Virus record (IMG/VR): IMGVR_UViG_3300009151_000053
Location: 1 to 64,000 of that record
Direction: 5' to 3' (one strand)
Length of the DNA: 64,000 nt
DNA from: a virus
In this document: piece after piece, positions 1 through 64,000 of the stretch
How the letters are laid out: each line of letters opens with the position of its first letter
Position numbering within the stretch: the first letter of the stretch is position 1
Position numbers and translations under genes: made by a program
Notes under the pieces: generated by a model
Databases searched by the model: none
What the model was told of the DNA's origin: nothing
Seen by the model: only the letters and a program-made list of their open reading frames with translations

Positions 1-11
1 AAGGAAAGATT

Positions 12-611
12 ATGCCCTCTGTATTTTTGACATCTGATACACACTTCGGTCATGCTGGAGTGTGTCGCTTTCTTACCAACACTGGTGAGAAGTTGCGCCC
101 ATGGGACAATCCAGATGATATGGACGAAGATATGGTGAAGCGGTGGAATGAAACCGTGAAGCCAAACGATAAGGTCTATCATCTTGGTGATGTTGTGATC
201 AACCGCAAGGCTCTGGCTATTATGCATCGCCTTAACGGTGATAAGGTGCTGATCAAGGGCAACCATGACATCTTTAAGTTGGATGATTATACGCAACACT
301 TCCGTGAGATTCGTGCATACCAGGTTATGGACGGTATGATTCTAAGTCATATCCCTATCCATGAAGCAAGTCTTGGAAGATTTGGCACGAACATCCACGG
401 ACATCTGCATAGCAATCGTGTGATGAAGGCCAACGGCTTTGACAAGAAAACTGGTCAAGTGCTGTATGGAAATCAGATCGATCCAAGATACATTAGCGTT
501 TGTGTAGAAGCCACAGACTTTCGTCCTATTTTATTTGAAGAAGTGAGGCAACGTATCATCGACCAAGGTGGAACTGTCGGATTTAAGAACGGAAACGGTC
601 CCACTATGTAA
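12..611 (+). CDS. Calcineurin-like metallophosphoesterase
   Basis: A 199-residue protein with the full set of metallophosphoesterase metal-binding motifs: D9-x-H11 with H14 (DTHFGH), G59-D60, the GNHD motif at 83-86, H113, and HGHLH at 129-133. The family hydrolyses phosphomono- or diesters using two metal ions; the substrate cannot be read from the sequence. An AAGGAAAG ribosome-binding site precedes the ATG at the very left edge of the window. The last 8 bases overlap the 3' end of the opposing GIY-YIG gene. Such single-domain phosphoesterases are common in T4-like phages, where nucleotide or RNA-end processing is one possibility. Family call firm, role unknown. Confidence 0.9.
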
Positions 612-1164
612 GGGTTCTGCCTCGAGTCCAATCAGGTCCGGGGCAGTCTTTTACTACTTTGTTGATATAGCCATTAGTCCACCAAATGGCACCAATGCGT
701 TTTGTTCCAATAAGTTGTTTAGTAGATTCGGATAACTTTTGACCTGTTTTACTTTTGCTACCTTTGGCATTTTGATTGCCTGTGGCACGAATCGATCTCG
801 CTTTACACATATCTTCTGTATATACAGTATTTTTTGCAAGTTGATTTCCTAACAAACGAATAGACGACTGATGTCTATGTTTAATCGATGGAATCCACCC
901 GGACACACCATCTCCTCCATCAGTTTTGTTATACAATATTCCAGAACTTAAATCTTTTCGTCCATACCAACGGATATATCTACGCTCTAATGCACATGCA
1001 CCAATATCTGATAAGTTCGTTTCTAAGAATATGATCTTTGATTTGTCTTTGGGAACAGACACATTATGTTGTGGTGAATATGCTCTGTTGCCTTTTCCTT
1101 TACCAATATAGTAAGGCGTTCCATCAGATTTTCTGACATAGGCATAGACGTAATAAATAAACAT
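604..1164 (-). CDS. GIY-YIG homing endonuclease (segB-like), copy 1
   Basis: A 186-residue free-standing homing endonuclease. The N-terminus has the GIY-YIG core (YYVYAYVR followed by [12 protein letters not shown]) and a downstream RRYIRWYG with the family's arginine; the middle and C-terminus have NUMOD3-like DNA-binding repeats ([12 protein letters not shown] and following). It lies tail-to-tail with the phosphoesterase gene and overlaps its stop codon by 8 bases. A TATAAATA late-promoter box at 1226-1233 drives it, and AAGGAG lies 9 bases before the ATG. The leader matches that of the second GIY-YIG gene. Such genes spread into endonuclease-free relatives by cutting a nearby site; the target is not visible here. 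Confidence 0.9.
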
Positions 1165-1225
1165 TGCTGATACTCCTTGAAAGTGTTAGAGTCTGTGGAT
1201 ATTGACGTATCGTGACAGACACTTC
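1165..1225 (-). promoter_or_regulatory. 5' leader with terminal hairpin, GIY-YIG gene 1
   Basis: Between promoter box and ATG, minus-strand GTCTGT (1220-1215) can pair with ACAGAC (1196-1191) across an 18-base loop. It is followed by a 31-base stretch including RBS and ATG (1162-1192) that is identical, bar one base, to 2697-2728 upstream of the second GIY-YIG gene. The stem sequence differs between the two leaders but pairing is kept in both. Confidence 0.6.
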
Positions 1226-1233
1226 TATTTATA
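1226..1233 (-). promoter_or_regulatory. T4-type late promoter box for GIY-YIG gene 1
   Basis: Minus-strand TATAAATA, a perfect match to the T4 late-promoter box recognised by the gp55/gp33/gp45 system. It lies about 62 bases upstream of the endonuclease ATG, and a 6-bp stem starts right after it. Confidence 0.75.
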
Positions 1234-1520
1234 TTTTTCAGGAAACTACTAAATAATGATTGCCATTCGCTCGGTATCATAGTATATTGAGTGAGTAAGC
1301 CGATGCGCTGAGGCTTAGAAGCGCCGTGAAACGTAGAGAACGGAATGCACGAAAGACATTCGCTGGATTGCGTAACCAGCACTTATAAATAGTATCTTAA
1401 CCAGATCGTAAAACGCGGTCTTTATTGAAAACACCCTACACACTTTTGTACGGTGGTTCTTCGCTCCCTATCCTATCAGTTTAGAGAAGAGAATGTTCGA
1501 AGACAAATAAAGGAAGAATA
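1234..1520. other. Intergenic spacer between divergent late promoters
   Basis: Together with the leader before it, this is the only stretch over 300 bases (1165-1520) without a convincing gene. It holds the divergent promoters (minus 1226-1233, plus 1384-1391), a CTAAATAA motif at 1248-1255, and four adjacent short inverted repeats: GCGCT/AGCGC (1306-1324), CCGT/ACGG (1324-1343), GAATG/CATTC (1343-1361) and GCTGG/CCAGC (1362-1380). I see no tRNA cloverleaf. The minus-strand open frame across it has no family signature. Confidence 0.5.
1384..1391 (+). promoter_or_regulatory. T4-type late promoter box for cell-wall hydrolase
   Basis: Plus-strand TATAAATA, about 130 bases upstream of the cell-wall hydrolase ATG. 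The position suits late expression of a lysis gene, with a long leader in between. Confidence 0.7.
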
Positions 1521-2075
1521 ATGACGAATGGATTCAAGCAATCTAAAACCCTTCAAGACATCTTTGTTGGTATTGCAATATCTCTCGCACTAACACTGAC
1601 TGTCCAACAAGTGTTCCATAGACCATCGGAACCAATAGTTATTGAAAGACAAGTTATCGTTAAAGTCCCAGTCTACCTAAGTGTGCAAGATAAGAAGCAG
1701 ATCAAGTGTCTTGCTGATAATGCATACTTTGAGGCTGGTAATCAAACAACAAGAGGAAAGATTGCCGTCACTAATGTCGTAATGAATAGGACAAGTGACG
1801 ATAGTTTTCCAAGTACTCCATGTGGAGTTGTCAAACAAAAGAAGCAAGGTCGTTGCCAGTTCTCATGGGTCTGTGAGAAGAAAAAGGTAGTTGACGTTGA
1901 TGTTTACACAGAAAGCAAACGAGTTGCCGAACAAGTTTATATCCAAAACATTGGAGATGTAACTGCTGGAGCAACGTTCTACCATGCCAATTGGATGAAA
2001 ACTTATCCTTTTTGGTCAAAGGTATTTAAGCAAACGGTAAAAATAGAAGATCATATATTTTATTCAGAATCATAA
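1521..2075 (+). CDS. SleB-family cell-wall hydrolase (candidate endolysin)
   Basis: A 184-residue protein. Residues 12-30 form one hydrophobic segment (signal anchor or cleavable signal), and about 60-180 match the SleB/Hydrolase_2 peptidoglycan hydrolase family: AYFEAGNQTTRGK with the probable catalytic Glu at 71, VTNVVMNR, CQFSWVC, and GATFYHAN near the end. Known family members are lytic transglycosylases or amidases acting on the murein sacculus, so the likely role is host lysis, with export by the N-terminal segment. GGAAG precedes the ATG and a late promoter lies at 1384-1391. Its final 6 bases overlap the opposing GIY-YIG gene 2. The family call is strong; the lysis role is inferred. 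Confidence 0.85.
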   Translation: MTNGFKQSKTLQDIFVGIAISLALTLTVQQVFHRPSEPIVIERQVIVKVPVYLSVQDKKQIKCLADNAYFEAGNQTTRGKIAVTNVVMNRTSDDSFPSTPCGVVKQKKQGRCQFSWVCEKKKVVDVDVYTESKRVAEQVYIQNIGDVTAGATFYHANWMKTYPFWSKVFKQTVKIEDHIFYSES

Positions 2076-2699
2076 AGAACATTTATTTGATGTGATGTGT
2101 TGTCTGTAGTTTCCTGGATTAAAACCTTTGCCACATTTAGCACACACATTTTTATTTTGTTTTTGAAAATCACTTATGGCTTTCTTATGAAAATCTGTTC
2201 TCGGCGGTATTGTCTGTAGTTTTCTTTTATCTTTTATTTTGTTCTTTGTTTCTTGTGACATAGGTCTTCGTGCTGATGGATTTGGCACTCCTGTTTTAGT
2301 TTTTTTCATTTTCTCAATAACATCTTTAGGCCTTGGTTTTCCTAAACGAGATTCTTTGAGTTTTTGTTTTGTTTTTTCAGAACAAGGATGACCTTTCAAC
2401 CCCGTCTTTCCTTTATTCCAAGGTGTTCTTCCGGCAGCAGTTTCTCCACCGTCTGTCATATTTCTTAATATTCCAGTGTTATTATCTTTTCTTCCATACC
2501 AACGAATATATCTTCTTTCTAACGCAAGAGCGCCAAGTTCTGAAAGATTTCTTTCCATTATTATGATTCGTTCTTTTTCAGAAGGAAGATTTACTCTATG
2601 CTCGTTTGAATATGCTCTTTTGTTTTTACCTTTACCGATATAATAAGGCGTGTTATCTTTTCTAAGATAAGCATACACATAATAGACATAAATACTCAT
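2070..2699 (-). CDS. GIY-YIG homing endonuclease, copy 2, with C-terminal zinc finger
   Basis: A 209-residue paralogue of copy 1: GIY-YIG core ([28 protein letters not shown]), a run of NUMOD3 motifs (TPWNKGKTG, SEKTKQKLKESRLGKPRP, SQETKNKIKDKRK), and a Cys-Cys-His-Cys finger at the C-terminus (C186, C189, H201, C207) that copy 1 lacks. I start it at the ATG at 2699 because an AAGGAG ribosome-binding site sits just upstream; an in-frame TTG six codons earlier lies within that site. Its late promoter is at 2764-2771. It lies tail-to-tail with the cell-wall hydrolase, overlapping by 6 bases. Confidence 0.9.
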   Translation of the reverse strand: MSIYVYYVYAYLRKDNTPYYIGKGKNKRAYSNEHRVNLPSEKERIIIMERNLSELGALALERRYIRWYGRKDNNTGILRNMTDGGETAAGRTPWNKGKTGLKGHPCSEKTKQKLKESRLGKPRPKDVIEKMKKTKTGVPNPSARRPMSQETKNKIKDKRKLQTIPPRTDFHKKAISDFQKQNKNVCAKCGKGFNPGNYRQHITSNKCSL

Positions 2700-2763
2700 T
2701 GCTGATACTCCTTGCAAGTGTTAGAGTAGATGGAGTTCTGGGGAGTCCTCGCGATCTACATTC
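2700..2763 (-). promoter_or_regulatory. 5' leader with terminal hairpin, GIY-YIG gene 2
   Basis: Minus-strand GTAGAT (2759-2754) can pair with ATCTAC (2731-2726) across a 22-base loop, immediately downstream of the promoter box. The rest of the leader (TCTAACACTT, then CAAGGAG) is nearly identical to that of GIY-YIG gene 1. All three base pairs that differ between the two stems are changed on both sides. Confidence 0.6.
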
Positions 2764-2771
2764 TATTTATA
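2764..2771 (-). promoter_or_regulatory. T4-type late promoter box for GIY-YIG gene 2
   Basis: Perfect minus-strand TATAAATA followed by GAA, the same context as the box of GIY-YIG gene 1, about 65 bases upstream of the ATG. Confidence 0.75.
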
Positions 2772-2819
2772 AAAACTTGAAACCAACACCACATCTTTTA
2801 TAGAGAAGGCTAATACATC

Positions 2820-3065
2820 ATGGAAGAAATCGTACTAGAAAAGGCTCTATCGAGTGAAAAGTTTACAGCCGATATTGAAAATCTGATTGCACAACATAAA
2901 CTTAACTATGTTGATGCGGTCATTCATTATTGCAACATCAACAACATTGAAGTCGAAAGCGCAGCCACAATAATCAAGCAAAATCTTAAGATGAAGGCTC
3001 AACTAGAGTCTGAGTATGAGAGTCTTAACTATTTGCCAAAGCGGGCTAAACTGAACTTCGGATGA
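2820..3065 (+). CDS. gp33: Late-transcription coactivator, gp33-like
   Basis: An 81-residue acidic helical protein resembling the phage late-transcription coactivator family (T4 gp33, 112 residues), as in the shorter cyanophage versions: ENLIAQHKLNYVDAVIHYC, then a helix ending LNYLPKRAKLNF. T4 gp33 bridges host RNA polymerase and the sliding clamp gp45 so that polymerase carrying gp55 fires from TATAAATA promoters; many such boxes occur in this window. It is followed directly by the gp59 gene with a stop/start overlap, and the order 33-59-(one gene)-32 repeats the T4 arrangement. The match is by motif and context; the protein is short, so moderately sure. Confidence 0.8.
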   Translation: MEEIVLEKALSSEKFTADIENLIAQHKLNYVDAVIHYCNINNIEVESAATIIKQNLKMKAQLESEYESLNYLPKRAKLNFG

Positions 3066-3655
3066 GAGTTGCTATGACTCCCTTTGAGACTTACAAGACA
3101 TTCGTTGCTCTTAAGGCACACTTTGAGACCAATTATGATTATATTAAAAATAATGGTAATACAAAAAATATCACACAAGATGTCTTTAAACAGAGAAGAG
3201 ATGCCAACTTCTTTTACAAAATAGCCAGACATAAAGACTCGAAAAACTTTATGCTGGCTAACTTTGTTGGCAATTCTATTTCTTATGCTGGTGATCTAGC
3301 AACTGATAAAGCGGATGTTGTATATTCAGACTGGCTTAAGCGGCAGCAGGCTATTACATATATCTTTACTGAAGACTGCAATAAACTATTGACAAACTTC
3401 AATGAAAACTTTATAGTAAAGAGTGGGCAGAGACCACATGCATTGAAGTTATACTTACAGAAACAGATCAGTATTGAAACACTGATCATTTTGAATGACA
3501 TATGCAAGTTCTTTCCACATTGGAACAAGACAATCACTGAAACGATTATCTGGCCATCAATATATAAGAAGTGCATTAAATATAAACCGTTCTTTCGTTA
3601 TGACACTGCAAAGTGTAAACAGATCATGAGAGACATATTTACAGGTGATGAATGA
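3062..3655 (+). CDS. gp59: Replicative helicase loader, gp59-like
   Basis: A 197-residue protein matching the T4 gp59 helicase assembly factor (217 residues): TPFETYKTFVALKAHFE at the N-terminus, FKQRRDANFFYKIARH, ISIETLIILNDICKFFPHW and a KYKPFFRYD segment near the end. gp59 binds fork DNA and gp32 and loads the gp41 helicase. The ATG at 3062 overlaps the gp33 stop (ATGA); the in-frame ATG at 3074 would begin MTPFETYK, where family members usually start, so the true start may be 12 bases later. The 3' end overlaps the next start (ATGA). Part of the conserved replication/late-expression block. Confidence 0.88.
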   Translation: MRVAMTPFETYKTFVALKAHFETNYDYIKNNGNTKNITQDVFKQRRDANFFYKIARHKDSKNFMLANFVGNSISYAGDLATDKADVVYSDWLKRQQAITYIFTEDCNKLLTNFNENFIVKSGQRPHALKLYLQKQISIETLIILNDICKFFPHWNKTITETIIWPSIYKKCIKYKPFFRYDTAKCKQIMRDIFTGDE

Positions 3656-4554
3656 CTGATTACTTTCAATACAATGTAGGACTGCCATCCAACCCTTTCA
3701 TGGATGCTCCTGCTCCTTTGTTCTCTGATAAAGAGACAGCGGATAAGATGGCTCGTGCAAAGCAAATCAATGACGACACTTTCTGGGCTTCTATGCGTGA
3801 AGTCTTTGCTAAAGACCTGGAAACGCTTCCTATGGAACGCTTCAAGGTCTGGGCTTCCACTATGACTGTTCCTATCATGAGTCGCAATCGGTTAACTGCT
3901 TATATGAAGATTGCTTTGGATGCTCTTGAACTTAAGGCAGTCGATGGACCCACTCGTACTGAGATTGCATTAACCGAACCCATGATTGGTATAACTGAAA
4001 AAGATTATCCAATCTATGCAGTCTTTGATGACTTCAAGACAACCATGAATCGTATCCAAGCATTCGCACATCTTAAAATCAATCGTATCTCTGCTGCTGA
4101 CCTTGAGCGTATGGACACAATCGTTGAACTTGGCGGTGGTGTTGGTGATATGGCTGATGTTGTCTACAAGTTGGGATTCAAGGGTAAGTATATCATCTAT
4201 GACTTCCCTGAACTTGGTAAGATTCAAAAGTGGTATCACGATGAACTTGGGTTGACAAACGTGGTACATACTGATAATATTAATGATCTGGTAGACGCTG
4301 ATCTATGCATCGCTACTTGGTCATTGACCGAAATGCCTATGGATTTGAGAGATCAGATTGTAGACAAGATCGGGAATACGAAGAATTGGCTCATTGCCTA
4401 TTCTAATGAAATCTTCGGATTTGATAACGATAAATACATCCGTGAGAACTTGCTTCCACGGTTCAAAGTCGGCTATGATACAGAGTTTACCGATGTACCA
4501 TATATGGCTTGGGATGGTGGCACCAAGTATGTCACGATCAAACAAAACACATAA
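3652..4554 (+). CDS. SAM-dependent methyltransferase, sugar O-methyltransferase-like
   Basis: A 300-residue protein with a class I methyltransferase glycine-rich motif VELGGGVGDMADV at about 158-170, an acidic residue after the second strand (YIIYDFPEL), and a later TWSLTEMP segment. This layout recalls the putative sugar O-methyltransferase family, where the product is often a methylated surface glycan. The first 100 residues are helical and family-specific. It is placed between the gp59 and gp32 genes, where T4 has none, and its ATG overlaps the gp59 stop, so it is probably co-transcribed. The fold is clear; the substrate is not, and a host- or virion-glycan target is only inferred. Confidence 0.75.
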   Translation: MTDYFQYNVGLPSNPFMDAPAPLFSDKETADKMARAKQINDDTFWASMREVFAKDLETLPMERFKVWASTMTVPIMSRNRLTAYMKIALDALELKAVDGPTRTEIALTEPMIGITEKDYPIYAVFDDFKTTMNRIQAFAHLKINRISAADLERMDTIVELGGGVGDMADVVYKLGFKGKYIIYDFPELGKIQKWYHDELGLTNVVHTDNINDLVDADLCIATWSLTEMPMDLRDQIVDKIGNTKNWLIAYSNEIFGFDNDKYIRENLLPRFKVGYDTEFTDVPYMAWDGGTKYVTIKQNT

Positions 4555-4589
4555 TCATACACTTAACATAAACATACAAGGAAATAAAA

Positions 4590-5489
4590 ATGTCATTTGC
4601 AGACCTAAAGCGTACTTCTTCCAGCAACTTTGAAAAGTTGAACCAAGAACTTTCAAAGATGAACACAAAGTCATACAATGATGACGACAAGGATAAGTAC
4701 TGGTACCCAGACACCGACAAGGTTGGTAACGGCTATGCTGTTATTCGGTTCTTGCCACCAGCAGAAGGCGAAGATATTCCATTCGTCCGCATCTGGGACC
4801 ACAGTTTCAAGAATCCAGATACTGGACAGTGGTATATCGAGAAGTCGCTATCGACTCTTGGTAAGGCTGATCCGCTCGGCGAGTATAACTCAAAGTTGTG
4901 GAACTCTGGTATTGACTCTGATAAGGAAATCGCTCGCCTTCAGAAGCGCCGTTTGACCTTTGTCTCTAACATCTATATCATCAAGGATGGTGCTAATCCT
5001 GAAAACGAAGGAAAGGTCAAACTCTTTAAGTATGGTAAGAAGGTGTTCGACAAGTTGAATGATGCAATGAACCCACAGTTTGATGATGAAAAGCCAATGA
5101 ACCCATTTGACTTCTGGGCTGGCGCGAACTTCAAGTTGAAGATTCGTCAAGTCGAAGGCTATCGTAACTACGATAAGTCCGAGTTTGATGCAGTTGGTGC
5201 ATTGTTTGAAGATGACTCTAAGTTGGAAACAATCTGGAAGCAAGAGCAATCTCTACAGGCTCTGATCGATCCTAAGGTCTTCAAGACCTACGAGCAACTT
5301 CAGGCTCGTCTCAATCTGGTGTTGGGTAAGACCAAGACTGTGGCTGAGACACGGAATAGTTTTGTCGAAGATGATTATGTAGCACCTGCGCCTGCGGCTA
5401 AGGCTGCTCCCGCAAAGGCTATTGCGTCAACTGATGACGATGATGACGACGGGCTAGAGTTCTTCAAGCGACTCGCTGAAGAGGACTAA
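4590..5489 (+). CDS. gp32: Single-stranded DNA-binding protein, gp32-like
   Basis: A 299-residue protein, close to T4 gp32 (301). It has a basic N-terminal region for cooperative binding (SFADLKRTSSSNFEKL), the OB-fold core (YAVIRFLPP, GQWYIEKS, LTFVSNIYIIKD, ENEGKVKLFKYGKK, WAGANFKLKIRQVEGYRNYD), and an acidic C-terminal tail with a run of Asp, which in T4 contacts other replication proteins. The Cys ligands of the T4 zinc site are absent, and I see no cysteine in the whole protein. An AAGGAAAT site precedes the ATG. A strong hairpin terminator follows directly, as expected for a highly expressed gene at the end of its unit. Confidence 0.93.
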   Translation: MSFADLKRTSSSNFEKLNQELSKMNTKSYNDDDKDKYWYPDTDKVGNGYAVIRFLPPAEGEDIPFVRIWDHSFKNPDTGQWYIEKSLSTLGKADPLGEYNSKLWNSGIDSDKEIARLQKRRLTFVSNIYIIKDGANPENEGKVKLFKYGKKVFDKLNDAMNPQFDDEKPMNPFDFWAGANFKLKIRQVEGYRNYDKSEFDAVGALFEDDSKLETIWKQEQSLQALIDPKVFKTYEQLQARLNLVLGKTKTVAETRNSFVEDDYVAPAPAAKAAPAKAIASTDDDDDDGLEFFKRLAEED

Positions 5490-5496
5490 AACTAGA

Positions 5497-5525
5497 GGGG
5501 AGAGTTTCGGCTCTCCCCTTTTTTT
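5497..5525 (+). terminator. Rho-independent terminator after gp32
   Basis: An 8-bp perfect stem GGGGAGAG/CTCTCCCC with a TTTCGG loop and seven T residues. It separates convergent genes; in the reverse direction the T-tract is weak, so it probably acts mainly on the gp32 transcript. Confidence 0.9.
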
Positions 5526-7032
5526 ATGCTGTGCCGAAATACATATGATATCCAGAAGAAGGATCATGATATGCTGGAGGCGGAACATTCTTTCCATTGC
5601 CTGCCATCATTCTTGGGCTTGATCCAGTTCCCGATTTTCCTGTGGCAGCGGTTTGAGTTGTCTGCTTCTTAACGATAGGCTTTTGTGTCTGAGACAGAGC
5701 AACATCATTAGATGCCATCGCTACTTTAGGAGTTTCAGCAGGAGATGGTTTTCCTTTAGGACCGTCATCAACAGCAAGAAGAACTTTGCGTTCTTCTTCA
5801 ACTCGTTTGGCAACACCCGCTCTAGTCTTATCATCACTACTCTTGAATCTTGTTGAAACAGTGCTGGATTTGTAATCTTGAATAGCATTGATTATTTCTT
5901 TATCAGACATAGATTTGGTATCTTTGCCTTTTAATGCTTTTTGTATGACACTTGTGTTCGCGCCATATTGATTGGCTGTACTGAAGATTGCTTCTTGCAC
6001 ACCAGCACCACGACCAGATAAATCTATGCCCGCTTTTTGTAATTTTGCAACTTGTGGATTATAATGAGTCTTAGCAGCATGTGCTTGTTGAGCGGCGCCA
6101 AACTCTTTAGTCTTTCCTAGTTCCTTCCACTTAGCATCAAACTCTTTTGACCCAACTTCCATACCAGCAAACTGTTTGGAATATCCACTTTCTTTTAGAA
6201 ACTTTTGAACATCGCCTGTTTTAGATGACAGTTGGAATTTGCCGTAACTTTTTCCACCAGCATCGCCTTTGCCAGTTGACACAGTTCCTGATTTACCGCC
6301 ACTCTCAAAGAATGCAGCAACTTTACCAAGACCTTCACCAACACCTTTGCCAATAGCAGTCGCGCCTTCACCAACTTTTTCAGCAGCCTGTTTACCAACA
6401 GCAACCGCACCTTCACCAACCTGTTTACCAACAGCAACCGCTTTCTTAGCGCCCTCTTTTACTTTGCCACCAAGGTGTCCAAAAAACTCTTTGATTGAAT
6501 CAATGATGTTCTGGAACTTTTCAGAAACAACAGCAAATCCATCTTTGATGTTTTGGATCGCAGTCTTTATGCTATTGACTATAGGACCTATAAGATGCAT
6601 TGCACCTAGTACGGCAAACTTGATGCCCTCTCTGATCGCTTTATCTAAGAAACCTTCTTTACCTTTTTCTTTTTTATCGCCTTCTTCGCCATCTTTGGGA
6701 ACTTTGTCTGCGTGTTTTTCTTGTGCATTCTCTGTTGCTAAACGATTTGCTTGTAACGATTGGTCTTTTTGAAGATTCATTGAATCTTGTAAAGTTGTAT
6801 CAATAGATTTGGCGCGACTTAAGATAGATTTGATCAGACCTGTGTTACTGGCTGATGGAGATGATATGCTTTGTTCCGATGATGTGTCAGAAATAGCAGA
6901 ATACGGAACAGTCTTACCAGCAGGAAGAGGCATAGGAACAGACATTTGAGCACGGATTTGCTCCATTGCTTTAGGAGAAAACCCTGCTGCCTCTAAAACT
7001 TCCGGCGATTTATATACTGTAGGTAGTCCCAT
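5524..7032 (-). CDS. Tape-measure/baseplate-hub-like protein with lysozyme-like domain
   Basis: A 502-residue virion protein. Residues 1-130 are polar and probably extended or coiled; about 137-155 form a hydrophobic segment (FAVLGAMHLIGPIVNSI), then Gly/Ala/Lys-rich repeats (VGEGAVAVGKQ, VGEGATAIGKG) at roughly 195-235. About 240-400 resemble the peptidoglycan-hydrolase domain of some phage structural and VgrG-related proteins: FESGG with a candidate catalytic Glu, KSYGKFQLSS, and a later VQEAIFSTANQYG. It follows the gp26-like chaperone candidate, the usual place of a tape measure; the ATG abuts the stop of the -1 extension (TAAATG). T4 gp29 has 590 residues. Tape measure, hub (gp27-29 equivalent) or both remain possible; the lysozyme domain is the better-supported part. 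Confidence 0.6.
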   Translation of the reverse strand: MGLPTVYKSPEVLEAAGFSPKAMEQIRAQMSVPMPLPAGKTVPYSAISDTSSEQSISSPSASNTGLIKSILSRAKSIDTTLQDSMNLQKDQSLQANRLATENAQEKHADKVPKDGEEGDKKEKGKEGFLDKAIREGIKFAVLGAMHLIGPIVNSIKTAIQNIKDGFAVVSEKFQNIIDSIKEFFGHLGGKVKEGAKKAVAVGKQVGEGAVAVGKQAAEKVGEGATAIGKGVGEGLGKVAAFFESGGKSGTVSTGKGDAGGKSYGKFQLSSKTGDVQKFLKESGYSKQFAGMEVGSKEFDAKWKELGKTKEFGAAQQAHAAKTHYNPQVAKLQKAGIDLSGRGAGVQEAIFSTANQYGANTSVIQKALKGKDTKSMSDKEIINAIQDYKSSTVSTRFKSSDDKTRAGVAKRVEEERKVLLAVDDGPKGKPSPAETPKVAMASNDVALSQTQKPIVKKQTTQTAATGKSGTGSSPRMMAGNGKNVPPPAYHDPSSGYHMYFGTA

Positions 7033-7212
7033 TTAGGTCTCTTCTATTATTTGTTTTTGTTTGTTTAAGAAGTCAAGAAGCATATCAACATATAGATCAC
7101 GTTCATAGGGCATGAGATTTTCTAAATCTGTTATTGAATATTTATGATGCTGAACCATTGAGAAAATCACGGTATAATAATTACTAAGACTAGTATGACT
7201 CAGCCCAAGGTA
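7033..7212 (-). CDS. -1 frame extension of the gp26-like protein (frameshift product)
   Basis: An open frame of 59 codons that has no convincing start of its own but continues in frame, after a -1 slip, from the gp26-like gene at the run of seven T on the minus strand (7218-7212; zero-frame codons TTT TTT). The extension reads YLGLSHTSLSNYYTVIF..., with LENLMPYERDLYVDMLLDFL near the end, and stops directly before the ATG of the tape-measure-like gene. The fusion would have 293 residues against 237 for the unshifted product. This matches the G/GT tail-assembly-chaperone arrangement of lambda-type and many other tailed phages. An internal ATG (SMVQHH) lacks a clear ribosome-binding site. The frame and slip site are seen; the shift is inferred. 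Confidence 0.6.
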   Translation of the reverse strand, partial: YLGLSHTSLSNYYTVIFSMVQHHKYSITDLENLMPYERDLYVDMLLDFLNKQKQIIEET

Positions 7213-7913
7213 AAAAAATCACGGAGCGTATCCAACACAATCTCTCTGTCATTATCAAGTGAGTTTTTATATTTGATCGTGTAGATAAGTTTTGGTGTGT
7301 TATCAATGAACTCTTTTACTTTCTCAAAACTTTTGGTATCGATGCTATCGATAAAGGTCTGGAGTTCTTCATCGGTATGTTCATATACAGGATAAACAGT
7401 TTCTTCATCATAAATCTCAACAATACATTTCTTAACAAAGAAATTCAAAACATCATCCAATCCATCTTCTAGATCGTCTGCTTCATCAAATACTGATGCT
7501 GTTGGATGCTTCATAATCATACCAATACCATTACCAAGTTGAATATTGTTATCGATGGCTTTTGGGCGAGTAACTTGGACTTCTTCTAGATCGATCTTAA
7601 ATGTATATTCTTTTTCATCTTCTCTATCTTTGTATTTGACTTCAATGATATTGTTGACCGACCGTGATCTTAGTTTTAAGAAGATGAATTCGATGTCCGT
7701 CATGGTAAGACTGTCAATATCCAAATCTTCTGAGATACAACAGTTATTGATTATCTGTTTAATAGACTTGAGAATATCTCTATTGCTATCCGATTGTTGG
7801 GCCATCAATAGAATCTTTTCCTCTTTGACAAGGAAAGGCCTAAACTCATAAGTCTTGTTGAATGAAGGAATTTCAATTTCAAATATTGGAGATTGGATTT
7901 TTGGTAAAGCCAT
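7200..7913 (-). CDS. gp26: Baseplate hub subunit / tail-assembly protein, gp26-like
   Basis: A 237-residue protein matching the T4 gp26 baseplate family (208 residues): MALPKIQSPIFEIEIPS at the N-terminus, RPFLVKEEKILLMAQ, IINNC, then an acidic middle region and YTIKYKN near the end. gp26 is needed for assembly of the T4 hub, where gene order is 54, 26, 51 and hub genes in the neighbourhood; here the order is gp54-like, this gene, tape-measure/hub-like. It ends a few codons after a TTTTTTT run that would allow a -1 shift into a 59-codon extension. GGAAAA precedes the ATG, 2 bases after the upstream gene's stop. gp26 identity is good; chaperone-like function is inferred. Confidence 0.8.
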   Translation of the reverse strand: MALPKIQSPIFEIEIPSFNKTYEFRPFLVKEEKILLMAQQSDSNRDILKSIKQIINNCCISEDLDIDSLTMTDIEFIFLKLRSRSVNNIIEVKYKDREDEKEYTFKIDLEEVQVTRPKAIDNNIQLGNGIGMIMKHPTASVFDEADDLEDGLDDVLNFFVKKCIVEIYDEETVYPVYEHTDEELQTFIDSIDTKSFEKVKEFIDNTPKLIYTIKYKNSLDNDREIVLDTLRDFFTLG

Positions 7914-7915
7914 GA

Positions 7916-8779
7916 TTATTTTCCTTTGGTTGCAGTATCGTCCGCAGATGTTTCAATAGTGAGATATGTATATTTGATAGTTGTTGTGAACTTCATCATA
8001 TCTCCATTACCAGAATCTAAGTTAATAGGATTTGTGGATTCTGGGTATGCATCAAACAGTGTGACTTTGGTTTTTCTGTTGTTGTTGTAATCATACACAT
8101 ATATTTGCATTTGCTTACAGATGTAGTCATCTTTATATGTTAGTTCAAATGGCATATTGCCGCCTGCAGGTGCCATGCCTTTTGACACGTCATAGTTTAT
8201 GATGTGATTTGTCCATTTATTAAAATAGTCGATCACTTTGGTTTCTCTATCAACAACGAATGTCAATGCTATACTGTCAAACTTGACACCATATGGGCGT
8301 TGTTCTCTAACACCATATCCATATCTGAAGATATCCATGTTATTAAAAGACATTCCAGGCAAAACAACATTTTCACATCTCAATGTCAAAAACTCGTTTC
8401 TTAAATCAAAATACTGATTTGTCATAGGATCATTGGCAAAAATAAGTGGTCGAGGCATTACTACCAAAAATCTATTTGTTGGTAGAATGCCGTTCTCGTT
8501 TATTTCTGTTCTGAAGTTTTGTATATCAAAAGAAGTTTTTTGTGCAATATTAGGATTTGGAACAGATTTTAAATTCTGTATTTCTTGTTGTGTTGATATT
8601 GCTTTTTTGTTAATCGGATCATACGGCTTACCCGTTTGAGGATTAAGTCTTTGAGAATCGCTCATGTTATACTTAGAAGCGTCTTCTATTGATCGAGTTG
8701 CGAAATCTTTAGAAGCAGCAAGACGCGCTCTGTCCGCCGACAGTTCTTCATCTGATGAAATCAATCCAAATAATGCCAT
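7916..8779 (-). CDS. gp54: Baseplate tail-tube initiator, gp54-like
   Basis: A 287-residue protein with the tail-tube-like fold seen in T4 gp54 (320 residues) and gp19: FDIQNFRTEINENGILPTNRFLV, FLTLRCENVVLPGMSF, YGYGVREQRPYGVKFDSIALTFVVD, and YKDDYICKQMQIYVYD. gp54 sits on the gp48 ring and nucleates polymerisation of the tail tube. The first ~80 residues are polar and lack similarity I can name. It heads a minus-strand operon with gp26-like and tape-measure-like genes. AGAGGG lies before the ATG, and a late promoter is at 8862-8869. A gp48 candidate is encoded separately at 10518, which favours gp54 for this one; assignment to gp19 is less likely because of the long N-terminus. Confidence 0.75.
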   Translation of the reverse strand: MALFGLISSDEELSADRARLAASKDFATRSIEDASKYNMSDSQRLNPQTGKPYDPINKKAISTQQEIQNLKSVPNPNIAQKTSFDIQNFRTEINENGILPTNRFLVVMPRPLIFANDPMTNQYFDLRNEFLTLRCENVVLPGMSFNNMDIFRYGYGVREQRPYGVKFDSIALTFVVDRETKVIDYFNKWTNHIINYDVSKGMAPAGGNMPFELTYKDDYICKQMQIYVYDYNNNRKTKVTLFDAYPESTNPINLDSGNGDMMKFTTTIKYTYLTIETSADDTATKGK

Positions 8780-8842
8780 TACCCTCTAACCTTCTTCTTG
8801 TCTCTTAGTTGTTCTATTTTTGCTTCTAGAAAGTAGATTTAT

Positions 8843-8850
8843 TATAAATA
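8843..8850 (+). promoter_or_regulatory. T4-type late promoter box for HNH gene
   Basis: Plus-strand TATAAATA, 32 bases before the HNH endonuclease ATG. It lies upstream of, and points toward, a minus-strand box at 8862-8869, so the two divergent transcription units overlap at their 5' ends. Confidence 0.75.
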
Positions 8851-8861
8851 TCATCATACTC

Positions 8862-8869
8862 TATTTATA
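8862..8869 (-). promoter_or_regulatory. T4-type late promoter box for the gp54-gp26-tape measure operon
   Basis: Minus-strand TATAAATA followed by GAG, about 83 bases upstream of the gp54-like ATG. It lies beyond the plus-strand box at 8843-8850, so each transcript would start inside the other's promoter region. Confidence 0.75.
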
Positions 8870-8881
8870 AAGGTTACTCCA

Positions 8882-9442
8882 ATGATTCATAAACATCATA
8901 TTATTCCCAAGCATATGGGCGGCACAGACGACACAGATAATCTTATTGAATTGAGTGTTGAAGAACATGCAGAAGCGCATAGAATGCTTTATGAACAACA
9001 TGAAAGAAAAGAAGATTATCTCGCTTGGAAAGGATTATCTGGACAAATTGATAAAGAAGAAATATTAAAAGAAATATATGTAAAAAATGGAAAAAAATTA
9101 GGTAAAAAAAATATAGGAAGAATTCCTTGGAATAAAGGATTAACAAAATCAGATCCAAGAATTAAAGCGAGTGCTGATAAAATGTGTAAACCAAAAACAG
9201 AAAAACATAAACAAGCACTGCGTAAACCAAAATCAGATAAAGGTAATATAGGAAAATACGAAAGAACGGATGAAACAAAACAAAAACTGAGAGAAGCGAA
9301 TGTTTTACGGTTTAATGAAGAAGGTCGCAAAAAACACTCGGAAATAATAAAAAACAATAGAAGAAAATGCAGTTATTGTGATATGGTATCAAATGTATCA
9401 AACATAACCAGACACGAAAAGAAATGTCCTAAATCTGTCTGA
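8882..9442 (+). CDS. HNH homing endonuclease with NUMOD3 repeats and C-terminal zinc finger
   Basis: A 186-residue free-standing endonuclease. The N-terminal HNH motif is HKHHIIPKHMGGTDDTDN (HH at 5-6, N20) followed by EEHAEAH with the third His near 29-33. NUMOD3-type motifs follow (GRIPWNKGLTKS, DETKQKLREAN), and a C-terminal finger has C163, C166, H178 and C182, similar to the finger of GIY-YIG gene 2. AAAGG lies 10 bases before the ATG, and its own late promoter is at 8843-8850. Its last 14 bases overlap the 3' end of the opposing gene, the same tail-to-tail placement as both GIY-YIG genes. Likely a mobile element inserted between structural genes. Confidence 0.88.
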   Translation: MIHKHHIIPKHMGGTDDTDNLIELSVEEHAEAHRMLYEQHERKEDYLAWKGLSGQIDKEEILKEIYVKNGKKLGKKNIGRIPWNKGLTKSDPRIKASADKMCKPKTEKHKQALRKPKSDKGNIGKYERTDETKQKLREANVLRFNEEGRKKHSEIIKNNRRKCSYCDMVSNVSNITRHEKKCPKSV

Positions 9443-10025
9443 TTTTTTTCTTGCTATCAGCCCAAACCTGTGATGTGGTTGCTTTTTCAAACCTGGCTGT
9501 AGGAAGCATCAGGGCAATATCCCATTCAGATGGATACACATACATCATCTTTGATCTAACATGGCTTGTCAGGTAGTGCTTGATGCATGGAGAGAAATAT
9601 TTCAGAGTTGACACTTTAGATAGCAGTTCATAGTTCAGTTTCAGTTTGGTTGATTCATCATATCTGCTATTGTTTGCATATTCATACAGCCCATCCATCA
9701 ACTTCGCTCTGAGTTGTGGTGGCAGATAGTGCAGATTCAATCCTAGAAAGCCGCCTGGAATCTTCTTGAATGGAAAGATCAGTGGAAATCTGTCATAGAA
9801 TGGCAGTGTGTCTTTGTGCTTTGGATCGTAATAGAACATGTACATCTGTCCAGGCAACGGCTCTTTCTGGAGCCTGTCTTTATCAGAGTTCAACAATGAT
9901 CGTTCGTTGATGCTACTGATCTTGCCAGCAGTTGTACGAAACCAATCACGCGCCTCTTTAGTCCGCGCTGGAATCTGTCCAGAACGAACGCCTTTAGTGA
10001 TGATTGTATCAAATACATTTGCCAT
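9429..10025 (-). CDS. Conserved T4-superfamily protein, candidate DNA-end protector (gp2-like)
   Basis: A 198-residue protein with a distinctive core: PGQMYMFYYDPKHKDTLPFYDRFPLIFPF, then GGFLGLNLHYLPPQLRAKLMDGL, and FSPCIKHYLTSHVRSK near 145. I recognise this pattern from T4-like phage genomes but cannot assign it with certainty. It lies directly downstream of the gp4 gene on the same strand, one base after its stop; in T4, gene 2 (which protects DNA ends in the capsid) is adjacent to gene 4, which makes a gp2-type role the best guess. A TATAAATA box inside gp4 (10117-10124) could drive it. The 3' end overlaps the HNH gene by 14 bases. Confidence 0.5.
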   Translation of the reverse strand: MANVFDTIITKGVRSGQIPARTKEARDWFRTTAGKISSINERSLLNSDKDRLQKEPLPGQMYMFYYDPKHKDTLPFYDRFPLIFPFKKIPGGFLGLNLHYLPPQLRAKLMDGLYEYANNSRYDESTKLKLNYELLSKVSTLKYFSPCIKHYLTSHVRSKMMYVYPSEWDIALMLPTARFEKATTSQVWADSKKKIRQI

Positions 10026-10474
10026 TAACGAGCGATTCCTAGTTCTACTTCAGTTATAATCTCAAACTTCCATTTGCGTTCTTTGCAGTAGTTACTACAT
10101 GCAGCCCACTTAGCACTATTTATACCCCATGTTTGGACTTCTGTAATATATTTGCGAGTTGCTTTGGTCTGAACTTTAGGCGGTGCACACTGGACTTTAG
10201 GCTTAATCTCGACTACAGTAGTCTCAATCAATCCTTCAGGCGTTCTCTTCTTGATCACGAAATCTGGAAAGTATCTGTGAATCTTATTGTCTATTGGAGA
10301 CTTGTAAGGGATAGCCAACTCTTCACTTGACCACTTGATAACATTTGGATGACCGTCTAGATAACTCATGAACTTGAGTTCCCATCTTGATCTGTAGACA
10401 ATATTACTCGGATCGCCGAGATACTTCTCAGGATGAAATGGTTTAAACTTTCCTTTGTGTGTTTTGTAAGCCAT
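10025..10474 (-). CDS. gp4: Head completion protein, gp4-like
   Basis: A 149-residue protein, the same length as T4 gp4 (150): MAYKTHKGKFKPFHPEKYLGDPSNIVYRSRWE, YFPDFVIKK, VVEIKPKVQ and a conserved KW...I segment at the end. The family shares a restriction-endonuclease-like TnsA-type core (D and EIK residues) and acts in completing filled heads before tail joining. The ATG at 10474 has no recognisable ribosome-binding site; instead a TATAAATA box ends only 5 bases upstream, so a late transcript could be nearly leaderless. Its stop overlaps the start of the next minus-strand gene. Confidence 0.85.
   Translation of the reverse strand: MAYKTHKGKFKPFHPEKYLGDPSNIVYRSRWELKFMSYLDGHPNVIKWSSEELAIPYKSPIDNKIHRYFPDFVIKKRTPEGLIETTVVEIKPKVQCAPPKVQTKATRKYITEVQTWGINSAKWAACSNYCKERKWKFEIITEVELGIAR
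10117..10124 (-). promoter_or_regulatory. Internal late promoter box within gp4
   Basis: Minus-strand TATAAATA inside the gp4 coding region, about 92 bases upstream of the next gene's ATG at 10025. It could be chance, but distance and orientation fit a promoter for that gene. Confidence 0.45.
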
Positions 10475-10478
10475 GGAT

Positions 10479-10492
10479 TATTTATATAAATA
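10479..10492. promoter_or_regulatory. Palindromic divergent late promoter (TATTTATATAAATA)
   Basis: A 14-bp perfect palindrome that contains one TATAAATA box on each strand (plus 10485-10492, minus 10479-10486). The plus box lies 25 bases before the gp48 ATG. The minus box ends 5 bases before the gp4 ATG. In T4, late transcripts begin about six bases after the box, so the gp4 mRNA would begin at or near its start codon. Confidence 0.65.
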
Positions 10493-10517
10493 AAAGAAAC
10501 TCTTGTTAAGGCATCAG

Positions 10518-11696
10518 ATGACCGATTTCTTCAAAAAAATTGTAATCAATCCATTAGAAAAAATGGTAAAAAACAATATCAGCGGATACATCAACAAAGC
10601 AGAGAATGCTTTGATCGATGCTGTTGGTGATAGTTTGGGCAGACTTGGATTAAGTTCAAATAGCAGAAACAAATATTTAGCGGCTCTTGGCGATTCTATT
10701 CTATCTGGTATTGCTAGTGAGTTCTTCGGCGCTTTTAATGGAGAACTCGACAGAATAACAAAAAAAGATATCATTAAAAATACAGGCTTTGCTGCCACTG
10801 ATTCTATTGGTGATACGCTTTCGCAGCCATCCACAATCAACAATCTTCATTATCCAGCAGACTTGAACAAGTATTACGTATCATTCGCATTCAAAGCATA
10901 TGAAAGACCAACACCATTTTACCCCGTACAAAAAATAGAAAAAGATTCTATCTCTCTGCCATTGCCAAGAGATTTGATTGAGAGTCATGAAGTTGATTAT
11001 AACAGTGGCACTACTGGAATGGCGGGGTCTGTTTTCAATGGTGTTCCTTCTGCTGCTGAAGGCTTGAGTGGAAACACAGTTGGCCAAGCAGGCATCGCCG
11101 CTGCTGCATATGGTGTAGAGACTGCTGCATCATTACTTGGTAACGATTTCTTAATGTCTCTTCAACAAGCGGCAGGCGCGGTTGCAAACCCAAATATCGC
11201 AACTGTGTTCAAGTCTCCTAAAATGCGGTCACATAAGTTCTCATGGACCTTTGCTCCTAATAACGAAAGTGAAAGCAGAACCATTCGAGATATTATCAAA
11301 AGATTTAAGCAGAGTGCATTACCAAAAGTATTCTCGGATACAACTGCTGCATTAGCATTTCCTGATATGTGCCAGGTAACATTGCACCCATGGGGAAATG
11401 GAAACTGGAATCCAAATACAGGATATGATGATTCTTACATGTATGTCTTTAAGACTTGCGTGATCGAATCTGTGAGTGTCAACTATGCGCCAGAACTGCC
11501 AGCATTCTTTGCATCTAAAGGTGCGGGACCGGCACCAGGGTTTATCACATTGTCAATCGCTTTATTAGAGGTCGAATACTTCACTGCAAACGATTATGGT
11601 GTGGCTAAACAAGGTGCGGGAGAAGTGGTATTAGGAAATCTGAAGACCACATTGAATACATTAACAGGTTCAACCACAACAGGAACTGGAGCATAA
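10518..11696 (+). CDS. gp48: Baseplate tail-tube cap, gp48-like
   Basis: A 392-residue protein (T4 gp48 is 364). The characteristic segment is KSPKMRSHKFSWTFAPNNESESRTIRDIIKRFKQSALPK around the middle, followed by FPDMCQVTLHPWGNG and, near the end, VSVNYAPELPAFFASKGAGPAPGFITLSIALLEVEYFT. gp48 caps the hub and forms the first ring on which the gp54 ring and tail tube are built. I start at the ATG at 10518 (MTDFFKK), with AAGG 8 bases upstream, not at the in-frame TTG at 10503. A TATAAATA box lies just upstream. It opens the long plus-strand baseplate operon; gp53 follows with a TAAATG junction. Confidence 0.88.
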   Translation: MTDFFKKIVINPLEKMVKNNISGYINKAENALIDAVGDSLGRLGLSSNSRNKYLAALGDSILSGIASEFFGAFNGELDRITKKDIIKNTGFAATDSIGDTLSQPSTINNLHYPADLNKYYVSFAFKAYERPTPFYPVQKIEKDSISLPLPRDLIESHEVDYNSGTTGMAGSVFNGVPSAAEGLSGNTVGQAGIAAAAYGVETAASLLGNDFLMSLQQAAGAVANPNIATVFKSPKMRSHKFSWTFAPNNESESRTIRDIIKRFKQSALPKVFSDTTAALAFPDMCQVTLHPWGNGNWNPNTGYDDSYMYVFKTCVIESVSVNYAPELPAFFASKGAGPAPGFITLSIALLEVEYFTANDYGVAKQGAGEVVLGNLKTTLNTLTGSTTTGTGA

Positions 11697-12572
11697 ATGT
11701 CTAAGTATTTCGATAGATTTCCTGTTGTGATGTATAACGGCAGCCCTGTAAAGAATATCATGGCTCGAATAAAGTTCTCTGAAAATACCATGAATGATGC
11801 AACAAGTTTTGTTCCTCATAGAATAGAAGATTCGGTTCATAGAGCAGATCACATTGCAGATGCATATTACGGCGATTCTTATTATGACTGGATTTATCAC
11901 TTCAGTAATAGAACTGTTGATCCATATCATGATGTGTTCAAAAATTCTATCGCACTGAATGAATACATCAAGGGCAAGTATGGTACATTAGAAAAAGCCA
12001 GAGACACTGTTCTTTATTACAGAAACAATTGGGTCGATGAAGAAACTATTACTGTCTATGCATATGAAATGTTATCAGGTCCTTTGAAGAAATATTATAC
12101 GCCTATTATAGATTATGCAAATCAGATCATAGGGCATTCCAGAAAACAAATCGATTGGATTGCATCTACAAACTATATAAAGCAGTTGACTATTGGCGCT
12201 TTTGCATCTAATGCATTTGTTTCAGGCGATAAGATATATCAAGTCTATAATGGAAGCATTGTTGCCAAGGCTGAATTGATTTCATCTGATGTTGACACTG
12301 CCACTATCACTGTAAAGCATATTGAAGGCGCATTTATAACTACTGCTACTAATACTCTATACGGTAAATATGGGAGCGTAGGCACATATTCAGTCAATAC
12401 AGTCACTGATCTTGTTACTTGTATTCCAGCAAATGAGATGAAGTATTGGGCACCTGTAAACGTATATGACTTTGAAATAGAACATAACGAAGATAAAAGA
12501 AATATCTTTTTGTTAAGAAACAGCATTAAAGATGGCGTTGACAGACAACTTACACAACTATTGAGATCATAA
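11697..12572 (+). CDS. gp53: Baseplate wedge protein, gp53-like, with inserted module
   Basis: A 291-residue protein; T4 gp53 has 196. The N-terminal two thirds fit the gp53 family: YFDRFPVVMYNGSPVKNIMARIKF, ADAYYGDSYYDWIYHFSNRTVDPYHDV, and YYTPIIDYANQIIGHSRKQIDWIA. gp53 joins the wedges around the hub. The additional ~90 residues include a roughly 50-residue segment (VSGDKIYQVYNG ... TITVKHIEGAFITT) closely resembling modules in the gp7-like protein of this phage, inserted before the terminal helix (YDFEIEHNEDKRNIFLLRN). The ATG directly follows the gp48 stop, and its own stop overlaps the next ATG (TAATGA). Confidence 0.85.
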   Translation: MSKYFDRFPVVMYNGSPVKNIMARIKFSENTMNDATSFVPHRIEDSVHRADHIADAYYGDSYYDWIYHFSNRTVDPYHDVFKNSIALNEYIKGKYGTLEKARDTVLYYRNNWVDEETITVYAYEMLSGPLKKYYTPIIDYANQIIGHSRKQIDWIASTNYIKQLTIGAFASNAFVSGDKIYQVYNGSIVAKAELISSDVDTATITVKHIEGAFITTATNTLYGKYGSVGTYSVNTVTDLVTCIPANEMKYWAPVNVYDFEIEHNEDKRNIFLLRNSIKDGVDRQLTQLLRS

Positions 12573-13828
12573 TGACAACAAATTTAAATCCAGGCGAAGT
12601 AAATATTAAACGATTTGAGTTGATTCACACCAGTGGTAACAGAATCAATCTTATTCCATATGTAAAGCAAATCGATATTTTCGAAAGTATTATGTCACCT
12701 GCAATTTTTGGGACTATGCTCATGGTAGATACCATTGGGTTCAGTGACAATCTATTGCTTGGGTACAGTGATGTAGAAATTGATTTTCTTTCATATACTG
12801 GTAAAGGTGACTCGACTCCATCATCATTCAAGTTAAAGATATTATCTATTGCGAATGGCAAGTCAAACGAAGTGGATAAGTTTAAAACTTATACTGTGTC
12901 TCTAGCCAGTAAAGAATATATCAAATCTTCAAGTATGAACGTGACACAAAACTTTGTTGATATGTCACATGAACAAATGGTTGCCAACTTGTTTGCACGT
13001 TTAAAGAGCGACAAGAAGATTACTATTGAAGGAACAAAGAATGTTGACTTTGTGCCTATTTCCAAGTTGAACATATTTAAAGCGATTGATAAGGTAAGAA
13101 GAAGATCGGTATCAAAAAAAGGCAAGGCATCTCCATATTGTTTTTATGAAAATAGGCTTGGATACAACTTTCTGACTGTTGAGCAGATCATTGCTGAAGG
13201 AAAGAAACATCCATCAGTTGTTTCTGGTGATAGAAACTTTTTCTCTAATAGCGCGAATAAAAGAAACTTCTCTGATTCAGATTGGAGACAAGTTCTTGCT
13301 GTTGAACACGTCAAGATGGAAAATCTAATGGACACCGTTGGACGTGGTGGTTTAACTAACTCTACATGGTCATTCAATATCAACACAGGGCAATATGAAG
13401 AAGTCAAGTTTGATGCTCTTAAGGGTAGTGAGACCAGCACTTTGAATTCTGAGGCAACACACATCCAAAAAGTTATGGCAGACGATTTAGCAAACGATAA
13501 AGATTCTGCATCTGTCAATATGCTGGTGCCAGTTTCAAATGATAGTGATTATGATCGTATTACCAAGAACAGTTATCTAAGAGATTATGTGATGAAAATG
13601 TTAAGCAACATGATAAATATCCATATTCATGGTGATTCTGTTTTGGTTGCTGGGTCTGTAATAAATGTTGAATTTCCAAAAGTCGATGGCTTGACGAAGG
13701 CGAGCAAGAACCGACTTCTTTCGGGAAGTTATGTCATCACAAAACTCAGACACATTATCCATCCTTCAGGAAAACCAAAGTACTCACAATCTTGTGAAAT
13801 CGTAAGAACTGGATTTTTGGAAAGTTAA
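12572..13828 (+). CDS. gp27: Baseplate hub protein, gp27-like
   Basis: A 418-residue protein (T4 gp27 is 391). The start IKRFELIHTSGNRINLIPYVKQIDIFESIMSPAIFGTMLMVD is typical of hub proteins that form the trimeric gp27/gpD-type torus, followed by ITIEGTKNVDFVPISKLNIFKAIDKVRRRSV and, near the C-terminus, GDSVLVAGSVINVEFPKVDG and SGSYVITKLRHIIHPSG, a pattern seen in gpD-like hubs. It would bind the spike protein encoded next door. TAATGA overlaps link it to gp53 upstream; the spike gene starts 2 bases downstream. In T4 genes 27 and 5 are apart; the hub-spike pairing here resembles other myoviruses. Confidence 0.8.
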   Translation: MTTNLNPGEVNIKRFELIHTSGNRINLIPYVKQIDIFESIMSPAIFGTMLMVDTIGFSDNLLLGYSDVEIDFLSYTGKGDSTPSSFKLKILSIANGKSNEVDKFKTYTVSLASKEYIKSSSMNVTQNFVDMSHEQMVANLFARLKSDKKITIEGTKNVDFVPISKLNIFKAIDKVRRRSVSKKGKASPYCFYENRLGYNFLTVEQIIAEGKKHPSVVSGDRNFFSNSANKRNFSDSDWRQVLAVEHVKMENLMDTVGRGGLTNSTWSFNINTGQYEEVKFDALKGSETSTLNSEATHIQKVMADDLANDKDSASVNMLVPVSNDSDYDRITKNSYLRDYVMKMLSNMINIHIHGDSVLVAGSVINVEFPKVDGLTKASKNRLLSGSYVITKLRHIIHPSGKPKYSQSCEIVRTGFLES

Positions 13829-13830
13829 TC

Positions 13831-14556
13831 ATGACAACACAAAATATGGGCGAAGAAGGATTCACTTGGTTTGTTGGTATCGTGGAAGATATCGTAGATC
13901 CACTAAAAAATGGAAGAGTTCGCGTTAGAATCTTAAACGAGCATTTCAATAAAATTGAGACTGCTGATCTTCCGTGGGCAATCGTGATGATGCCTATCAC
14001 ATCAGCGGCGTTTGATGGTGTTGGAATTTCACCCACTGGCGTTTTCAAAGGATCATACGTTGTTGGGTTTTATCTCGATGGTAAAGAGAAAGCCAAACCA
14101 TTAATCATGGGAACGTTCAATCTTTCTGCAAGAGGTGGCAACGAAAAGAATAATGACGTGTCCAAGATTGCTAGAGGGCTAGCGCCAGTCCAAAAAGATT
14201 ACTTAGACTATGAGCCGCAAACAAACTATAAAGCAGTCTACCCCTTCAACAAGACAATGACAACTGTTGCTGGGCATGTAATCGAAGTTGATGATACACC
14301 TAAGTCTGAAAGAATTCATGTATATCATACAAGCGGAAGTTACATCGAAATCAATCCAGATGGTACGGTTGTAGCAAAGGCTGTTAAAGACAATATTGAT
14401 ATTACAATCGGAGACAAGAACATTATTGTGGAATCTGGTGATATGTCTATTGTTGCGATAAATGGAAAGATTACTATACAAGCCAAAGGTGATGTTGAAA
14501 TTAGTTCTGGTGGAACTCTCAGTATTCTTGCACCATTGGTAAATATCAATGGTTAA
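13831..14556 (+). CDS. gp5: Baseplate central spike, gp5-like without lysozyme domain
   Basis: A 241-residue protein with the N-terminal OB-fold of gp5 (FTWFVGIVEDIVDPLKNGRVRVRI, DLPWAIVMMPITSA, GSYVVGFYLDG, PLIMGTFN) and a C-terminal triple-stranded beta-helix needle (SGSYIEINPDGTVVAKAVKD, then repeated I-x-I strands to VNING). T4 gp5 has 575 residues because a lysozyme domain lies between these parts; here the OB-fold runs into the needle through about 40 linker residues and no lysozyme motif is present. The needle pierces the outer membrane during contraction. It follows the gp27-like gene closely, and its last 8 bases overlap the next coding region. Confidence 0.85.
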   Translation: MTTQNMGEEGFTWFVGIVEDIVDPLKNGRVRVRILNEHFNKIETADLPWAIVMMPITSAAFDGVGISPTGVFKGSYVVGFYLDGKEKAKPLIMGTFNLSARGGNEKNNDVSKIARGLAPVQKDYLDYEPQTNYKAVYPFNKTMTTVAGHVIEVDDTPKSERIHVYHTSGSYIEINPDGTVVAKAVKDNIDITIGDKNIIVESGDMSIVAINGKITIQAKGDVEISSGGTLSILAPLVNING

Positions 14557-15790
14557 AAGAATCAAGTTATACGTCCCAAAGCCACTAGAGTTAGAATGTA
14601 CTCCAGATGGAAACATCGACTATAAGAGTTTGCATGATTATTTTCGTGTATTGGGAACTATTCCTGGACAGTTGAAAGCACAACTAAAAGCCCTAGCATA
14701 TGAAATGATTGATGAGGCAGTCGCTGATCTTTACAAACTAATCCAAGACATTGAAGACTTGATTAATGAAATCACTGGCTGGCTTCTGACTGATGTGTTC
14801 CAACGTATCAAGAACTTCGAACACGAGATGGAATACAAGATCCGCGAGTTCATGAAAGAGATTGATATTTACTTTCAAAAGAAGATTATTGAAGTCATCA
14901 CAAAACTGTTCAAGCAAGTTGTTGACATTATCAACTTTCCTATTCCATTTCTACCGCCTATTCGTATCTTTGACTTCTTTACAAAGGAGGGTAAGGTAAA
15001 GATCAAGGCTATGATCGCTGAGAATATCCACGACATTGTAGAAGCATTGAACAAGATTGATAAACGAATAGCACTGTTCTTTACAGGCAAGTTGACATTG
15101 AACATACCAGAATATTCTGCTGAAGAGATTTGGCAAAAACTTATTGCATACATTCAGAAGATCATTAATGACTGGTTGGCTGAAGTGATCGAGTTCATTC
15201 GTAATCTTCCTATTATCAAACAGATTCTTGGTGTGCTGAAGTTTCTTCAAGACCCTACCAAGGCTATTCAAGAGGCTATGGACAAAATATGGGATGATGT
15301 GCTACAGGCTATAGCAGATGCCAAGAAAGCCGCTATGGAAGCCATAGATGAACTGATCGATTCGATTCTAAACTTCCCTGTACCGATCTTCGGAACGCTC
15401 GGAGAAATGCTTGGTATTGATATCAAGGCTGAGGCTCGCAAGTTCAAGGTTCATATGAAAGAACTGTTACTTGCTCGTATCCATGATCTGTGGAATCAGT
15501 TGATGGAACGTATTCGCAAGTTCTTTGCTTATGGATGGTTAGAAGAACTTTACAATCTGTTAATGAAACTGGTGCAAAAGATTCTAGACAAGTTCCCAAT
15601 ACTTAAAGACATTATCGCTGCATTGAAGTTGATCATTGACATTCTTACAGGTAATGTAAAGGTCTGCGAGGTCATAAAGATAATATTACCCGTGATCTTT
15701 GATCTGTTTGGTTTGGTATATAAACTTATTCCTAGTGATGTGTTTGAAGTTATCTATACAGATTATGGCTATGAGCCAGCAACTAAATAA
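14549..15790 (+). CDS. Long-helix structural protein of the baseplate operon
   Basis: A 413-residue, almost wholly alpha-helical protein of unknown function. It alternates amphipathic helices with Pro-breaks and shows an internal repeat: DIINFPIPFLPPIRIFDFF at about 130 and SILNFPVPIFGTLGEMLGI at about 270, each preceded by a long charged helix. Such a rod-like make-up suits a tape-measure or hub-internal protein; a cytoplasmic assembly factor is the alternative. It sits between the gp5-like spike and gp25 in an overlapping operon (8-base overlap with the spike gene). No named family recognised. Confidence 0.6.
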   Translation: MVKRIKLYVPKPLELECTPDGNIDYKSLHDYFRVLGTIPGQLKAQLKALAYEMIDEAVADLYKLIQDIEDLINEITGWLLTDVFQRIKNFEHEMEYKIREFMKEIDIYFQKKIIEVITKLFKQVVDIINFPIPFLPPIRIFDFFTKEGKVKIKAMIAENIHDIVEALNKIDKRIALFFTGKLTLNIPEYSAEEIWQKLIAYIQKIINDWLAEVIEFIRNLPIIKQILGVLKFLQDPTKAIQEAMDKIWDDVLQAIADAKKAAMEAIDELIDSILNFPVPIFGTLGEMLGIDIKAEARKFKVHMKELLLARIHDLWNQLMERIRKFFAYGWLEELYNLLMKLVQKILDKFPILKDIIAALKLIIDILTGNVKVCEVIKIILPVIFDLFGLVYKLIPSDVFEVIYTDYGYEPATK

Positions 15791-15793
15791 CAG
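15784..15793 (+). promoter_or_regulatory. Possible variant late promoter (CTAAATAA)
   Basis: CTAAATAA at the end of the preceding gene, about 20 bases before the gp25 ATG. The same motif precedes the gene at 47236 and lies at 1248-1255. It differs from TATAAATA, so only weakly supported. Confidence 0.25.
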
Positions 15794-15809
15794 TTAAAAG
15801 AGAGAATAG

Positions 15810-16235
15810 ATGGCTATCGAAAGAGTAGATAAAAATACATCTGCAAATCGTCCAAAAGAAATCTACAGCGATTTCTTGACGAACTTTAATGCACACCCAA
15901 ATACTGGTGCGTTGCTTAAGCGTTCGGATGAAGATTCTGTTAAACGTGCCATGAGAAATCTATTGCTCACTGATATTGGTGAAAGAATGTTTCAGCCAAA
16001 TCTCGGTTCAAATGTTAATAAATATTTGTTTGAAGATGCAACAGAAGTTACCAAGAATAATCTTCAAGAGTCTATCACAAACACTCTTAAGAACTATGAG
16101 CCTCGTGCGAACATTCTTGATGTGGTTGTCAGACTAAGCGATGATCAATATTCCTATATGGTTGATATCTATTTTACTATCATAAATAATCCAACAGTAG
16201 TTGTCTTCAACGTCCAATTAGATAGAGTACGATAA
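15810..16235 (+). CDS. gp25: Baseplate wedge protein, gp25-like
   Basis: A 141-residue protein matching the GPW/gp25 family (T4 gp25 is 132): YSDFLTNFNAHPNTGALLKRSDEDSVKRAMRNLLLTDIGERMFQPNLGSN is the signature, followed by the C-terminal IYFTIINNPTVVVFNVQLDRVR. gp25 forms part of the inner wedge and starts the sheath; the family has a lysozyme-like fold without catalytic activity. AGAGAGAAT precedes the ATG. The gp6 gene begins at the base after its stop. Confidence 0.93.
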   Translation: MAIERVDKNTSANRPKEIYSDFLTNFNAHPNTGALLKRSDEDSVKRAMRNLLLTDIGERMFQPNLGSNVNKYLFEDATEVTKNNLQESITNTLKNYEPRANILDVVVRLSDDQYSYMVDIYFTIINNPTVVVFNVQLDRVR

Positions 16236-18023
16236 ATGGCAAATTCTAGCATTAGTCTGACCTCGTTGGACTTTGATAGTTACAAGAGTTCACTTAAGAC
16301 ATATCTTAAGCAGCAAGACAGATTCAAAGACTATGACTTTGAGGCTAGTAACATGAGTGTGTTGCTGGATGTATTGTCGTATAACACCTATCTAAATGCT
16401 TTCTATATGAACATGGTCGGCAACGAAATGTTTCTTGATAGCGCACAGTTGCGCGACAGTGTGGTATCACATGCCAAAGAACTTAACTATGTTCCATTCT
16501 CGTTCAAGTCCGCTGAAGCACAACTTGCATTGACAATCACTTCTGCTGATCCAACCAAGAAGAACATTACGATACCTAGAGGCACAATCTTTAGCACAAG
16601 AGTTGGTTCTAACAACTTCACGTTTACAACAGATGAAAGCGTTGTTACAACAAGTTCTAGTAATGTATTTACCACATCACTCCGTGTTTATGAGGGTGAT
16701 ACTCTTACCGACACCTATTCTGTCAACTACACAAATCCAACCAACTATGTTATCAATAATAAACTTGTTGACATTTCTAGTGTCAAAGTAACTGTTATTG
16801 AAAACAACGGCGCTAATCTGTATTCATATGCCAGAGCAACTTCGTTGTTTAATATTGAAGCAACATCGAAGGTATTCTTTGTTCAACCATATATTAATGA
16901 TACTTATGAAATCATCTTTGGTGATGGTATTGTTGGCGCAAAGCCTAAGAATAACTCAGTTGTTATCGTAGAATATCGTGTCTGTAACGGCGAACTTCCA
17001 AATGGTGCAAGAGTATTCAGAGCGGCGCAACTGATTGACGGTGAAGCAAATGTGTCTATTGTCACAACGTCTTCGGCTTCTGGTGGCGCAGTTTCAGAAT
17101 CTATCGAGTCGATCAAGTACAATGCACCAAGAGCATTCACAACTCAAGAACGTGCTATTACCTCTGAGGACTATGAGAATCTGTTGCGGCTTAACTACCC
17201 AGAAATCAATGCTGTTGCTGCATACGGCGGTGAAGACGCAACTCCTCCACAATATGGTCGTATTTTTGTTACAGTTGACCTTAAGGATGTTGATGGGCTT
17301 CCACAATCGAAAGAACTTGAATACAAAAGATTCCTGAAATCAAGAGCATCAGTTGCTATGGAACCAATCTTTATCTCTCCTGATTACATCTATCTTCAGA
17401 TTGTGTCTAATATCAAATACAACATTAACAAGACTGGATTGAATCCTGAAGATATTAGACTTCTTGCTGTATCAAGTATGCTTACCTATGCAACAACATA
17501 CCTAAACAACTTCAATAAAACGCTTCGGTATTCAGCATTCGTTAAAGCAATTGATGCGATTGAGGCTAGTATTGTGAGTAATGAAACAGATGTGTTCTTG
17601 ATCAAGTATGTAACACCAACATTGAATGTTGCTCAAAAGATTTATGCAGACTTCAAGACACCATTGATTCAATCAGTTCCATTATTATCAGATGAGCATC
17701 CTATTGTTGACGTTCATGCAATCTCATCAACTCCATTTACATATAATGGACAGGTAAATTGTATCTTAGAAGACAATGGTGATGGTATTGTTAGAGTTGT
17801 CGCGCCTGTTGGTTCTAATCACAAGAAACTTGCCGATGTAGGAACAGTTAACTATGACACAGGCGTTGTTAGCATCAACAACTTCAATATCTCAAACTTC
17901 TTTGGCACTTCAATGAAAATCTATGCTACACCAAGAACCAAAGATATCTCGTCGTCTAAAAATGTCATACTAAATATTCTTGAACCAGATATCAATATTG
18001 CCATCGAACAGATCAGAGAATAA
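16236..18023 (+). CDS. gp6: Baseplate wedge protein, gp6-like
   Basis: A 595-residue protein (T4 gp6 is 660). The N-terminus is diagnostic: LTSLDFDSYKSSLKTYLKQQDRFKDYDFEASNMSVLLDVLSYNTYLNAFYMNMVGNEMFLDSA; the middle has FFVQPYINDTYEIIFGDGIVGAKPKNNSVVIVEYRVCNG and APRAFTTQERAITSEDYENLLRLNYPEI, as in gp6/J-like proteins. gp6 forms the (gp6)2-gp7 heterotrimer, the core of each wedge and the ring that opens during contraction. The stop overlaps the gp7-like start (TAATGA), consistent with coupled synthesis of the complex partners. Confidence 0.93.
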   Translation: MANSSISLTSLDFDSYKSSLKTYLKQQDRFKDYDFEASNMSVLLDVLSYNTYLNAFYMNMVGNEMFLDSAQLRDSVVSHAKELNYVPFSFKSAEAQLALTITSADPTKKNITIPRGTIFSTRVGSNNFTFTTDESVVTTSSSNVFTTSLRVYEGDTLTDTYSVNYTNPTNYVINNKLVDISSVKVTVIENNGANLYSYARATSLFNIEATSKVFFVQPYINDTYEIIFGDGIVGAKPKNNSVVIVEYRVCNGELPNGARVFRAAQLIDGEANVSIVTTSSASGGAVSESIESIKYNAPRAFTTQERAITSEDYENLLRLNYPEINAVAAYGGEDATPPQYGRIFVTVDLKDVDGLPQSKELEYKRFLKSRASVAMEPIFISPDYIYLQIVSNIKYNINKTGLNPEDIRLLAVSSMLTYATTYLNNFNKTLRYSAFVKAIDAIEASIVSNETDVFLIKYVTPTLNVAQKIYADFKTPLIQSVPLLSDEHPIVDVHAISSTPFTYNGQVNCILEDNGDGIVRVVAPVGSNHKKLADVGTVNYDTGVVSINNFNISNFFGTSMKIYATPRTKDISSSKNVILNILEPDINIAIEQIRE

Positions 18024-21000
18024 TGAGAAACATAGAAAAACTAATTTCTCCGCTAGTTGCCAGCCAATTCCCAGCATTCTATCAAGAAGAGGGAGATCAA
18101 TTCATTGCGTTCGTTAAAGCGTATTATGAATGGATGGAACAGTCTGGTAATGTACTGAATCAAGTTCGCAGTCTTGGTGATTATAGAGATATTGATACGA
18201 CTCCTGATGAGTTCATTGTTTATTTTAAAGAGAAATATCTAAAAAACATTCAGTTTGATACGGCTAGTAATAAAACTTTGCTGGTAAAGAACTCTCTTGA
18301 CTTGTATAGATCAAAGGGAACAGAACGTTCTATCGATCTATTCTTCAAACTTGTCTACGGTACAAATGCAGATGTTCGCTATCCTGCTGAAAATATCTTT
18401 AGATTATCAGATGGCATCTATGAACTCCCACTTTACTTAGAAGTTTCGTATTCAAAATACAATATCGACTACGTTGGCAAGCAAGTTATTGGCGCGTTAA
18501 CTGGTGCAACAGGATTTGTTGAAAGATATATTCGTAGAAGAACAGATCGTGGCTATGTAAATCTTCTTTACATTACGAATATTAATGGAGCATTCCGTAA
18601 CGGAGAAGTTATCGGTCTTAACATAAACAACACACCAGTCTTTGATTCGACAAAACGCGCAAAAATGATTGGCTCTGTTAATAGAGTAGAAATCATTGAC
18701 AAGGGCGTGGAGTTTGCTGTTGGTGATATCGTTTCATTTAGCGGATCAGAGCGCGGCAATGGTGGTTTGGCTAGAGTATCTAGCGTTGGTTCTGCTACAG
18801 GCATCATCGATTTCATTTTCGTTGATGGTGGTTATGGTTATACGCTTGATGCAGAATCTCTTATCTCTGAGAAGGTTGTGTCTCTGTCTAATGTTGTGGC
18901 TGGTGCAAACAGTTATCAATATTTCAGGCTGTTTGAACAAATGGTCGAGCCTATCATCAACGTCGCATTCACAAGCGCAACAGCAAATCTTGCTGTAGGT
19001 GATACTATCTATCGTTACAACAGCGGAACACAAGTTGCGGCGGGCAAGATTCTCGATCTAGATCAGACCACAGCAAATGGCACGATTACCATTTCACATG
19101 TTAATGGCTCATTCACTAATACAGCAACATATTACACCACAGGAAATGCTATATCCTTCTATGCGAACACAATAGAAGATAGAACTATTGGTGGTAAAGT
19201 CATGGGTATTCCTGAGATATACAATATCTCTATTTCTAATCCGAGCGAAACCTTGACTGTTGGTGCTAATGTCTACCAAAAGAATACAGCAACAGGTGTT
19301 ATCTATGCTCGTGGAACAATCACTGATGTTGTAGACAATACCAATATTACTGTTGTAAATGCTCGTGGTGCATTTAAGAATAGTGTAACCAGTACAGACT
19401 TAATGTATGTTGAGGGAAGTAACTCTGAAATATATGCAAATGTTGGGCTGATCGATCTTACCGTTGGTCTTTACAATATTAGAAAATATGTTAATACCGT
19501 TAAATATTCTACGGCTAACAACAACAAAATATTGGATACTCCATACATCTATCAATATAATAGCAGTGGAAATGTTTCAGCAAAAGGTGTTGTGCTGACA
19601 TCTTCATTTACTTCTAACACAGGTAATGTCACTTTTATTCCAGTGTCTGGGTATTTCTTGAGTACAAAGAAAGTCTACACGCAAGGTAATACTGCTGAGG
19701 CTTATGTTGTTTCTTATGCAACTTCCAACTCTGGTGGAGATTATATTTCTTCTGCTAATGCAAGAATGATAACACAAACAACAAACACCTCTTCTATTCC
19801 ATACAGTATTGGTTATGGTTCTGGTGCAAGTTTTAAAGTTTCAACTATTGGTGATACAGAAGTTATCTTTATTGGTACTGATCTTATCGGCGCAAATAAT
19901 GTTGGAACACTTGATTATGATAGAAAGATTTTAACAGTTGGGGCTAATACAGGATTTGCTATTGGTGATCCTGTTTATCAAACTGTAAATAAAATAGCGT
20001 TTAATAGCAATACCTCTGTTAATGCTACAACTGGATTTATTACGATTCCTAGCGCAAACTCAAAGTTTACTGTTGGGGACAACATTAAATATGAAGTTGC
20101 GGCTGGTAATACCGCATTAAACATGATGGTTTCGAATAACTATTATCATGTTAGATTTGCCAATACCACGGGATTGATACTTTCCAATCCATATCGCAAG
20201 ACAGATTATCTCAACATAACAAACTACCCAGCAACAAACATGCCAGTGTCTCCTTATACGGAACTTTCTCCTGGATTTGCGAATGGTGCTGTTTCAGAAA
20301 CAGGTCATTATCTGTATAAGCAAATCTATGGCACTGTCTTTGAAACAGATTCAACACATGTGAAAATTCAAGATCGTGTTAACTATTTTTCAGTCACTGG
20401 AGGCACGACATCCACAACAACATCAGCCAACAGCAATCTGATCAAGTACGGCGCGACAACAACAAACACGGCTATCTCGGCTGTTGGTGTTTATCCAACA
20501 ATCGTTCAAGCCAATCAAGCATATGCGTCTCTGTCTATTCGTGCTCCTGCTTACGGATTTCCAAAAAATCCACAAGGTGATCTGGCTGATATCATCTACA
20601 GTTGCTTGACATTCGGTCGCTTTGAGATTGGTGTTATTGGAGCATTGAAGGGTATTGACCCTGGATCAGAATATAACGTTGATCCATATGTTCTTGCTTA
20701 CCAGCCATACATCTCTGCGTTTGATCGTAATGACTTCTTGATTACGATTGATACTCCAACCAGCACATTCGTTGTTGGCGAAAAGATCAATCAAGTTCAA
20801 GCAAATCTAATCTTCTATGATCTACAGGTTCCAAGCGGCGTGTATTCAAATGTGTATAGCGAAGTAACACGCTCAATCGATTCACAGATGGATGTCAATG
20901 GAACAACAGAGTTTATTCTAATTCCATCAAACACTGTTACAATCAACTCTGGAACAGATGTTTCTAGTGCGGCTGACACTATCTCTATTGCTGGCAACCC

Positions 21001-22738
21001 ATATGCTGCTAATGATTACATTCGTTATTATACAGCAACTGGAAATACTGTTATTAGTGGTCTTGCTAACAATACATTATACTATGTTTCATTTGCTAAC
21101 ACAAGCACAATTGCCCTTTCTTCTACATTAGGAGGCGCAAATCTTAATATTACTGCTGCTGTTACTGGTGAATCTGGGCACTTCCTTAAGAACTATGCAA
21201 ATCCATATGCCAATAATGATAGAGTTATTTACAGCACATTAGCAAGTAACACAGTTATCGGCGGTCTTGCAAACAATACACCTTATTATGTTGTGTATGC
21301 AAATGCGGTCGGTATGGCTTTGGCTTCAACAGTTGGTGGCGCTAATATCAACATCACTGCAAATAGCACAGGCGGCGAGCAACAGTATTTTGCTACCATT
21401 CCTGGATATCTGCCAAATGATAAGGTGTATCAAGGATCATCAAATGCAACTGTCCAGTCTGTCTATATCACAAGCGGCAATCAGTTCGTTAGAGTGTCTG
21501 GCAATACTGGACCATTAGCCACAAACCAAATCCTGTATTCATATTCTAATCCATATGTCAACTCTACAGTTTCGGCAGTGACATTTGTGTCGTTGACTTC
21601 TACGGCTAAAGGCATCATCAAAGCAGGAAGCAACACTTCTGTTCTCAAAGTTAAGCGTCTTTCTTTTGAAAATACATTTAAAGAAGGCGTGAATGTAATC
21701 GGTGATGTTTCTGGTGCCACTGCAAATGTTATGGGGATTGCTCCAGACTTCAACGAACTTTATCCTATTGGGTTGAATGCTGATATTCAGGCTAACGTTG
21801 TGACTGCTAATGGTCAAGTAACATCGCTTCAAGTTGTCGATTCTGGCTTCGGTTACGTCAACTCTGAAATCATTCAATTCAACTCTGCTGATCTTACTCG
21901 CTCTGGTTCGATCAAGGTTATTCTTGATGGGCACGGTAAAGGTAAAGGATACTACAAGAGTTCTAAGGGCTTCATCTCAGAAGATATGTACATTCATGAT
22001 GGTGATTACTATCAAGAGTATTCTTATGAGATTCTCTCTAAGATGTCGTTTGACAAATATGCTGATATGTTCAAGAAGGTCATGCACGTTGCTGGTACGA
22101 AGTTCTTTGGTTCGGCTCAAGTTGAAGAAGAAGGCAACCTTCCGCTTTCAGTGATCGAGTTTGCTAATGGTCCTGAAGTTGCATTTGATGCACATGATGA
22201 TGTGGACTCTGCTTCTGATCGAATCAAGATGAACATTGAGAAGAGTTATAGAGCATTCGATCCATTAGCAAATGTCAATCAAGAAATCGAGTTTATTACG
22301 ATTACGGCTAATCCATTCTCTAACAATGATCTAGTTCTTTATTATACAGACAGCGGTAACACAGTTTTACAGGGGCTATCAAACAACTCTCTGTATTATG
22401 TTGTTCAAGCCAATTCAACTGGTGTTAAGTTATCAGTAACTCGTGGTGGAACTCCAGTTGATGCAAATAATGCTTCATCTGTTTCTGAAAGAGGGCATTG
22501 GTTGAGAAGTTATGTGAATCCATTTGCAAATGGTGATTATGTTTATTACACCACGGCAACAGGCAACACAGCCGTTACTGGACTTGCAAATGGCGCACAT
22601 TATTTTGTGACAAACACAAATCCATTATCATTACAACTGTCTTCAAGTGCCACTGGATTGCCTATTATAAATATAACTGCATCAGGAAGTTCGCAAGTTG
22701 GGCACTTCTTATCTAAGACTATTGAGGAAAATAATTAA
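18023..22738 (+). CDS. gp7: Baseplate wedge protein, gp7-like, enlarged by repeat modules
   Basis: A 1571-residue protein; T4 gp7 has 1032. The N-terminus (MRNIEKLISPLVASQFPAFYQEEGDQFIAFVKAYYEWMEQ ... SLDLYRSKGTERSIDLFFKLVYG) is typical of the long gp7 equivalents in cyanophage-type T4 relatives. The C-terminal third has GYVNSEIIQFNS and HGKGKGYYKSSKGFISEDMYIHDGDYYQEYSYEI. Between and after these lie two kinds of beta modules: GDxIYxYxxG...TI..VNGxF (near 19.0, 19.25, 19.55 and 21.4 kb) and GLANNTxYYVxxAN (two tandem copies at 21.0-21.4 kb and two at 22.3-22.7 kb). The gp6 stop overlaps its ATG; its own stop overlaps gp8 (TAATG). Confidence 0.85.
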   Translation: MRNIEKLISPLVASQFPAFYQEEGDQFIAFVKAYYEWMEQSGNVLNQVRSLGDYRDIDTTPDEFIVYFKEKYLKNIQFDTASNKTLLVKNSLDLYRSKGTERSIDLFFKLVYGTNADVRYPAENIFRLSDGIYELPLYLEVSYSKYNIDYVGKQVIGALTGATGFVERYIRRRTDRGYVNLLYITNINGAFRNGEVIGLNINNTPVFDSTKRAKMIGSVNRVEIIDKGVEFAVGDIVSFSGSERGNGGLARVSSVGSATGIIDFIFVDGGYGYTLDAESLISEKVVSLSNVVAGANSYQYFRLFEQMVEPIINVAFTSATANLAVGDTIYRYNSGTQVAAGKILDLDQTTANGTITISHVNGSFTNTATYYTTGNAISFYANTIEDRTIGGKVMGIPEIYNISISNPSETLTVGANVYQKNTATGVIYARGTITDVVDNTNITVVNARGAFKNSVTSTDLMYVEGSNSEIYANVGLIDLTVGLYNIRKYVNTVKYSTANNNKILDTPYIYQYNSSGNVSAKGVVLTSSFTSNTGNVTFIPVSGYFLSTKKVYTQGNTAEAYVVSYATSNSGGDYISSANARMITQTTNTSSIPYSIGYGSGASFKVSTIGDTEVIFIGTDLIGANNVGTLDYDRKILTVGANTGFAIGDPVYQTVNKIAFNSNTSVNATTGFITIPSANSKFTVGDNIKYEVAAGNTALNMMVSNNYYHVRFANTTGLILSNPYRKTDYLNITNYPATNMPVSPYTELSPGFANGAVSETGHYLYKQIYGTVFETDSTHVKIQDRVNYFSVTGGTTSTTTSANSNLIKYGATTTNTAISAVGVYPTIVQANQAYASLSIRAPAYGFPKNPQGDLADIIYSCLTFGRFEIGVIGALKGIDPGSEYNVDPYVLAYQPYISAFDRNDFLITIDTPTSTFVVGEKINQVQANLIFYDLQVPSGVYSNVYSEVTRSIDSQMDVNGTTEFILIPSNTVTINSGTDVSSAADTISIAGNPYAANDYIRYYTATGNTVISGLANNTLYYVSFANTSTIALSSTLGGANLNITAAVTGESGHFLKNYANPYANNDRVIYSTLASNTVIGGLANNTPYYVVYANAVGMALASTVGGANINITANSTGGEQQYFATIPGYLPNDKVYQGSSNATVQSVYITSGNQFVRVSGNTGPLATNQILYSYSNPYVNSTVSAVTFVSLTSTAKGIIKAGSNTSVLKVKRLSFENTFKEGVNVIGDVSGATANVMGIAPDFNELYPIGLNADIQANVVTANGQVTSLQVVDSGFGYVNSEIIQFNSADLTRSGSIKVILDGHGKGKGYYKSSKGFISEDMYIHDGDYYQEYSYEILSKMSFDKYADMFKKVMHVAGTKFFGSAQVEEEGNLPLSVIEFANGPEVAFDAHDDVDSASDRIKMNIEKSYRAFDPLANVNQEIEFITITANPFSNNDLVLYYTDSGNTVLQGLSNNSLYYVVQANSTGVKLSVTRGGTPVDANNASSVSERGHWLRSYVNPFANGDYVYYTTATGNTAVTGLANGAHYFVTNTNPLSLQLSSSATGLPIINITASGSSQVGHFLSKTIEENN
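20986..21402 (+). repeat. Tandem pair of GLANNTxYYV modules in gp7
   Basis: Two adjacent copies (about 20986-21196 and 21197-21402) of a roughly 68-residue module with NPYAxND, GNTVIxGLANNTxYYV, LGGANxNITA. Protein similarity is high; DNA similarity is partial. Confidence 0.75.
22288..22725 (+). repeat. Second tandem pair of GLANNTxYYV modules at gp7 C-terminus
   Basis: Two more copies (NPFSNNDLVLYYT ... GLSNNSLYYVVQAN and NPFANGDYVYYTT ... GLANGAHYFVTNTN) close the gp7-like protein. A related single copy lies at about 27901-28115 in the protein encoded at 25146. Confidence 0.75.
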
Positions 22739-25140
22739 TGGCTGTAACTCAAAACTTTGTTACATCAAACTTTAATGTACATAGCGCAAAACAGTTTGTT
22801 GAATCTTTTTCGGAAGCAAACGGGTCTCAATATTTTGTCTATGCTGGTAAGCATACTCCATATGTAAACAGTGATGCGGCAATCACAACACCAGATAATA
22901 GTGTACAGAAGACTCACTTTGACGCATATAATGATATGTTGTTTGCCAAAAGAGTTACTTCTGGCGATGTGGTCCATGTTATTCCAAAACATACTTGGGT
23001 AGCAAACACGGTTTATTCAGAATATTCTCACTTAGATGGCGCTTTATTAGATAAGTCTTTCTATGTAATGGTCGATGATACATATGAATACAACGTTTAT
23101 AAATGTTTATTCAATAACAACGGTGCAAACTCAACCGTTGCTCCTTCTCGTGTTGGCAGTGCTGCTGACTTAAAGCCAATGGTAACTGGTGATGATTATA
23201 CTTGGAAGTATATGTACACTATTACCAAGACCAATTACGATAAGTTTTCAACGTCTAACTATATTCCAGTTACAGCGAATACAGATGTTATTGCTGGCGC
23301 AACACCTGGTACTATTGAAGTAATCAAGATTCTTGATGGTGGTTCTGGGTACGCAAACTATATTGCTGATGCGACATTTAAGACTGGTGATATTAATATC
23401 GGCGGTGTTAATACTATTTATGGCGCTCCTGAAGATTTGCCAGATATTGATGACTATTACCAAGGCTGCGTTCTAAAGATTACATCTGGTCCCGGTATTG
23501 ATCAATATAGACGTATTGTTAACTACGAAGGCGTAGGCGCACAAAAGAAGTTTATCCTTGATTCTGGTTTCTCTGTGACGCCAGAAGTTGGCAATCACTT
23601 TGAAGTGTATCCATACATTTATGTTTGGGGCGACGGTAACGAATCAACTGTTGCTGATGCAAGAGCGATCATTGATCCAGCATCGGCTAATGCGATTTCG
23701 TCTGTTGAAATGTTAAGCGTAGGCAAGAACTACCGCTATGCAGTAGGAGTTGCTGGAGCAACACCATCAACCGTTCCCATTACCATCAACAGTATTTACA
23801 TTCAACTTCCAGAAGTTATTACTCAAGATGTGCATTTCCAGCAAGCATCACTTGAACCAATCCTCTCCCCAAAAGACGGGCATGGTTCTGATCCTTTGAA
23901 CGAGTTAGGCGCAAGGCGTGTATGTGTCAGTACAAAGTTCAATCAAAGCGAATCTGGCACAATTCCAACTCAGAACGATTTCCGTCAGATTGGTTTGATC
24001 AAAGACCCATTGTATACCAATGTTGACTTACTGCTCAAGACGGCTAACACGGTAGGATCTTTCTCTATCGGAGAAACTGTGTATCAATATAAGCACGTCA
24101 AACTTGCTGGTAATGTGGTTGTGTCTACAGCCAATAAGGCTCTGGTCAAAGTCGATCAAGGTAAGATTTCCAGCACAATCACTATTCTGAATGCTGGTAC
24201 TGGATACAACAACACATCAAACAATCAACTTGTAGCCAACAACACAGGCACAGGTGGAACAGGTGCTGCTGCTACATTCTCAAATAACGGAAGCGGTGTG
24301 ATCACTTCTGTTACTGTAACAAATCAAGGCTCTGGATATCTGTCTGCTCCAGTATTCACTGTGAATCCAACAGCCGCTACTGGTGGTAGTAATGCAGTCT
24401 TCACTTCTGTATTAGCAAATCCTCTTGTGACATTCTACAAAGACGCATTTGACGTTGGAGATTATGCTCTGGTCAATAATGGAACAACAAACTATCTGAC
24501 TAAGGTTGATGGCGTTCCTTATGATTATCAGATCACAACATCAACAAATGGTGCATATTCTTCTACCTCTTCACAACTGTCATCTGTTAAACTTCAAGCA
24601 TCTGGAACAGTGACTTCGATCAGTGTTGGTCAAATCACTCTCTCTAATGTAAGCGGAACATTTGCCACAGAAAGCAGAGTTATTGGTACTACATCTGGTG
24701 CAACTTCTATTATTGATACTGGTGGTATTCAGATCAACGACAAAGCGGCTGGTGCGTTCACTTCGGCTGTACAGTTAACTCGCCTTGTTGGCAACTTTAC
24801 AACTGGTAGTTCGCCATTTATTGAAGACGAATATATAAGTCAGAACAGTCTTATTTCTTATGCAAAGCCACATGGGCAGTTGCATCATGCAGAGATTGTT
24901 GGCGGTATTAATGATGATACTCTTTATATCAGTAATAAGTTTGGTATTTACAATCTTGATCCAGGCGGAGTTAGAACAATCGTAGGGAATACAAGCGGCG
25001 CAACGCTTGATACTTTGCTGTCTAAATATCCAGGTGACTTCGTTGTAGGCAGTGGCGAAGTTCTATATTATGAAAACTTAGATGCGATTACAAGAAGTGA
25101 TAATAAATCAGAGATAATCAAAATCATATTGGAGTTTTAA
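22738..25140 (+). CDS. gp8: Baseplate wedge protein, gp8-like
   Basis: An 800-residue protein; T4 gp8 has 334, but longer forms are usual in cyanophage-type relatives. The first ~180 residues are diagnostic: SKxF-like FVESFSEANGSQYFVYAGKHTPY, then LFAKRVTSGDVVHVIPKHTWVANTVYSEYSHLD, SFYVMVDDTYEYNVYKCLFNNNGANSTVAPSR and YTWKYMYTITKTNYDKFSTSNYIPV. gp8 dimers bind the wedge next to gp7. The C-terminal half has Gly/Thr/Ser-rich beta repeats (GTGYNNTSNNQLV, NQGSGYLSAPVFTV) and a VYQYK module like those of gp7. TAATG overlap with gp7 upstream; the next gene starts 5 bases after its stop. Confidence 0.88.
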   Translation: MAVTQNFVTSNFNVHSAKQFVESFSEANGSQYFVYAGKHTPYVNSDAAITTPDNSVQKTHFDAYNDMLFAKRVTSGDVVHVIPKHTWVANTVYSEYSHLDGALLDKSFYVMVDDTYEYNVYKCLFNNNGANSTVAPSRVGSAADLKPMVTGDDYTWKYMYTITKTNYDKFSTSNYIPVTANTDVIAGATPGTIEVIKILDGGSGYANYIADATFKTGDINIGGVNTIYGAPEDLPDIDDYYQGCVLKITSGPGIDQYRRIVNYEGVGAQKKFILDSGFSVTPEVGNHFEVYPYIYVWGDGNESTVADARAIIDPASANAISSVEMLSVGKNYRYAVGVAGATPSTVPITINSIYIQLPEVITQDVHFQQASLEPILSPKDGHGSDPLNELGARRVCVSTKFNQSESGTIPTQNDFRQIGLIKDPLYTNVDLLLKTANTVGSFSIGETVYQYKHVKLAGNVVVSTANKALVKVDQGKISSTITILNAGTGYNNTSNNQLVANNTGTGGTGAAATFSNNGSGVITSVTVTNQGSGYLSAPVFTVNPTAATGGSNAVFTSVLANPLVTFYKDAFDVGDYALVNNGTTNYLTKVDGVPYDYQITTSTNGAYSSTSSQLSSVKLQASGTVTSISVGQITLSNVSGTFATESRVIGTTSGATSIIDTGGIQINDKAAGAFTSAVQLTRLVGNFTTGSSPFIEDEYISQNSLISYAKPHGQLHHAEIVGGINDDTLYISNKFGIYNLDPGGVRTIVGNTSGATLDTLLSKYPGDFVVGSGEVLYYENLDAITRSDNKSEIIKIILEF

Positions 25141-25145
25141 CGTAG

Positions 25146-28100
25146 ATGGCTCTACAAACCGACTTAAACGTATCACCATATTACGACGACTTCGATCCTG
25201 CGAAGAGTTATCATCGTATTCTGTTTCAGCCAGGTGTGGCTGTACAGGCGCGTGAGTTAAATCAACTCCAGTCAATCCTTCAAAATCAAATCGAGAAGTT
25301 TGGGGATAACATCTTCAAGCGTGGTACGATCATTGAAGGCTGTAATATTGTTCTTCATAACAATCTTCCATATATCAAGATTAAAGATGTTGAAACTGAT
25401 GGAACTCCTGTAAACATTACTCAGTACAATAACCTATACGTCAAGAATGCTGCTAATGTGAGCGCGTTTATTGTTAAGACTGCGGTTGGTTATGAGTCGC
25501 GTTCACCAAATCTTAATACACTTTTTGTTAAATATAATGGTACTGGTATTACAAGCAACGCTTCGTTGTTTGCAGCAGATGATACTTTGACTGTTTTTGA
25601 TCCATCTTATCCTATCTTCCATATGAGAGTTAATGACGGATCAACAGGATTCTCTAACTCTGATACTATTGCGGTTATTTCGGCTATTGCTGTTCAGAAC
25701 TCAACAGGCGGATCAGCCTTTGCTGGTGGTGCGTTTAACGTTAATGACGTTATTCAGAATGGTGTTGCTAATGCTACGATCATTGAAGCCAACAATACAG
25801 CCAATGCTTCTGCACTCATTCTTAAGATCAAGCCACTTGCTATTGACCTTCAAACGGCTAACACAGTCAAGTGGAGATTTACGGCTGGCGAAACAATCAG
25901 AAATGCAACAACTTCTGTAAGCGCGAATGTCGTCTCTACTATCGGTGCTGGTGCGACTGGTTCTTTGACCACAGATTCTCTCGGTAAGATTGTTTCGATT
26001 GCTGTAACAAATATGGGTGCCGGATATTACATTCAGCCACATGTCACAACTTCTATTACAAGCAATGGCGCAACAACCACATCTGCAATCACACAACTGA
26101 ATATCACTGGTCAAAACTATCTGACTAACATCACTGTGGCAAACTCTGCACAGTTGTCAATCGGCTTTGGTTATGGCATGAGCGTCAACGAAGGCACGAT
26201 CTATCAGAAAGGTTTCTTCTCTAGAGTTGATCCACAGTTAACAATCGTTAACAAATATTCTAATACAGGCTTTACCAAGTCTGTTGGATTCTACACAAGC
26301 GAATCAATCATTAACAGCAATCAAGACGCAACTCTGTTAGATAATGCAACTGGCTCATTCAACTATGCGGCTCCTGGCGCTGATCGTTTGAAGTTGTCTC
26401 CTGTTCTTACGGTTCTTGATAAGGTTGATGCCGACGCTAATACAGACTTCTTGCCAATCGTAGAATTTGCCGATGGTTCTGCTTATAAGCAAACTAAGCA
26501 AACCGTTTACAACGTTCTTGGCGATGAGATGGCTAAGAGAACATATGAAGAGTCTGGCAACTATGTGCTTGACCAATTCAATCTTACCACAAAAGATTCT
26601 ACCGTATTTACAGAAACTCCATCTGTATTCAAAATCTATATCGATCCAGGTCTAGCATACATCAATGGCTATAGAGTTGAAACTGTTTCTAACTATACGG
26701 CCAACATTGCCAAAGGAGTTGATACAGTAAGCAACGTTGAAACTTCTATCAAGGTTGGATATGGAAACTTCATCCGCGTTAAAGAACTTGCTGGCGTGTT
26801 TGAATTCAACTATGGCGCACAAATCGATCTTTATGATACAGCAAAAGGCTTCTTGACATCAACGCCAACTGGCTCAATCGCGCCAACTGGAAATAAGATT
26901 GGTGTTGCAAGAATTCGTTCGTTAGTTCATGACAGCGGTGAGCCAGGCGCGCCAGGTGCTGTTTATAGAATGTATCTGTTCGATATCGTAATGTCAACTG
27001 GTAAGAACTTTGCAGACGTTCGTTCAGTGTATTACTCAGGAAGCACAAAGGGTATTGCTGATATTCTTCTAAATGCTGGTGGACTAACAACAGTTCTTAA
27101 TGACAGTGCTGATAGCAGTCTTTTGTTTAAGACAGTAAATGCCACTAAGTATGCAAATAACATTACCTATACTTACAGAACAATGAACCAAACAGAACAG
27201 GCTAACACCACAGGTTATATTGATCTAAATGTTGGTGCTGGTGAATACTTCCCATATAACGCTGGTGGTGTTTTGAATGACACACAAGAGCGTGATATTA
27301 TTGTAATACCAAGATCAGATTATCAAGCACAAGCAAATGCTGCTGGTAACGTTTCAACATCTTCTGCTAGTGCAACAGTTACGGGTATTATTGGGACAAA
27401 TTTTGTTGCTTCGTTTAAGACAGGCGACTATATCAAGATTGCAAACTCTACAGCATCTGTAGTAAAACAAGTTTGGCAAGTAATCAATGCTACAAGCATG
27501 AACATGTATTCAAGTGTAGGCACAACTTTTGCTTATGCTAACGTTGTTCTTTACTTCCCTAATAATGTTCCTATCTCATTTGGTAGAAGAAGCGAAAGGA
27601 CAGTTACAGTAGCGGCTAATGGACAACAGTTGACTATCAATCTGGCTAATAATATTGCCAACTCTATCGGTAGCCCTTCTTCAGCCAACGTCACTGTTCT
27701 TTATAACGTTACAGCCAACAACACATCAACTGGCGCAAAAGTATCACACAGAGACATCTACACCAGAATTCGTGCTGCTAATAATGCTGCCACAACAACT
27801 GGTCCATGGGTATTGGGTGTTGCTGATGCATTCCGCTTGAAAAAAGTGTATCAAGCAAATGGCGCTTCTGTTGCCAAGACATTCAATGCAAACACTGGTG
27901 TCGTAGCAAGTTTTGTTTCTATTCCAAACAATCCATTTGCTAACGGTGATTCTTTGGTCTATACAACTGGAACAGACGGAACAATCTTAACGGGTTTGGC
28001 TAACAATACAACCTATTATGCGGTTCTTGCCAACTCATCAGGATCAAAGTTTGCTTCCACTCGTAATGGATCGGCGTTGTCTATTACCGCATCATCTATC

Positions 28101-30533
28101 AGTGAGACACATACATTCACAGGTGCACCACTTTACTTTGCCGCTGATACATACGGTGTTGCTGATATCACTAACGACTTCTATATTGATAACAATCAAA
28201 CAGAAGATTATTTGGATATCTCTTATCTGTACAAGAAGCCAAAGAGACTTGCCACTTCTGTAAACGATGTTTATCTGATTAAGTACGATGCATTTACTTC
28301 AGGTACTGGTGTAAAGACTGTAAGTTCTTATAATGTAAATGATGCTGCTAATCTAGCCACATTGTCCACTGGTTCTGAAATCCACACAATGGAAATCCCA
28401 GAAGCAACAGGCATCAGTGGCAAGTATTACGACTTGAGAGATCAGTTTGACTTCCGTCCAGTATCTTCAAATACCATTCCGCTTACCTCAGAACTGAGCA
28501 ATACGTCTATTGTTAACCCAACAGAACCATCAGATGCAAATCGTTTTAGTGCTGTTGAACAAAAGTTCCCATTGCCAAACTCCGATTTGACCGCAAACAT
28601 TAGTTATTATGTTGGGCGTAATGATCGTGTTGTTCTTGATAAGAATGGTAGATTTACAACACTCAAGGGTGTTCCCGGTGCATTGAATGCATTCCCAGAC
28701 GAACCAAGAGACAGCATCACTATTCAATATCTAACTATTCCTCCATATCCATCTCTTCCTGCTTCACTTTCAGCAGAGATGGTAGATATTGTTGATACTC
28801 GTGTTGCTAATGAGAAGTATGGCAGAAGAAAAAGCAACTTTAGAGTTACAACTCCTCTGGATAAAAATCAACAGGCTCGTATTCAAATCAAGAACTATCA
28901 GATGAATGATATCGCTTCTCTTGAAAAGCGTATTAAAGATTTGGAATATTATGTTTCGTTTACTCTAGTTGAAGCAATCACAAATGCCAAGTTCATTCCT
29001 AGTTCTGCTAGCAATGCTATTGACCGCTTCAAGTTTGGTTTCTTTGTTGATCCATTTACTGATTTAAGTTTTGCTGATACAAACAGCCCAGAGTTTAAAG
29101 CCACTGTGACTGATAATACACTAGGCACTCAGAAGTTTGAACATATTTTCCAACTTGTGCCAGATTCTGGTACATCAGAATCTATCCTGACTATGCCTTA
29201 TGTTGAATACAATCTTATCTCTCAGAATGATGCTACAGATGGTATTATTGAAATTGTGGGACCAACGACAGCTAACACAACTGCTAATACGACATCTAAC
29301 ACAACTGCTAATACAACAGTCGCTAATACAGATATTACGGTTCCAGTTATATCACAAACAACAGCCGAAGTTACAGAGCAACAAAAGACATTTGCAAATG
29401 TTCCTGAAGACGGTTCTGTTTATGAAGACTTCTTCTATGTGTTTAGTTCATTGTCTGGTCCAGCCGAACTCTATGCAATCTATCGCGATAACTATATGGC
29501 GTTTGAGATTTCACAAGGAACAGCGGCTAGCGGTCCATATACAACTACGATCACTTCAGCATCTGCTCAAGCGATTGGACAAGCCGCTTATGCATCAAAG
29601 GGCATCACAGGGCTTAATGCACAATACAGCGGTGGTGTTGCAGAAAGTATCGATATCTTGAATATAAAGAGCGTCTATGCGGCTGGCATTCCTTACATTG
29701 AAGATAGTCAAAAGATTCTTTGGACACATGATCCAAGTCTTGGAATATATGTGCGTGTTCGAGTTTACAAGGGCGGTCGCCATGGTAAATCACAAGGCAA
29801 GGCTGGTTCTTATGGATTTAAGATGTTCTATCCATCTGATACAGTAACAACAAGAACGGTAACAACAACAACACCAACTAACTTCCAATATTTGGGAACA
29901 GTGTTTGATGTCAATCCAAAAACATTCACTCTGATAACAACATTTGCCAATTTCGATCTTTATTCAAATAATGCAGATGTTTATGTTGCGGATGCTCAAA
30001 GATTTGTGATTTCTGTAACAGGTCTTAAGCCATCTACATACCATCAGTTTATTTTTGATAATGTTGATAAGACTGGCAAATGTGTTCAAAAGGTAACGTC
30101 TGGTACAAACTCAGGAACAGGTCTGTTGTCAGATGCTTACGGAACGTTGACGTTTGATTTCTATTATGATGCTGGTATCACAGAAGCAACGAGCGATCTA
30201 ATGCAACAGAACAAACTTGCTGCGGCGATTGCTGGACCAAAATCGTTCACTATTCAAAGTTATGGCGATGGAAACTCTAAGGCTGCTGGTAGTATTGAAA
30301 TGAAATATTACTCTGGTCTTACGGATGCTCTTACTGGATCATATGACACGCTTAATGTAACTCAAACAACCACTGTTGGAGATACAAAAGTTAATGATTA
30401 TAACTATAATACAGGAACACTTCCAGATTATACCACAAATACAAAGACGGACACCAATGTTCAGACAGTTGATTTTGTTGGCGCTGGTAATATTTACGGG
30501 GATAGACAAGACTTTAGACTCAATAATAAGTAA
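25146..30533 (+). CDS. Large virion structural protein, DUF4815 family (baseplate/tail-pin-like)
   Basis: A 1795-residue protein, the largest in the window. Its N-terminus (LNVSPYYDDFDPAKSYHRILFQPGVAVQARELNQLQSILQNQIEKFGDNIFKRGTII) matches the DUF4815 domain of cyanophage and related structural proteins. A central segment repeats the DUF-typical YINGYRVET and FRPVSSNTIPLTSELSN, NFRVTTPLDKNQQARIQIKNYQMNDIASLEKRIKDLEYYVSF. It carries one GLANNTTYYAV module at about 27.9-28.1 kb and a Thr/Asn-rich linker (NTTANTTSNTTANTTVANT) near 29.27 kb. Position after gp8 matches gp9/gp10 in T4, so a wedge pin or fibre-attachment role is likely; not proven by sequence. Confidence 0.8.
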   Translation: MALQTDLNVSPYYDDFDPAKSYHRILFQPGVAVQARELNQLQSILQNQIEKFGDNIFKRGTIIEGCNIVLHNNLPYIKIKDVETDGTPVNITQYNNLYVKNAANVSAFIVKTAVGYESRSPNLNTLFVKYNGTGITSNASLFAADDTLTVFDPSYPIFHMRVNDGSTGFSNSDTIAVISAIAVQNSTGGSAFAGGAFNVNDVIQNGVANATIIEANNTANASALILKIKPLAIDLQTANTVKWRFTAGETIRNATTSVSANVVSTIGAGATGSLTTDSLGKIVSIAVTNMGAGYYIQPHVTTSITSNGATTTSAITQLNITGQNYLTNITVANSAQLSIGFGYGMSVNEGTIYQKGFFSRVDPQLTIVNKYSNTGFTKSVGFYTSESIINSNQDATLLDNATGSFNYAAPGADRLKLSPVLTVLDKVDADANTDFLPIVEFADGSAYKQTKQTVYNVLGDEMAKRTYEESGNYVLDQFNLTTKDSTVFTETPSVFKIYIDPGLAYINGYRVETVSNYTANIAKGVDTVSNVETSIKVGYGNFIRVKELAGVFEFNYGAQIDLYDTAKGFLTSTPTGSIAPTGNKIGVARIRSLVHDSGEPGAPGAVYRMYLFDIVMSTGKNFADVRSVYYSGSTKGIADILLNAGGLTTVLNDSADSSLLFKTVNATKYANNITYTYRTMNQTEQANTTGYIDLNVGAGEYFPYNAGGVLNDTQERDIIVIPRSDYQAQANAAGNVSTSSASATVTGIIGTNFVASFKTGDYIKIANSTASVVKQVWQVINATSMNMYSSVGTTFAYANVVLYFPNNVPISFGRRSERTVTVAANGQQLTINLANNIANSIGSPSSANVTVLYNVTANNTSTGAKVSHRDIYTRIRAANNAATTTGPWVLGVADAFRLKKVYQANGASVAKTFNANTGVVASFVSIPNNPFANGDSLVYTTGTDGTILTGLANNTTYYAVLANSSGSKFASTRNGSALSITASSISETHTFTGAPLYFAADTYGVADITNDFYIDNNQTEDYLDISYLYKKPKRLATSVNDVYLIKYDAFTSGTGVKTVSSYNVNDAANLATLSTGSEIHTMEIPEATGISGKYYDLRDQFDFRPVSSNTIPLTSELSNTSIVNPTEPSDANRFSAVEQKFPLPNSDLTANISYYVGRNDRVVLDKNGRFTTLKGVPGALNAFPDEPRDSITIQYLTIPPYPSLPASLSAEMVDIVDTRVANEKYGRRKSNFRVTTPLDKNQQARIQIKNYQMNDIASLEKRIKDLEYYVSFTLVEAITNAKFIPSSASNAIDRFKFGFFVDPFTDLSFADTNSPEFKATVTDNTLGTQKFEHIFQLVPDSGTSESILTMPYVEYNLISQNDATDGIIEIVGPTTANTTANTTSNTTANTTVANTDITVPVISQTTAEVTEQQKTFANVPEDGSVYEDFFYVFSSLSGPAELYAIYRDNYMAFEISQGTAASGPYTTTITSASAQAIGQAAYASKGITGLNAQYSGGVAESIDILNIKSVYAAGIPYIEDSQKILWTHDPSLGIYVRVRVYKGGRHGKSQGKAGSYGFKMFYPSDTVTTRTVTTTTPTNFQYLGTVFDVNPKTFTLITTFANFDLYSNNADVYVADAQRFVISVTGLKPSTYHQFIFDNVDKTGKCVQKVTSGTNSGTGLLSDAYGTLTFDFYYDAGITEATSDLMQQNKLAAAIAGPKSFTIQSYGDGNSKAAGSIEMKYYSGLTDALTGSYDTLNVTQTTTVGDTKVNDYNYNTGTLPDYTTNTKTDTNVQTVDFVGAGNIYGDRQDFRLNNK

Positions 30534-30541
30534 TCCAACAG

Positions 30542-30549
30542 CATAAATA
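30542..30549 (+). promoter_or_regulatory. CATAAATA late promoter variant
   Basis: CATAAATA, one base off the T4 box and fitting the NATAAATA pattern of cyanophage-type late promoters, 22 bases before the ATG at 30572. Confidence 0.45.
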
Positions 30550-30571
30550 ATATTTAAAACAAGAGGAATGA

Positions 30572-32662
30572 ATGTCCGCATTTTTTGACTATATCCAAAC
30601 GTTCTATGTAAATCCTGATGCAGTCAATAATGCAGAAGAGATTATGATTACGTCTGTTGAACTCTATTTTAAGGGCAAGCCTTCTCTTGCTTCCAACATT
30701 AGCAACCTTGCTGGTCCAAGTATTTCTGCTTGGATTTGTGAGGTCACTAATGATCAGCCAAGCCCAGAAAGAGTTATGAATAACTCGATCACGACTGTTC
30801 CTTATGATAGAATCAATACATCAACGAATGCAATGACCGCAACAACTGTTTCGTTCAAGGCTCCAGTTATTGTCAAGACTGGTAAATCATATGGCATCGT
30901 TGTTAAATATGATGATCCAGCATTTGAGATTTGGTACAATAAACAGAATGATGCCCTTGTAGCAACAACTGGTAAAACCATAACAGCATCACAGGGTTCT
31001 CAAGGCAGATTCATTGGTATGATGTATAAGGCTACAAGTGCAACAGATAAGACTGCTTACACAGACAGAGATTTAAAGTTTAAAGTTAATATTGCCAAGT
31101 TTACCGTCAATAACACAAACTTTTCTTTTGTAAACAAAAACTACGAGTTCTTTTCTATTGAAAGCACAAGCGGTTCATTCTTAGGTGGCGAGACTGTATA
31201 TCAAGATGTTGCAAACGCAACTGGCACAGTTACGGTATCAAGTTCGAGTTCGACTGTTACAGGTTCTGGAACAACATTCACAAATCATGCGGCAGGACAA
31301 TATATTCTTGTGGCTAATGCGACATTCAAAACTCTTGTACAGATTGCTGGTATTACAAACACAACAAGCATGACACTTGTTACAGTTCCATCATTCTCTG
31401 GAACTGGTTTCAACTATAAAGTTCCACCAATCGGTAAAGTTGATTATACAGATTATACAAACAGTTCAAATACGAAACTATTTCTCGTAGATTCAAATGC
31501 TGCTAATGCAACTTTTAAGTTTGTTACAGGCACAAGATTGATCGGTGAACGATCTGGTGCTAGTGCAAACCTCAAGTCTATGTGGGCATATTCGGCTGAT
31601 AACGTAACTCCTAAGTTGCACCTCAAGACTTCTTCACAATCAAGTTATACCATTTCTTATAAGACTGTTAATGAAACGTACAACTTGGTTGATACAACAA
31701 GTAGTCTATTAAACCTTTACAACAATGAAGCGCAAACAAACTGGGATGCCTATATTCTTTCGAGATCACAAGAAGTTGATACTGGACTCGGCTTGACGCT
31801 TTATGGCACAAATAGAAAATCAATGGTTGTGAATGTTGCTATCTCAACAACAACAACTGGAACAACAAGTTTCTCTGTTCCTTATATCAACGCAGATGAA
31901 CTTGACATCTTTGTGTATCAAAATAAAGTGTCAACAACCACAAAAGATGGCACAGGATTTGATACTGAAACGGCTAAGAATGGTCTTTCAGAAAGCAAAT
32001 ATATCTCTAAGAAGATCACGTTTGCTGAAAACAAGTTTGCCGAAGATACGCTTGTCTATCTAACTGGATATCGTCCAGCAGGAACTTCCATTCAGGTTTA
32101 TGCTAAGATTCACAACTCTTCTGATAAAGAATCGTTTGATGATAAGTCTTGGACGCCATTAGAAATTATGAATAATCTTGAAAAATATAGTGCAGACGAA
32201 AAAGATTATATTGAATATACTTATGGGCTTCCACAATATCCTGAAACTCTTACTGTTTTACCAGGAACTTTCACTGTTCAAAATCCAGCAAATGCTGTTA
32301 TTCTCACTTCGGCAGATCAATCTGGTACTGTTGGTACTGGTGATCTTGTAAGAGTTTATGATCCATTATTGCCGAATAACCATGAAGTGTTTATTGCGTT
32401 AAGTTCGAATAGCACTTCTATCACTGTCAATAAGAAAATCACAAATATCAACATCATCGGCAACATGGCTGTTGATAAGTTAAGATATAAAACCATTGCA
32501 TGGAACAATATTGCTAATGCAAATGTGGCTAGATATGTCAGCACTTCACTTGTTGAATATGATACCTACAACTCTATGCAGTTAAAGATTGTTCTTTTGG
32601 CTGATAAGACATATGTAACACCAAAAGTTGGTCAGATTCAAGTGATCGGAGTTTCTGCATAA
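30572..32662 (+). CDS. Virion structural protein associated with the DUF4815 protein
   Basis: A 696-residue beta-rich protein. It opens FDYIQTFYVNPDAVNNAEEIMITSVELYFKGKPS and contains VSFKAPVIVKTGKSYGIVVKYDDPAFEIWYN and RDLKFKVNIAKFTV, elements I associate with virion proteins placed next to DUF4815 proteins in T4-like marine phages, often as its C-terminal half. The middle has VYQDVANATGTVTVSSSSSTVTGSGTTFTNHAAGQYI, a beta module also present in the genes at 25146 and 44938. AGAGG precedes the ATG and a CATAAATA box lies 22 bases upstream. Stop overlaps the next ATG (TAATG). A baseplate-peripheral or fibre-anchor role is inferred. Confidence 0.7.
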   Translation: MSAFFDYIQTFYVNPDAVNNAEEIMITSVELYFKGKPSLASNISNLAGPSISAWICEVTNDQPSPERVMNNSITTVPYDRINTSTNAMTATTVSFKAPVIVKTGKSYGIVVKYDDPAFEIWYNKQNDALVATTGKTITASQGSQGRFIGMMYKATSATDKTAYTDRDLKFKVNIAKFTVNNTNFSFVNKNYEFFSIESTSGSFLGGETVYQDVANATGTVTVSSSSSTVTGSGTTFTNHAAGQYILVANATFKTLVQIAGITNTTSMTLVTVPSFSGTGFNYKVPPIGKVDYTDYTNSSNTKLFLVDSNAANATFKFVTGTRLIGERSGASANLKSMWAYSADNVTPKLHLKTSSQSSYTISYKTVNETYNLVDTTSSLLNLYNNEAQTNWDAYILSRSQEVDTGLGLTLYGTNRKSMVVNVAISTTTTGTTSFSVPYINADELDIFVYQNKVSTTTKDGTGFDTETAKNGLSESKYISKKITFAENKFAEDTLVYLTGYRPAGTSIQVYAKIHNSSDKESFDDKSWTPLEIMNNLEKYSADEKDYIEYTYGLPQYPETLTVLPGTFTVQNPANAVILTSADQSGTVGTGDLVRVYDPLLPNNHEVFIALSSNSTSITVNKKITNINIIGNMAVDKLRYKTIAWNNIANANVARYVSTSLVEYDTYNSMQLKIVLLADKTYVTPKVGQIQVIGVSA

Positions 32663-32889
32663 TGCTTGTGGAAACTAATGTTCCTGGTTTTAAAAAAAAT
32701 ATCGACACTGGAGTAATCATAAATACATCTGATGAAGGCTACAAACGTATATTAGCGATGCGAGCGGAAGCCAAAAAGAATGCCGAGTTGCAACAGAAAA
32801 TGCAATCATTAGAGAATGAGATAACCGAGATTAAAAATCTGCTAGTTCAATTAATAGACGGAAACCGAAATGTCAAGACAAGTATCTAA
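32662..32889 (+). CDS. Small coiled-coil protein of the tail operon
   Basis: A 75-residue protein: a short N-terminal segment (VPGFKKNIDTGVIINTSDEGYKRILAMRAEAKK) and a heptad-patterned helix (LQQKMQSLENEITEIKNLLVQLIDG) that should form a coiled coil. Similar small proteins occur next to tail structural genes in T4-like phages. It overlaps the upstream stop (TAATG) and, by 20 bases, the fibre gene that follows, so translation is probably coupled. Function not known; an assembly or trimerisation helper is possible. Confidence 0.6.
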   Translation: MLVETNVPGFKKNIDTGVIINTSDEGYKRILAMRAEAKKNAELQQKMQSLENEITEIKNLLVQLIDGNRNVKTSI

Positions 32890-35038
32890 TGTCGATATCA
32901 TTACAGACAGTTTTGAAATTTGGTTGCTAGAAACCAATGAACTTCTTAATGCGTTGTCTACAGAAATCCTTACTGCAAATGTAACCTATGCTAATACAGG
33001 AAACTCTACTGTTAGCAGAACGGCTCAACTGTGGGGTCAGTTTGGTGCAAATAATCTAGTTGTAAGCAACTGGCTCAAGGGCGGTAACGTCAACGGTCAA
33101 TATGCTAATCTGATGATCAGCACGAATACGATGGTCTCTAATAACAATGCTGCTAATCTTAACTCAATGGTTATTAACAGTTCATCATTCAGTTATATGA
33201 CACCTATTGGTGGATATTTCGGTAATACTTCTGCTAATAGTCTTATTAACTCAATTTCTATTATAACCCAATCTGGATTACAAGTCAATACAAATATTAG
33301 CCCTATTTTAATCCAGATCGCAAACACTACATCAACTGCCAACGTAACGCCAACAAGTTTCAAAACTGGTATCTTCACAGGTAATACGATAGCAATGTCA
33401 GTAGGCGCAAATGTTATTGCGAATGCGACAACATATTTTGTAAATGGTGCATATTCATATTCGTTAACAGATGCAACACAATTCACAACCTATTCAGCCA
33501 ACGCCACATCTAATGGTCAAGTTATCATTAATGTGCAAAGCAATAGCACAGGTTCTATTGAAATTGGAGGAACTGTTGGCGGTCTTATTGACTTTAAGGC
33601 TCCACTTGCTGATGATTACGATTACAGATTCTTATCAAATACTAGTGGACTCTTTATCATTGGTGGTTCTTCGACAAGCACTGCCAATATTATCTATATT
33701 AATTCTGCGAATCTTAATGTTGATAGTGGCACATTGTTTGTCGATCAAATTAATAACAGAGTAGGCGTTGGAACAACTACCCCAATACAAGCATTTGACG
33801 TTGTGGGAAATGCAGTTCTTTCTGGACAAAGCACTGCTGATCAGTATTTCAGAATTGGTGAAGCACGGTCTGGAAATGGTAACAGTTACATTGACCTTCA
33901 GGGCGATGCGACATACACAGGTGGATTGAGACTCATTCGCGCTGATACTGGCGCAAATGCCAACAGTTCAATGATCCATCGCGGTACTGGTGCTCTCACT
34001 ATTCAATCCACTGAAGCCGCTCCTATCGTAGTGCTAACCACATCACTTGAACGTGTTCGTGTTTTGGCAACTGGCGAAGTCGGTATTGGTACAGCAACTC
34101 CAACAAACAAGTTGTCTGTTGCTGGTAACTTAGGATTACAAACTTCTGGTTATATCGCTTTCTCTGCAACTGTTGCTAGTGCTACAAACTATTCATTATT
34201 TGGAAGCACAACTACAACAACGCTCAATGGTCCATCTGCGGGAACGATTACTTTTAATATTAATGATGCCGAAAAGATGCGCCTTGACACAAACGGTAAT
34301 CTTGGAATAGGCACAACTACTCCAACAAGAAGACTTTCTGTAACTGCGAATACCAATGGTAATGAAGGATTGATCGTTACCAACTCGAACACTGGTGCTT
34401 CAGCACAGACAACCATTTCAATGAACGCTCAAGGATGGACAGGGCTTCAACTTGTTCAAAATCAAGCAACAGGGCTTGTGACGCTTTATAATGGCGATAA
34501 CACCTCGATGGTGCTTTCAACGAATGCGCTAGAGCGTATGCGTATTGATGCTGGTGGCAATACAGGCATCGGTAACACCACACCCGATGCTAAGTTAGCA
34601 GTTACTGGTACAGCAAACGTTTCTGGTGCTTCTCGTTTTGCAAACACATTTGCGGTTATCGGTACATCTTCTTTTGCAAACACAATAACAATTCAAAATG
34701 AAAATGTTATTGATGTGTCATCGAACGCAAATATAGGCACATTTATTGGTCTTATTCCTATCTATAGTTTCCCTAAAGCAACTTATTCTTCTGGTAAATT
34801 TACTGTTCAAGTTAAAAATACAGGCAATACACAGATCGCAGATATGCTTATTGCACATGATAATACCACTGCTTATGTGACAGTATTTGGTACAGTGGCA
34901 TCTCCTAATGCCGCAAACGGAAGTGTGTCTCCTCTTGGAAATTTTGTTGCTAACGTAAACGGTTCAAATATTGATCTTCTAATTAATCAAACAATAGCAA
35001 GTTCGGCTGTTAAAATTATAGCAAATCTAATAAAGTAA
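32870..35038 (+). CDS. Tail fibre/whisker-like protein with GIGTxxP repeats
   Basis: A 722-residue Ser/Thr/Asn-rich protein. Residues 1-45 ([26 protein letters not shown]) form a helical attachment region found in T4-like cyanophage fibres. The body contains at least four [29 protein letters not shown] elements, each followed by a KLSVAGN-like strand, a beta motif of trimeric fibre shafts also used near S74-type tips. No collagen-like repeats. It overlaps the small coiled-coil gene upstream and is followed after 7 bases by the collagen-like fibre gene. Fibre role is inferred from composition, motif and position. Confidence 0.72.
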
Positions 35039-35045
35039 GAGAAAC

Positions 35046-36974
35046 ATGGCAAACAATAGATTTAAAGTTGATAATGGTCTTGTTACTGGTCCTACTGGTA
35101 ATAGTGAATTTTACACAATAGCAACTTTTTATGCGAATACGGCTGTTGCTTCTGGCGCAGAGTTGCAACTTCCTAGCGGGGCGGGGCTAAGAGCGAGCGG
35201 CTCTCTAGGCACTCCTGGATATTCTCTTGTCACTGATGGGACTTCTATCTCTTGGGCACCAAATGCTGGATATACAGGCTCTCGTGGATATACAGGCTCT
35301 CTTGGATATTCAGGATCACAAGGTGTTGGGTACACTGGATCATCTGGAGCATCTGCTTCACAAGGTTATACAGGTTCACAGGGACCACAAGGTATTCAGG
35401 GCATTCAAGGTAGCCAAGGCAATCAAGGTATTCAAGGTCTCACTGGCTCGACTGGTCCTGCGGGTGCTGGCTTAACGGGATCAACTGGAGGCACAGGATT
35501 AACTGGTTCTAAAGGTGATACTGGATTAACAGGATTAACTGGCTCTCAAGGTATTCAAGGGCTTGTAGGATCAACTGGCTCTATAGGATTAACTGGTTCT
35601 ACAGGATTAACTGGTTCAACTGGCTCGGGTTTAACTGGCTCTTCTGGTGCTGCTGCAACAATTTCTGTCAATAGTACAACGACAACCGATCCTGCTGTTA
35701 CTCCTGCCGCTAGTGTTACCAATGGAGGCACGTCGAGCGCGGCTTCTCTTAATTTCAGTATACCCAGAGGATACACTGGTTCTAAAGGTGATACTGGATT
35801 ACAAGGTTTAACTGGCTCTTCTGGTGCTGCTGCAACAATTTCTGTCAATAGTACAACGACAACTGATCCTGCTGTTACTCCTGCTGCCAGCGTTACCAAC
35901 GGAGGCACGTCTTCTGCTGTTGTTCTTAATTTCAGTATACCTAGAGGATACACTGGTTCTAAGGGTGATACTGGATTAACAGGATTAACTGGACCTGCTA
36001 GTACTGTTGCTGGTCCTGCTGCAACAATTTCTGTCAATAGTACAACGACAACTGATCCTGCTGTTACTCCTGCCGCCAGCGTTACCAACGGAGGCACGTC
36101 GAGCGCGGCTTCTCTTAATTTCAGTATACCCAGAGGATACACTGGTTCTAAAGGTGATACTGGCTCTCAAGGTATTCAAGGGCTTGTAGGATCAACTGGC
36201 TCTATAGGATTAACTGGTTCTAAAGGTGATACTGGCTCTCAAGGTATTCAAGGGCTTGTAGGATCAACTGGCTCTATAGGATTAACTGGTTCTAAAGGTG
36301 ATACTGGTTCAACTGGAACTTTCACTTCTGGCGCTGCTGTAACTCTTGGAAACATCACAGGCAATGGTTTTGCAAATATAGCCGGAGAGTTTCAAGCGCC
36401 ATATATGCTATTCAATAGTACCAATAAGCATCTTATATATGATGGTGGGACTGATATTATCGCTTTCCGAATAAACTCAGGAAGCACTGGCGATGCATAT
36501 ATGAATTTAAAAGCCGTAAGCGGAGAACCAACGCTTGACGGAAGCGGGGGCGCGATAAGACTGTCTTCAGCAGGAACAACCAAATTGAGAGTTGATGCTT
36601 CTGGTGCTGCTGTAACTGGAACACTAACTGCGACTGGCGATATCACTGCATATTCATCTTCTGATAGATCACTCAAGAAGAACATTGTCTCTATCGCAAA
36701 TGCTATCGAAGGCGTTAAGGCAATCAGAGGTATTCGATATGATTGGACAGAAGAATATCTGGCGTCAAAAGGCGGCGTTGATGGTTACTTTGTTAGAGCA
36801 AATGATGTCGGTGTTATTGCTCAAGAACTTCAAGAAGTGTTGCCAGAAGCGGTTGGCGAAAGAGAAGATGGAATTCTTGCAGTTAAATATGAACGCATTG
36901 TTCCGTTGCTGATTGAAGCAATCAAAGAACAACAAATCCAAATCGATAAACTTACTAAAATGATTGAGGGTTAA
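35046..36974 (+). CDS. Collagen-like tail fibre with S74 intramolecular chaperone
   Basis: A 642-residue fibre. After an ~75-residue N-terminal domain comes a Gly-X-Y stalk ([39 protein letters not shown]), interrupted three times by a ~45-residue non-collagen insert ([21 protein letters not shown] ... FSIPRG). From about 537 on is a peptidase S74 chaperone domain: [10 protein letters not shown] with the Ser-Lys catalytic pair, [45 protein letters not shown]74 domains trimerise fibres and usually cut themselves off. An exact 72-bp tandem duplication lies in the stalk. AAGAGAAAC precedes the ATG. Confidence 0.88.
35640..36170 (+). repeat. Three near-identical inserts in the collagen-like stalk
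   Basis: About 150 bp each, starting near 35645, 35824 and 36016, encoding [20 protein letters not shown], the following TNGGTSS and [15 protein letters not shown]. Copies differ by few bases, so duplication is recent. Confidence 0.85.
36144..36287 (+). repeat. Exact 72-bp tandem duplication in fibre stalk
   Basis: 36144-36215 and 36216-36287 are identical; each encodes 24 residues (eight Gly-X-Y triplets, [20 protein letters not shown] and GLT around it). The unit begins a third time at 36288. Confidence 0.92.
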
Positions 36975-36976
36975 TT

Positions 36977-37291
36977 ATGACTTACACATATCACTGGGAC
37001 ATAAAGTCTTTTCAAGTTGCACCATCTTCTGATGGTTTAACAGAAGTTATTAAACAAGTTGAGTGGGATTATCATTGTTCAGATGACAATGATTCTTCTT
37101 TATATTCTGGTTACACCAATCTTTCTGCACCAAATTCTGCTGAGTTTATTTCTTATGAAGAGTTAACAAAAGATGTTTTGATTTCATGGATAAAGAGCCA
37201 TGTAAATGAAGATGAATTGAAAGTTGTTGTGCGAGATCAACTAGAACGTGCTAAAGTTCCTGTTGTGGAAACAAGAATACCGAACTTTTAA
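36977..37291 (+). CDS. Small conserved tail-region protein
   Basis: A 104-residue acidic protein, MTYTYHWDIKSFQVAPSSDGLTEVIKQVEWDYHCSDDN at the start and a helical C-terminal half (EELTKDVLISWIKSHVNEDELKVVVRDQLERA). I recognise the type as a small protein often encoded beside fibre genes in T4-like marine phages, without a known function. It starts 2 bases after the S74 fibre and has no strong ribosome-binding site, suggesting coupling. A fibre-assembly or minor virion role is only a guess. Confidence 0.6.
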   Translation: MTYTYHWDIKSFQVAPSSDGLTEVIKQVEWDYHCSDDNDSSLYSGYTNLSAPNSAEFISYEELTKDVLISWIKSHVNEDELKVVVRDQLERAKVPVVETRIPNF

Positions 37292-37302
37292 TAGGAAAAT
37301 AA

Positions 37303-37887
37303 ATGACTTTACAGACATCTGGCGCTATTAGTTTAGGGAACATTCAAACCGAGTTTGGCGGTTCGAATCCTATATCTATGTCTGAGTATGTAAAAGGTGG
37401 CAGTTATGTTCCGTCTACAGCCACAAACACTAATATTCCATCAACTACATCAAACATGAGTTTCAGTAAGTTTTATGGTGGTTCTGTTGTTAGTTACTTA
37501 GACACACAAACAGTTACAGTTGGCTCTCGTGTTGTTGGCGGTGGTCCAGGCGGCATAAACACTGTATATTCCGGGTTTTCTGGTTTCCTTTCTACAGGTT
37601 CTATAACGGATGGAACGAGCAATTTATACAGTGGCGCTAGTATTTTAGAGTTGAACTATAATACAAACACAGGAACAGGGAATTATATCAGTTTCTCTGT
37701 AGAAGGATTGGTTAGTAATAGTGGGTGGACAAATATTATCATTGGAGGTGTGTCATTTGCAAGAGCAGACGCAATATATACACTTAGTGGTGGATCAACT
37801 CCGCAGTATACCACTTGGAATATCGCAACATCTGCAACAAATCCTTTTGGTGGTGCAGGTTCTGTAGTAACTGTAAACTGGAACTAA
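37303..37887 (+). CDS. Minor structural/tail-tip-like protein
   Basis: A 194-residue protein. The N-terminal ~65 residues (MTLQTSGAISLGNIQTEFGG, ISMSEYVKGG, ISFSKFYG-like ending MSFSKFYGG) are a common anchor module in virion proteins of marine and alphaproteobacterial phages. The rest is beta-rich and variable (Gly/Ser/Thr/Asn). AGGAAAAT precedes the ATG. Likely an accessory adhesin or fibre tip; the N-terminal module is recognised by pattern only. Confidence 0.6.
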   Translation: MTLQTSGAISLGNIQTEFGGSNPISMSEYVKGGSYVPSTATNTNIPSTTSNMSFSKFYGGSVVSYLDTQTVTVGSRVVGGGPGGINTVYSGFSGFLSTGSITDGTSNLYSGASILELNYNTNTGTGNYISFSVEGLVSNSGWTNIIIGGVSFARADAIYTLSGGSTPQYTTWNIATSATNPFGGAGSVVTVNWN

Positions 37888-37896
37888 GGAACACCA

Positions 37897-38229
37897 ATGT
37901 CTATCAAAGCAAATATTGTAATCGATCAAGGTGCCGACTACGAAGTCACTATTGATATCACAGACGACAATGGAGACATTGTAGTTCTAACGGGCTATAC
38001 TGGTGCTGCACAGATGCGTAAGCACTATACATCAACAACTGCTTATAACTTTGGTGTTAATATCTCACCATTAGTTGGAACTGTTACTCTATCAATGCCA
38101 GCAGCAACTTCTGCTAATATTGCATCGGGTAGATATGTTTGGGATTGTGAACTGACAAGTTCTGCTAATGTTGTCACAAGAATCGTTGAAGGCATTGTTA
38201 CAGTAACACCACAAGTAACGAGGGTATAA
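37897..38229 (+). CDS. Small beta-sandwich structural protein
   Basis: A 110-residue protein: IVIDQGADYEVTIDITDDNGDIVVLTGYTGAAQMRKHY, then SGRYVWDCELTSSANVVTRIVEGIVTVTPQVTR. This two-part pattern (dynamic-range start with QGADYxxxI, end with GxVTVTP) is frequent in small phage virion proteins and predicts an immunoglobulin-like fold. Stop overlaps the next ATG (ataATG). Role within the tail not known. Confidence 0.6.
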   Translation: MSIKANIVIDQGADYEVTIDITDDNGDIVVLTGYTGAAQMRKHYTSTTAYNFGVNISPLVGTVTLSMPAATSANIASGRYVWDCELTSSANVVTRIVEGIVTVTPQVTRV

Positions 38230-38477
38230 TGGTTCTTAATGCTAAACTGAGAACAGTAAACAACATCACAGCCAGAGTCAATACGACTAGTGGAATCATT
38301 ACTCCTGTTCCACCTATTGTAATCAGAAATCAAATCCAAGAACAAATCTTTAACAGCATTCAAGATTTACCAGATGTTGCGGAGATAAGCGTTACGGACG
38401 GCGCAACTCTAGTGTACAACGCCAATAACGATCTTTACGAAGTCAAGCAACTTGTGATTGATGGTGGCGAGTTTTAA
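38229..38477 (+). CDS. Small protein paired with the beta-sandwich protein
   Basis: An 82-residue protein (MVLNAKLRTVNNITARVNTT ... ITDGATLVYNANNDLYEVKQLVIDGGEF). The final part resembles the DGxxLVYNxxxxxYxV strand motif of phage fibre proteins. It ends the plus-strand run; its stop codon shares TTAA with the stop of the opposing glycosyltransferase gene (38474-38477). No family named. Confidence 0.5.
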   Translation: MVLNAKLRTVNNITARVNTTSGIITPVPPIVIRNQIQEQIFNSIQDLPDVAEISVTDGATLVYNANNDLYEVKQLVIDGGEF

Positions 38478-41400
38478 TTCGCTCTAGTAAAGTGATAGTC
38501 GCCGTCCATAAATCCACCACAAAACATTCCGCCAACTTTTACAAAGCCAATAGAGATTAAATAATCTGTAATCTCTTGGACTTTTGGTGCGCCAATGTTG
38601 TAATCAACTGTTTGCATCTCTAGAATAATGTCTTTACAGTTCTTAAGAACTTCAGTAGCACCTCTTAATATGTCAAGTTCTGCACCTTGAACATCCATCT
38701 TAATCAGATCAGGCAGAGGCAATCTTTTGTTTTTAACAACAGTATCTAATGTCATCGCGATCTTTTGAACTTTTGCAGATGGCGGAAACAGTTCTGCTGC
38801 CCGTGGGCTTAACTCTACATTTTCATCATAATAAGAGTTGCCACCAGGATGTTCTGTGTTTTGATTAAAGTCTACAACTTTAAAGTTTGTGTCTGATAGA
38901 ACACCCAATGAATATTTGTGACCATAATCGTCATACAGAAACTTAACAGCATCCATCGCCTCAAATAACACATACTCGGAATCTGGCCAAACTGGTTTTG
39001 CAGCATTTGTCCAATGAAGTACACATGCGCCAATGTCATAGATTACTTTTGGATTGATACCGCTTTCTTTCATCTTGAAAAGATAATCTATATGTTGTTT
39101 TGGTATCAAATCCATTTTGCCTAGTTCTCTAAGTCTGGTCTGTTCTGGAGTTTCCCCAAAGCATTCCGCTACCGCTTCTTTAAAACCGCTCATATCTGCT
39201 ATAGGTTTGCCGTTGTAAAGATTTGTGTTTTGCGATTCCACTCGAAACACACGTTCGCCAATATGACCACAAACGATAGAAGTATCAACCCAAATACCAT
39301 AACCTTTTGCATTTGCTTTTTTACAGAAGTCCAAATCTTCGCTAAATGTGTTAGCAAAATCCAAAGTTTGGTGATAGACAAACTGAGGATAACCAACGCT
39401 TGCTAAAACTTCTTTTTTAACAAGGACGCAACCGAAACCGCAACCACCAATCTCAATGAGACCCCCGTGTTCAAGAGATTCAAAAGGAACATTTCGGAAG
39501 TTCTTATCATAAATTTCGATAACTTGGGGTTCAAGGCGTTGACGATATATACCACTAACAACGTGCTTATCATGTGAGAGCATCTTCTTTAAAGTATCAG
39601 GAGTGAAAATAACATCATGGTCCACTGCGAAAAGATAATCATAACTGTTAACAACCCAACTAGCAATAAGGTTGCGGACTTGATCAACGGCATAGCCATA
39701 AAAATATTGGAAATCTACCTCATAGCCATCAGGCACTTCAAGATCATAGATTGACTTAAAGGTTTGCACTTCAATATATTTGGCTGTTGGGATTGCAATC
39801 AGAATCTTCTTCTTTGGTCCACTCACTTCATTTTTTCCTATCACTTTATTTGCATTTTTTGTTTGCTCTTCACCATTGACTTTGTAATCGTTCAATGGGT
39901 TGGCGTCATTGTAGTTATATAGCACGTCTGGAATACAAACAACTTTGTCTGGATTAGCCAGTTCAAGCATCGTATAGAATACAGCAGTATCACCACCAGC
40001 CTTTAGCCAGTTACCATTCTCATCTTTGAACGCAGACGTATCTTCAAGTCGCTTAACCAGACTAGAACTAAATGTTCTGAGGTGAGTGTAAGGCATGTTC
40101 CATGCAAATCGGTAATCACGATATGACTTATTCTGTTTTACTTCAGGTGGATATGGTTGAGCAATAAGAGGAATGTTGTCTACAACAGACCAGCAACTTC
40201 CGTAAGTAAATTCCGCACCTTCTTGGTATAAATTATTAATCTTGTGGAAGATATTAGGATCGTTTATTAGCCAATCATCACCATCAACAAGCATAATTAT
40301 AGACTCGCCATAATGCATACTTACGCTTTCTAACATCGTTTCGATTTGGTTACAAACAGCACCTTTATTTTCTTCATTTTTACGAAGAAAGAAATCTATC
40401 TCAGTATTATAATACATTTGAATTGCTTTATTAGCAACTTCGTATGTGTTATCTGTTGAACAATCATCGATTACCCAAATGGTATAATGTGAATAATCTT
40501 GTGCAGCGATTGACTTGATACATCTCTCGATATATTTCTCAGCATTATAAACCGGAACGATCACATCAATATGCATGGACCGACGATATCTTGGCTCTTG
40601 CAACTCTTCTGGATTAGTGAAGCGGCGACCAAATACCTTATGCACATCATGATTGATCTTCGAGACTTTGCGATATTCTGAAACAGGAAGATAATCGCCT
40701 AATGCTTTATAGAAGTGCTGCTTCCACTGAAGAGCAACCGTATCCCATGTGCAGATATCCTTGATCTGATTGCAAGCATACATCTTCTGCTGGTGAAGGT
40801 ACTTGTCGTTATACGCTCGTTCGAGCATATCAACAAACCGCTCTACTTGAAAATCGGTATTAATATTTGGAAACAAACTGTTCGGCACAATCGGATATGG
40901 AACCTTGTAACAAGCCATATCAATAGCAGTCTCTTCCAATGCACCGAAGTTGCAAGTGACAAGAGGCGTATTATAAAAAAGAGACTCTAGCGTAGAGATG
41001 CCAAATGTTTCAGGAAACGCGGTAGGGTAGACCATATAAGATGCTTTAGCAAGAATCTCTGCGATTTCTTTTTGAGGAATGATTCCAGTGAAGTCGATTT
41101 TATCGCCATACTTTGCAACTAACTCGTGGTATTTTTCCTCTAACTCATCTGGTGGTGAATCATCACGAAACTTGTAATATCCACCAATAACCTTAAGTTT
41201 CGCATGTGGAACTCGTTCAAGAAATTTTGGCCACACTCTTTCGATAAGAGGAATCATACCCTTTGACACTGATGCATTATAGACAAACAAATCAGGGTCT
41301 TTGTCGCGCACATCAACCCAATCAATATGCTTCTTCATTCCGTTGCGTGTCTGGAAGATATACTTCTTCATGGTCTCAAACATACGCTTGCCGCCATGAT

Positions 41401-41872
41401 CACAATTACTAGTATATGAAGTGTGGAAGTCTGACAGAGTAAATACTTTATCAATTCTACCAGCAACCAAGAAAGGCTCAATTAATTGATCGCCATCACA
41501 GAAAGTATCGTGCATCCACAGTACTTTGTAATTGGCTTTAAAATTATCAAAGTTTGGAAGATTTACAAACGACTTAAACGATTGTTTAAGTTCTGGAGGA
41601 GAGAATACTGCAACTGACCTTGAAGCAATAATAATATCATATTCTAATGTTTTTCCCTCGATATATGATAAAGGTCTGTAAAGAACTCCATCATATTCTC
41701 CAGGAACAGAATTATCACTGCTACAGTCATTGTAAACGGTAACATCAAATCCTACTTTGACAAGTTCTTTTGCCATAAGAATAACAGCAGACTCAGAGCC
41801 ACCAAGCCCACGTTTTTCTAAAGTGCTTCCATCATATGAAAGTCCCAACACATCAACAATCGCAATCTTCAT
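38474..41872 (-). CDS. Multi-domain glycosyltransferase (GT4 + GT2 + GT-A-like) with FkbM methyltransferase
   Basis: A 1132-residue enzyme. Residues 1-385: GT4/GT-B domain (GLGGSESAVILM near 23, YPTAFPETFGISTLES near 283). About 432-660: GT2 domain (IDVIVPVYNAEKYIERCIKS, VIDDCSTDN, LVDGDDWL near 529). About 687-880: another GT-A-like domain (ILIAIPTAKYIEVQT, FAVDHDVIFTPD near 752, GGCGFGCVLVKKEVL). About 940-1132: FkbM-type SAM methyltransferase (VIYDIGACVLHW, LIKMDVQGAELDILRG). I start at 41872, with GGAG 9 bases upstream, not at the earlier in-frame ATG 20 codons before. It could build and methyl-cap an oligosaccharide on a fibre or on the host surface. It interrupts the fibre region on the opposite strand. 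Confidence 0.88.
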   Translation of the reverse strand: MKIAIVDVLGLSYDGSTLEKRGLGGSESAVILMAKELVKVGFDVTVYNDCSSDNSVPGEYDGVLYRPLSYIEGKTLEYDIIIASRSVAVFSPPELKQSFKSFVNLPNFDNFKANYKVLWMHDTFCDGDQLIEPFLVAGRIDKVFTLSDFHTSYTSNCDHGGKRMFETMKKYIFQTRNGMKKHIDWVDVRDKDPDLFVYNASVSKGMIPLIERVWPKFLERVPHAKLKVIGGYYKFRDDSPPDELEEKYHELVAKYGDKIDFTGIIPQKEIAEILAKASYMVYPTAFPETFGISTLESLFYNTPLVTCNFGALEETAIDMACYKVPYPIVPNSLFPNINTDFQVERFVDMLERAYNDKYLHQQKMYACNQIKDICTWDTVALQWKQHFYKALGDYLPVSEYRKVSKINHDVHKVFGRRFTNPEELQEPRYRRSMHIDVIVPVYNAEKYIERCIKSIAAQDYSHYTIWVIDDCSTDNTYEVANKAIQMYYNTEIDFFLRKNEENKGAVCNQIETMLESVSMHYGESIIMLVDGDDWLINDPNIFHKINNLYQEGAEFTYGSCWSVVDNIPLIAQPYPPEVKQNKSYRDYRFAWNMPYTHLRTFSSSLVKRLEDTSAFKDENGNWLKAGGDTAVFYTMLELANPDKVVCIPDVLYNYNDANPLNDYKVNGEEQTKNANKVIGKNEVSGPKKKILIAIPTAKYIEVQTFKSIYDLEVPDGYEVDFQYFYGYAVDQVRNLIASWVVNSYDYLFAVDHDVIFTPDTLKKMLSHDKHVVSGIYRQRLEPQVIEIYDKNFRNVPFESLEHGGLIEIGGCGFGCVLVKKEVLASVGYPQFVYHQTLDFANTFSEDLDFCKKANAKGYGIWVDTSIVCGHIGERVFRVESQNTNLYNGKPIADMSGFKEAVAECFGETPEQTRLRELGKMDLIPKQHIDYLFKMKESGINPKVIYDIGACVLHWTNAAKPVWPDSEYVLFEAMDAVKFLYDDYGHKYSLGVLSDTNFKVVDFNQNTEHPGGNSYYDENVELSPRAAELFPPSAKVQKIAMTLDTVVKNKRLPLPDLIKMDVQGAELDILRGATEVLKNCKDIILEMQTVDYNIGAPKVQEITDYLISIGFVKVGGMFCGGFMDGDYHFTRAN

Positions 41873-41895
41873 TTCACACTCCAATAAATCATTCT

Positions 41896-41903
41896 TATAA
41901 ATA
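41896..41903 (+). promoter_or_regulatory. T4-type late promoter box for the second fibre block
   Basis: Plus-strand TATAAATA in the 106-base gap between the divergent glycosyltransferase and fibre genes, 76 bases before the ATG at 41979. No minus-strand TATAAATA is seen for the glycosyltransferase, so it may have a different promoter class. Confidence 0.65.
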
Positions 41904-41978
41904 AGTCTACTATAGATTCTGTAGTAAGTCAACTATATAGTTGTCTTCATAAAGATACATATCGACTAGGAGAGCCAT

Positions 41979-42791
41979 ATGGCTGCTATTAAAGATGTCA
42001 AGTTTAAGAGAACGTCTGTTCCTGGAAAGGTGCCGACGCTTGCCGACATTAGTGTTGGTGAACTTGCAATCAATCTGGTCGATAAGAAACTTTATACAGC
42101 AAACACAACAGCAGTTTTTGAACTAGGCGGAAATCTCACAAACTTAAACGTGAGCAACACCGCAACGATCAATACGGCTAGTATCTTCACACTTAGCGCA
42201 AATGGCGCAGTTGGTCTTCCTGGACAAGGATTGACTTCTAACGGCACGTCTATCTATTGGTCTAATAATCCAGGTTATACAGGATCACAGGGTGTTATTG
42301 GTTATACTGGCTCTTTTGGATTTACAGGATATACAGGATCGTTTGGATACACTGGCTCGCAGGGTGTTATCGGTTATACAGGATCATTCGGCTACACAGG
42401 TTCATTCGGCTACACGGGTTCGTTTGGCTATACTGGCTCTAAAGGTGTTGATGGTACGATTGGCGTAGACGGCTACACAGGTTCTCAAGGTGTTATAGGT
42501 TACACTGGTTCGAAGGGTGCTGATGGGATTATTGGTTATAATGGTTCAATTGGCTATACTGGTTCTCAAGGTGTTATCGGTTACACAGGTTCCAGAGGAA
42601 CTGATGGGATAATCGGGTATAATGGTTCTAATGGCTACACAGGTTCTCAGGGCGCGACTGGCTACGTTGGATCACAAGGCATCGGTTACACAGGTTCTGC
42701 TGGCATCACGACATCATATGTATTTGATGGTGGTAGCCCAACAGCAGATTATTCATTAGGTCCAGCATTTGATTGCGGAGGAGTTTATTAA
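41979..42791 (+). CDS. Collagen-like fibre with DGG-type C-terminal tail
   Basis: A 270-residue protein. Residues 1-45 (VKFKRTSVPGKVPTLADISVGELAINLVDKKLYT) are an N-terminal attachment module found on phage fibres. After a short shaft, about 100-250 are Gly-X-Y triplets (GYTGSQGVIGYTGSFG, GADGIIGYNGS). The C-terminus, YVFDGGSPTADYSLGPAFDCGGVY, resembles the end of the short fibre at 54411. GGAGA precedes the ATG. Its stop overlaps the start of the next fibre gene (TAATG). The collagen-like nature is read directly; trimeric folding is inferred from the family. Confidence 0.82.
   Translation: MAAIKDVKFKRTSVPGKVPTLADISVGELAINLVDKKLYTANTTAVFELGGNLTNLNVSNTATINTASIFTLSANGAVGLPGQGLTSNGTSIYWSNNPGYTGSQGVIGYTGSFGFTGYTGSFGYTGSQGVIGYTGSFGYTGSFGYTGSFGYTGSKGVDGTIGVDGYTGSQGVIGYTGSKGADGIIGYNGSIGYTGSQGVIGYTGSRGTDGIIGYNGSNGYTGSQGATGYVGSQGIGYTGSAGITTSYVFDGGSPTADYSLGPAFDCGGVY
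42271..42705 (+). repeat. Collagen-like GYTGSx(GVI) repeat array
   Basis: About 24 repeats of an 18-27 bp unit encoding Gly-X-Y triplets GYT-GSF, GYT-GSQ-GVI and relatives. Synonymous codons vary from unit to unit. Confidence 0.85.
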
Positions 42792-44926
42792 TGGCTAACA
42801 TTCAATTCCAACTTAGAAGAGGCACTGCTGCACAGTGGACAGCCGCTAACACAACTCTTGCTGCTGGTGAAATCGGTATTGAAACTGATACACAACTGTT
42901 CAAGATCGGCAACGGCTCTACATCATGGAACATTTTGTCATATGGTGGTTTGCGCGGTTATGTTGGTTCTCAGGGAACAACTGGATATACTGGCTCGCAA
43001 GGCGCGACAGGCTATACCGGATCGATGGGCTATACTGGCTCAATCGGTTATACAGGGTCTCAAGGCGTAACAGGTTATACTGGATCATTGGGTTATACTG
43101 GATCATTGGGTTATACTGGATCATTGGGTTATACTGGATCACTAGGATATACAGGTTCTAAGGGTGATATTGGTTACAGTGGATCATTTGGTTACACCGG
43201 ATCGCTAGGATATACTGGTTCGTTTGGTTATACTGGCTCGCAAGGTGTTATTGGTTATACAGGTTCTAAGGGTGATGTTGGTGCTCAAGGACCTCAAGGT
43301 CAGTTTGGTGGTGCTGCATTTGAATACAACTACAGCAATAATACAGCAAACACCGATCCAACTGCTGGTTATTTAAAGTTTAATAGCACAAATCTTGCTA
43401 CAGCAACATCAATGTATATTGATTATCTTGATATCACTTCTACAAGTGCATATAACTATTTGCAAACGATTGACGATTCTACATCTGCTATTAAAGGAAC
43501 ATTTAGACTTGAAGAAAAAGCAAATAATGCAAACTTTGCTTATTTCTCTATTACGGGTAATCACACAGAATCTGGTCCTGGTGGATATTTTACAGTTCCT
43601 ATCGCATGGTTAAATGGCGTAACTTCATTCACTAATGGATTAGATTCTATTATTACATTCGTTAGAACTGGTGATAAAGGTGACACAGGTTATACTGGAT
43701 CGCAAGGAATTATTGGTTATACAGGCTCGTTCGGTTATACTGGATCACTAGGATATACAGGCTCACTCGGCTATACAGGTTCTAAGGGTGATATTGGTTA
43801 CAGTGGATCATTTGGTTACACCGGATCGCTAGGATATACTGGTTCGTTTGGCTATACAGGTTCACTTGGCTACACTGGATCGCTAGGATATACTGGTTCG
43901 TTTGGTTATACTGGCTCGCAAGGTGATATTGGTTACAGTGGATCATTTGGTTACACCGGATCGCTAGGATATGTTGGTTCTCAAGGACCAACTCCAGTAT
44001 CAACCATATACACTGCACAATCACTCAATCTAACTGGTGGTGTGTATGTTTCTGGTTCTTTATCAAGTGTTCAAACATTCAACGATGGAAACAGTTATAC
44101 GATCACTGATGGTACAGGAACAGGTCCAGCATGGTATATTGATTTCGGATTTACTGGTGTTACATCTTTTAACCAAGTTGATTTAAATATTCAATACACA
44201 GTAAGTTCTGGTCATACAATCTATGTTCAGTTATACAACTATGCTATTGCTGGTTGGGACAACGTTGCGCAATATAGTGGTCTAACTGGATATACACAGT
44301 TTCAGTTAGGTGTTATTTCTAGTACAAACTATATTAATGCTGGTGCGGCAACTGTAAGACTTTACCATAGTAACACTGGTACTGCTGGTCACACAACAAA
44401 TATTGAATATGTATCTATCGTAGATTCTATTGCTGGTGGTCAAGGTCCTAGAGGATTTACTGGATACACAGGTTCTATTGGTTATACTGGTTCTCAAGGC
44501 GTTATTGGATATACTGGTTCTCAAGGTATTATTGGTTATACTGGTTCTCAAGGCGTTATTGGATATACTGGTTCTCAAGGTATTATTGGTTATACTGGAT
44601 CGCTTGGTTACACAGGTTCACAAGGTGTAATCGGTTATACAGGTTCTACGGCAGCATTAGCAATATTTACATCGCCCACAAGTCTTACAATGTCTTCGAC
44701 CTATGGTGCATACTTTGCTAACCACACAACAGGAACAATCACTTTTACATTACCCGATGCTACATTAAATACAGGTATCTTGTTGCACATTAAAAACATA
44801 AATACAGGCATATTAAACATAGCAGGAACGCAAAATATCGATTCTAGCGCAACACCACTAATAATGCAGTATAGAAACTCATCTGTTAGACTTATAAGCG
44901 ATGGAACAAGTTGGAAAATCTTTTAA
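42791..44926 (+). CDS. Collagen-like fibre with Mtd-type N-terminal domain
   Basis: A 711-residue fibre. Residues 1-50 (IQFQLRRGTAAQWTAANTTLAAGEIGIETDTQLFKIGNGSTSWN) match the N-terminal domain of the major tropism determinant family, used to attach fibres. Three collagen-like stretches (about 42955-43310, 43680-43990, 44440-44650) are separated by two beta domains; the second (VQTFNDGNSYTITDGTGTGPAWYIDFGFTGVTSFNQVDLNIQY) looks like a carbohydrate-binding jelly roll. The C-terminal ~85 residues (FTSPTSLTMSSTYGAYFANHTTGTITFTLPD) form a tip. I start at the ATG at 42791, which overlaps the upstream stop; an in-frame upstream start is not needed. Confidence 0.82.
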   Translation: MANIQFQLRRGTAAQWTAANTTLAAGEIGIETDTQLFKIGNGSTSWNILSYGGLRGYVGSQGTTGYTGSQGATGYTGSMGYTGSIGYTGSQGVTGYTGSLGYTGSLGYTGSLGYTGSLGYTGSKGDIGYSGSFGYTGSLGYTGSFGYTGSQGVIGYTGSKGDVGAQGPQGQFGGAAFEYNYSNNTANTDPTAGYLKFNSTNLATATSMYIDYLDITSTSAYNYLQTIDDSTSAIKGTFRLEEKANNANFAYFSITGNHTESGPGGYFTVPIAWLNGVTSFTNGLDSIITFVRTGDKGDTGYTGSQGIIGYTGSFGYTGSLGYTGSLGYTGSKGDIGYSGSFGYTGSLGYTGSFGYTGSLGYTGSLGYTGSFGYTGSQGDIGYSGSFGYTGSLGYVGSQGPTPVSTIYTAQSLNLTGGVYVSGSLSSVQTFNDGNSYTITDGTGTGPAWYIDFGFTGVTSFNQVDLNIQYTVSSGHTIYVQLYNYAIAGWDNVAQYSGLTGYTQFQLGVISSTNYINAGAATVRLYHSNTGTAGHTTNIEYVSIVDSIAGGQGPRGFTGYTGSIGYTGSQGVIGYTGSQGIIGYTGSQGVIGYTGSQGIIGYTGSLGYTGSQGVIGYTGSTAALAIFTSPTSLTMSSTYGAYFANHTTGTITFTLPDATLNTGILLHIKNINTGILNIAGTQNIDSSATPLIMQYRNSSVRLISDGTSWKIF
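42955..43310 (+). repeat. Collagen-like repeat with three perfect 18-bp copies
   Basis: Gly-X-Y-coding repeat. 43073-43090, 43091-43108 and 43109-43126 are identical 18-mers (GGTTATACTGGATCATTG), with a fourth diverging copy, a sign of recent slippage or recombination. Confidence 0.88.
43685..43985 (+). repeat. Collagen-like GYTGSLG/GYTGSFG array
   Basis: Second Gly-X-Y stretch of the same gene; parts of 43780-43850 and 43925-43975 nearly repeat 43155-43225 ([20 protein letters not shown]). Confidence 0.8.
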
Positions 44927-44937
44927 GGAAATAAAGA

Positions 44938-46467
44938 ATGGCATATTTCGAAGTCTCAAACTTAGCCGATTCCAGTCTTTTATCGTCCACAACGATTGGC
45001 TCGGCTTATACCAACGTCACACTTACTAACGGTAGTGCTACGATCAGCGGTCTTAGCGGGCTAAACAGCACTTATCTTGGCGATTATATTAACAGCACTG
45101 CTGGTTTTCCTATCGGCACATTTATTGTTTCTATTACAAATGCCACAACGGCGGTGTTGTCAGCACCATATACTGGTGTAACAACTTCTACTGCTACGCT
45201 CGCTCTATATCCTTTAACTGGTCCTTCTATTGATACAACTGGTTATCCATCTATCGTGCTTCAGTTGGGTGGTGTTTTTGTTGGTCAGATGTATATCGAA
45301 GGATCAAATGACAACACTAACTGGGATAAACTTTATGTTCTTCCGTTGAATGATGTTGTTTTGACTGATGACATTACGTCTATGGGTAACTATCATTTAA
45401 AGACATCAACAAGATATATTCGCTACAACTTCCAGCAAATATTCAATGGTACACCAACATTAACGATTTATGGAAGATCAGGTACTGGTCCTTCTGCTGC
45501 TGATGGTCTGTCTCTTGCGTTATCACAAGAACAGAATATTCCACTTAACGTCAACTTGTCATCAGGTATAAAGAAAGATTCTACCAACGCTCTGTTTATT
45601 TCTGATGCTCCTACGCTTGTTCAGTTAGTTGCGGCAGTCGGTCAAATAACTGTTATCGATATGCAGGGTTATAATACGATTCACTTAACGACTAATGCAT
45701 ATGCAGCATCTGGTGGTTTCCAAATATCAAACTCAAATGACGGTACAGCAACATCATTTGCTACCAACCAGGCTGCTCTTTCATCTGCAACCGGTGGTAC
45801 TATGTCTACTGCTATTGTTGCTTCTACAACATATGCATTTACTCCGAATGCTCGTTATGTGCGTATTGTTTGCACAACCGCAGGTATGTTATCATATTTC
45901 TTACGCAACACACCAAACAGTGGCATCGTAGCACAAAACTTAACAGCAATCGGTGGTGCTGCTGTATCTTCTACTGCCGCACAACTTGGCGTTAACGTTG
46001 TACAGTTTGCTGGTTCGTTTGTCAACGGCGGTGTTGCTGGTTCTATAAGCGTCGGCGGCGCATCAGCCGTAGGTGTTGCACCAACTTATAACTATCTTGG
46101 CGCAAGCGGCATCGATACTTCTGGTTTGGCTAGACGTATTCTTTCTGATACAACAGGCCGTTTGCAGATAGCAGGATTCAACGCAATCTCTGCACAGTTT
46201 GCAAACACTTCTACAACAAACCCATTAACCGCAGTTGGTGCAATCACTGGCACAAACCAGGCAACGGCTGCATTAAACGTTCAAGACACTGCTCAATTTG
46301 AAGGACAATCTCTTGTTGAATTGCTTGCCTTGATGTTACTAGAATTGCGTATTGCTAATCAACAGCGATATGAAATGGTATACCTGCTAAATAATGGTAT
46401 ACAAAACGCAATGGACCCACCTGAAAACTTCAGAAACGATTCATCATCTCTCTTCTTCGTACAATAA
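44938..46467 (+). CDS. Virion structural protein with C-terminal helix, paralogue family A
   Basis: A 509-residue beta-rich protein. The start has a module FEVSNLADSS...YTNVTLTNGSATISGLSGLNSTYLGDYI, related to modules in the genes at 25146 and 30572. The middle holds two discoidin-like (F5/8-type) stretches: PSIVLQLGGVFVGQMYIEGSNDNTNWDKLY and NTIHLTTNAYAASGGFQISNSNDGT. The C-terminus (LVELLALMLLELRIANQQRYEMVYLLNNGIQ ... FRNDSSSLF) resembles that of the shorter protein at 57353. Together with the next gene it forms a pair repeated at 57353-58425. AAGGAAATAAAG precedes the ATG. Virion role inferred. Confidence 0.65.
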   Translation: MAYFEVSNLADSSLLSSTTIGSAYTNVTLTNGSATISGLSGLNSTYLGDYINSTAGFPIGTFIVSITNATTAVLSAPYTGVTTSTATLALYPLTGPSIDTTGYPSIVLQLGGVFVGQMYIEGSNDNTNWDKLYVLPLNDVVLTDDITSMGNYHLKTSTRYIRYNFQQIFNGTPTLTIYGRSGTGPSAADGLSLALSQEQNIPLNVNLSSGIKKDSTNALFISDAPTLVQLVAAVGQITVIDMQGYNTIHLTTNAYAASGGFQISNSNDGTATSFATNQAALSSATGGTMSTAIVASTTYAFTPNARYVRIVCTTAGMLSYFLRNTPNSGIVAQNLTAIGGAAVSSTAAQLGVNVVQFAGSFVNGGVAGSISVGGASAVGVAPTYNYLGASGIDTSGLARRILSDTTGRLQIAGFNAISAQFANTSTTNPLTAVGAITGTNQATAALNVQDTAQFEGQSLVELLALMLLELRIANQQRYEMVYLLNNGIQNAMDPPENFRNDSSSLFFVQ

Positions 46468-46490
46468 ACAAACTCTAAAGGAGACATTAT

Positions 46491-47144
46491 ATGTTAGTAC
46501 AAAAACAAGTAGGACCAGTGACTACAACTTCATCTTTGGCTGCTGGTGCCGCAATCAACGGTCGTCTTGGAAACATGGGTGAGGATATCGTATCCGAACT
46601 GCACGGTCGTTATTATGAAACAACTTATCGTCGTGCAATGTTCACTGGTGCTACTCAGGCTGTCATCGCAACTGCTACTGTTGCAGGTCCAACTGCTTCA
46701 ACGACTGGCGTTCCTGTGTTGTATAATCCAATCGGTAACGTCAACAACGTGATTATTACAAAGGTAGGCGTAGGCTTTGTTCTAACCCCAGCCGCTCCTC
46801 TTGTATATGGTATTGCTACCGGTTACAATGGTGCCACTGCCGTTTCTGGTACTTTAACTTCTGTAACCCCTAAGAACCGTTTCATCGGTCTTGGTGCCGC
46901 TCCAACTGCCGCGATGTATTTCTCGGCTGCTATCACTCTTCCAACTGCACCAACTGCTGATATTATCTTGGGCGTTGTTGATCAAGGTGCTGTCACAGTC
47001 TCTTCAGTTGGACCAGCCTCGATGGTCGATCTTGAAGGAAGCATCATTCTTCCTCCAGGTGCGTATGCGACTATTTACACTTCAGCCGTAATGGTTGCTT
47101 CTTCGTTGCTCGCTTCGTTCCAGTGGGAAGAAGTTCCTATCTAA
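46491..47144 (+). CDS. Structural protein with ELHGRYYE motif, copy 1
   Basis: A 217-residue protein (LVQKQVGPVTTTSSLAAGAAINGRLGNMGEDIVSELHGRYYETTYRRAMF), a type I have seen repeatedly in virion gene sets of T4-like and large phages, with a C-terminal VDLEGSIILPPGAYATIYTSA...SFQWEEVP. It is a clear paralogue of the protein at 57799; the two share the ELHGRYYE..YR..LF block and the same end. A strong AAGGAG site lies before the ATG, and a hairpin terminator follows, so this unit ends here. High expression fits a decoration or tip protein; the function is not known. Confidence 0.65.
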   Translation: MLVQKQVGPVTTTSSLAAGAAINGRLGNMGEDIVSELHGRYYETTYRRAMFTGATQAVIATATVAGPTASTTGVPVLYNPIGNVNNVIITKVGVGFVLTPAAPLVYGIATGYNGATAVSGTLTSVTPKNRFIGLGAAPTAAMYFSAAITLPTAPTADIILGVVDQGAVTVSSVGPASMVDLEGSIILPPGAYATIYTSAVMVASSLLASFQWEEVPI

Positions 47145-47156
47145 GTATTGCTTAAG

Positions 47157-47187
47157 ATATGGGGGATTTATTCCCCCATATTTTTTA
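47157..47187 (+). terminator. Rho-independent terminator after the 46491 gene
   Basis: A 9-bp stem ATATGGGGG/CCCCCATAT with an ATTTATT loop followed by a T-rich run. It splits the fibre region into two transcription units. Confidence 0.9.
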
Positions 47188-47213
47188 TCTCTGTACAATC
47201 ATAACTAAATAAT

Positions 47214-47223
47214 AGTTGCAACA
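47214..47223 (+). promoter_or_regulatory. Possible variant late promoter (CTAAATAA)
   Basis: CTAAATAA directly after the terminator and about 14 bases before the ATG at 47236, where a new promoter would be expected. It differs from TATAAATA, so weak. Confidence 0.3.
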
Positions 47224-47235
47224 GAGAAAGTTAAA

Positions 47236-48468
47236 ATGAACACGAGTATTATATACGTTTCATCCAATACAGACCCTCAGTCAATAGATTCTATATCTTT
47301 GGCTGAGGTTCACTCTGTCCAGTACACAATACAAGCATCCACAAATACTGGTATCAGTGTTTCTAAATGCCAAGTTACTCATGATGGTGTTACGATTGGT
47401 GATATTCAAAGAGGATATACACTTAACAATGGTGCACCTCTAGAATATTCAACTGACATTACCAACTATTCTGGTAGATTAATGGTAACTCCATCTGCTA
47501 ACGTCACTACATTTAAGATTCAAAAAGAAACTATTGAATGTAACGTCTATTCAGAGAACACACAAAGCGGAAGAATGATCAAGGCTACTGAAGGCTTTGC
47601 TGTTGATTATGTTTCATCTCTAAACAATGCTACAGTTAGACAAATCAACAACAATCAATATGTATCACCAACAACATTTGTTACAGCAGGAACTCTTGGT
47701 CCTATTGCAACTAAGAATGAACTGTTTCTGAATACAACATTTGCTGATAACTCTGCATGGATTCCTTACAATGATAGTGTTCTGGTTGTTGATAATGGTT
47801 ACGGATCAATAACTAGTTATAACAATATTAACAACTTCTACTATCAAGCAATAGATGTTGTTCCTGGTAGAAACTACAGAGTCTCTGGTACTGGCTACAC
47901 GACTAATGATGGGACTGTTCGTATTGGTTCTTCATTGGAGTTAGATGATTATGCTATATACTCGTTAACAAGAACTGATGCTACATTTGATATTCTGTTC
48001 TCACCTAAAGTCAATAGAATATATGTTTCTGTTGGTCATGGATCAGAAGGAACAACTACAACTGTTAGCAATATGTCTTTTAAGGAATCTGTACCGTTTC
48101 ATACATACAATCAGACTCAAGGAACGTTTTATCTAAAGTTTAACTCTATAACTGCTGGAACAACATTAGCAACGTTTACTGCTACTGATACTCTAACAAG
48201 AACTATTAGTATATCATTAGGGAACAATCTCATTATAACCGAAGATCAAACGGATGTCAATAGCGGAACCCAACTTTCTGTAAATAAACTTGCTTTTTCT
48301 TATTCAGAAGCAGGGATCATTTCTTCGTTGAATGGTGCTCCTGTTGTTCAGGCTGATGCATCAATCGTTGACAATATGAAGACGCTGTATTTTGCCACTC
48401 TTCCATTAGAGTTTGCTTATGTGTCTGATGTTCTGGCTAACTCACAACTGATAGCGATGACGACGTAA
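47236..48468 (+). CDS. Virion structural protein, putative carbohydrate-binding domains
   Basis: A 410-residue beta-rich protein. Residues 1-110 (IIYVSSNTDPQSIDSISLAEVHSVQYTIQASTNTGISVSKCQVTHDG) form a domain I have seen in marine-phage tail proteins. The middle (ELFLNTTFADNSAWIPYN ... YYQAIDVVPGRNYRVSGTGYT) resembles a carbohydrate-binding module of the CBM type common in phage tail proteins. First gene after the terminator. Its stop overlaps the ATG of the collagen-like fibre gene (TAATG), so it probably is that fibre's neighbour in the tail. Function inferred from composition. Confidence 0.6.
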   Translation: MNTSIIYVSSNTDPQSIDSISLAEVHSVQYTIQASTNTGISVSKCQVTHDGVTIGDIQRGYTLNNGAPLEYSTDITNYSGRLMVTPSANVTTFKIQKETIECNVYSENTQSGRMIKATEGFAVDYVSSLNNATVRQINNNQYVSPTTFVTAGTLGPIATKNELFLNTTFADNSAWIPYNDSVLVVDNGYGSITSYNNINNFYYQAIDVVPGRNYRVSGTGYTTNDGTVRIGSSLELDDYAIYSLTRTDATFDILFSPKVNRIYVSVGHGSEGTTTTVSNMSFKESVPFHTYNQTQGTFYLKFNSITAGTTLATFTATDTLTRTISISLGNNLIITEDQTDVNSGTQLSVNKLAFSYSEAGIISSLNGAPVVQADASIVDNMKTLYFATLPLEFAYVSDVLANSQLIAMTT

Positions 48469-49802
48469 TGACCAAGAGAACAGAGTTCTTTTTAAATAAT
48501 ATTTCTGTTAAAGGCATTATGGCTAATGGTTATATCGGCTCTGCTGGTCAAGCGTTGTTGTCTAATGGTACATCAACCTATTGGGGTGCTGGTGGTGGTT
48601 ATGCCGGATCACAAGGATATACTGGCTCTTCTGGTGCTTATGCAGGGCTTGGCTATACTGGTTCTCAAGGTTATACCGGATCATTTGGTTATACAGGCTC
48701 TCAAGGTGATATAGGTTATACAGGCTCGCGTGGCTATACTGGTTCTCAAGGTTATACCGGATCATTTGGTTATACCGGATCATTCGGTTACACTGGATCA
48801 TTTGGCTACACTGGTTCTTTTGGTTACACTGGATCATTTGGCTATACAGGTTCTTTTGGTTATACCGGATCATTCGGTTACACTGGTTCTTTTGGTTACA
48901 CTGGTTCTTTTGGTTACACTGGATCAAGAGGAATAACATATACAGGAATAACTCCACCTGCATCTGCTATTAATGGTGATACTTGGTGGAATCCAGCCAC
49001 AGGCAATAGATATGTTTATTATCAAGATATTGATACCGCTCAATGGGTACAAGATTCTGCTGTAGGTCCTGCTGGTATTACAGGCTATACAGGTTCATTT
49101 GGATATACAGGCTCGCGTGGCTACACTGGTTCTCAAGGTTATACTGGTTCTTCTGGTGCATATGCTGCACTAGGATATACAGGATCGTTAGGATATACTG
49201 GGTCGCTAGGATATACAGGTTCAATCGGCTATACTGGTTCTCAAGGTGTTATTGGTTATACAGGTTCATTTGGTTACACGGGCTCAATCGGCTATACTGG
49301 CTCTCAAGGTGTTATTGGTTATACAGGTTCATTTGGTTACACGGGCTCGTTTGGTTACACAGGATCGTTTGGTTACACAGGTTCAATCGGCTATACTGGC
49401 TCTCAAGGTGTTATTGGTTATACGGGATCGTTTGGCTACACAGGTTCGTCTGGCGCATATGCTGCTATTGGATATACTGGTTCTGGTGGCAATTCTCCAG
49501 CACAGTTTAAATCTTCTGCATACACGCTTGCTTTCGGTGACGTGATCGCTGCAAATACCTATACAGCCGCATTTTCTCTAAGTCTTCCTGCTTCACCGAC
49601 AACTGGACAACCACCAATAACTATTTTTGATGGTGGTGCTAATGCAACTTTTGCTGGATTTGCCACAAACAACTTGACGGTACTTCGTAATGGAAGCGTT
49701 ACGATTAATGGTGTGGCTGATGATGTCTTTTTTGCAGAAAGTGGAATGTCTGTGAAACTTGAATATATGACTGGTGGATGGAGAATGCGAAATGGCGGTT
49801 AA
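48468..49802 (+). CDS. Collagen-like fibre A with conserved tip domain
   Basis: A 444-residue fibre. A short N-terminal part (TEFFLNNISVKGIMANGYIGSAGQALLSNGTSTYWG) leads to a Gly-X-Y stalk with a run of about nine or ten FGYTGS units, then a WW-type module (TPPASAINGDTWWNPATGNRYVYYQD), a second stalk and a ~100-residue tip (AQFKSSAYTLAFGDVIAANTYTAAFSLSLPASPTTGQPPITIF ... GWRMRNGG). The same WW module and tip recur in the fibre at 51636. Its final codons overlap the next ATG. It begins cassette A: fibre, two glycine-rich adhesins, small helper. Confidence 0.83.
   Translation: MTKRTEFFLNNISVKGIMANGYIGSAGQALLSNGTSTYWGAGGGYAGSQGYTGSSGAYAGLGYTGSQGYTGSFGYTGSQGDIGYTGSRGYTGSQGYTGSFGYTGSFGYTGSFGYTGSFGYTGSFGYTGSFGYTGSFGYTGSFGYTGSFGYTGSRGITYTGITPPASAINGDTWWNPATGNRYVYYQDIDTAQWVQDSAVGPAGITGYTGSFGYTGSRGYTGSQGYTGSSGAYAALGYTGSLGYTGSLGYTGSIGYTGSQGVIGYTGSFGYTGSIGYTGSQGVIGYTGSFGYTGSFGYTGSFGYTGSIGYTGSQGVIGYTGSFGYTGSSGAYAAIGYTGSGGNSPAQFKSSAYTLAFGDVIAANTYTAAFSLSLPASPTTGQPPITIFDGGANATFAGFATNNLTVLRNGSVTINGVADDVFFAESGMSVKLEYMTGGWRMRNGG
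48600..49490 (+). repeat. Collagen-like arrays of fibre A
   Basis: Two Gly-X-Y-coding arrays (about 48600-48940 and 49075-49490) around the WW-type module. The core has tandem 18-bp GGTTACACTGGATCATTT-like units with synonymous variation. Confidence 0.85.
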
Positions 49803-50481
49803 TGCATCAACTTTATTATTTACTGGTAAAGGCACTGCTCGTTTATTAGATAGACAAGTTTTTACATCTTCTGGCACTTGGACCAAACCTGCTAATGGCG
49901 CTGGCAATATTGCTGCTGGAGTAGGAAAGATTGTTAAGGTTTGGTTGATTGGTGGGGGTGGCGCTGGTTCTTATTATTACCAAAACGTTGCTACTGGTGG
50001 CGGCGGTGGTGGATTGACTGAAAAATATATAGATGTAATTGAATGTGCAGCAACTGTGACAGTTACGATTGGCGCTGGTGGGGCTTCTAGTCTTCTAAAT
50101 GGCGGAGACACTACATTTGGAACTTTAGGTCGTGCTGGTGGTGGTAGAGGCGGTCAAAGTCATTATACAGGCGGTCCTGGTGGTGGCGGTACTTATCCAG
50201 GAGGAGAAGGTGGTTCGTGGTTTTATGATCCGATAACGACATCTTATATTTCTGCTAGTGGTCAATCTGGAGGTGGTGCAGGTGGTGGCGCGGGCGGCGG
50301 AGTTAACACTGCAAAAGGCGGCGATGGCGCTGGAATATATGGTGTTGATTATGGTCCAGGTGCTGGAGGCGATAATGGCGCTACTGGTAAACTTTATGGC
50401 GGTGGTGGAAGTGTTAATATGTCAACGCTTAATGGAAACGTCGGCGCTGCTGGTGTAGCAGTTATTGAAGTTTGGGGATAA
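49792..50481 (+). CDS. Glycine-rich adhesin A1
   Basis: A 229-residue protein. The N-terminal ~55 residues (TARLLDRQVFTSSGTWTKPANGAGNIAAGVGKIVKVWLIGGGG) and the end (GAAGVAVIEVWG) frame a body with many oligo-glycine runs (GGGGGGL, GGPGGGG, GGGAGGGAGGG). This is the build of phage glycine-rich tip adhesins (as in T-even gp38), whose Gly runs form polyglycine-II helices with variable loops that bind the host. The ATG at 49792 (MAVNAS) overlaps the last codons of fibre A; an in-frame upstream ATG lies inside the fibre gene and is not needed. Paralogues follow at 50488 and 53188. Confidence 0.78.
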   Translation: MAVNASTLLFTGKGTARLLDRQVFTSSGTWTKPANGAGNIAAGVGKIVKVWLIGGGGAGSYYYQNVATGGGGGGLTEKYIDVIECAATVTVTIGAGGASSLLNGGDTTFGTLGRAGGGRGGQSHYTGGPGGGGTYPGGEGGSWFYDPITTSYISASGQSGGGAGGGAGGGVNTAKGGDGAGIYGVDYGPGAGGDNGATGKLYGGGGSVNMSTLNGNVGAAGVAVIEVWG

Positions 50482-50487
50482 ATAATA

Positions 50488-51204
50488 ATGTCAACTAATG
50501 CATCAATTTTATTAACTGCTGGCGCTGGTGGGGGCGTTGCTCGTCTATTGGATAGACAAATATTTACTACAAACGGCACTTGGACAAAGCCAGCAAACAA
50601 TGCAGGTAATATTGCTTCTGGTGTTGGTAAACTTGTAAAGATTTGGTTAATAGGCGCAGGTGGATCGGGATCAGTAGTTGGGACTGCTGGCGCTACATCT
50701 GCTGGTGGCGGTGGCGGCGGGTTAACACAAAAGTTTATAGATATCAGTGAATGTGGCGCTACAGTCTCTGTTACAATTGGTGCTGGTGGAACTGCATCAG
50801 GTAATAATGGTGGAGACACTACATTTGGAACTTTAGGTCGTGCTGGTGGCGGTAAGGGTGCAATAAGCACAAAAGAAGGTGGTCCTGGAGGCGGAGGTAC
50901 GTTTCCTGGCGGTGCTGGTGGATCGTGGTTTTTAAATCCTATAAATTCAATTTATAATGGAATGAATGGTAAATCTGGTGGTGGTGCTGGTGGGGGTTCT
51001 GGCATGGGACAAAATGTTGGCAAAGGCGGAGATAGTTCTGGGATTGTCGGGTCTGATTATGGTCCCGGCGCTGGTGGTGGCACTTCTGGCGCTGGTAATA
51101 ATGGAAATCTTTATGGCGGTGGTGGTTCTGGTGGCACTTCTGCTAATAGTAATAATGGATTTACTGGTGCTGCTGGTGTAGCAGTTATTGAAGTTTGGGG
51201 ATAA
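50488..51204 (+). CDS. Glycine-rich adhesin A2
   Basis: A 238-residue paralogue of A1 with the same framing segments (RLLDRQIFTTNGTWTKPANNAG, GVAVIEVWG) and a different set of loops between the Gly runs (TSAGGGGGGL, KSGGGAGGGSG, GPGAGGGTSGAG). A GATAAATA sequence lies at the end of the preceding gene. Differences from A1 concentrate in the loops, as expected for receptor-binding variants. It directly precedes a small helper gene. Role as host-binding tip is inferred from the family. Confidence 0.78.
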   Translation: MSTNASILLTAGAGGGVARLLDRQIFTTNGTWTKPANNAGNIASGVGKLVKIWLIGAGGSGSVVGTAGATSAGGGGGGLTQKFIDISECGATVSVTIGAGGTASGNNGGDTTFGTLGRAGGGKGAISTKEGGPGGGGTFPGGAGGSWFLNPINSIYNGMNGKSGGGAGGGSGMGQNVGKGGDSSGIVGSDYGPGAGGGTSGAGNNGNLYGGGGSGGTSANSNNGFTGAAGVAVIEVWG

Positions 51205-51215
51205 GGAGAAATCAA

Positions 51216-51632
51216 ATGAGACACGCGATTATAAAAGACAGTATTGTTATAAATGTAGCATTATGGGATGGAGAGACTGAATGGACATCTCCTGAAGGCA
51301 CTACAGTTGTGTCTTGTCCAGATGATGCTGGTCCAAATTGGTTATATGATGGTGTTAACTTTACTGCACCACCACATCTAGAAAATATTATTACAGAAGC
51401 GCCTTTACAAAAGATAGATTTTTTAAGATTATTCACACAGGAAGAAAGAATTGCAATCAAAGAAGCAGCAAAAACAAATGCTGTTGTTGAAGATTATCAG
51501 TATATGCTTGACAACTCTACAATTGTTTTATTAAGCGATCCAGATATTCAAACGGGCATTCCTATGTTAGAATCAGCAGGATTGATCGGCATAGGACGTG
51601 CTGCACAGATTCTTTCGGGGGTTAAACCTTAA
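51216..51632 (+). CDS. Small fibre-associated protein, copy A
   Basis: A 138-residue protein: MRHAIIKDSIVINVALWDGETEW, a YDGVNFTAP element, then a helical half (KIDFLRLFTQEERIAIKEAAK ... DPDIQTGIPMLESAGLIGIGRAAQILSG). The pattern is that of small tail-fibre-associated or assembly proteins of phages. I start it at the ATG at 51216, just after a good AAGGAG site; a start further upstream would lie in the adhesin gene. A close paralogue at 53988 occupies the same place in cassette B, also after a glycine-rich adhesin. Chaperone or minor virion role is possible. Confidence 0.68.
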   Translation: MRHAIIKDSIVINVALWDGETEWTSPEGTTVVSCPDDAGPNWLYDGVNFTAPPHLENIITEAPLQKIDFLRLFTQEERIAIKEAAKTNAVVEDYQYMLDNSTIVLLSDPDIQTGIPMLESAGLIGIGRAAQILSGVKP

Positions 51633-51635
51633 TAA

Positions 51636-53198
51636 ATGGCTTTATTAGACTTTCCTGCTAGCCCAACAAACGGACAGACATATGAATCAGGTGGTACCAC
51701 TTGGGCATATGACTCTTCTATAGGTGTATGGTCTATTACATCATCTGGTTATTCTGGTTATACAGGATCACTTGGATATACTGGCTCTATTGGATATACA
51801 GGATCGTTTGGTTACACTGGCTCTCAAGGTGTTATTGGCTATACGGGATCGTTTGGTTATACAGGATCGCAGGGCGTTATTGGCTATACAGGCTCTCAAG
51901 GTGTTATTGGCTATACAGGTTCATTCGGATACACTGGCTCATTAGGCTATACAGGTTCGTTCGGATATACTGGCTCTCAAGGTGTTATTGGGTATACAGG
52001 TTCATTTGGATATACTGGCTCATTAGGTTATACAGGTTCATTCGGATATACTGGCTCTCAGGGTGTCATTGGTTATACAGGATCGTTTGGTTATACCGGA
52101 TCACTTGGCTATACAGGTTCTCAAGGTGTTATTGGCTACACTGGCTCTCAAGGTGTTATTGGCTATACCGGATCACTTGGTTATACAGGTTCTCAAGGTG
52201 ATTTTGGCTATACAGGTTCACTTGGTTACACTGGCTCTCAAGGTGTTATTGGTTATACCGGATCACTTGGTTATACAGGTTCTCAAGGCGATTTTGGCTA
52301 TACAGGTTCACTTGGATATTCCGGTTCTCAAGGCTACACAGGTTCTTCTGGTGCATATGCTGGTATGGGCTATACTGGTTCTGGAGGATATACAGGATCA
52401 AGAGGAACTGATGGTGTTATCGGTTATAATGGATCGACTGGATACACTGGTTCTGCTGGTGCTGGTTATACTGGTTCTAGAGGCTACACCTATACGGGTT
52501 CAACTCCTCCAGTGTCTGCTATTTCTGGTGACACTTGGTGGGACACTGAAACTGGTAATAGATATGTTTATTATGTTGACATTGATACAAGCCAATGGGT
52601 TCAAGATTCTGCTGTAGGTCCTGCTGGTATTATCGGTTACACAGGCTCATCTGGTGCATATGCTGCTATAGGCTATACAGGGTCTCAAGGACTATTAGGA
52701 TATTCTGGACCAATTGGTTACACAGGCTCTGCATCAACTGTTATCGGTTACACAGGCTCGTTTGGTTACACTGGTTCTATTGGCTATACTGGATCACTTG
52801 GTTACACTGGCTCTGCATCAACAGTTATCGGATATACAGGCTCTATCGGTTATACAGGATCATTAGGATATGCTGGATCAGCAGGAAGAACTCCAGCACA
52901 ACTTAAGACTTCAGCATACACAGCGGTAGCAGGTGATGTACTTGCTGCGAATACATATACAGCAGCATTTAACATAAGTCTTCCTGCATCACCAACAGTT
53001 GGACAAGTTCCAATAGTGATTTTTGATGGTGGTGCTAATAGCACATTTAATGGGTTTGCTACGAACAACTTAACAGTTCTTCGCAATAGTGGTGCTACGA
53101 TTAATGGTGTTGCTGATGATGTGTATATGGCATTGAAGGGACAATCAGCGATATTTGAATATATGGCAAGCGGATGGAGAGTAAGAAATGGCGGTTAA
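51636..53198 (+). CDS. Collagen-like fibre B with conserved tip domain
   Basis: A 520-residue fibre. N-terminal module LLDFPASPTNGQTYESGGTTWAYDSSIGVW, found also at 54411, 56855 and 58429, is followed by a ~250-residue Gly-X-Y stalk (GYTGSLG, GYTGSQGVI, GYTGSQGDF), a WW-type module (TPPVSAISGDTWWDTETGNRYVYYVD), a second stalk with GYTGSASTVI units, and the same ~100-residue tip as fibre A (AQLKTSAYTAVAGDVLAANTYTAAFNISLPASP). Like fibre A, it ends RNGG, and the last codons overlap the ATG of a glycine-rich adhesin. It starts 3 bases after the small helper gene A. Confidence 0.83.
   Translation: MALLDFPASPTNGQTYESGGTTWAYDSSIGVWSITSSGYSGYTGSLGYTGSIGYTGSFGYTGSQGVIGYTGSFGYTGSQGVIGYTGSQGVIGYTGSFGYTGSLGYTGSFGYTGSQGVIGYTGSFGYTGSLGYTGSFGYTGSQGVIGYTGSFGYTGSLGYTGSQGVIGYTGSQGVIGYTGSLGYTGSQGDFGYTGSLGYTGSQGVIGYTGSLGYTGSQGDFGYTGSLGYSGSQGYTGSSGAYAGMGYTGSGGYTGSRGTDGVIGYNGSTGYTGSAGAGYTGSRGYTYTGSTPPVSAISGDTWWDTETGNRYVYYVDIDTSQWVQDSAVGPAGIIGYTGSSGAYAAIGYTGSQGLLGYSGPIGYTGSASTVIGYTGSFGYTGSIGYTGSLGYTGSASTVIGYTGSIGYTGSLGYAGSAGRTPAQLKTSAYTAVAGDVLAANTYTAAFNISLPASPTVGQVPIVIFDGGANSTFNGFATNNLTVLRNSGATINGVADDVYMALKGQSAIFEYMASGWRVRNGG
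51745..52885 (+). repeat. Collagen-like arrays of fibre B
   Basis: The longest Gly-X-Y-coding array in the window (about 51745-52500 and 52625-52885), of GYTGS units with GVI, GDF and ASTVI spacers; many units differ only in synonymous bases. Confidence 0.85.
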
Positions 53199-53976
53199 TC
53201 TAGCCACATTAGTAAATTTTGGGTCTGTTGCGGGGTTGCGATTGCTCGACCGTCAAACTCTTACTTCGTCGGGAACATGGACTAAACCAGCCGATAACGC
53301 CGGAAATGTTCTTGCTGGGATTAATAAAATATTAGTGGCAAAGGTTGTTGGCGGGGGCGGAGGCGGAAGCGGATACAATGGCGGCGGAGGAGGAGGGTAT
53401 AGCGAAGAAGTTTGGGATATTTCTCAAATAGCCGCTACAGTAAGTTACACAGTGGGCGCGGCTGGTGCAGCAGGTGGCATTGGAGGCAACAGTAATTTTG
53501 GAATATATGCTTTTGCTGGAGGGGGCTTGCCTGGATATAATAGTTACGATATTGGAACAATAGCGACAACTACAGGACAAAACGCATACTTATATGCTTT
53601 TGCTTCCGCTTTTGCCACCAATTTTCAAAGCACTCAAGGTGGTAGTGGTAGGTATAAAGGTGGTGCTGGTGCTATGTTTTTGTCGCCATATTTCAGTGGC
53701 ACTGGATCGTATGCTGGTCTGATATCTATGCCAGCTACTAATAATGGTGGCGCGGGCGGTGGCGGGGCGTTCAACAATCTTTCAGGGTCTGGACAGATCG
53801 CTTCGAGTGCAGGACTTACTGCCGCTGCTAATAATGCTTCTAGCGTATATGGTCCTGGGGGCGGCGGTGACAACGGGTATGCTGGAAAATTATATGGCGG
53901 CGGTGGCGGGACCAATTCTGGAGCATCAGGTCTTGCGGGTGCTCAAGGTGTTGTTGTAGTTGAAGTTTGGGGATAA
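53188..53976 (+). CDS. Glycine-rich adhesin B
   Basis: A 262-residue paralogue of A1 and A2: framing segments RLLDRQTLTSSGTWTKPADNAGNVLAG and GVVVVEVWG, and Gly runs GGGGGGSGYNGGGGGG, GGAGGGG and GPGGGGDN in between. The loops are longer and different from A1/A2 (e.g. FASAFATNFQSTQGG). The ATG overlaps the end of fibre B exactly as A1 overlaps fibre A. Base composition of the Gly runs is GC-richer than the surroundings, a consequence of glycine codons. Host-binding role inferred. Confidence 0.78.
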   Translation: MAVNLATLVNFGSVAGLRLLDRQTLTSSGTWTKPADNAGNVLAGINKILVAKVVGGGGGGSGYNGGGGGGYSEEVWDISQIAATVSYTVGAAGAAGGIGGNSNFGIYAFAGGGLPGYNSYDIGTIATTTGQNAYLYAFASAFATNFQSTQGGSGRYKGGAGAMFLSPYFSGTGSYAGLISMPATNNGGAGGGGAFNNLSGSGQIASSAGLTAAANNASSVYGPGGGGDNGYAGKLYGGGGGTNSGASGLAGAQGVVVVEVWG

Positions 53977-53987
53977 GGAGAAACCAA

Positions 53988-54407
53988 ATGAGACACGCAA
54001 TTATAGAAAACAATACAGTTATAAATGTGGCATTATGGGATGGAGAGACTGAATGGACTCCCCCGGAGAATACTATCGTGGTAAGTTGTGCTGATGATGT
54101 GGGCCCAGATTGGCTATATGACGGTGTTAACTTTACTGCGCCAACGTTAAATCAAGAAAATATTATTACGGAAGTGCCATATCAAAAAATTGATTTTCTG
54201 AGACTATTTACTCAAGCGGAACGAATGGCAATCAAAGAAGCGGCCAAGACCAATCCCGTTGTAGAAGATTATCAATACATGCTCGATAATTCATCAACTA
54301 TACTATTAAGCGATCCAGATATTCAAGATGGCGTTCCTCTCTTAGAATCGGCAGGATTAATAGGAGAAGGTCGTGCTGCACAAATTCTTTCGGGGGTTAA
54401 ACCATAA
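53988..54407 (+). CDS. Small fibre-associated protein, copy B
   Basis: A 139-residue close paralogue of the protein at 51216: MRHAIIENNTVINVALWDGETEW, LYDGVNFTAP and a helical half with KIDFLRLFTQAERMAIKEAAK and ESAGLIGEGRAAQILSG. The ribosome-binding site AAGGAG and the spacing to the ATG at 53988 are the same as in copy A. It ends 3 bases before the short fibre gene at 54411. A cognate helper for cassette B is suggested by the conserved order. Confidence 0.68.
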   Translation: MRHAIIENNTVINVALWDGETEWTPPENTIVVSCADDVGPDWLYDGVNFTAPTLNQENIITEVPYQKIDFLRLFTQAERMAIKEAAKTNPVVEDYQYMLDNSSTILLSDPDIQDGVPLLESAGLIGEGRAAQILSGVKP

Positions 54408-54410
54408 ACC

Positions 54411-54635
54411 ATGGCAGATTTAAACTTTCCAGGCAGTCCAACAAATGGACAAACTTATGTATCGGGCGCGACAACTTGGGTTTATAACTCCACAAAAGGG
54501 ATATGGTCAATATCATCTTCTGGATATTCTGGTTATACAGGCTCTAAGGGTCTTGATGCATCATTCAATATTGATGGCGGGTTTCCAAATTCTACATATG
54601 GTGGAATAACATCTATTGATGCGGGCGGTGTATAA
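54411..54635 (+). CDS. Short fibre protein with DGG-type C-terminal tail
   Basis: A 74-residue protein: N-terminal module LNFPGSPTNGQTYVSGATTWVYNSTKGIW as in fibre B, a very short GYSGYTGSKG stalk, and a C-terminus FNIDGGFPNSTYGGITSIDAGGV resembling the end of the fibre at 41979. As there, the next gene is a fibre with an Mtd-type N-terminus. Length and intact ends suggest a real small gene and not a fragment. A late-promoter box overlaps its stop codon. Confidence 0.65.
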   Translation: MADLNFPGSPTNGQTYVSGATTWVYNSTKGIWSISSSGYSGYTGSKGLDASFNIDGGFPNSTYGGITSIDAGGV

Positions 54636-54638
54636 ATA
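54631..54638 (+). promoter_or_regulatory. T4-type late promoter box for the Mtd-type fibre
   Basis: Plus-strand TATAAATA across the stop codon of the preceding gene, 26 bases before the ATG at 54664. Confidence 0.6.
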
Positions 54639-54663
54639 TGACTATAAACATTAGGGCTGATCA

Positions 54664-55200
54664 ATGACTGTACAAATTCAACTTAGAAGAGGCACGGCTG
54701 CACAATGGACTAGCAGCAATCCTACGCTCGCGCTTGCTGAAATGGGAATTGAGACTGATACCGCTCTATTCAAGTTAGGCGATGGTGCGACTTCTTGGGT
54801 CTCATTGCCATATGGCGGTATTCAAGGCTATATGGGTTCTAGAGGATATACTGGCTCTAAAGGTATTGCGTCTTTAGGAACAACACCTCCTGCTTCTCCT
54901 ATGAATGGTGATCTTTGGTGGGACACTGAGACAGGAAATCGATTCATTTATTATAACGACGGCAACTCTTCGCAATGGGTTCAAGATACAGCATTAGGTC
55001 CTGCTGGTGTTATTGGATATACAGGTTCTCAAGGACCTATTGGCTATACAGGTTCAATTGGTTACACAGGTTCTGCATCAACTGTTATTGGTTATACAGG
55101 ATCGATTGGTTATACGGGATCAATAGGTATAGGTTATACCGGTTCATCGGTTTCAGACGCGCAACTAGGATTCTTAATCGCATTAACAGTAGCACTTTAA
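54664..55200 (+). CDS. Short collagen-like fibre with Mtd-type N-terminal domain
   Basis: A 178-residue protein. Residues 1-50 (VQIQLRRGTAAQWTSSNPTLALAEMGIETDTALFKLGDGATSW) match the major-tropism-determinant N-terminal domain, also found at 42791. Then a short GYTGSKG stalk, a WW-type module (TPPASPMNGDLWWDTETGNRFIYYNDG), another stalk with GYTGSASTVIGYTGS, and a hydrophobic end (AQLGFLIALTVAL). Its partner upstream is the DGG-tailed short fibre, repeating the gene pair at 41979/42791. No reverse transcriptase or template repeat is present in the window, so no diversity-generating element. Confidence 0.75.
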   Translation: MTVQIQLRRGTAAQWTSSNPTLALAEMGIETDTALFKLGDGATSWVSLPYGGIQGYMGSRGYTGSKGIASLGTTPPASPMNGDLWWDTETGNRFIYYNDGNSSQWVQDTALGPAGVIGYTGSQGPIGYTGSIGYTGSASTVIGYTGSIGYTGSIGIGYTGSSVSDAQLGFLIALTVAL

Positions 55201-55212
55201 GGAGATAACTAA

Positions 55213-55623
55213 ATGGCTGTTACGCCAAATTCAATCATTACACCACAAACGCCTATCGGCGCAACTGCTGTTGTCACGACTGGTAACGCGACTTATACAG
55301 ATTCGCCTACCAACACAGTTCAACTATTAGCATCACAAACTAATGGCGCTCGTATTCAAAAGATCACTGCATTAGCAAGAGCGACTCCGTCGGCTACAGA
55401 ATTGCAGTTGTTTGTTTCTTCTGATGCTGGTACAACAAAGCGTTTTATCAAGTCGGTTGTTATGCCAGCATATACTGTTGCACAGACTACTGGTCAAACT
55501 GCTATTGATTTTGGTTATTCTGATTCTTTTCCATTGATTCTTTCAAATACAGAAAGTCTTTGGGTTGGTATTGGTGTGACTAACACGGGTATTGTTTTCC
55601 GTGCAGAAGGGTATGCATACTAA
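55213..55623 (+). CDS. Small beta-rich structural protein
   Basis: A 136-residue protein (ITPQTPIGATAVVTTGNATYTDSPTNTVQLLASQTNGARIQKITALARAT ... LWVGIGVTNTGIVFRAEGYAY). This kind of small beta-barrel-like protein is frequent among virion genes of large phages. AAGGAGAT precedes the ATG. Function unknown; a minor capsid or tail decoration protein is plausible. Confidence 0.6.
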   Translation: MAVTPNSIITPQTPIGATAVVTTGNATYTDSPTNTVQLLASQTNGARIQKITALARATPSATELQLFVSSDAGTTKRFIKSVVMPAYTVAQTTGQTAIDFGYSDSFPLILSNTESLWVGIGVTNTGIVFRAEGYAY

Positions 55624-55626
55624 ATC

Positions 55627-56637
55627 ATGCAAGGCGCTAGACCACCAAGTTATCAAAGAATGATGTCTAGCCAATACATGCGCCAGCATAATAATATGCC
55701 GCATCAAAATATGTCTGGTAATCCTAGATCGCAAAAGATTCTTCGCGATGAAATATATTCGTTTTCAACGGCAACGTTTACTCCAGGAGGGGCGGTTTTT
55801 GCTACTGGTCCTACTCTCTCTCAAGTAAAATCTGGATTAATATTTGATGGCGATAGATCATGGACAGATGATACGACAAATCTTAGCACTACAGGCACAA
55901 ACGGCGGTATTATATTGTGGAAAGTTCCATCAACGGGAACCTATACGCTTGATTTATATGGAGCACAAGGCGGAACAGATGGCAATTATCTTGTTCCTGG
56001 AGCTTTAGGTGCTAGAATCAAAGGTGATTTTTTATTAACAAAAGGTCAAATATTGGCTTTGGTTGTGGGACAAAAAGGACAAGACGATAGACCAAACTTT
56101 AACAATGCATGGGGTGGCGGAGGCGGTGGAGGCTCTTTTGTGTGGGTTAATGGAACAACGTCCGCACCCTTAATTGCTGCTGGTGGAGGTGGGTCGGGTG
56201 GACAAAACCCTACTGGCGATATTTTGAGTAAGGCTGGAGGACAAATTGGAACTTCAGGAGCACAGTTTGCATCGGGCGGCGCTGGAGGTACTGGAGGAGT
56301 TGCGGGTGCTGGAGGCGGATGTGGTGGAGGTGGTGGACAAGGATGGTTTGGCGGAACATCTGGACACTGCGGCGGCGGCTTTACTTGGGCAGCAACATAT
56401 ACTGATCCGACTGGATTGACTGCATATGCATCCAGTGCAAGAGGCGGCTTTGGTGGCGGAGGGGGTTCTTATGGTGGTGGCGGTGGTGGCGGCGGATATT
56501 CTGGTGGTGGTGGTGCCGCGTGGTCTTATTCATATTATGGTGGCGGTGGAGGCTCTTATAACGTCGGCACTAATCAAACTTTAGTGGGCGCTACAAATTC
56601 AGATAACGGCAAAATAATCATTACGAAGGTAATATAA
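55627..56637 (+). CDS. Glycine-rich adhesin with ALK/LTK-like glycine-rich domain
   Basis: A 336-residue protein. After a Met/Gln-rich N-terminus, residues ~95-330 resemble the glycine-rich domain family that includes the extracellular part of animal ALK/LTK: GTYTLDLYGAQGG, GARIKGDFLLTKGQILALVVGQKG, SFVWVNGTTSAPLIAAGGGGSGG, then long Gly runs with two Cys (GGGCGGGGGQGWFGGTSGHCGGGF). It ends with NGKIIITKVI. The type is distinct from adhesins A1, A2 and B. Likely polyglycine-II fold and host-binding tip. Its stop overlaps the next ATG (TAATG). Confidence 0.72.
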   Translation: MQGARPPSYQRMMSSQYMRQHNNMPHQNMSGNPRSQKILRDEIYSFSTATFTPGGAVFATGPTLSQVKSGLIFDGDRSWTDDTTNLSTTGTNGGIILWKVPSTGTYTLDLYGAQGGTDGNYLVPGALGARIKGDFLLTKGQILALVVGQKGQDDRPNFNNAWGGGGGGGSFVWVNGTTSAPLIAAGGGGSGGQNPTGDILSKAGGQIGTSGAQFASGGAGGTGGVAGAGGGCGGGGGQGWFGGTSGHCGGGFTWAATYTDPTGLTAYASSARGGFGGGGGSYGGGGGGGGYSGGGGAAWSYSYYGGGGGSYNVGTNQTLVGATNSDNGKIIITKVI

Positions 56638-56828
56638 TGAATTTAAGAATACCAGGAATAGAAGCAGAAGATATCGTAATAAAAAAGTTGGATATATGCA
56701 AATCGTGTGATCAGTTTCAAGATGCCTTTATATCCACATGTAAAGTGTGTAACTGTATGCTTGAAGCAAAAGCAAGGATTATCAAATCTTGGTGTCCTCT
56801 TGGAAAATGGGACCACCTTATAACATAA
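56637..56828 (+). CDS. Small Cys-rich zinc-ribbon protein
   Basis: A 63-residue protein with two CxxC pairs (ICKSCDQF, CKVCNCM) and a final WCPLGKW, enough for a zinc ribbon. Such small proteins occur beside fibre genes in T4-like cyanophages; no function is known. It overlaps the adhesin stop (TAATG), so it is probably translationally coupled to it. A CATAAATA box at its 3' end may start the next unit. Confidence 0.65.
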   Translation: MNLRIPGIEAEDIVIKKLDICKSCDQFQDAFISTCKVCNCMLEAKARIIKSWCPLGKWDHLIT

Positions 56829-56831
56829 ATA
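56824..56831 (+). promoter_or_regulatory. CATAAATA late promoter variant
   Basis: CATAAATAG at the end of the zinc-ribbon gene, 24 bases before the ATG at 56855; fits the NATAAATA pattern. Confidence 0.45.
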
Positions 56832-56854
56832 GAAGACGTTAACAGGAAAAAATC

Positions 56855-57343
56855 ATGGCTGCGTTAGACTTTCCATCTAGCCCTACAAATGGGCAAGTAT
56901 ATACATCAGGAACAACTTCGTGGTCTTACAGCACTGCGAAGACTGCATGGATTGTACTTGGTACTGGATTCTCCGGCTACACAGGTTCTCTTGGTTACAC
57001 TGGTTCAATCGGATATACTGGCTCACTTGGATATGTCGGCTCTAAAGGAACAACACAAACTGGAATAACACCTCCAGTATCGCCGCTTTCTGGCGATCAA
57101 TGGTGGGATAGTGAAACAGGCAATCTGTATGTCTATTATAACGACGGAAACTCTTCACAATGGGTACAGCAATCTCTAGGCGCTTCTGTTGCTGGAGGTA
57201 ACACAAATATTCAGTTCAATGATAGCGGTGTTGCTGCTGGTACATCTGCATTAACATTTGACAAAACAACAAACATTATGAAGATAAATAATGTTGCCGT
57301 GCCAGATATGATAACCATGATGACATTTAATCTGGCGCTATAA
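56855..57343 (+). CDS. Short collagen-like fibre with WW-type module
   Basis: A 162-residue protein: N-terminal module LDFPSSPTNGQVYTSGTTSWSYSTAKTAW, a short [13 protein letters not shown] stalk, a WW-type module (TPPVSPLSGDQWWDSETGNLYVYYNDG) and a beta strand segment (NTNIQFNDSGVAAGTSALTFDKTTN) as in many phage fibres. A hydrophobic MITMMTFNLAL end resembles the end of the fibre at 54664. It precedes the structural pair at 57353/57799. Confidence 0.72.
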   Translation: MAALDFPSSPTNGQVYTSGTTSWSYSTAKTAWIVLGTGFSGYTGSLGYTGSIGYTGSLGYVGSKGTTQTGITPPVSPLSGDQWWDSETGNLYVYYNDGNSSQWVQQSLGASVAGGNTNIQFNDSGVAAGTSALTFDKTTNIMKINNVAVPDMITMMTFNLAL

Positions 57344-57352
57344 GGACAGACA

Positions 57353-57787
57353 ATGAAACAGTTACTTTCTTTTACTCCACTATTTGATCCTGTTGCTAAG
57401 ACATTAGATTTTGGCGGCATGAATGGATCATTCGCTATTGATAAACTGTATGCGGTTATTAATGTAACTCGCAACACTCCTTTGTATATTCCTGGCGCTG
57501 CTGGTTATGGTATTACAGCGATCAAAGGAACAAAGATCACATTAACATTTGATACTAGCACACACAGTAGTTCTGATCTGATTAATGTGTTTTATGATAC
57601 GGCTGGAACTATTGATGCCAATGCTGCATTAGAAAATGGCGGACAGTTACAGGTACTCCAAGAAACAATGACGCTTGTATTAGCAGAACTTAGAGTTACC
57701 AATATGCTCTTATCACAAGGACTAAATATAGATTATAACGATGCGGTGAATATCCGTAACGATTTAACAACAACAAACAACAACTAA
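57353..57787 (+). CDS. Structural protein, paralogue family A (short form)
   Basis: A 144-residue protein. Its C-terminal helix (LQVLQETMTLVLAELRVTNMLLSQGLNIDYND...IRND) resembles the end of the 509-residue protein at 44938, and it has the same downstream partner type (ELHGRYYE protein at 57799). The N-terminal part is beta-rich (SFTPLFDPVAKTLDFGGMNGSFAIDKLYAVINVTRN). AAGGACAG precedes the ATG. Virion role inferred from paralogy only. Confidence 0.55.
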   Translation: MKQLLSFTPLFDPVAKTLDFGGMNGSFAIDKLYAVINVTRNTPLYIPGAAGYGITAIKGTKITLTFDTSTHSSSDLINVFYDTAGTIDANAALENGGQLQVLQETMTLVLAELRVTNMLLSQGLNIDYNDAVNIRNDLTTTNNN

Positions 57788-57798
57788 AGGGAAAACTA

Positions 57799-58425
57799 AT
57801 GCTTATTCAAGGACAAGTTGGTGCACCTGGTGCTCAATCTTTAACTCCAGGCACACAGCCAACTGTTCGTGCTGGACAATTGGGAGACGTTATCGTCTCT
57901 GAACTTCATGGTCGTTATTACGAAACGTCTTATCGTAAGGCTCTGTTCGGTGGCGGCAACCAAGCGGGTGTCACTACTACGGCTGCTTTCGCAACGACTT
58001 ATACAGGTCTTGTGCTAGCCAATCCAAACGGCTCTGCTGTTAACTTGGTTCTTAACAAGGTCGGTGTAACGCAGATTCTTGCACAGACAACTGTTTCTGC
58101 TGTTGGTATCATGGTTGGCTTCTCGCCAACTAACCTTTCTGGTACAACTGCTGTAACTGTTAAGAGCAAGTTCTTGGGTGCTCCTCAAGGTGTTGGGCAA
58201 CTTTATAATGCTGCTACGCTTCCTGTTGCTCCTACGCTTGATACAGTGTTTGGCGCTCTTTATACGGCTGCTACAACATCGATTCCAGTTGTTCCTGCAT
58301 TCTTGCTCGATCTTGAAGGCAGCATCATTATTCCTCCAGGTGGTTATGCCGCTCTTTATACGACAACTACTACAACCTCATCGAGCCTTATTGCAACGAT
58401 GTCATGGGAAGAAGTTCCAGTCTAA
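57799..58425 (+). CDS. Structural protein with ELHGRYYE motif, copy 2
   Basis: A 208-residue paralogue of the protein at 46491: VRAGQLGDVIVSELHGRYYETSYRKALF, a beta-rich middle, and the end LDLEGSIIIPPGGYAALYTTTT...MSWEEVPV. Both copies lie after a family A protein. AAAGGGAAAACT precedes the ATG. The fibre gene at 58429 starts 3 bases after its stop. The conserved pair suggests that the two products interact. Confidence 0.65.
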   Translation: MLIQGQVGAPGAQSLTPGTQPTVRAGQLGDVIVSELHGRYYETSYRKALFGGGNQAGVTTTAAFATTYTGLVLANPNGSAVNLVLNKVGVTQILAQTTVSAVGIMVGFSPTNLSGTTAVTVKSKFLGAPQGVGQLYNAATLPVAPTLDTVFGALYTAATTSIPVVPAFLLDLEGSIIIPPGGYAALYTTTTTTSSSLIATMSWEEVPV

Positions 58426-58428
58426 TAA

Positions 58429-59268
58429 ATGGCAGCACTTGATTTTCCATCAAGTCCAACTAATGGACAGGCTTTTGTTTCAGGCACTACGACGTGGACT
58501 TATAGTTCTGCGAAGGGTGTCTGGAACATCACGTCTAATGGTCCATTAGGAGTCACTGGATACACTGGTTCTCAAGGCGTAATAGGTTACACTGGTTCAT
58601 TAGGCTACACTGGCTCTCAAGGCGTTGGTTATACAGGTTCTTCTGGTGCTTATGCTGCTATTGGCTATACAGGTTCTGGTGGCTATACAGGATCGGCAGG
58701 AACAAATGGTTACACAGGCTCTCTAGGATACTCTGGTTCTCAAGGAGTTGGCTACACAGGTTCTGCTGGTGCTGGTGTAGGTGCTTCAACAAACACACAG
58801 ATTCTTTTCAACGATTCTGCTGCTGCGAACGGCTCATCCAACTTTGTATATAATAAAGCAACAAACGTTATAACTGCATCTGCTAATATAGCAATGGCTA
58901 ATGCGTATCTATCTGCGTTGGTGTTAAAAGCGTATGCTGAAGACAAAACGGTCAACGCGGCGGCTACTGGTACAGTGACGCTCGATCTGTCTACGACAAA
59001 CGTATTTGATCTGACACTGACTGGTAACGTGACGTTTGCTTTTAGCAATCCAGCGCCCAGTAGCAGAGTCCAGACCTTTACGATCATTGCTAAACAAGAT
59101 GTTACAGGTGGTAGAACAGTAACATGGCCAGCAACGATTTCTAAGTATGCGGGCGGTAACGTTCCACCTGCTACGACAACTGCTAGTGCTATCGATATTT
59201 GGACGATTACTACATATGATGGCGGAACAACCTATGTTATATCGTTGTCGGTGAAGGATGTTAAGTAA
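58429..59268 (+). CDS. Collagen-like fibre with coiled beta tip
   Basis: A 279-residue fibre: N-terminal module LDFPSSPTNGQAFVSGTTTWTYSSAKGVW, a Gly-X-Y stalk (GYTGSQGVIGYTGSLG, GYTGSGGYTGSAG, GVGYTGSAGAG), then a ~130-residue tip (QILFNDSAAANGSSNFVYNKATN; TVTLDLSTTNVFDLTLTGNVTFAFSNPAPSSRVQTFTIIAKQD), a domain common at the ends of phage fibres. Its stop overlaps the next ATG (TAATG). Confidence 0.78.
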   Translation: MAALDFPSSPTNGQAFVSGTTTWTYSSAKGVWNITSNGPLGVTGYTGSQGVIGYTGSLGYTGSQGVGYTGSSGAYAAIGYTGSGGYTGSAGTNGYTGSLGYSGSQGVGYTGSAGAGVGASTNTQILFNDSAAANGSSNFVYNKATNVITASANIAMANAYLSALVLKAYAEDKTVNAAATGTVTLDLSTTNVFDLTLTGNVTFAFSNPAPSSRVQTFTIIAKQDVTGGRTVTWPATISKYAGGNVPPATTTASAIDIWTITTYDGGTTYVISLSVKDVK

Positions 59269-59915
59269 TGCCTATTGGTGGTGGAAAGTTTACATTAGAA
59301 AAAACATGGCACTCGGCTGCACCTAGCACAACTACACTAAATGCATCTGGTAACTTTACTGTTCCATATGGTAAATATGATATTCAAATCTATGGTTATG
59401 GTGGTGCTCCTATTCCAGGAAACGTTTCTGGATATAATGATTACTATAACTATGTTTACGTTCCTGCATCTTACAATTCTAACATGATTTATTACGTCAC
59501 CCAAACATTTTATCAACCAGTTAACTTATATACCGGTGCTCCTACTCCAGGATATGGTGGTTCATCTACATCAGGTCCCTACACCACTTACAGTTGTCCA
59601 ACACCAAATTCTTACATTGCTTATGGTCCTTATGGTTCCGCTTCTACATATTATAACTATTCATGTTCGCCTGGACCGCCCACTCTTGTTCCTGCATATT
59701 CTTATGGCAATCTTGTTCCTGGAAACCCTAACTATAACCCAAGCAATGTTGCCAATCCAGCAACTCTGATGGGTGCTACGATTCCAGGTGGCTCTACGAA
59801 CTATTCGGCAAATGCTGTTAAAGTTAACTATCAAAACTTTCCAGGCGCTCCTGCTGGAACAGCATATCCAGCAACACTTGCAACTGGAGCACAAATGGTG
59901 ATTGTTTACAGATGA
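59268..59915 (+). CDS. Pro/Tyr/Gly-rich virion protein
   Basis: A 215-residue protein of low complexity: after a short beta region (KTWHSAAPSTTTLNASGNFTVPYGKYDIQIYGYGG), it is rich in Pro, Tyr, Asn, Ser and Gly (PGNVSGYNDYYNYVYVPASYN, PGYGGSSTSGPYTTYSCPTPN). The N-terminal beta part resembles the start of the glycine-rich adhesins (GTWTKP...VWLIGGGG) in layout; it may be another tip adhesin of a different composition. It is joined to neighbours by stop/start overlaps on both sides. No family recognised. Confidence 0.55.
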   Translation: MPIGGGKFTLEKTWHSAAPSTTTLNASGNFTVPYGKYDIQIYGYGGAPIPGNVSGYNDYYNYVYVPASYNSNMIYYVTQTFYQPVNLYTGAPTPGYGGSSTSGPYTTYSCPTPNSYIAYGPYGSASTYYNYSCSPGPPTLVPAYSYGNLVPGNPNYNPSNVANPATLMGATIPGGSTNYSANAVKVNYQNFPGAPAGTAYPATLATGAQMVIVYR

Positions 59916-60655
59916 GTTTAGAACAAGTTAGACATCAAATATTTACATGTTCGGGATCAGAGGATCATGTCCATGAAATAAAGTTTATTGTCGTTGAGAA
60001 TTCAGATACCATTATATTTGAGCCAAATCGATTTATTAAAGATAGATGGAACAGTTATATCTGCTTACAAGGTGCTATAGATATCAGATACACCAATACT
60101 GACACCGAACCGCGTCTTGAAGAAATAGATGATATTTTATCTGCTATAGATGCTGATACGAGTGGGCATTTATCTTACACAGTTATAGATGACAAAAACT
60201 TTACAATAAGACTTCATTCTGATTGGTATCCAAAGAACGAATTGGTTGAATATCAACATCCTATATGGCTATCAAATATGTTTGAAAGTAGAATCTTTCA
60301 AGTAGAAGGGTATGATGTTATTATGAAAAGAACTTTTGTTTCTCAGAAACATTTTAGGTTTCTTGATGATAACGTTTCAGAGTTGCGTAAAAAGATCGGA
60401 CTCGATATTGTAGCGGAAACTGCCGCAAATCATTATAGATTCTCATACTGTATATTAGAAGCAGGACATTCAATCAATATAAATCCGACCGATGAAAATG
60501 CTGAAGTCAGTTTTATAGGAGATGATTATACTGTTAATGGAAAATATATGGAATTTCAAGAGACCATAAGTGGTTCAACGCCACTGACTGTAGAAGTCGC
60601 GTCTGGTATCTGTTACATAACAATGGTAGAAAAATATGATTTGCTCACAGTCTAA
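59912..60655 (+). CDS. Unassigned accessory protein
   Basis: A 247-residue acidic protein of mixed alpha/beta prediction (VRHQIFTCSGSEDHVHEIKFIVVENSDTIIFEPNRFIKDRWNSYICLQGAIDIRYTNT). I do not recognise a family. It begins within the stop of the preceding structural gene (ATGA), and its last 20 bases overlap the sulfotransferase-like gene, so it belongs to the same unit. It could be a minor virion protein or a partner of the modification enzymes that follow. Confidence 0.5.
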   Translation: MSLEQVRHQIFTCSGSEDHVHEIKFIVVENSDTIIFEPNRFIKDRWNSYICLQGAIDIRYTNTDTEPRLEEIDDILSAIDADTSGHLSYTVIDDKNFTIRLHSDWYPKNELVEYQHPIWLSNMFESRIFQVEGYDVIMKRTFVSQKHFRFLDDNVSELRKKIGLDIVAETAANHYRFSYCILEAGHSININPTDENAEVSFIGDDYTVNGKYMEFQETISGSTPLTVEVASGICYITMVEKYDLLTV

Positions 60656-61343
60656 AAAAATCTGCATTATGCTTCCACCTAAAAATGGTTGTATGACTCT
60701 GGAAAGCATCTTTAACAAAGTGCATGATATCGATCACATCGCAATTGATACTAAACAACATTACACACTCGAAAGTTTTGCTACAAAATATCCTGACTAC
60801 GATCTGTCAGGATTCACATTCTATGGTTTTTACAGAAATCCAATCGATAGATTCTTATCAGCATACGAACATGCTAAATGGCATCCAGAATTGGCATATA
60901 TTCAAACCATCTTATATAAACAGATCACGTCAACACCGTTAACGACGGTGCAAAAACTAAAAGGCGGTCCTGCACTTTTTAAATCTGATTTGAAATCTCT
61001 CACTGTTGCTCAATATTTTGATTGTCTTCCTAAAATCGAATATGTACAAGCCAATAGTTATACACCACGATTGGACACCTTTACGCCACAAAAGAGTTAT
61101 CTTGACATTCCAAACATAACTTTATTAGACTTCAATAACTTTAATCAAGAGGTTATAAATCTGTTGACAAACTTTGAATATGGGTTTACAATTGATGTTA
61201 ATAGTGTACCTAAAAAGAATGCGGCTGAAGATCGGATTATAACTAAAGATACATTAACACAGATTGAGATCGATCTAATCAAGAATAAATATAGTGAAGA
61301 TTACGAGTTCTTCGCATCGAAGGGCATAACATTTATTGATTGA
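60636..61343 (+). CDS. Sulfotransferase-like protein
   Basis: A 235-residue protein with features of the Sulfotransfer_2/carbohydrate sulfotransferase group: an N-terminal strand and 5'-phosphosulfate loop PPKNGCMTLES (14-24), and the 3'-phosphate motif YRNPIDRFLSAY (66-77, with R67, R72 and S75). The C-terminus (LIKNKYSEDYEFFASKGI) is also typical. These enzymes move sulfate from PAPS to sugar hydroxyls. With the glycosyl- and methyltransferases in the window it could act on a glycan; the target is unknown. The ATG lies inside the preceding gene. Confidence 0.6.
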   Translation: MICSQSKKICIMLPPKNGCMTLESIFNKVHDIDHIAIDTKQHYTLESFATKYPDYDLSGFTFYGFYRNPIDRFLSAYEHAKWHPELAYIQTILYKQITSTPLTTVQKLKGGPALFKSDLKSLTVAQYFDCLPKIEYVQANSYTPRLDTFTPQKSYLDIPNITLLDFNNFNQEVINLLTNFEYGFTIDVNSVPKKNAAEDRIITKDTLTQIEIDLIKNKYSEDYEFFASKGITFID

Positions 61344-61356
61344 GAGAGGATATATA

Positions 61357-61947
61357 ATGGGGTTTCCTGTAAACAAGTATAACTTGATGTTGCCAAAATT
61401 TGGCGTTATGAAAGAAATCTTTACACCAGACGAAATTGAAAACATCATCTTTCTTGAAAAGTTGATGGATTTTACAGCCGCTAAAACTGGCTTAGTTCAT
61501 AATGCGATGTGTGATCCAAATCTTAGAGATACACAAGTATGTTTCTTTCCGCCAGATGAAAATTCTCGTTGGCTATATGATAGAATTTCTGCCATTTCTT
61601 CTAAAGCAAACTATGATTTGTTTATGGAAGATATTGAGTTTATGGAAGATATTCAGTATTCGGTGTATGATGTGGGTTGTCATTATGATTGGCATTTTGA
61701 CGCATATGACGAATATCGAGTATGGCAAAGAAAAATTAGCGGCGTTGTTTTCTTAACCGATCCTGAAGAATATGAGGGTGGTGAGTTAGAAATCATCACA
61801 ACTGGTAGCCCTGATAAGTCTCAAAAGTTAAAGCCAGTTAAAGGCGATGTTGCGTTCTTTTCTTCTGTACATCCACATAAAGTTCATCCTGTAACAAAAG
61901 GCGTTCGAAGGACCTTAGTGTTTTGGGTAATGGGAAAGACGCAATAA
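61357..61947 (+). CDS. 2OG-Fe(II) oxygenase (prolyl-hydroxylase-like, PKHD type)
   Basis: A 196-residue enzyme. Iron ligands: H113-x-D115 within CHYDWHFDAY and a distal His at about 174 in HPHKVHPVTKGVRR; R184/R185 is the likely 2-oxoglutarate contact. The segment QRKISGVVFLTDPEEYEGGELEI is typical of this group. Such oxygenases hydroxylate amino acids, nucleotides or metabolites and are frequent in T4-like marine phages; the substrate is not known. I start at the ATG at 61357 with GAGAGGA upstream; an in-frame TTG at 61336 is less likely. It lies 1 base before the next gene. Confidence 0.82.
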   Translation: MGFPVNKYNLMLPKFGVMKEIFTPDEIENIIFLEKLMDFTAAKTGLVHNAMCDPNLRDTQVCFFPPDENSRWLYDRISAISSKANYDLFMEDIEFMEDIQYSVYDVGCHYDWHFDAYDEYRVWQRKISGVVFLTDPEEYEGGELEIITTGSPDKSQKLKPVKGDVAFFSSVHPHKVHPVTKGVRRTLVFWVMGKTQ

Positions 61948-61948
61948 T

Positions 61949-62674
61949 ATGAATTTAAAATTGTTATTTAAGAATGAAGTGATCGAGTTCTATTGCCATC
62001 CAAATCAATATGGTGTTATTCCAGAACCAATTCCAGCAAATAAATGTATTGCGGATTGGTGGAAGAAAGTTCCTCCTAATATCGAAAATCGTAGAGACGC
62101 TCTTGGTGATCGTGCCATGACAGCCAAGAAGTGTATGCCCATGCTCGACGTTATGTCATTAGGGTATGTGATTCCGCTTCAAGCCGATTTACAGGTTATC
62201 ACCAACTCTGATTGTTCTATCATCAAACTGCACACACCACCAGAACTAAAGATTGCGGAGTTTCATGACATAGCACAGATCGGCGGCAAGAACATTTCAC
62301 CATCCAAGGGCGATGCTATCAAGTTTATCAATCACTGGGTTATCAAGACCGCTCCTGGATGGTCAACAATGTTCATACCGCCTTTGAACCACTTCAATCC
62401 AAACTTTACATGCTTTAGCGGATTGGTTGATACCGATAAATATGCAAAAGAAGTTAACTTCCCTGCTGTATGGCATATGCCTAACTTTGACGATAAGTTG
62501 CCAGCAGGAACCCCCCTCGTTACGGTCATTCCTGTGAAACGAGATTCGTTTCCTAAGAAGCCTAAAGTGAGAAAGATGAGTGATGCTGAGTTTAAAGAGA
62601 TTGATAGGATTTCAAGAACACAACAATCAAGAGCACATTATTATACAAATGAATTGAGAGAGTCTAGAAAATGA
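61949..62674 (+). CDS. Conserved unassigned phage protein, paralogue 1
   Basis: A 241-residue protein: ANKCIADWWKKVPPNIENRR, KKCMPMLDVMSLGYVIPLQADLQV, GWSTMFIPPLNHFNPNF, CFSGLVDTD and LPAGTPLVTVIPVKRD. The layout (conserved GYxIP, PPLNH, PAGTPL blocks) belongs to a conserved group I have seen in marine T4-like phages near 2OG oxygenases, of unknown function. The gene at 62671 has the same block order and is a diverged paralogue. Its stop overlaps the start of that gene. Confidence 0.6.
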   Translation: MNLKLLFKNEVIEFYCHPNQYGVIPEPIPANKCIADWWKKVPPNIENRRDALGDRAMTAKKCMPMLDVMSLGYVIPLQADLQVITNSDCSIIKLHTPPELKIAEFHDIAQIGGKNISPSKGDAIKFINHWVIKTAPGWSTMFIPPLNHFNPNFTCFSGLVDTDKYAKEVNFPAVWHMPNFDDKLPAGTPLVTVIPVKRDSFPKKPKVRKMSDAEFKEIDRISRTQQSRAHYYTNELRESRK

Positions 62675-63393
62675 TGTTTTGGAAAAAACCAGAGTTACCC
62701 GATATCCAGTTTCTTGACATAAAACGTGTTTCATACCAAGCACATCCTATTGTGCCAGCCAAAGAAGTGCCGACTTATTTTCAAGAAACACAAATCAAGA
62801 ATCAAGGTAGATTTAGATGGGCAGATTGTCCTGGAATGATCGACTATAAAAACTTCGGTTATATCGTTCCTGCATGGGATGATATTCATATCATTGCAAA
62901 TCGTGCTGGTGTAAAAGTTGTTGTTGGTGGTAAACGCGGTAATGTATTTGATTCGCCCAAAATGATGGATGCAACCATATGTGAATCGATTGTTACGCCA
63001 GAAGATAATGTTCCATTGACAACAGTAAATTGTCATAGCCCTTGGGTAGCAATGGTCAACAATAAGAAACTATCAGCAGCGGTGCTTCCTGCTACATACC
63101 ATTCACCGTTTCTAGATGATCTTTACGTTTATCCAGGTTTAGTAGATTATAATGGAAACTTTTCTTCGCTCAATTTTATCTTTTCCCCAAAGAGAGAATG
63201 TAAGTTGACGATTCCAGCAGGAACTCCACTGCTACAAGTTTTACCTTTTGAAGTTAGACATATCAAAGCAGGATATGGTCCCGCTGATGATTATCAAAGG
63301 GATAAATCGCAATCTATGATTTCCACAGTGGCACAATTTTATCGTAAGCATTATCAACAAAGAAAGCCTACGACAATATCGCTCAATCCTTAA
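62671..63393 (+). CDS. Conserved unassigned phage protein, paralogue 2
   Basis: A 240-residue diverged paralogue of the preceding protein, sharing FRWADCPGMIDYKNFGYIVPAWDDIHI, VNCHSPWVAM, YPGLVDYNGNFSSLNFIFSP and IPAGTPLLQVLPFEVRH. Same block order, about the same length. It overlaps the upstream stop (ATGA) and, by 11 bases, the 3' end of the opposing glycosyltransferase-like gene. Tandem duplication followed by divergence is the simplest explanation. No function known. Confidence 0.6.
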   Translation: MMFWKKPELPDIQFLDIKRVSYQAHPIVPAKEVPTYFQETQIKNQGRFRWADCPGMIDYKNFGYIVPAWDDIHIIANRAGVKVVVGGKRGNVFDSPKMMDATICESIVTPEDNVPLTTVNCHSPWVAMVNNKKLSAAVLPATYHSPFLDDLYVYPGLVDYNGNFSSLNFIFSPKRECKLTIPAGTPLLQVLPFEVRHIKAGYGPADDYQRDKSQSMISTVAQFYRKHYQQRKPTTISLNP

Positions 63394-64000
63394 TACCTTC
63401 AAGAAAATAAAATGCATTTTCTAAATCGATAGGAAGATCAAAGATATAATCCACAGTTCCTGTATTACCCAACACCCAATGTTCATATGTGTATCTAGAA
63501 GTCATTCCTCTAGCATACTCAGAAATGTTCATTGGGTGTTTTAGTTTTCTGATATGTTCTGACTTTGACCACCAAAAATTACCGCTTGTGAAACTGTCTA
63601 TCTTGAATCTGCCATTCTTTATACTTGGATCACTTACACCGACTACATCACAATGCTCAAGCCGCTCTACACATTCTTTCCATTTTGTAATACAGAAATG
63701 GTTTAGAACCTGTTTCCAGTTGAATGAATACATATTGAAGTTGGCTGATCCTTTGCTATGAAAGTAAAGAACGTCTATGTCTCTATCCATACAAGCATCA
63801 TACAGATAACTTAGAGTGTGCCCCTCATAGATATTTTCCATTGTGGTATCTCTTACATTAAGAATATTAGCAAAGGGGTATTTCAAAGCAATGTAACTCT
63901 TGACATCTGAATACAGATTGTCTCTAAATATAGGCATAGTGATTGCTATATTGATCTTGGCGTGTTCATGAAGATTTGATTGTTTGATTGCGGATAGTTG
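63383..64000 (-). CDS. Glycosyltransferase-like protein (5' end outside the window)
   Basis: The reading frame stays open from the in-frame ATG at 63937 to the right edge (21 further codons, ending in HEHAKINIAIT before MPIF), so the start lies beyond the window. At least 206 residues are present: IYEGHTLSYLYDACMDRDIDVLYFHSKGSANF, then WKQVLNHFCITKWKECVERLEHCDVVGVSD and NFWWSKSEHIRKLKHP. The HSKG motif and acidic residues match phage and bacterial glycosyltransferase-like proteins in which HTKG is typical. It is convergent with the upstream paralogue pair. A glycan-modifying role is inferred. Confidence 0.6.
   Translation of the reverse strand, partial: QLSAIKQSNLHEHAKINIAITMPIFRDNLYSDVKSYIALKYPFANILNVRDTTMENIYEGHTLSYLYDACMDRDIDVLYFHSKGSANFNMYSFNWKQVLNHFCITKWKECVERLEHCDVVGVSDPSIKNGRFKIDSFTSGNFWWSKSEHIRKLKHPMNISEYARGMTSRYTYEHWVLGNTGTVDYIFDLPIDLENAFYFLEGIKD

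Follow-up and report, generated by a model that had tools for sequence, protein, structure and literature searches.

The window, meaning the whole stretch of 64,000 nucleotides analyzed here, comes from a viral record of 82,212 bases and contains two homing-endonuclease gene (HEG) cassettes. The phage is T4-like, because both a gp33-like gene and, in Pfam searches, a gp59-like gene are present in the window. The parts of the two cassettes and the first gene beyond cassette B are arranged as follows, with the basis of each assignment in parentheses:

604-1164, minus strand: HEG A, GIY-YIG-type, 186 aa (ORF and PHROG profiles)
1153-1159, plus strand: ATAAATA box on codons 2-4 of HEG A, predicted antisense promoter, 6 nt before GCTG (sequence)
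1166-1221, plus strand: predicted antisense two-hairpin RNA A (fold, covariance-model match, family statistics)
1226-1233, minus strand: late-promoter-like box TATAAATA of HEG A (sequence)
2073-2699, minus strand: HEG B, GIY-YIG-type homing endonuclease, 209 aa (ORF; phrog_314, E 1.6e-13)
2688-2694, plus strand: ATAAATA box on codons 2-4 of HEG B, predicted antisense promoter (sequence)
2701-2760, plus strand: predicted antisense two-hairpin RNA B (fold; covariance-model match at 2697-2759)
2764-2771, minus strand: late-promoter-like box TATAAATA of HEG B (sequence)
2820-3065, plus strand: gp33-like late-transcription coactivator, first gene downstream of RNA B (PF16805, E 1.1e-14; phrog_254)

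In PHROG profile searches HEG A matches the homing endonuclease family phrog_314 (E 3.3e-7) and phrog_15526 (E 2.7e-21), and it contains a YIGKG motif, which we take as a sign of the GIY-YIG family. The start codon of HEG B is the ATG at 2697-2699 on the minus strand. Pfam searches yield no homing-endonuclease match for either gene, whereas the PHROG profiles do match. By eye, the C-terminus of HEG B (2073-2160, minus strand) resembles a zinc finger (CAKCGKGFNPGNYRQHITSNKC). The roughly 280 nt between element A and a cell-wall hydrolase gene (1240-1520, plus strand) have no long gene-like ORF and include, also by eye, inverted repeats and a TATAAATA box near 1383.

A sequence-only reading of this DNA had described one architecture for both leaders, and that description holds. 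On the minus strand, TATAAATA (1233-1226 and 2771-2764) is followed by a 6-bp stem, GTCTGT/ACAGAC in A (1220-1215 with 1196-1191) and GTAGAT/ATCTAC in B (2759-2754 with 2731-2726), in which the compensated changes are real; the near-identical stretch TCTAACACTTxCAAGGAG lies at 1173-1190 and 2708-2725. The element is larger than had been recognized, however: a second hairpin containing the Shine-Dalgarno (SD) sequence, an inverted late-promoter box in codons 2-4, and a pairing pattern that indicates the opposite strand had all been missed.

Read antisense to the HEG, the element is a compact two-hairpin RNA. RNA A consists, in order, of a G, hairpin I, an A, hairpin II, and an A. Hairpin I (stem P3) pairs CUGAUACU at 1167-1174 with AGUGUUAG at 1182-1189, and hairpin II is built of an outer stem P1 (1191-1196/1215-1220) and an inner stem P2 (1198-1201/1208-1211) with an R/GYG internal loop. 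RNA B has hairpin I at 2702-2709/2717-2724 and P1 of hairpin II at 2726-2731/2754-2759. The predicted stability is -15.5 on the plus strand and -9.2 on the minus strand for A, and -16.0 and -11.0, respectively, for B; that of RNA B is ordinary for its own composition (z -0.58).

At least 303 distinct elements of this type were gathered from environmental viral contigs. The pattern CTAACACTTNCAAGGAG occurs in 41 viral stretches, some of them unrelated and the remainder beginning different endonuclease genes, and further patterns, drawn from the SD/start region, from the P3 region, and then from the structure without SD or ATG, recovered many more elements. The figure of 303 is a lower bound from pattern searches, not a prevalence, and the elements are distinct by sequence, with some from closely related contigs, so that counts are not independent events. 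In this set P1 was counted if at least four of its six pairs are Watson-Crick; CTA, CAGC, and TATTTAT were required, and P3 pairs 1-3 and the box spacing are therefore fixed by the way the set was selected. For closer analysis, an alignment (A1) of 117 parsed rows was reduced to 104 by removing identical cores and four rows with a poor P1, and two loci (L017 and L098) were restored by hand, giving the 106 rows from which a covariance model, R1, was built.

R1 matches all 40 of the 40 viral records that had supplied loci, with 85 matches in total and up to eight element copies in one 68-kb record. In the window the two elements score E 3.6e-17 and 8.4e-15, values that are partly by construction because a near-copy of the window locus (L032) gives two of the 106 rows; no other window match falls below 0.35. 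Fourteen named phage records were also scanned, picked for HEG similarity or weak matches and, for S-PM2, because of its antisense RNA CfrI. Credible matches occur in two of the 14, Variovorax phage V45v66 (E 4.1e-15; the element is at 86005-86062 of PV558790) and Pseudoalteromonas phage vB_Psh_XG4 (E 1.7e-5). Matches in four others (E 0.009 to 0.67) are regarded as chance, and eight, S-PM2 included, have none.

The element is not a described RNA in the collections searched. Rfam has no match at the two window elements at E up to 5, and none at gathering thresholds over the elements in 20 loci. A 3.2-kb part of the window has no megablast match among phage records, short leader queries against phage records find weak unrelated matches only (those to P-SSM4 fall within structural genes), and a core-pattern scan of bacterial genomes finds nothing. 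Known small ribozymes were weighed, and a hammerhead was rejected on the grounds that the core G and A positions vary in the elements and that Rfam gives no match. Among the open-licence papers listed in literature searches, no title or abstract opening describes this element, and the text of PMC10448857 mentions neither antisense nor promoter.

RNAalifold recovers P1, P2, and P3 without guidance. In A1 the stems are paired in 95.3% of cells; shuffles reach 72.2%, and sliding the partner leaves 33-47%. Of the 14 pairs, 12 show changes on both sides (353 cells versus 96.5 in shuffles). The seven best-scoring column pairs are all stem pairs; six exceed every one of 60 nulls from a custom-written tree-based procedure, and the seventh has E 0.05. 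P3 was also tested by a search that constrained neither the base preceding CT nor the one following AAGGAG; among the matches listed, these two bases pair in 97 of 102 (58 G-C, 35 A-T, and 4 T-A), the remaining five being A·C. In its common form, read antisense, P3 comprises eight pairs, CUGAUGCU/AGCRUUAG, the third of which is G·U. Register is lost at its pairs 6-8 in about 40-65 elements, and sense G·T occurs 40 times at pair 8. The P2 loop, checked for pairing with GCUG, has no consistent complement. Confidence that a structured element is under selection is very high, and this part of the sequence-only reading stands, with paired substitutions abundant in further homologous leaders; its other part, a 5'-terminal stem acting as stabilizer or timer of the HEG mRNA, is not supported.

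In leaders that covary in this manner, the count of G·U against A·C decides which strand folds. On the sense strand of the 303 elements, P1, R8·Y30, and P3 pairs 4-5 together contain 297 A·C and no G·U, while shuffles predict 487 and 224; for P1 alone, G·U is 0 against about 165 in shuffles. The non-Watson-Crick cells of A1 have the same character, with 14 A·C, 0 G·T, and 7 other in P1, 27 A·C and 0 G·T at R8·Y30, and 5 and 0 in P3, P2 being mixed (8 G·T, 6 A·C). Since each sense A·C corresponds to G·U in the complementary strand, the fold under selection is that of the strand antisense to the HEG, although some cells are simply broken pairs, since A·C too is below the shuffle expectation. P3 pair 3 is antisense G·U in all 303 elements, an invariance due partly to selection of the set because the pattern fixes the letters of pairs 1-3; in XG4, which lies outside the pattern, GUG/UAC replaces CUG/UAG and the G·U is retained (by eye). 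The antisense fold is the more stable in 152 of 153 elements (mean -17.0 versus -12.1) and in 294 of 303, a comparison in which the G/U-rich antisense composition by itself favors the antisense fold (shuffle means -10.2 versus -6.2). Twenty-one of 49 divergent matches show 3 bp, in most cases because the anchor fell inside P1, and these values were left unused. It is very probable that the antisense strand is the one that folds.

These counts bear directly on the proposal that a sense-selected hairpin at the 5' end of the HEG mRNA serves as a stabilizer or timing device. P1 is complementary on both strands, and in 174 of the 268 elements with a HEG-side TAAATA within 14 nt, the end of the box is 5 nt from P1, which places P1 near the predicted sense start. 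Yet G·U is absent from P1, R8·Y30, and P3 pairs 1-5 on the sense strand while A·C is frequent, the conserved A·C cells break the SD hairpin there, and only in the antisense RNA does this hairpin reach 8 bp. The box, moreover, ends only 3 nt before P1 in 64 of the 268 elements, and at the box-to-start distance of T4 late promoters a sense transcript would miss the first bases of the stem. A sense-selected hairpin is very unlikely. In one locus (L020) an extra hairpin, ATATGTT/AACATAT, is visible by eye between the HEG promoter box and P1, and P1 is therefore not 5'-terminal there.

DNA also tolerates G·T pairs; the strand bias is therefore not by itself proof of RNA, and single-stranded DNA folded from the strand opposite the HEG, for example during homing or recombination, could be the selected form. 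A promoter box at a near-constant distance from the start of the fold fits transcription, however, and freely varying stems do not fit a DNA recognition site; we regard folded DNA as the least probable of the explanations considered.

The box that faces the HEG promoter is NATAAATA, which lies on HEG codons 2-4, 5-6 nt before the start of the predicted antisense RNA; that of HEG A points toward HEG A's own promoter. A passage on S-PM2 in PMC2984593 gives NATAAATA/TATAAATA as a late promoter in T4-like phages. The antisense box lies 5 nt from GCUG in 105 elements and 6 nt from it in 14, together 119 of 150 (five of 155 items had no parse). Where TATTTAT was not required, the full antisense ATAAATA is found in 83 of 97 elements and TAAATA in 89; of these 89, 85 are in the common register to the ATG, three are one base nearer, and one is one base further. 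Protein coding alone fails to explain the box, because the shifted boxes fall in another reading frame. On the HEG side, TAAATA lies within 14 nt of P1 in 268 of 303 elements, leaving 35 without such a box.

The SD and the start codon wander, whereas the stems, CAGC, and the box hold their register. AAGGAG is absent from P3 in 153 of 303 elements (searches fixing neither SD nor ATG, pooled with earlier loci), and the start codon is 5 nt upstream of CAGC in 30 of 303. In 23 elements the start offset is -11 to -20; the codons concerned may be in-frame ones further upstream and were not counted as moved starts. A further 30 elements have no ORF of 60 codons near CAGC. In four copies found only by the model (L023, L060, L239, and L240) the ATG is upstream of CAGC and the distance from CAGC to the box is still 5 nt (by eye). 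On the antisense strand, P3 pair 4 remains a standard pair in 299 of 303 elements and pair 5 in 293, with four and ten non-pairs, respectively; the variants at pair 4 are A-U, G·U, G-C, U-A, U·G, and C-G. Downstream of P1, the T fraction is 0.57 over 12 nt and 0.30 about 100 nt further on in an earlier set, and at least 5 of the first 8 nt are T in 170 of 303 elements. An intrinsic terminator after P1 is no more than suggested by these T runs; a consensus terminator scan finds none at the window elements.

HEG similarity is present within 1 kb of 287 of the 303 elements, each immediately preceding the HEG-like gene, and extends over GIY-YIG, HNH, and other families. Among 140 ORFs of at least 100 aa behind the elements (22 below 100 aa were left out), 87 match phrog_314 and 44 phrog_655, both homing endonucleases. 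Pfam assigns, with overlap between families, 46 to NUMOD3, 12 to HNH, nine to HNH_3, and nine to GIY-YIG. When the first 110 residues are clustered, the result is groups of 106, 22, and 3 and nine singletons, and single linkage may have merged families. That such different nucleases have a leader in common speaks against an RNA tailored to one protein.

A structured antisense RNA could have another job, binding a phage or host protein through the R/GYG loop or acting in trans on other mRNAs. The R/GYG loop and the A flanking P1 on each side are conserved beyond pairing needs, with T at sense position -1 in 292 of 303. The attachment of HEGs to 287 of 303 elements makes another job improbable; among the copies read, the only free-standing ones have decayed or cut-off HEGs.

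With genes called simply as the longest ORF, the leader-side neighbor of the element runs antisense to the HEG in 192 elements, on the same strand in 96, and unclear in 15 of the 303 (antisense in 78 of 113 scored rows). The cassette might thus be inserted antisense between genes, with an outward promoter and a structured, stabilizing leader for the neighbor that would make the HEG costly to lose. In 76 antisense cases the first long ORF begins a median of 63.5 nt beyond P1, with another TAAATA in between in only 20; the predicted antisense RNA of window copy B would run into the gp33-like gene about 60 nt further on. T4 HEG coding regions embed promoters of neighboring genes, segG/gene 32 and others, according to PMC2988022. 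Here too the predicted promoter is inside the HEG coding region, but the box is at codons 2-4, is oriented antisense to the HEG, and is followed by a conserved structured RNA. Against a neighbor leader, the antisense transcript would enter no gene in the 96 elements whose neighbor is on the same strand, and the strand bias is unchanged there: at R8·Y30, A·C occurs 44 times with antisense neighbors (n=192) and 29 times with same-strand neighbors (n=96), and G·U in neither. The antisense box is retained in 20 of 25 same-strand cases versus 56 of 63, and all neighbor ORFs rest on simple longest-ORF calls. Because A·C without G·U is found in both neighbor groups, HEG regulation ranks above a neighbor leader, which we consider unlikely as the explanation of the element; both could be true.

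We propose that each HEG cassette comprises two late promoters that face each other at a distance of about 75 bp and enclose the entire 5' UTR. Promoter 1 would drive the HEG, and promoter 2, within HEG codons 2-4, would drive a short antisense RNA. That RNA would begin at GCUG, immediately upstream of the start codon of the HEG, and fold into the two hairpins. It would be complementary to essentially the entire HEG 5' UTR, with the SD complement in its first loop, and its pairing with the HEG mRNA would mask the ribosome-binding site and so keep endonuclease synthesis low, in cis and perhaps also in trans between copies. To judge from sequence, an antisense transcript is probably made from the facing box, and repression of the HEG seems on balance to be its main function. 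As both promoters look late, this would not be a simple early/late switch.

A T4-type occlusion of the ribosome-binding site is the remaining alternative. In a read-through RNA, AUAAAUA of the promoter would pair with UAUUUAU of codons 2-4, so that a closed junction surrounds the SD. The boxes are exactly complementary, and PMC2988022 describes the same logic for I-TevI, segB, and mobE. Box-box pairing is rejected because the boxes do not covary, the codon box being altered (TATATAT, TATTTAC) while the promoter box stays ATAAATA. Most HEGs, moreover, are antisense to the upstream gene, and 35 of 303 elements have no TAAATA within 14 nt of P1. Nor is the SD sequestered in sense: P3 pair 3 is A·C in 303 of 303, and the mean unpaired probability of AAGGAG in 130 sense mRNAs is 0.53. 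Occlusion of this type is highly improbable.

Antisense control of the HEG can be compared with several known systems. The T4 HEG leaders (I-TevI, I-TevII, I-TevIII, and segB, and mobE of Aeh1) likewise combine RNA structure with a late promoter at the head of the HEG; they sequester the ribosome-binding site in sense read-through RNA, whereas the stable hairpin here is antisense. PMC2988022 describes T4 HEGs as nearly all co-oriented with their neighbors, segD excepted, with leader hairpins acting in sense. CfrI, the sole antisense RNA tied to a HEG found in the open-licence literature covered, is about 225 nt long, comes from cyanophage S-PM2, and lies antisense to both a HEG and psbA (PMC2984593, PMC5931967, and PMC12197685). 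Like CfrI, the RNA predicted here would be an antisense RNA associated with a HEG of a T4-like phage; CfrI is longer and spans the HEG/psbA intergenic region. R1 has no match at E up to 1 in all 196,280 bases of S-PM2 (AJ630128).

In the IS10 system of RNA-OUT and RNA-IN, an opposing promoter near the start of a mobile nuclease gene makes a short structured antisense RNA over the ribosome-binding site. The phage element resembles it, by sequence, in having an opposing promoter at the start of a nuclease gene (ATAAATA in 83 of 97 elements where it was not required) and, by prediction, in having a stably folded antisense RNA that covers the ribosome-binding site, with the SD in the P3 loop; control between copies is possible in both. 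It differs in having two hairpins and a gp55-type late promoter, in serving several endonuclease families, and in that repression is here a proposal. We know of no relationship in sequence between the IS10 RNA and the phage element.

How selfish endonucleases persist in phage genomes without harm is an open question, and a single structured antisense RNA serving GIY-YIG, HNH, and further families would act as a general damper. Copies have loop I and the start region in common. A tentative and rather doubtful extension is that a new phage antisense RNA family provides a layer of control shared by unrelated homing endonucleases, in which every copy may silence the others, a copy-number control of a selfish-gene guild, and the G·U/A·C asymmetry keeps the silencer folded while loosening the SD hairpin in the target mRNA. 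The proposal is testable in a cultured phage, as Variovorax phage V45v66 has a copy.

Several individual loci have features of their own. In L047, L101, and L222:9905 (oriented) the stems are intact and the HEG is cut down to 4-11 codons; the HEG appears to have decayed before the RNA in these copies, which are useful for dating the RNA's own selection. At L078:13342-14268 and L223:4050-4610 the element precedes ORFs with a C-terminal match to phrog_218 (head closure/TnsA-like), either a HEG fused to a head gene or one recruited from it. A freshwater-2 RNA (Rfam RF02980, cis-reg) scores above its gathering threshold at L053:3014-3089 (minus strand), about 2.4 kb from an element, and a permuted tmRNA (RF04321; alpha_tmRNA RF01849) is present at L108:80-373 (plus strand) in an element-bearing viral contig.

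Follow-up and report, generated by a model that had tools for sequence, protein, structure and literature searches.

Comparative sequence evidence makes it very probable that a minus-strand gp26-like gene in a metagenomic virus record encodes a tail-assembly chaperone in short and long forms, a pair similar to G/GT, which would be produced by programmed -1 ribosomal frameshifting. The window, which is the whole stretch of DNA that was analyzed, comprises 64,000 nucleotides of an IMG/VR record of 82,212 bases (~82 kb). A sequence-only reading of the window had proposed that a -1 shift gives rise to two tail-assembly chaperones, one short and one long, immediately ahead of the tape-measure gene; comparison with related phages strongly supports this proposal. 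In the proposed mechanism, most ribosomes would read gp26 to its TGA codon, giving a short form of 237 residues. A minority would move one base back on T_TTT_TTT, both tRNA-Phe pairing anew in the -1 frame, bypass the stop, and add a 59-residue gp51-like domain, so that the predicted long form has 293 residues (234 + 59). By analogy with gpG/gpGT of phage lambda, the domain present in both forms would cover the tape-measure protein, whose gene follows directly, and the additional domain would bring in tail-tube subunits. In lambda itself, the tape measure is bound by the common domain and the tail subunit by the extra one, at about 30:1 (PMC5009743). We infer the slip, its frequency, and the action of the two proteins from the arrangement described below, and the roles in binding the tape measure and the tail subunit are carried over from lambda.

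The short form (TAC-N) is encoded at positions 7913–7200 on the minus strand, and its coding sequence ends with GAT TTT TTT ACC TTG GGC TGA. The run of seven T at 7218–7212 constitutes the slippery heptamer, T_TTT_TTT, which is read as GAT TTT TTT in the zero frame and lies in phase as X_XXY_YYZ within the gene, while the TGA stop codon (7202–7200) lies 9 nt 3' of it. The -1 frame is closed immediately 5' of the heptamer and remains open for 59 codons after TTT TTT (7212–7036), encoding the extension (TAC-C), and the long-form stop codon TAA (7035–7033) abuts the ATG of the next gene at 7032. The gene end, the T-run, and the codon counts given in the sequence-only reading are exact to the base, and its open -1 frame of 59 codons ending in TAA against an ATG was recovered as described. 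Upstream of the locus are genes for a gp19-like tail tube, a gp2-like end protector, and a gp4-like head closure protein, with the tail-tube gene (8779–7916, minus strand; phrog_45 E=1.5e-28, PF23849, PF06841) directly upstream of the gp26-like gene. The chaperone gene is thus located between the tail-tube gene and a long downstream open reading frame (ORF), a putative tape-measure gene, and this order is the same as the V - G/GT - H order of lambda. The window also contains an ORF resembling an HNH-type homing endonuclease (8882–9442), which lies between the gp2-like and tail-tube genes but runs on the other strand, and two GIY-YIG-looking ORFs (604–1164 and 2070–2717) with no Pfam match.

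The gp26-like protein matches the Pfam profile PF12322 (T4_baseplate) with 170.9 bits against a cut-off of 24.5 (E=4e-50), and over its length it matches phrog_150, labeled 'baseplate hub' (E=8e-57). The extension matches positions 59–113 of the 121 of phrog_634 (E=3.8e-22), whose label, 'baseplate hub assembly catalyst', is that of T4 gp51, and it is the sole phrog_634 match across the whole 82-kb source record. No Pfam profile matched the extension. The AlphaFold model of the gp26-like protein has a pLDDT of 91 and matches models of the T4-like gp26 family. A search of the PDB with this predicted fold gave no significant match to a solved structure, the HK97 chaperone 2ob9 being second-ranked (E=0.8, prob 0.20), and a fold link from gp26 to solved chaperones was therefore dropped.

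The 502-residue protein encoded downstream (7032–5524, minus strand) is a putative tape-measure protein, as judged from its position and from the annotation of its counterparts in Caulobacter phage Cr30 and Sinorhizobium phage phiM12 as tape measures. In relatives, a long and highly variable ORF usually begins within a few bases of the extension stop codon, and in some of them a short ORF of about 80–200 codons lies between the two. At its C terminus the window protein has a VgrG3-like/GH46-like lytic domain (PF21277, E=2e-61), which suggests that cell-wall degradation is built into the tape measure. An alternative tape-measure candidate is a helix-rich protein of 413 residues encoded between the gp5-like and gp25-like genes (14549–15790), which has a weak likeness to tape-measure profiles (best 6e-7) that is probably due to its coiled-coil composition.

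Relatives of the locus were collected by tblastn, which returned 651 phage records, and by scans of IMG/VR, which gave further loci. The gp26 end could be read in 186 loci, which were collapsed at 90% protein identity to 84 representatives. A gp51-like frame in the -1 register together with a canonical in-phase heptamer (T_TTT_TTY), located 7–16 nt before the gp26 stop codon, is found in 74 of the 84. The heptamer is T_TTT_TTC in 48 of these and T_TTT_TTT, with all seven T, in the other 26 (the window and 25 others). Its holders include Kyanoviridae cyanophages and the distant isolates phiM12, Cr30, Aeromonas CC2, Acidovorax ACP17, Stenotrophomonas Mendera, Vibrio D484, and Citrobacter Ci1, and it persists where protein identity to the window is as low as ~24–27%. 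The sequence-only reading had turned to related phages for the fate of the slip site and of the open -1 frame after gene 26; far from lacking both, all 74 representatives with the same layout have kept the two, and the -1 frame encodes one conserved domain throughout.

The same comparison bears on the accuracy of the T-run, since homopolymer runs are prone to assembly and sequencing error and the true gene might be one continuous fusion. In one relative, Stenotrophomonas phage IME-SM1, the T-run is one base shorter than in the closely related Mendera; the difference breaks the usual arrangement of the frames and is either a sequencing error or a true variant. This is the single one-base variant seen among the relatives, and the arrangement is repeated in 74 representatives that include isolate genomes, most of them with a run of six T. 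Error as a general explanation is refuted by these relatives, and for the window its probability is negligible.

The remaining 10 representatives consist of seven T4-type Tevenvirinae, considered below, and three Ackermannviridae-type phages in which the -1 frame is present without a canonical heptamer. At the level of single loci, seven relatives from Ackermannviridae and Vibrio phages (L191–L193, L195, L091, L093, and L094) carry a gp51-like ORF in the -1 frame of gp26 without an X_XXY_YYZ motif; most have TTTTC just before the stop codon, GR28A has CTTTC, and some have TAATG. The Ackermannviridae-type relatives may shift at a weak site resembling the GTTTTT of the Vandenendeviridae, or reinitiate. 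This exception caps the reach of the slip-site rule and has no bearing on the window.

Sequence comparison indicates that both the heptamer and the open frame are under selection. The codon 5' of the Phe pair encodes Asp, Ser, Asn, or Ala, yet it ends in T in 74/74 representatives where 46.5/74 would be expected, and the first Phe codon is TTT in 74/74 where 46.3/74 would be expected, the expectations being taken from the codon use of the genes themselves. The joint log10 P values are about -15.6 for the T-ending codon and -17.2 for TTT when the sequences are treated as independent; the 74 representatives share ancestry, so these values overstate independence and serve as strong qualitative evidence. 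At other Phe-Phe sites in the same 74 genes, T_TTT_TTY occurs at 5 of 85. TTTTTTY is also rarer in the window than expected (23 seen vs 49 expected) and yet stands in phase at this site in 74/74, so the heptamer is present more often than chance would allow. As the residue before the Phe pair varies, conservation of the heptamer, read from these alignments, acts at the codon level.

RNA folding 3' of the slip site was scored over 68 nt with a synonymous-codon null, in which the encoded extension and its codon usage are preserved. The mean z is -1.80 over the 74 representatives, compared with -0.36 and -0.19 for control stretches within gp26 and farther 3', respectively (Mann-Whitney p=4e-9). 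In the 14-member clade of the window the mean z is -4.2, and the window itself, at about -1.9, is among the weaker members; against dinucleotide shuffles the window alone is unremarkable (z -0.13 to -1.05). The excess of folding is relevant to whether the slip would be made by the ribosome or by RNA polymerase, which could yield mRNAs of different length from the T-run. Transcriptional slippage is possible at a run of seven T, and all seven are T in the window and in 25 other representatives; however, the layout is the same in the 48 of 74 representatives that have just six T (TTTTTTC), and both the strict phase and the T that precedes TTT are consistent with tandem tRNA slippage. Together with the folding excess, these features make slippage by the polymerase very unlikely and favor ribosomal frameshifting.

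A candidate stem of 9–10 bp is the common feature of the window's clade. In the window, its candidate 5' arm, GCUGAGUCAU (7204–7195), begins 7 nt after the heptamer and pairs at 10 of 10 positions with the 3' arm, AUGGUUCAGC (7158–7149), the nine inner pairs are retained in most clade members, and the stem takes in the gp26 stop codon. Pair counting within the clade gave 83% paired in register vs 18–44% when slid, with no excess over letter (pair) shuffles, and RNAalifold returned no consensus structure for the clade; the candidate stem therefore rests mainly on the synonymous-codon null. No Rfam family matched at 6900–7950. On the 5' side, a Shine-Dalgarno (SD)-like motif lies 8–11 nt upstream of the slip site in 52 of the 74 representatives. 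The motif is enriched 5' of the slip (82% vs 15% background), which is partly forced by a conserved Glu-Gly. Unlike most relatives, the window lacks this 5' stimulator. The 22 representatives without the motif fold more strongly 3' (mean z -3.15 vs -1.25), a difference confounded by ancestry. It is possible, and to us close to an even question, that the superfamily keeps a constant slip site but replaces the stimulators around it, the clade of the window lacking the 5' SD-like element and carrying the 9–10 bp stem instead, so that different RNA signals would set the ratio of short to long form in each lineage.

The extension could in principle be a small gene of its own, translated from its own start codon or by termination-reinitiation, with the T-run incidental. 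It is annotated as a separate gene in Cr30, S-ShM2, phiM12, and Melnitz, and in many cyanophages an ATG lies in frame near extension codon 3. In the window, however, the -1 frame has no ATG, GTG, or TTG within its first 14 codons, and any start codon in it lies 3' of the conserved YLGLSHTSLSNYY; two further relatives (L002 and L015) have none before codon 43. The sequence-only reading had singled out a conserved-looking segment of the extension, and YLGLSHTSLSNYY is indeed conserved, the extension being a phrog_634 domain. Incidental T-runs would not persist in 74/74 representatives with a fixed phase and biased codons, and in T4 gp51 both domains are fused in one protein. A separate gp51 gene, which is very unlikely overall, was rejected because, in the window and in several members of its clade, conserved residues are encoded ahead of the first possible start. 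Frameshifting within a single gene would account for the extension instead.

The seven T4-type Tevenvirinae representatives have neither the heptamer nor a gp51 frame after gp26, and T4 gp26 ends with GAG TTC TTT GAG. Gene 51 of T4 is separate and lies on the strand opposite to gp26. Its product matches phrog_150 over residues 3–248 of 249 (E=2.6e-84) and phrog_634 as well, the alignment profiles of gp26 and T4-type gp51 match each other (hhalign E=9e-12), and a model of T4-type gp51 retrieves gp26 proteins in a structure search. T4 gp26 therefore corresponds to the short form and T4 gp51 to the long form, with the gp26 domain plus the extension, as paralogous separate genes. T4 gp51 is needed for assembly and is absent from the final particle (review, PMC3004832). 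Tevenvirinae, with a separate gene 51 and without the heptamer, provide a natural control for the frameshift reading. The suggestion that gp26-like proteins are the equivalent of G/GT in the T4 superfamily thus has comparative support, with the correction that frameshifting is absent from T4 itself. Most of the T4-like lineages in this sample probably rely on the shift, and the T4 group has two paralogous genes instead. In hundreds of cyanophage genomes, the entries labeled 'baseplate hub' and 'hub assembly catalyst' probably represent a single gene with two products, for which a joined CDS would be the right annotation.

Tail-assembly chaperones of T4-like phages with this switch were reportedly identified by Vladimirov, Gautam, and Davidson (2022, Virology 566:9-15, PMID 34826709), whose abstract is said to name genes 26 and 51. 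The sequence-only reading knew of no such shift for T4 gp26, a statement that is out of date, since papers citing that work describe poly-T -1 slip signals in TAC-N genes of T4-like phages (PMC12846349) and separate short and long chaperone genes in some of these phages (PMC10885494). A 2016 NAR review had listed T4 as an exception to conserved G-T frameshifting (PMC5009743). The phenomenon is already reported for several T4-like phages, to which the window adds a very clean new case. The additions here are this new member, the codon-level statistics, and the clade-specific candidate stem, the last two of which may have been published earlier.

As far as the 2022 report and its citing papers describe them, the T4-like chaperones resemble the window in their short and long forms and poly-T -1 frameshift, with separate genes in some phages, and the window differs as a new, unannotated metagenomic member. 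T4 gp26 and gp51 contain the same two domains as the window locus, but they are two diverged genes on opposite strands without a slip site, whereas the window has one locus with a slip site. In the Vandenendeviridae/Andersonviridae, represented by phage Adele, a conserved -1 frameshift likewise precedes the tape measure, with the slip motif GTTTTT (PMC12846349) in place of T_TTT_TTY. Lambda gpG/gpGT resembles the pair predicted for the window in that a -1 slip late in the short form adds a C-terminal domain, just before the tape-measure gene; the lambda heptamer is not T_TTT_TTY, the proteins belong to different families, and the fold of the window protein has no significant match to solved chaperones.
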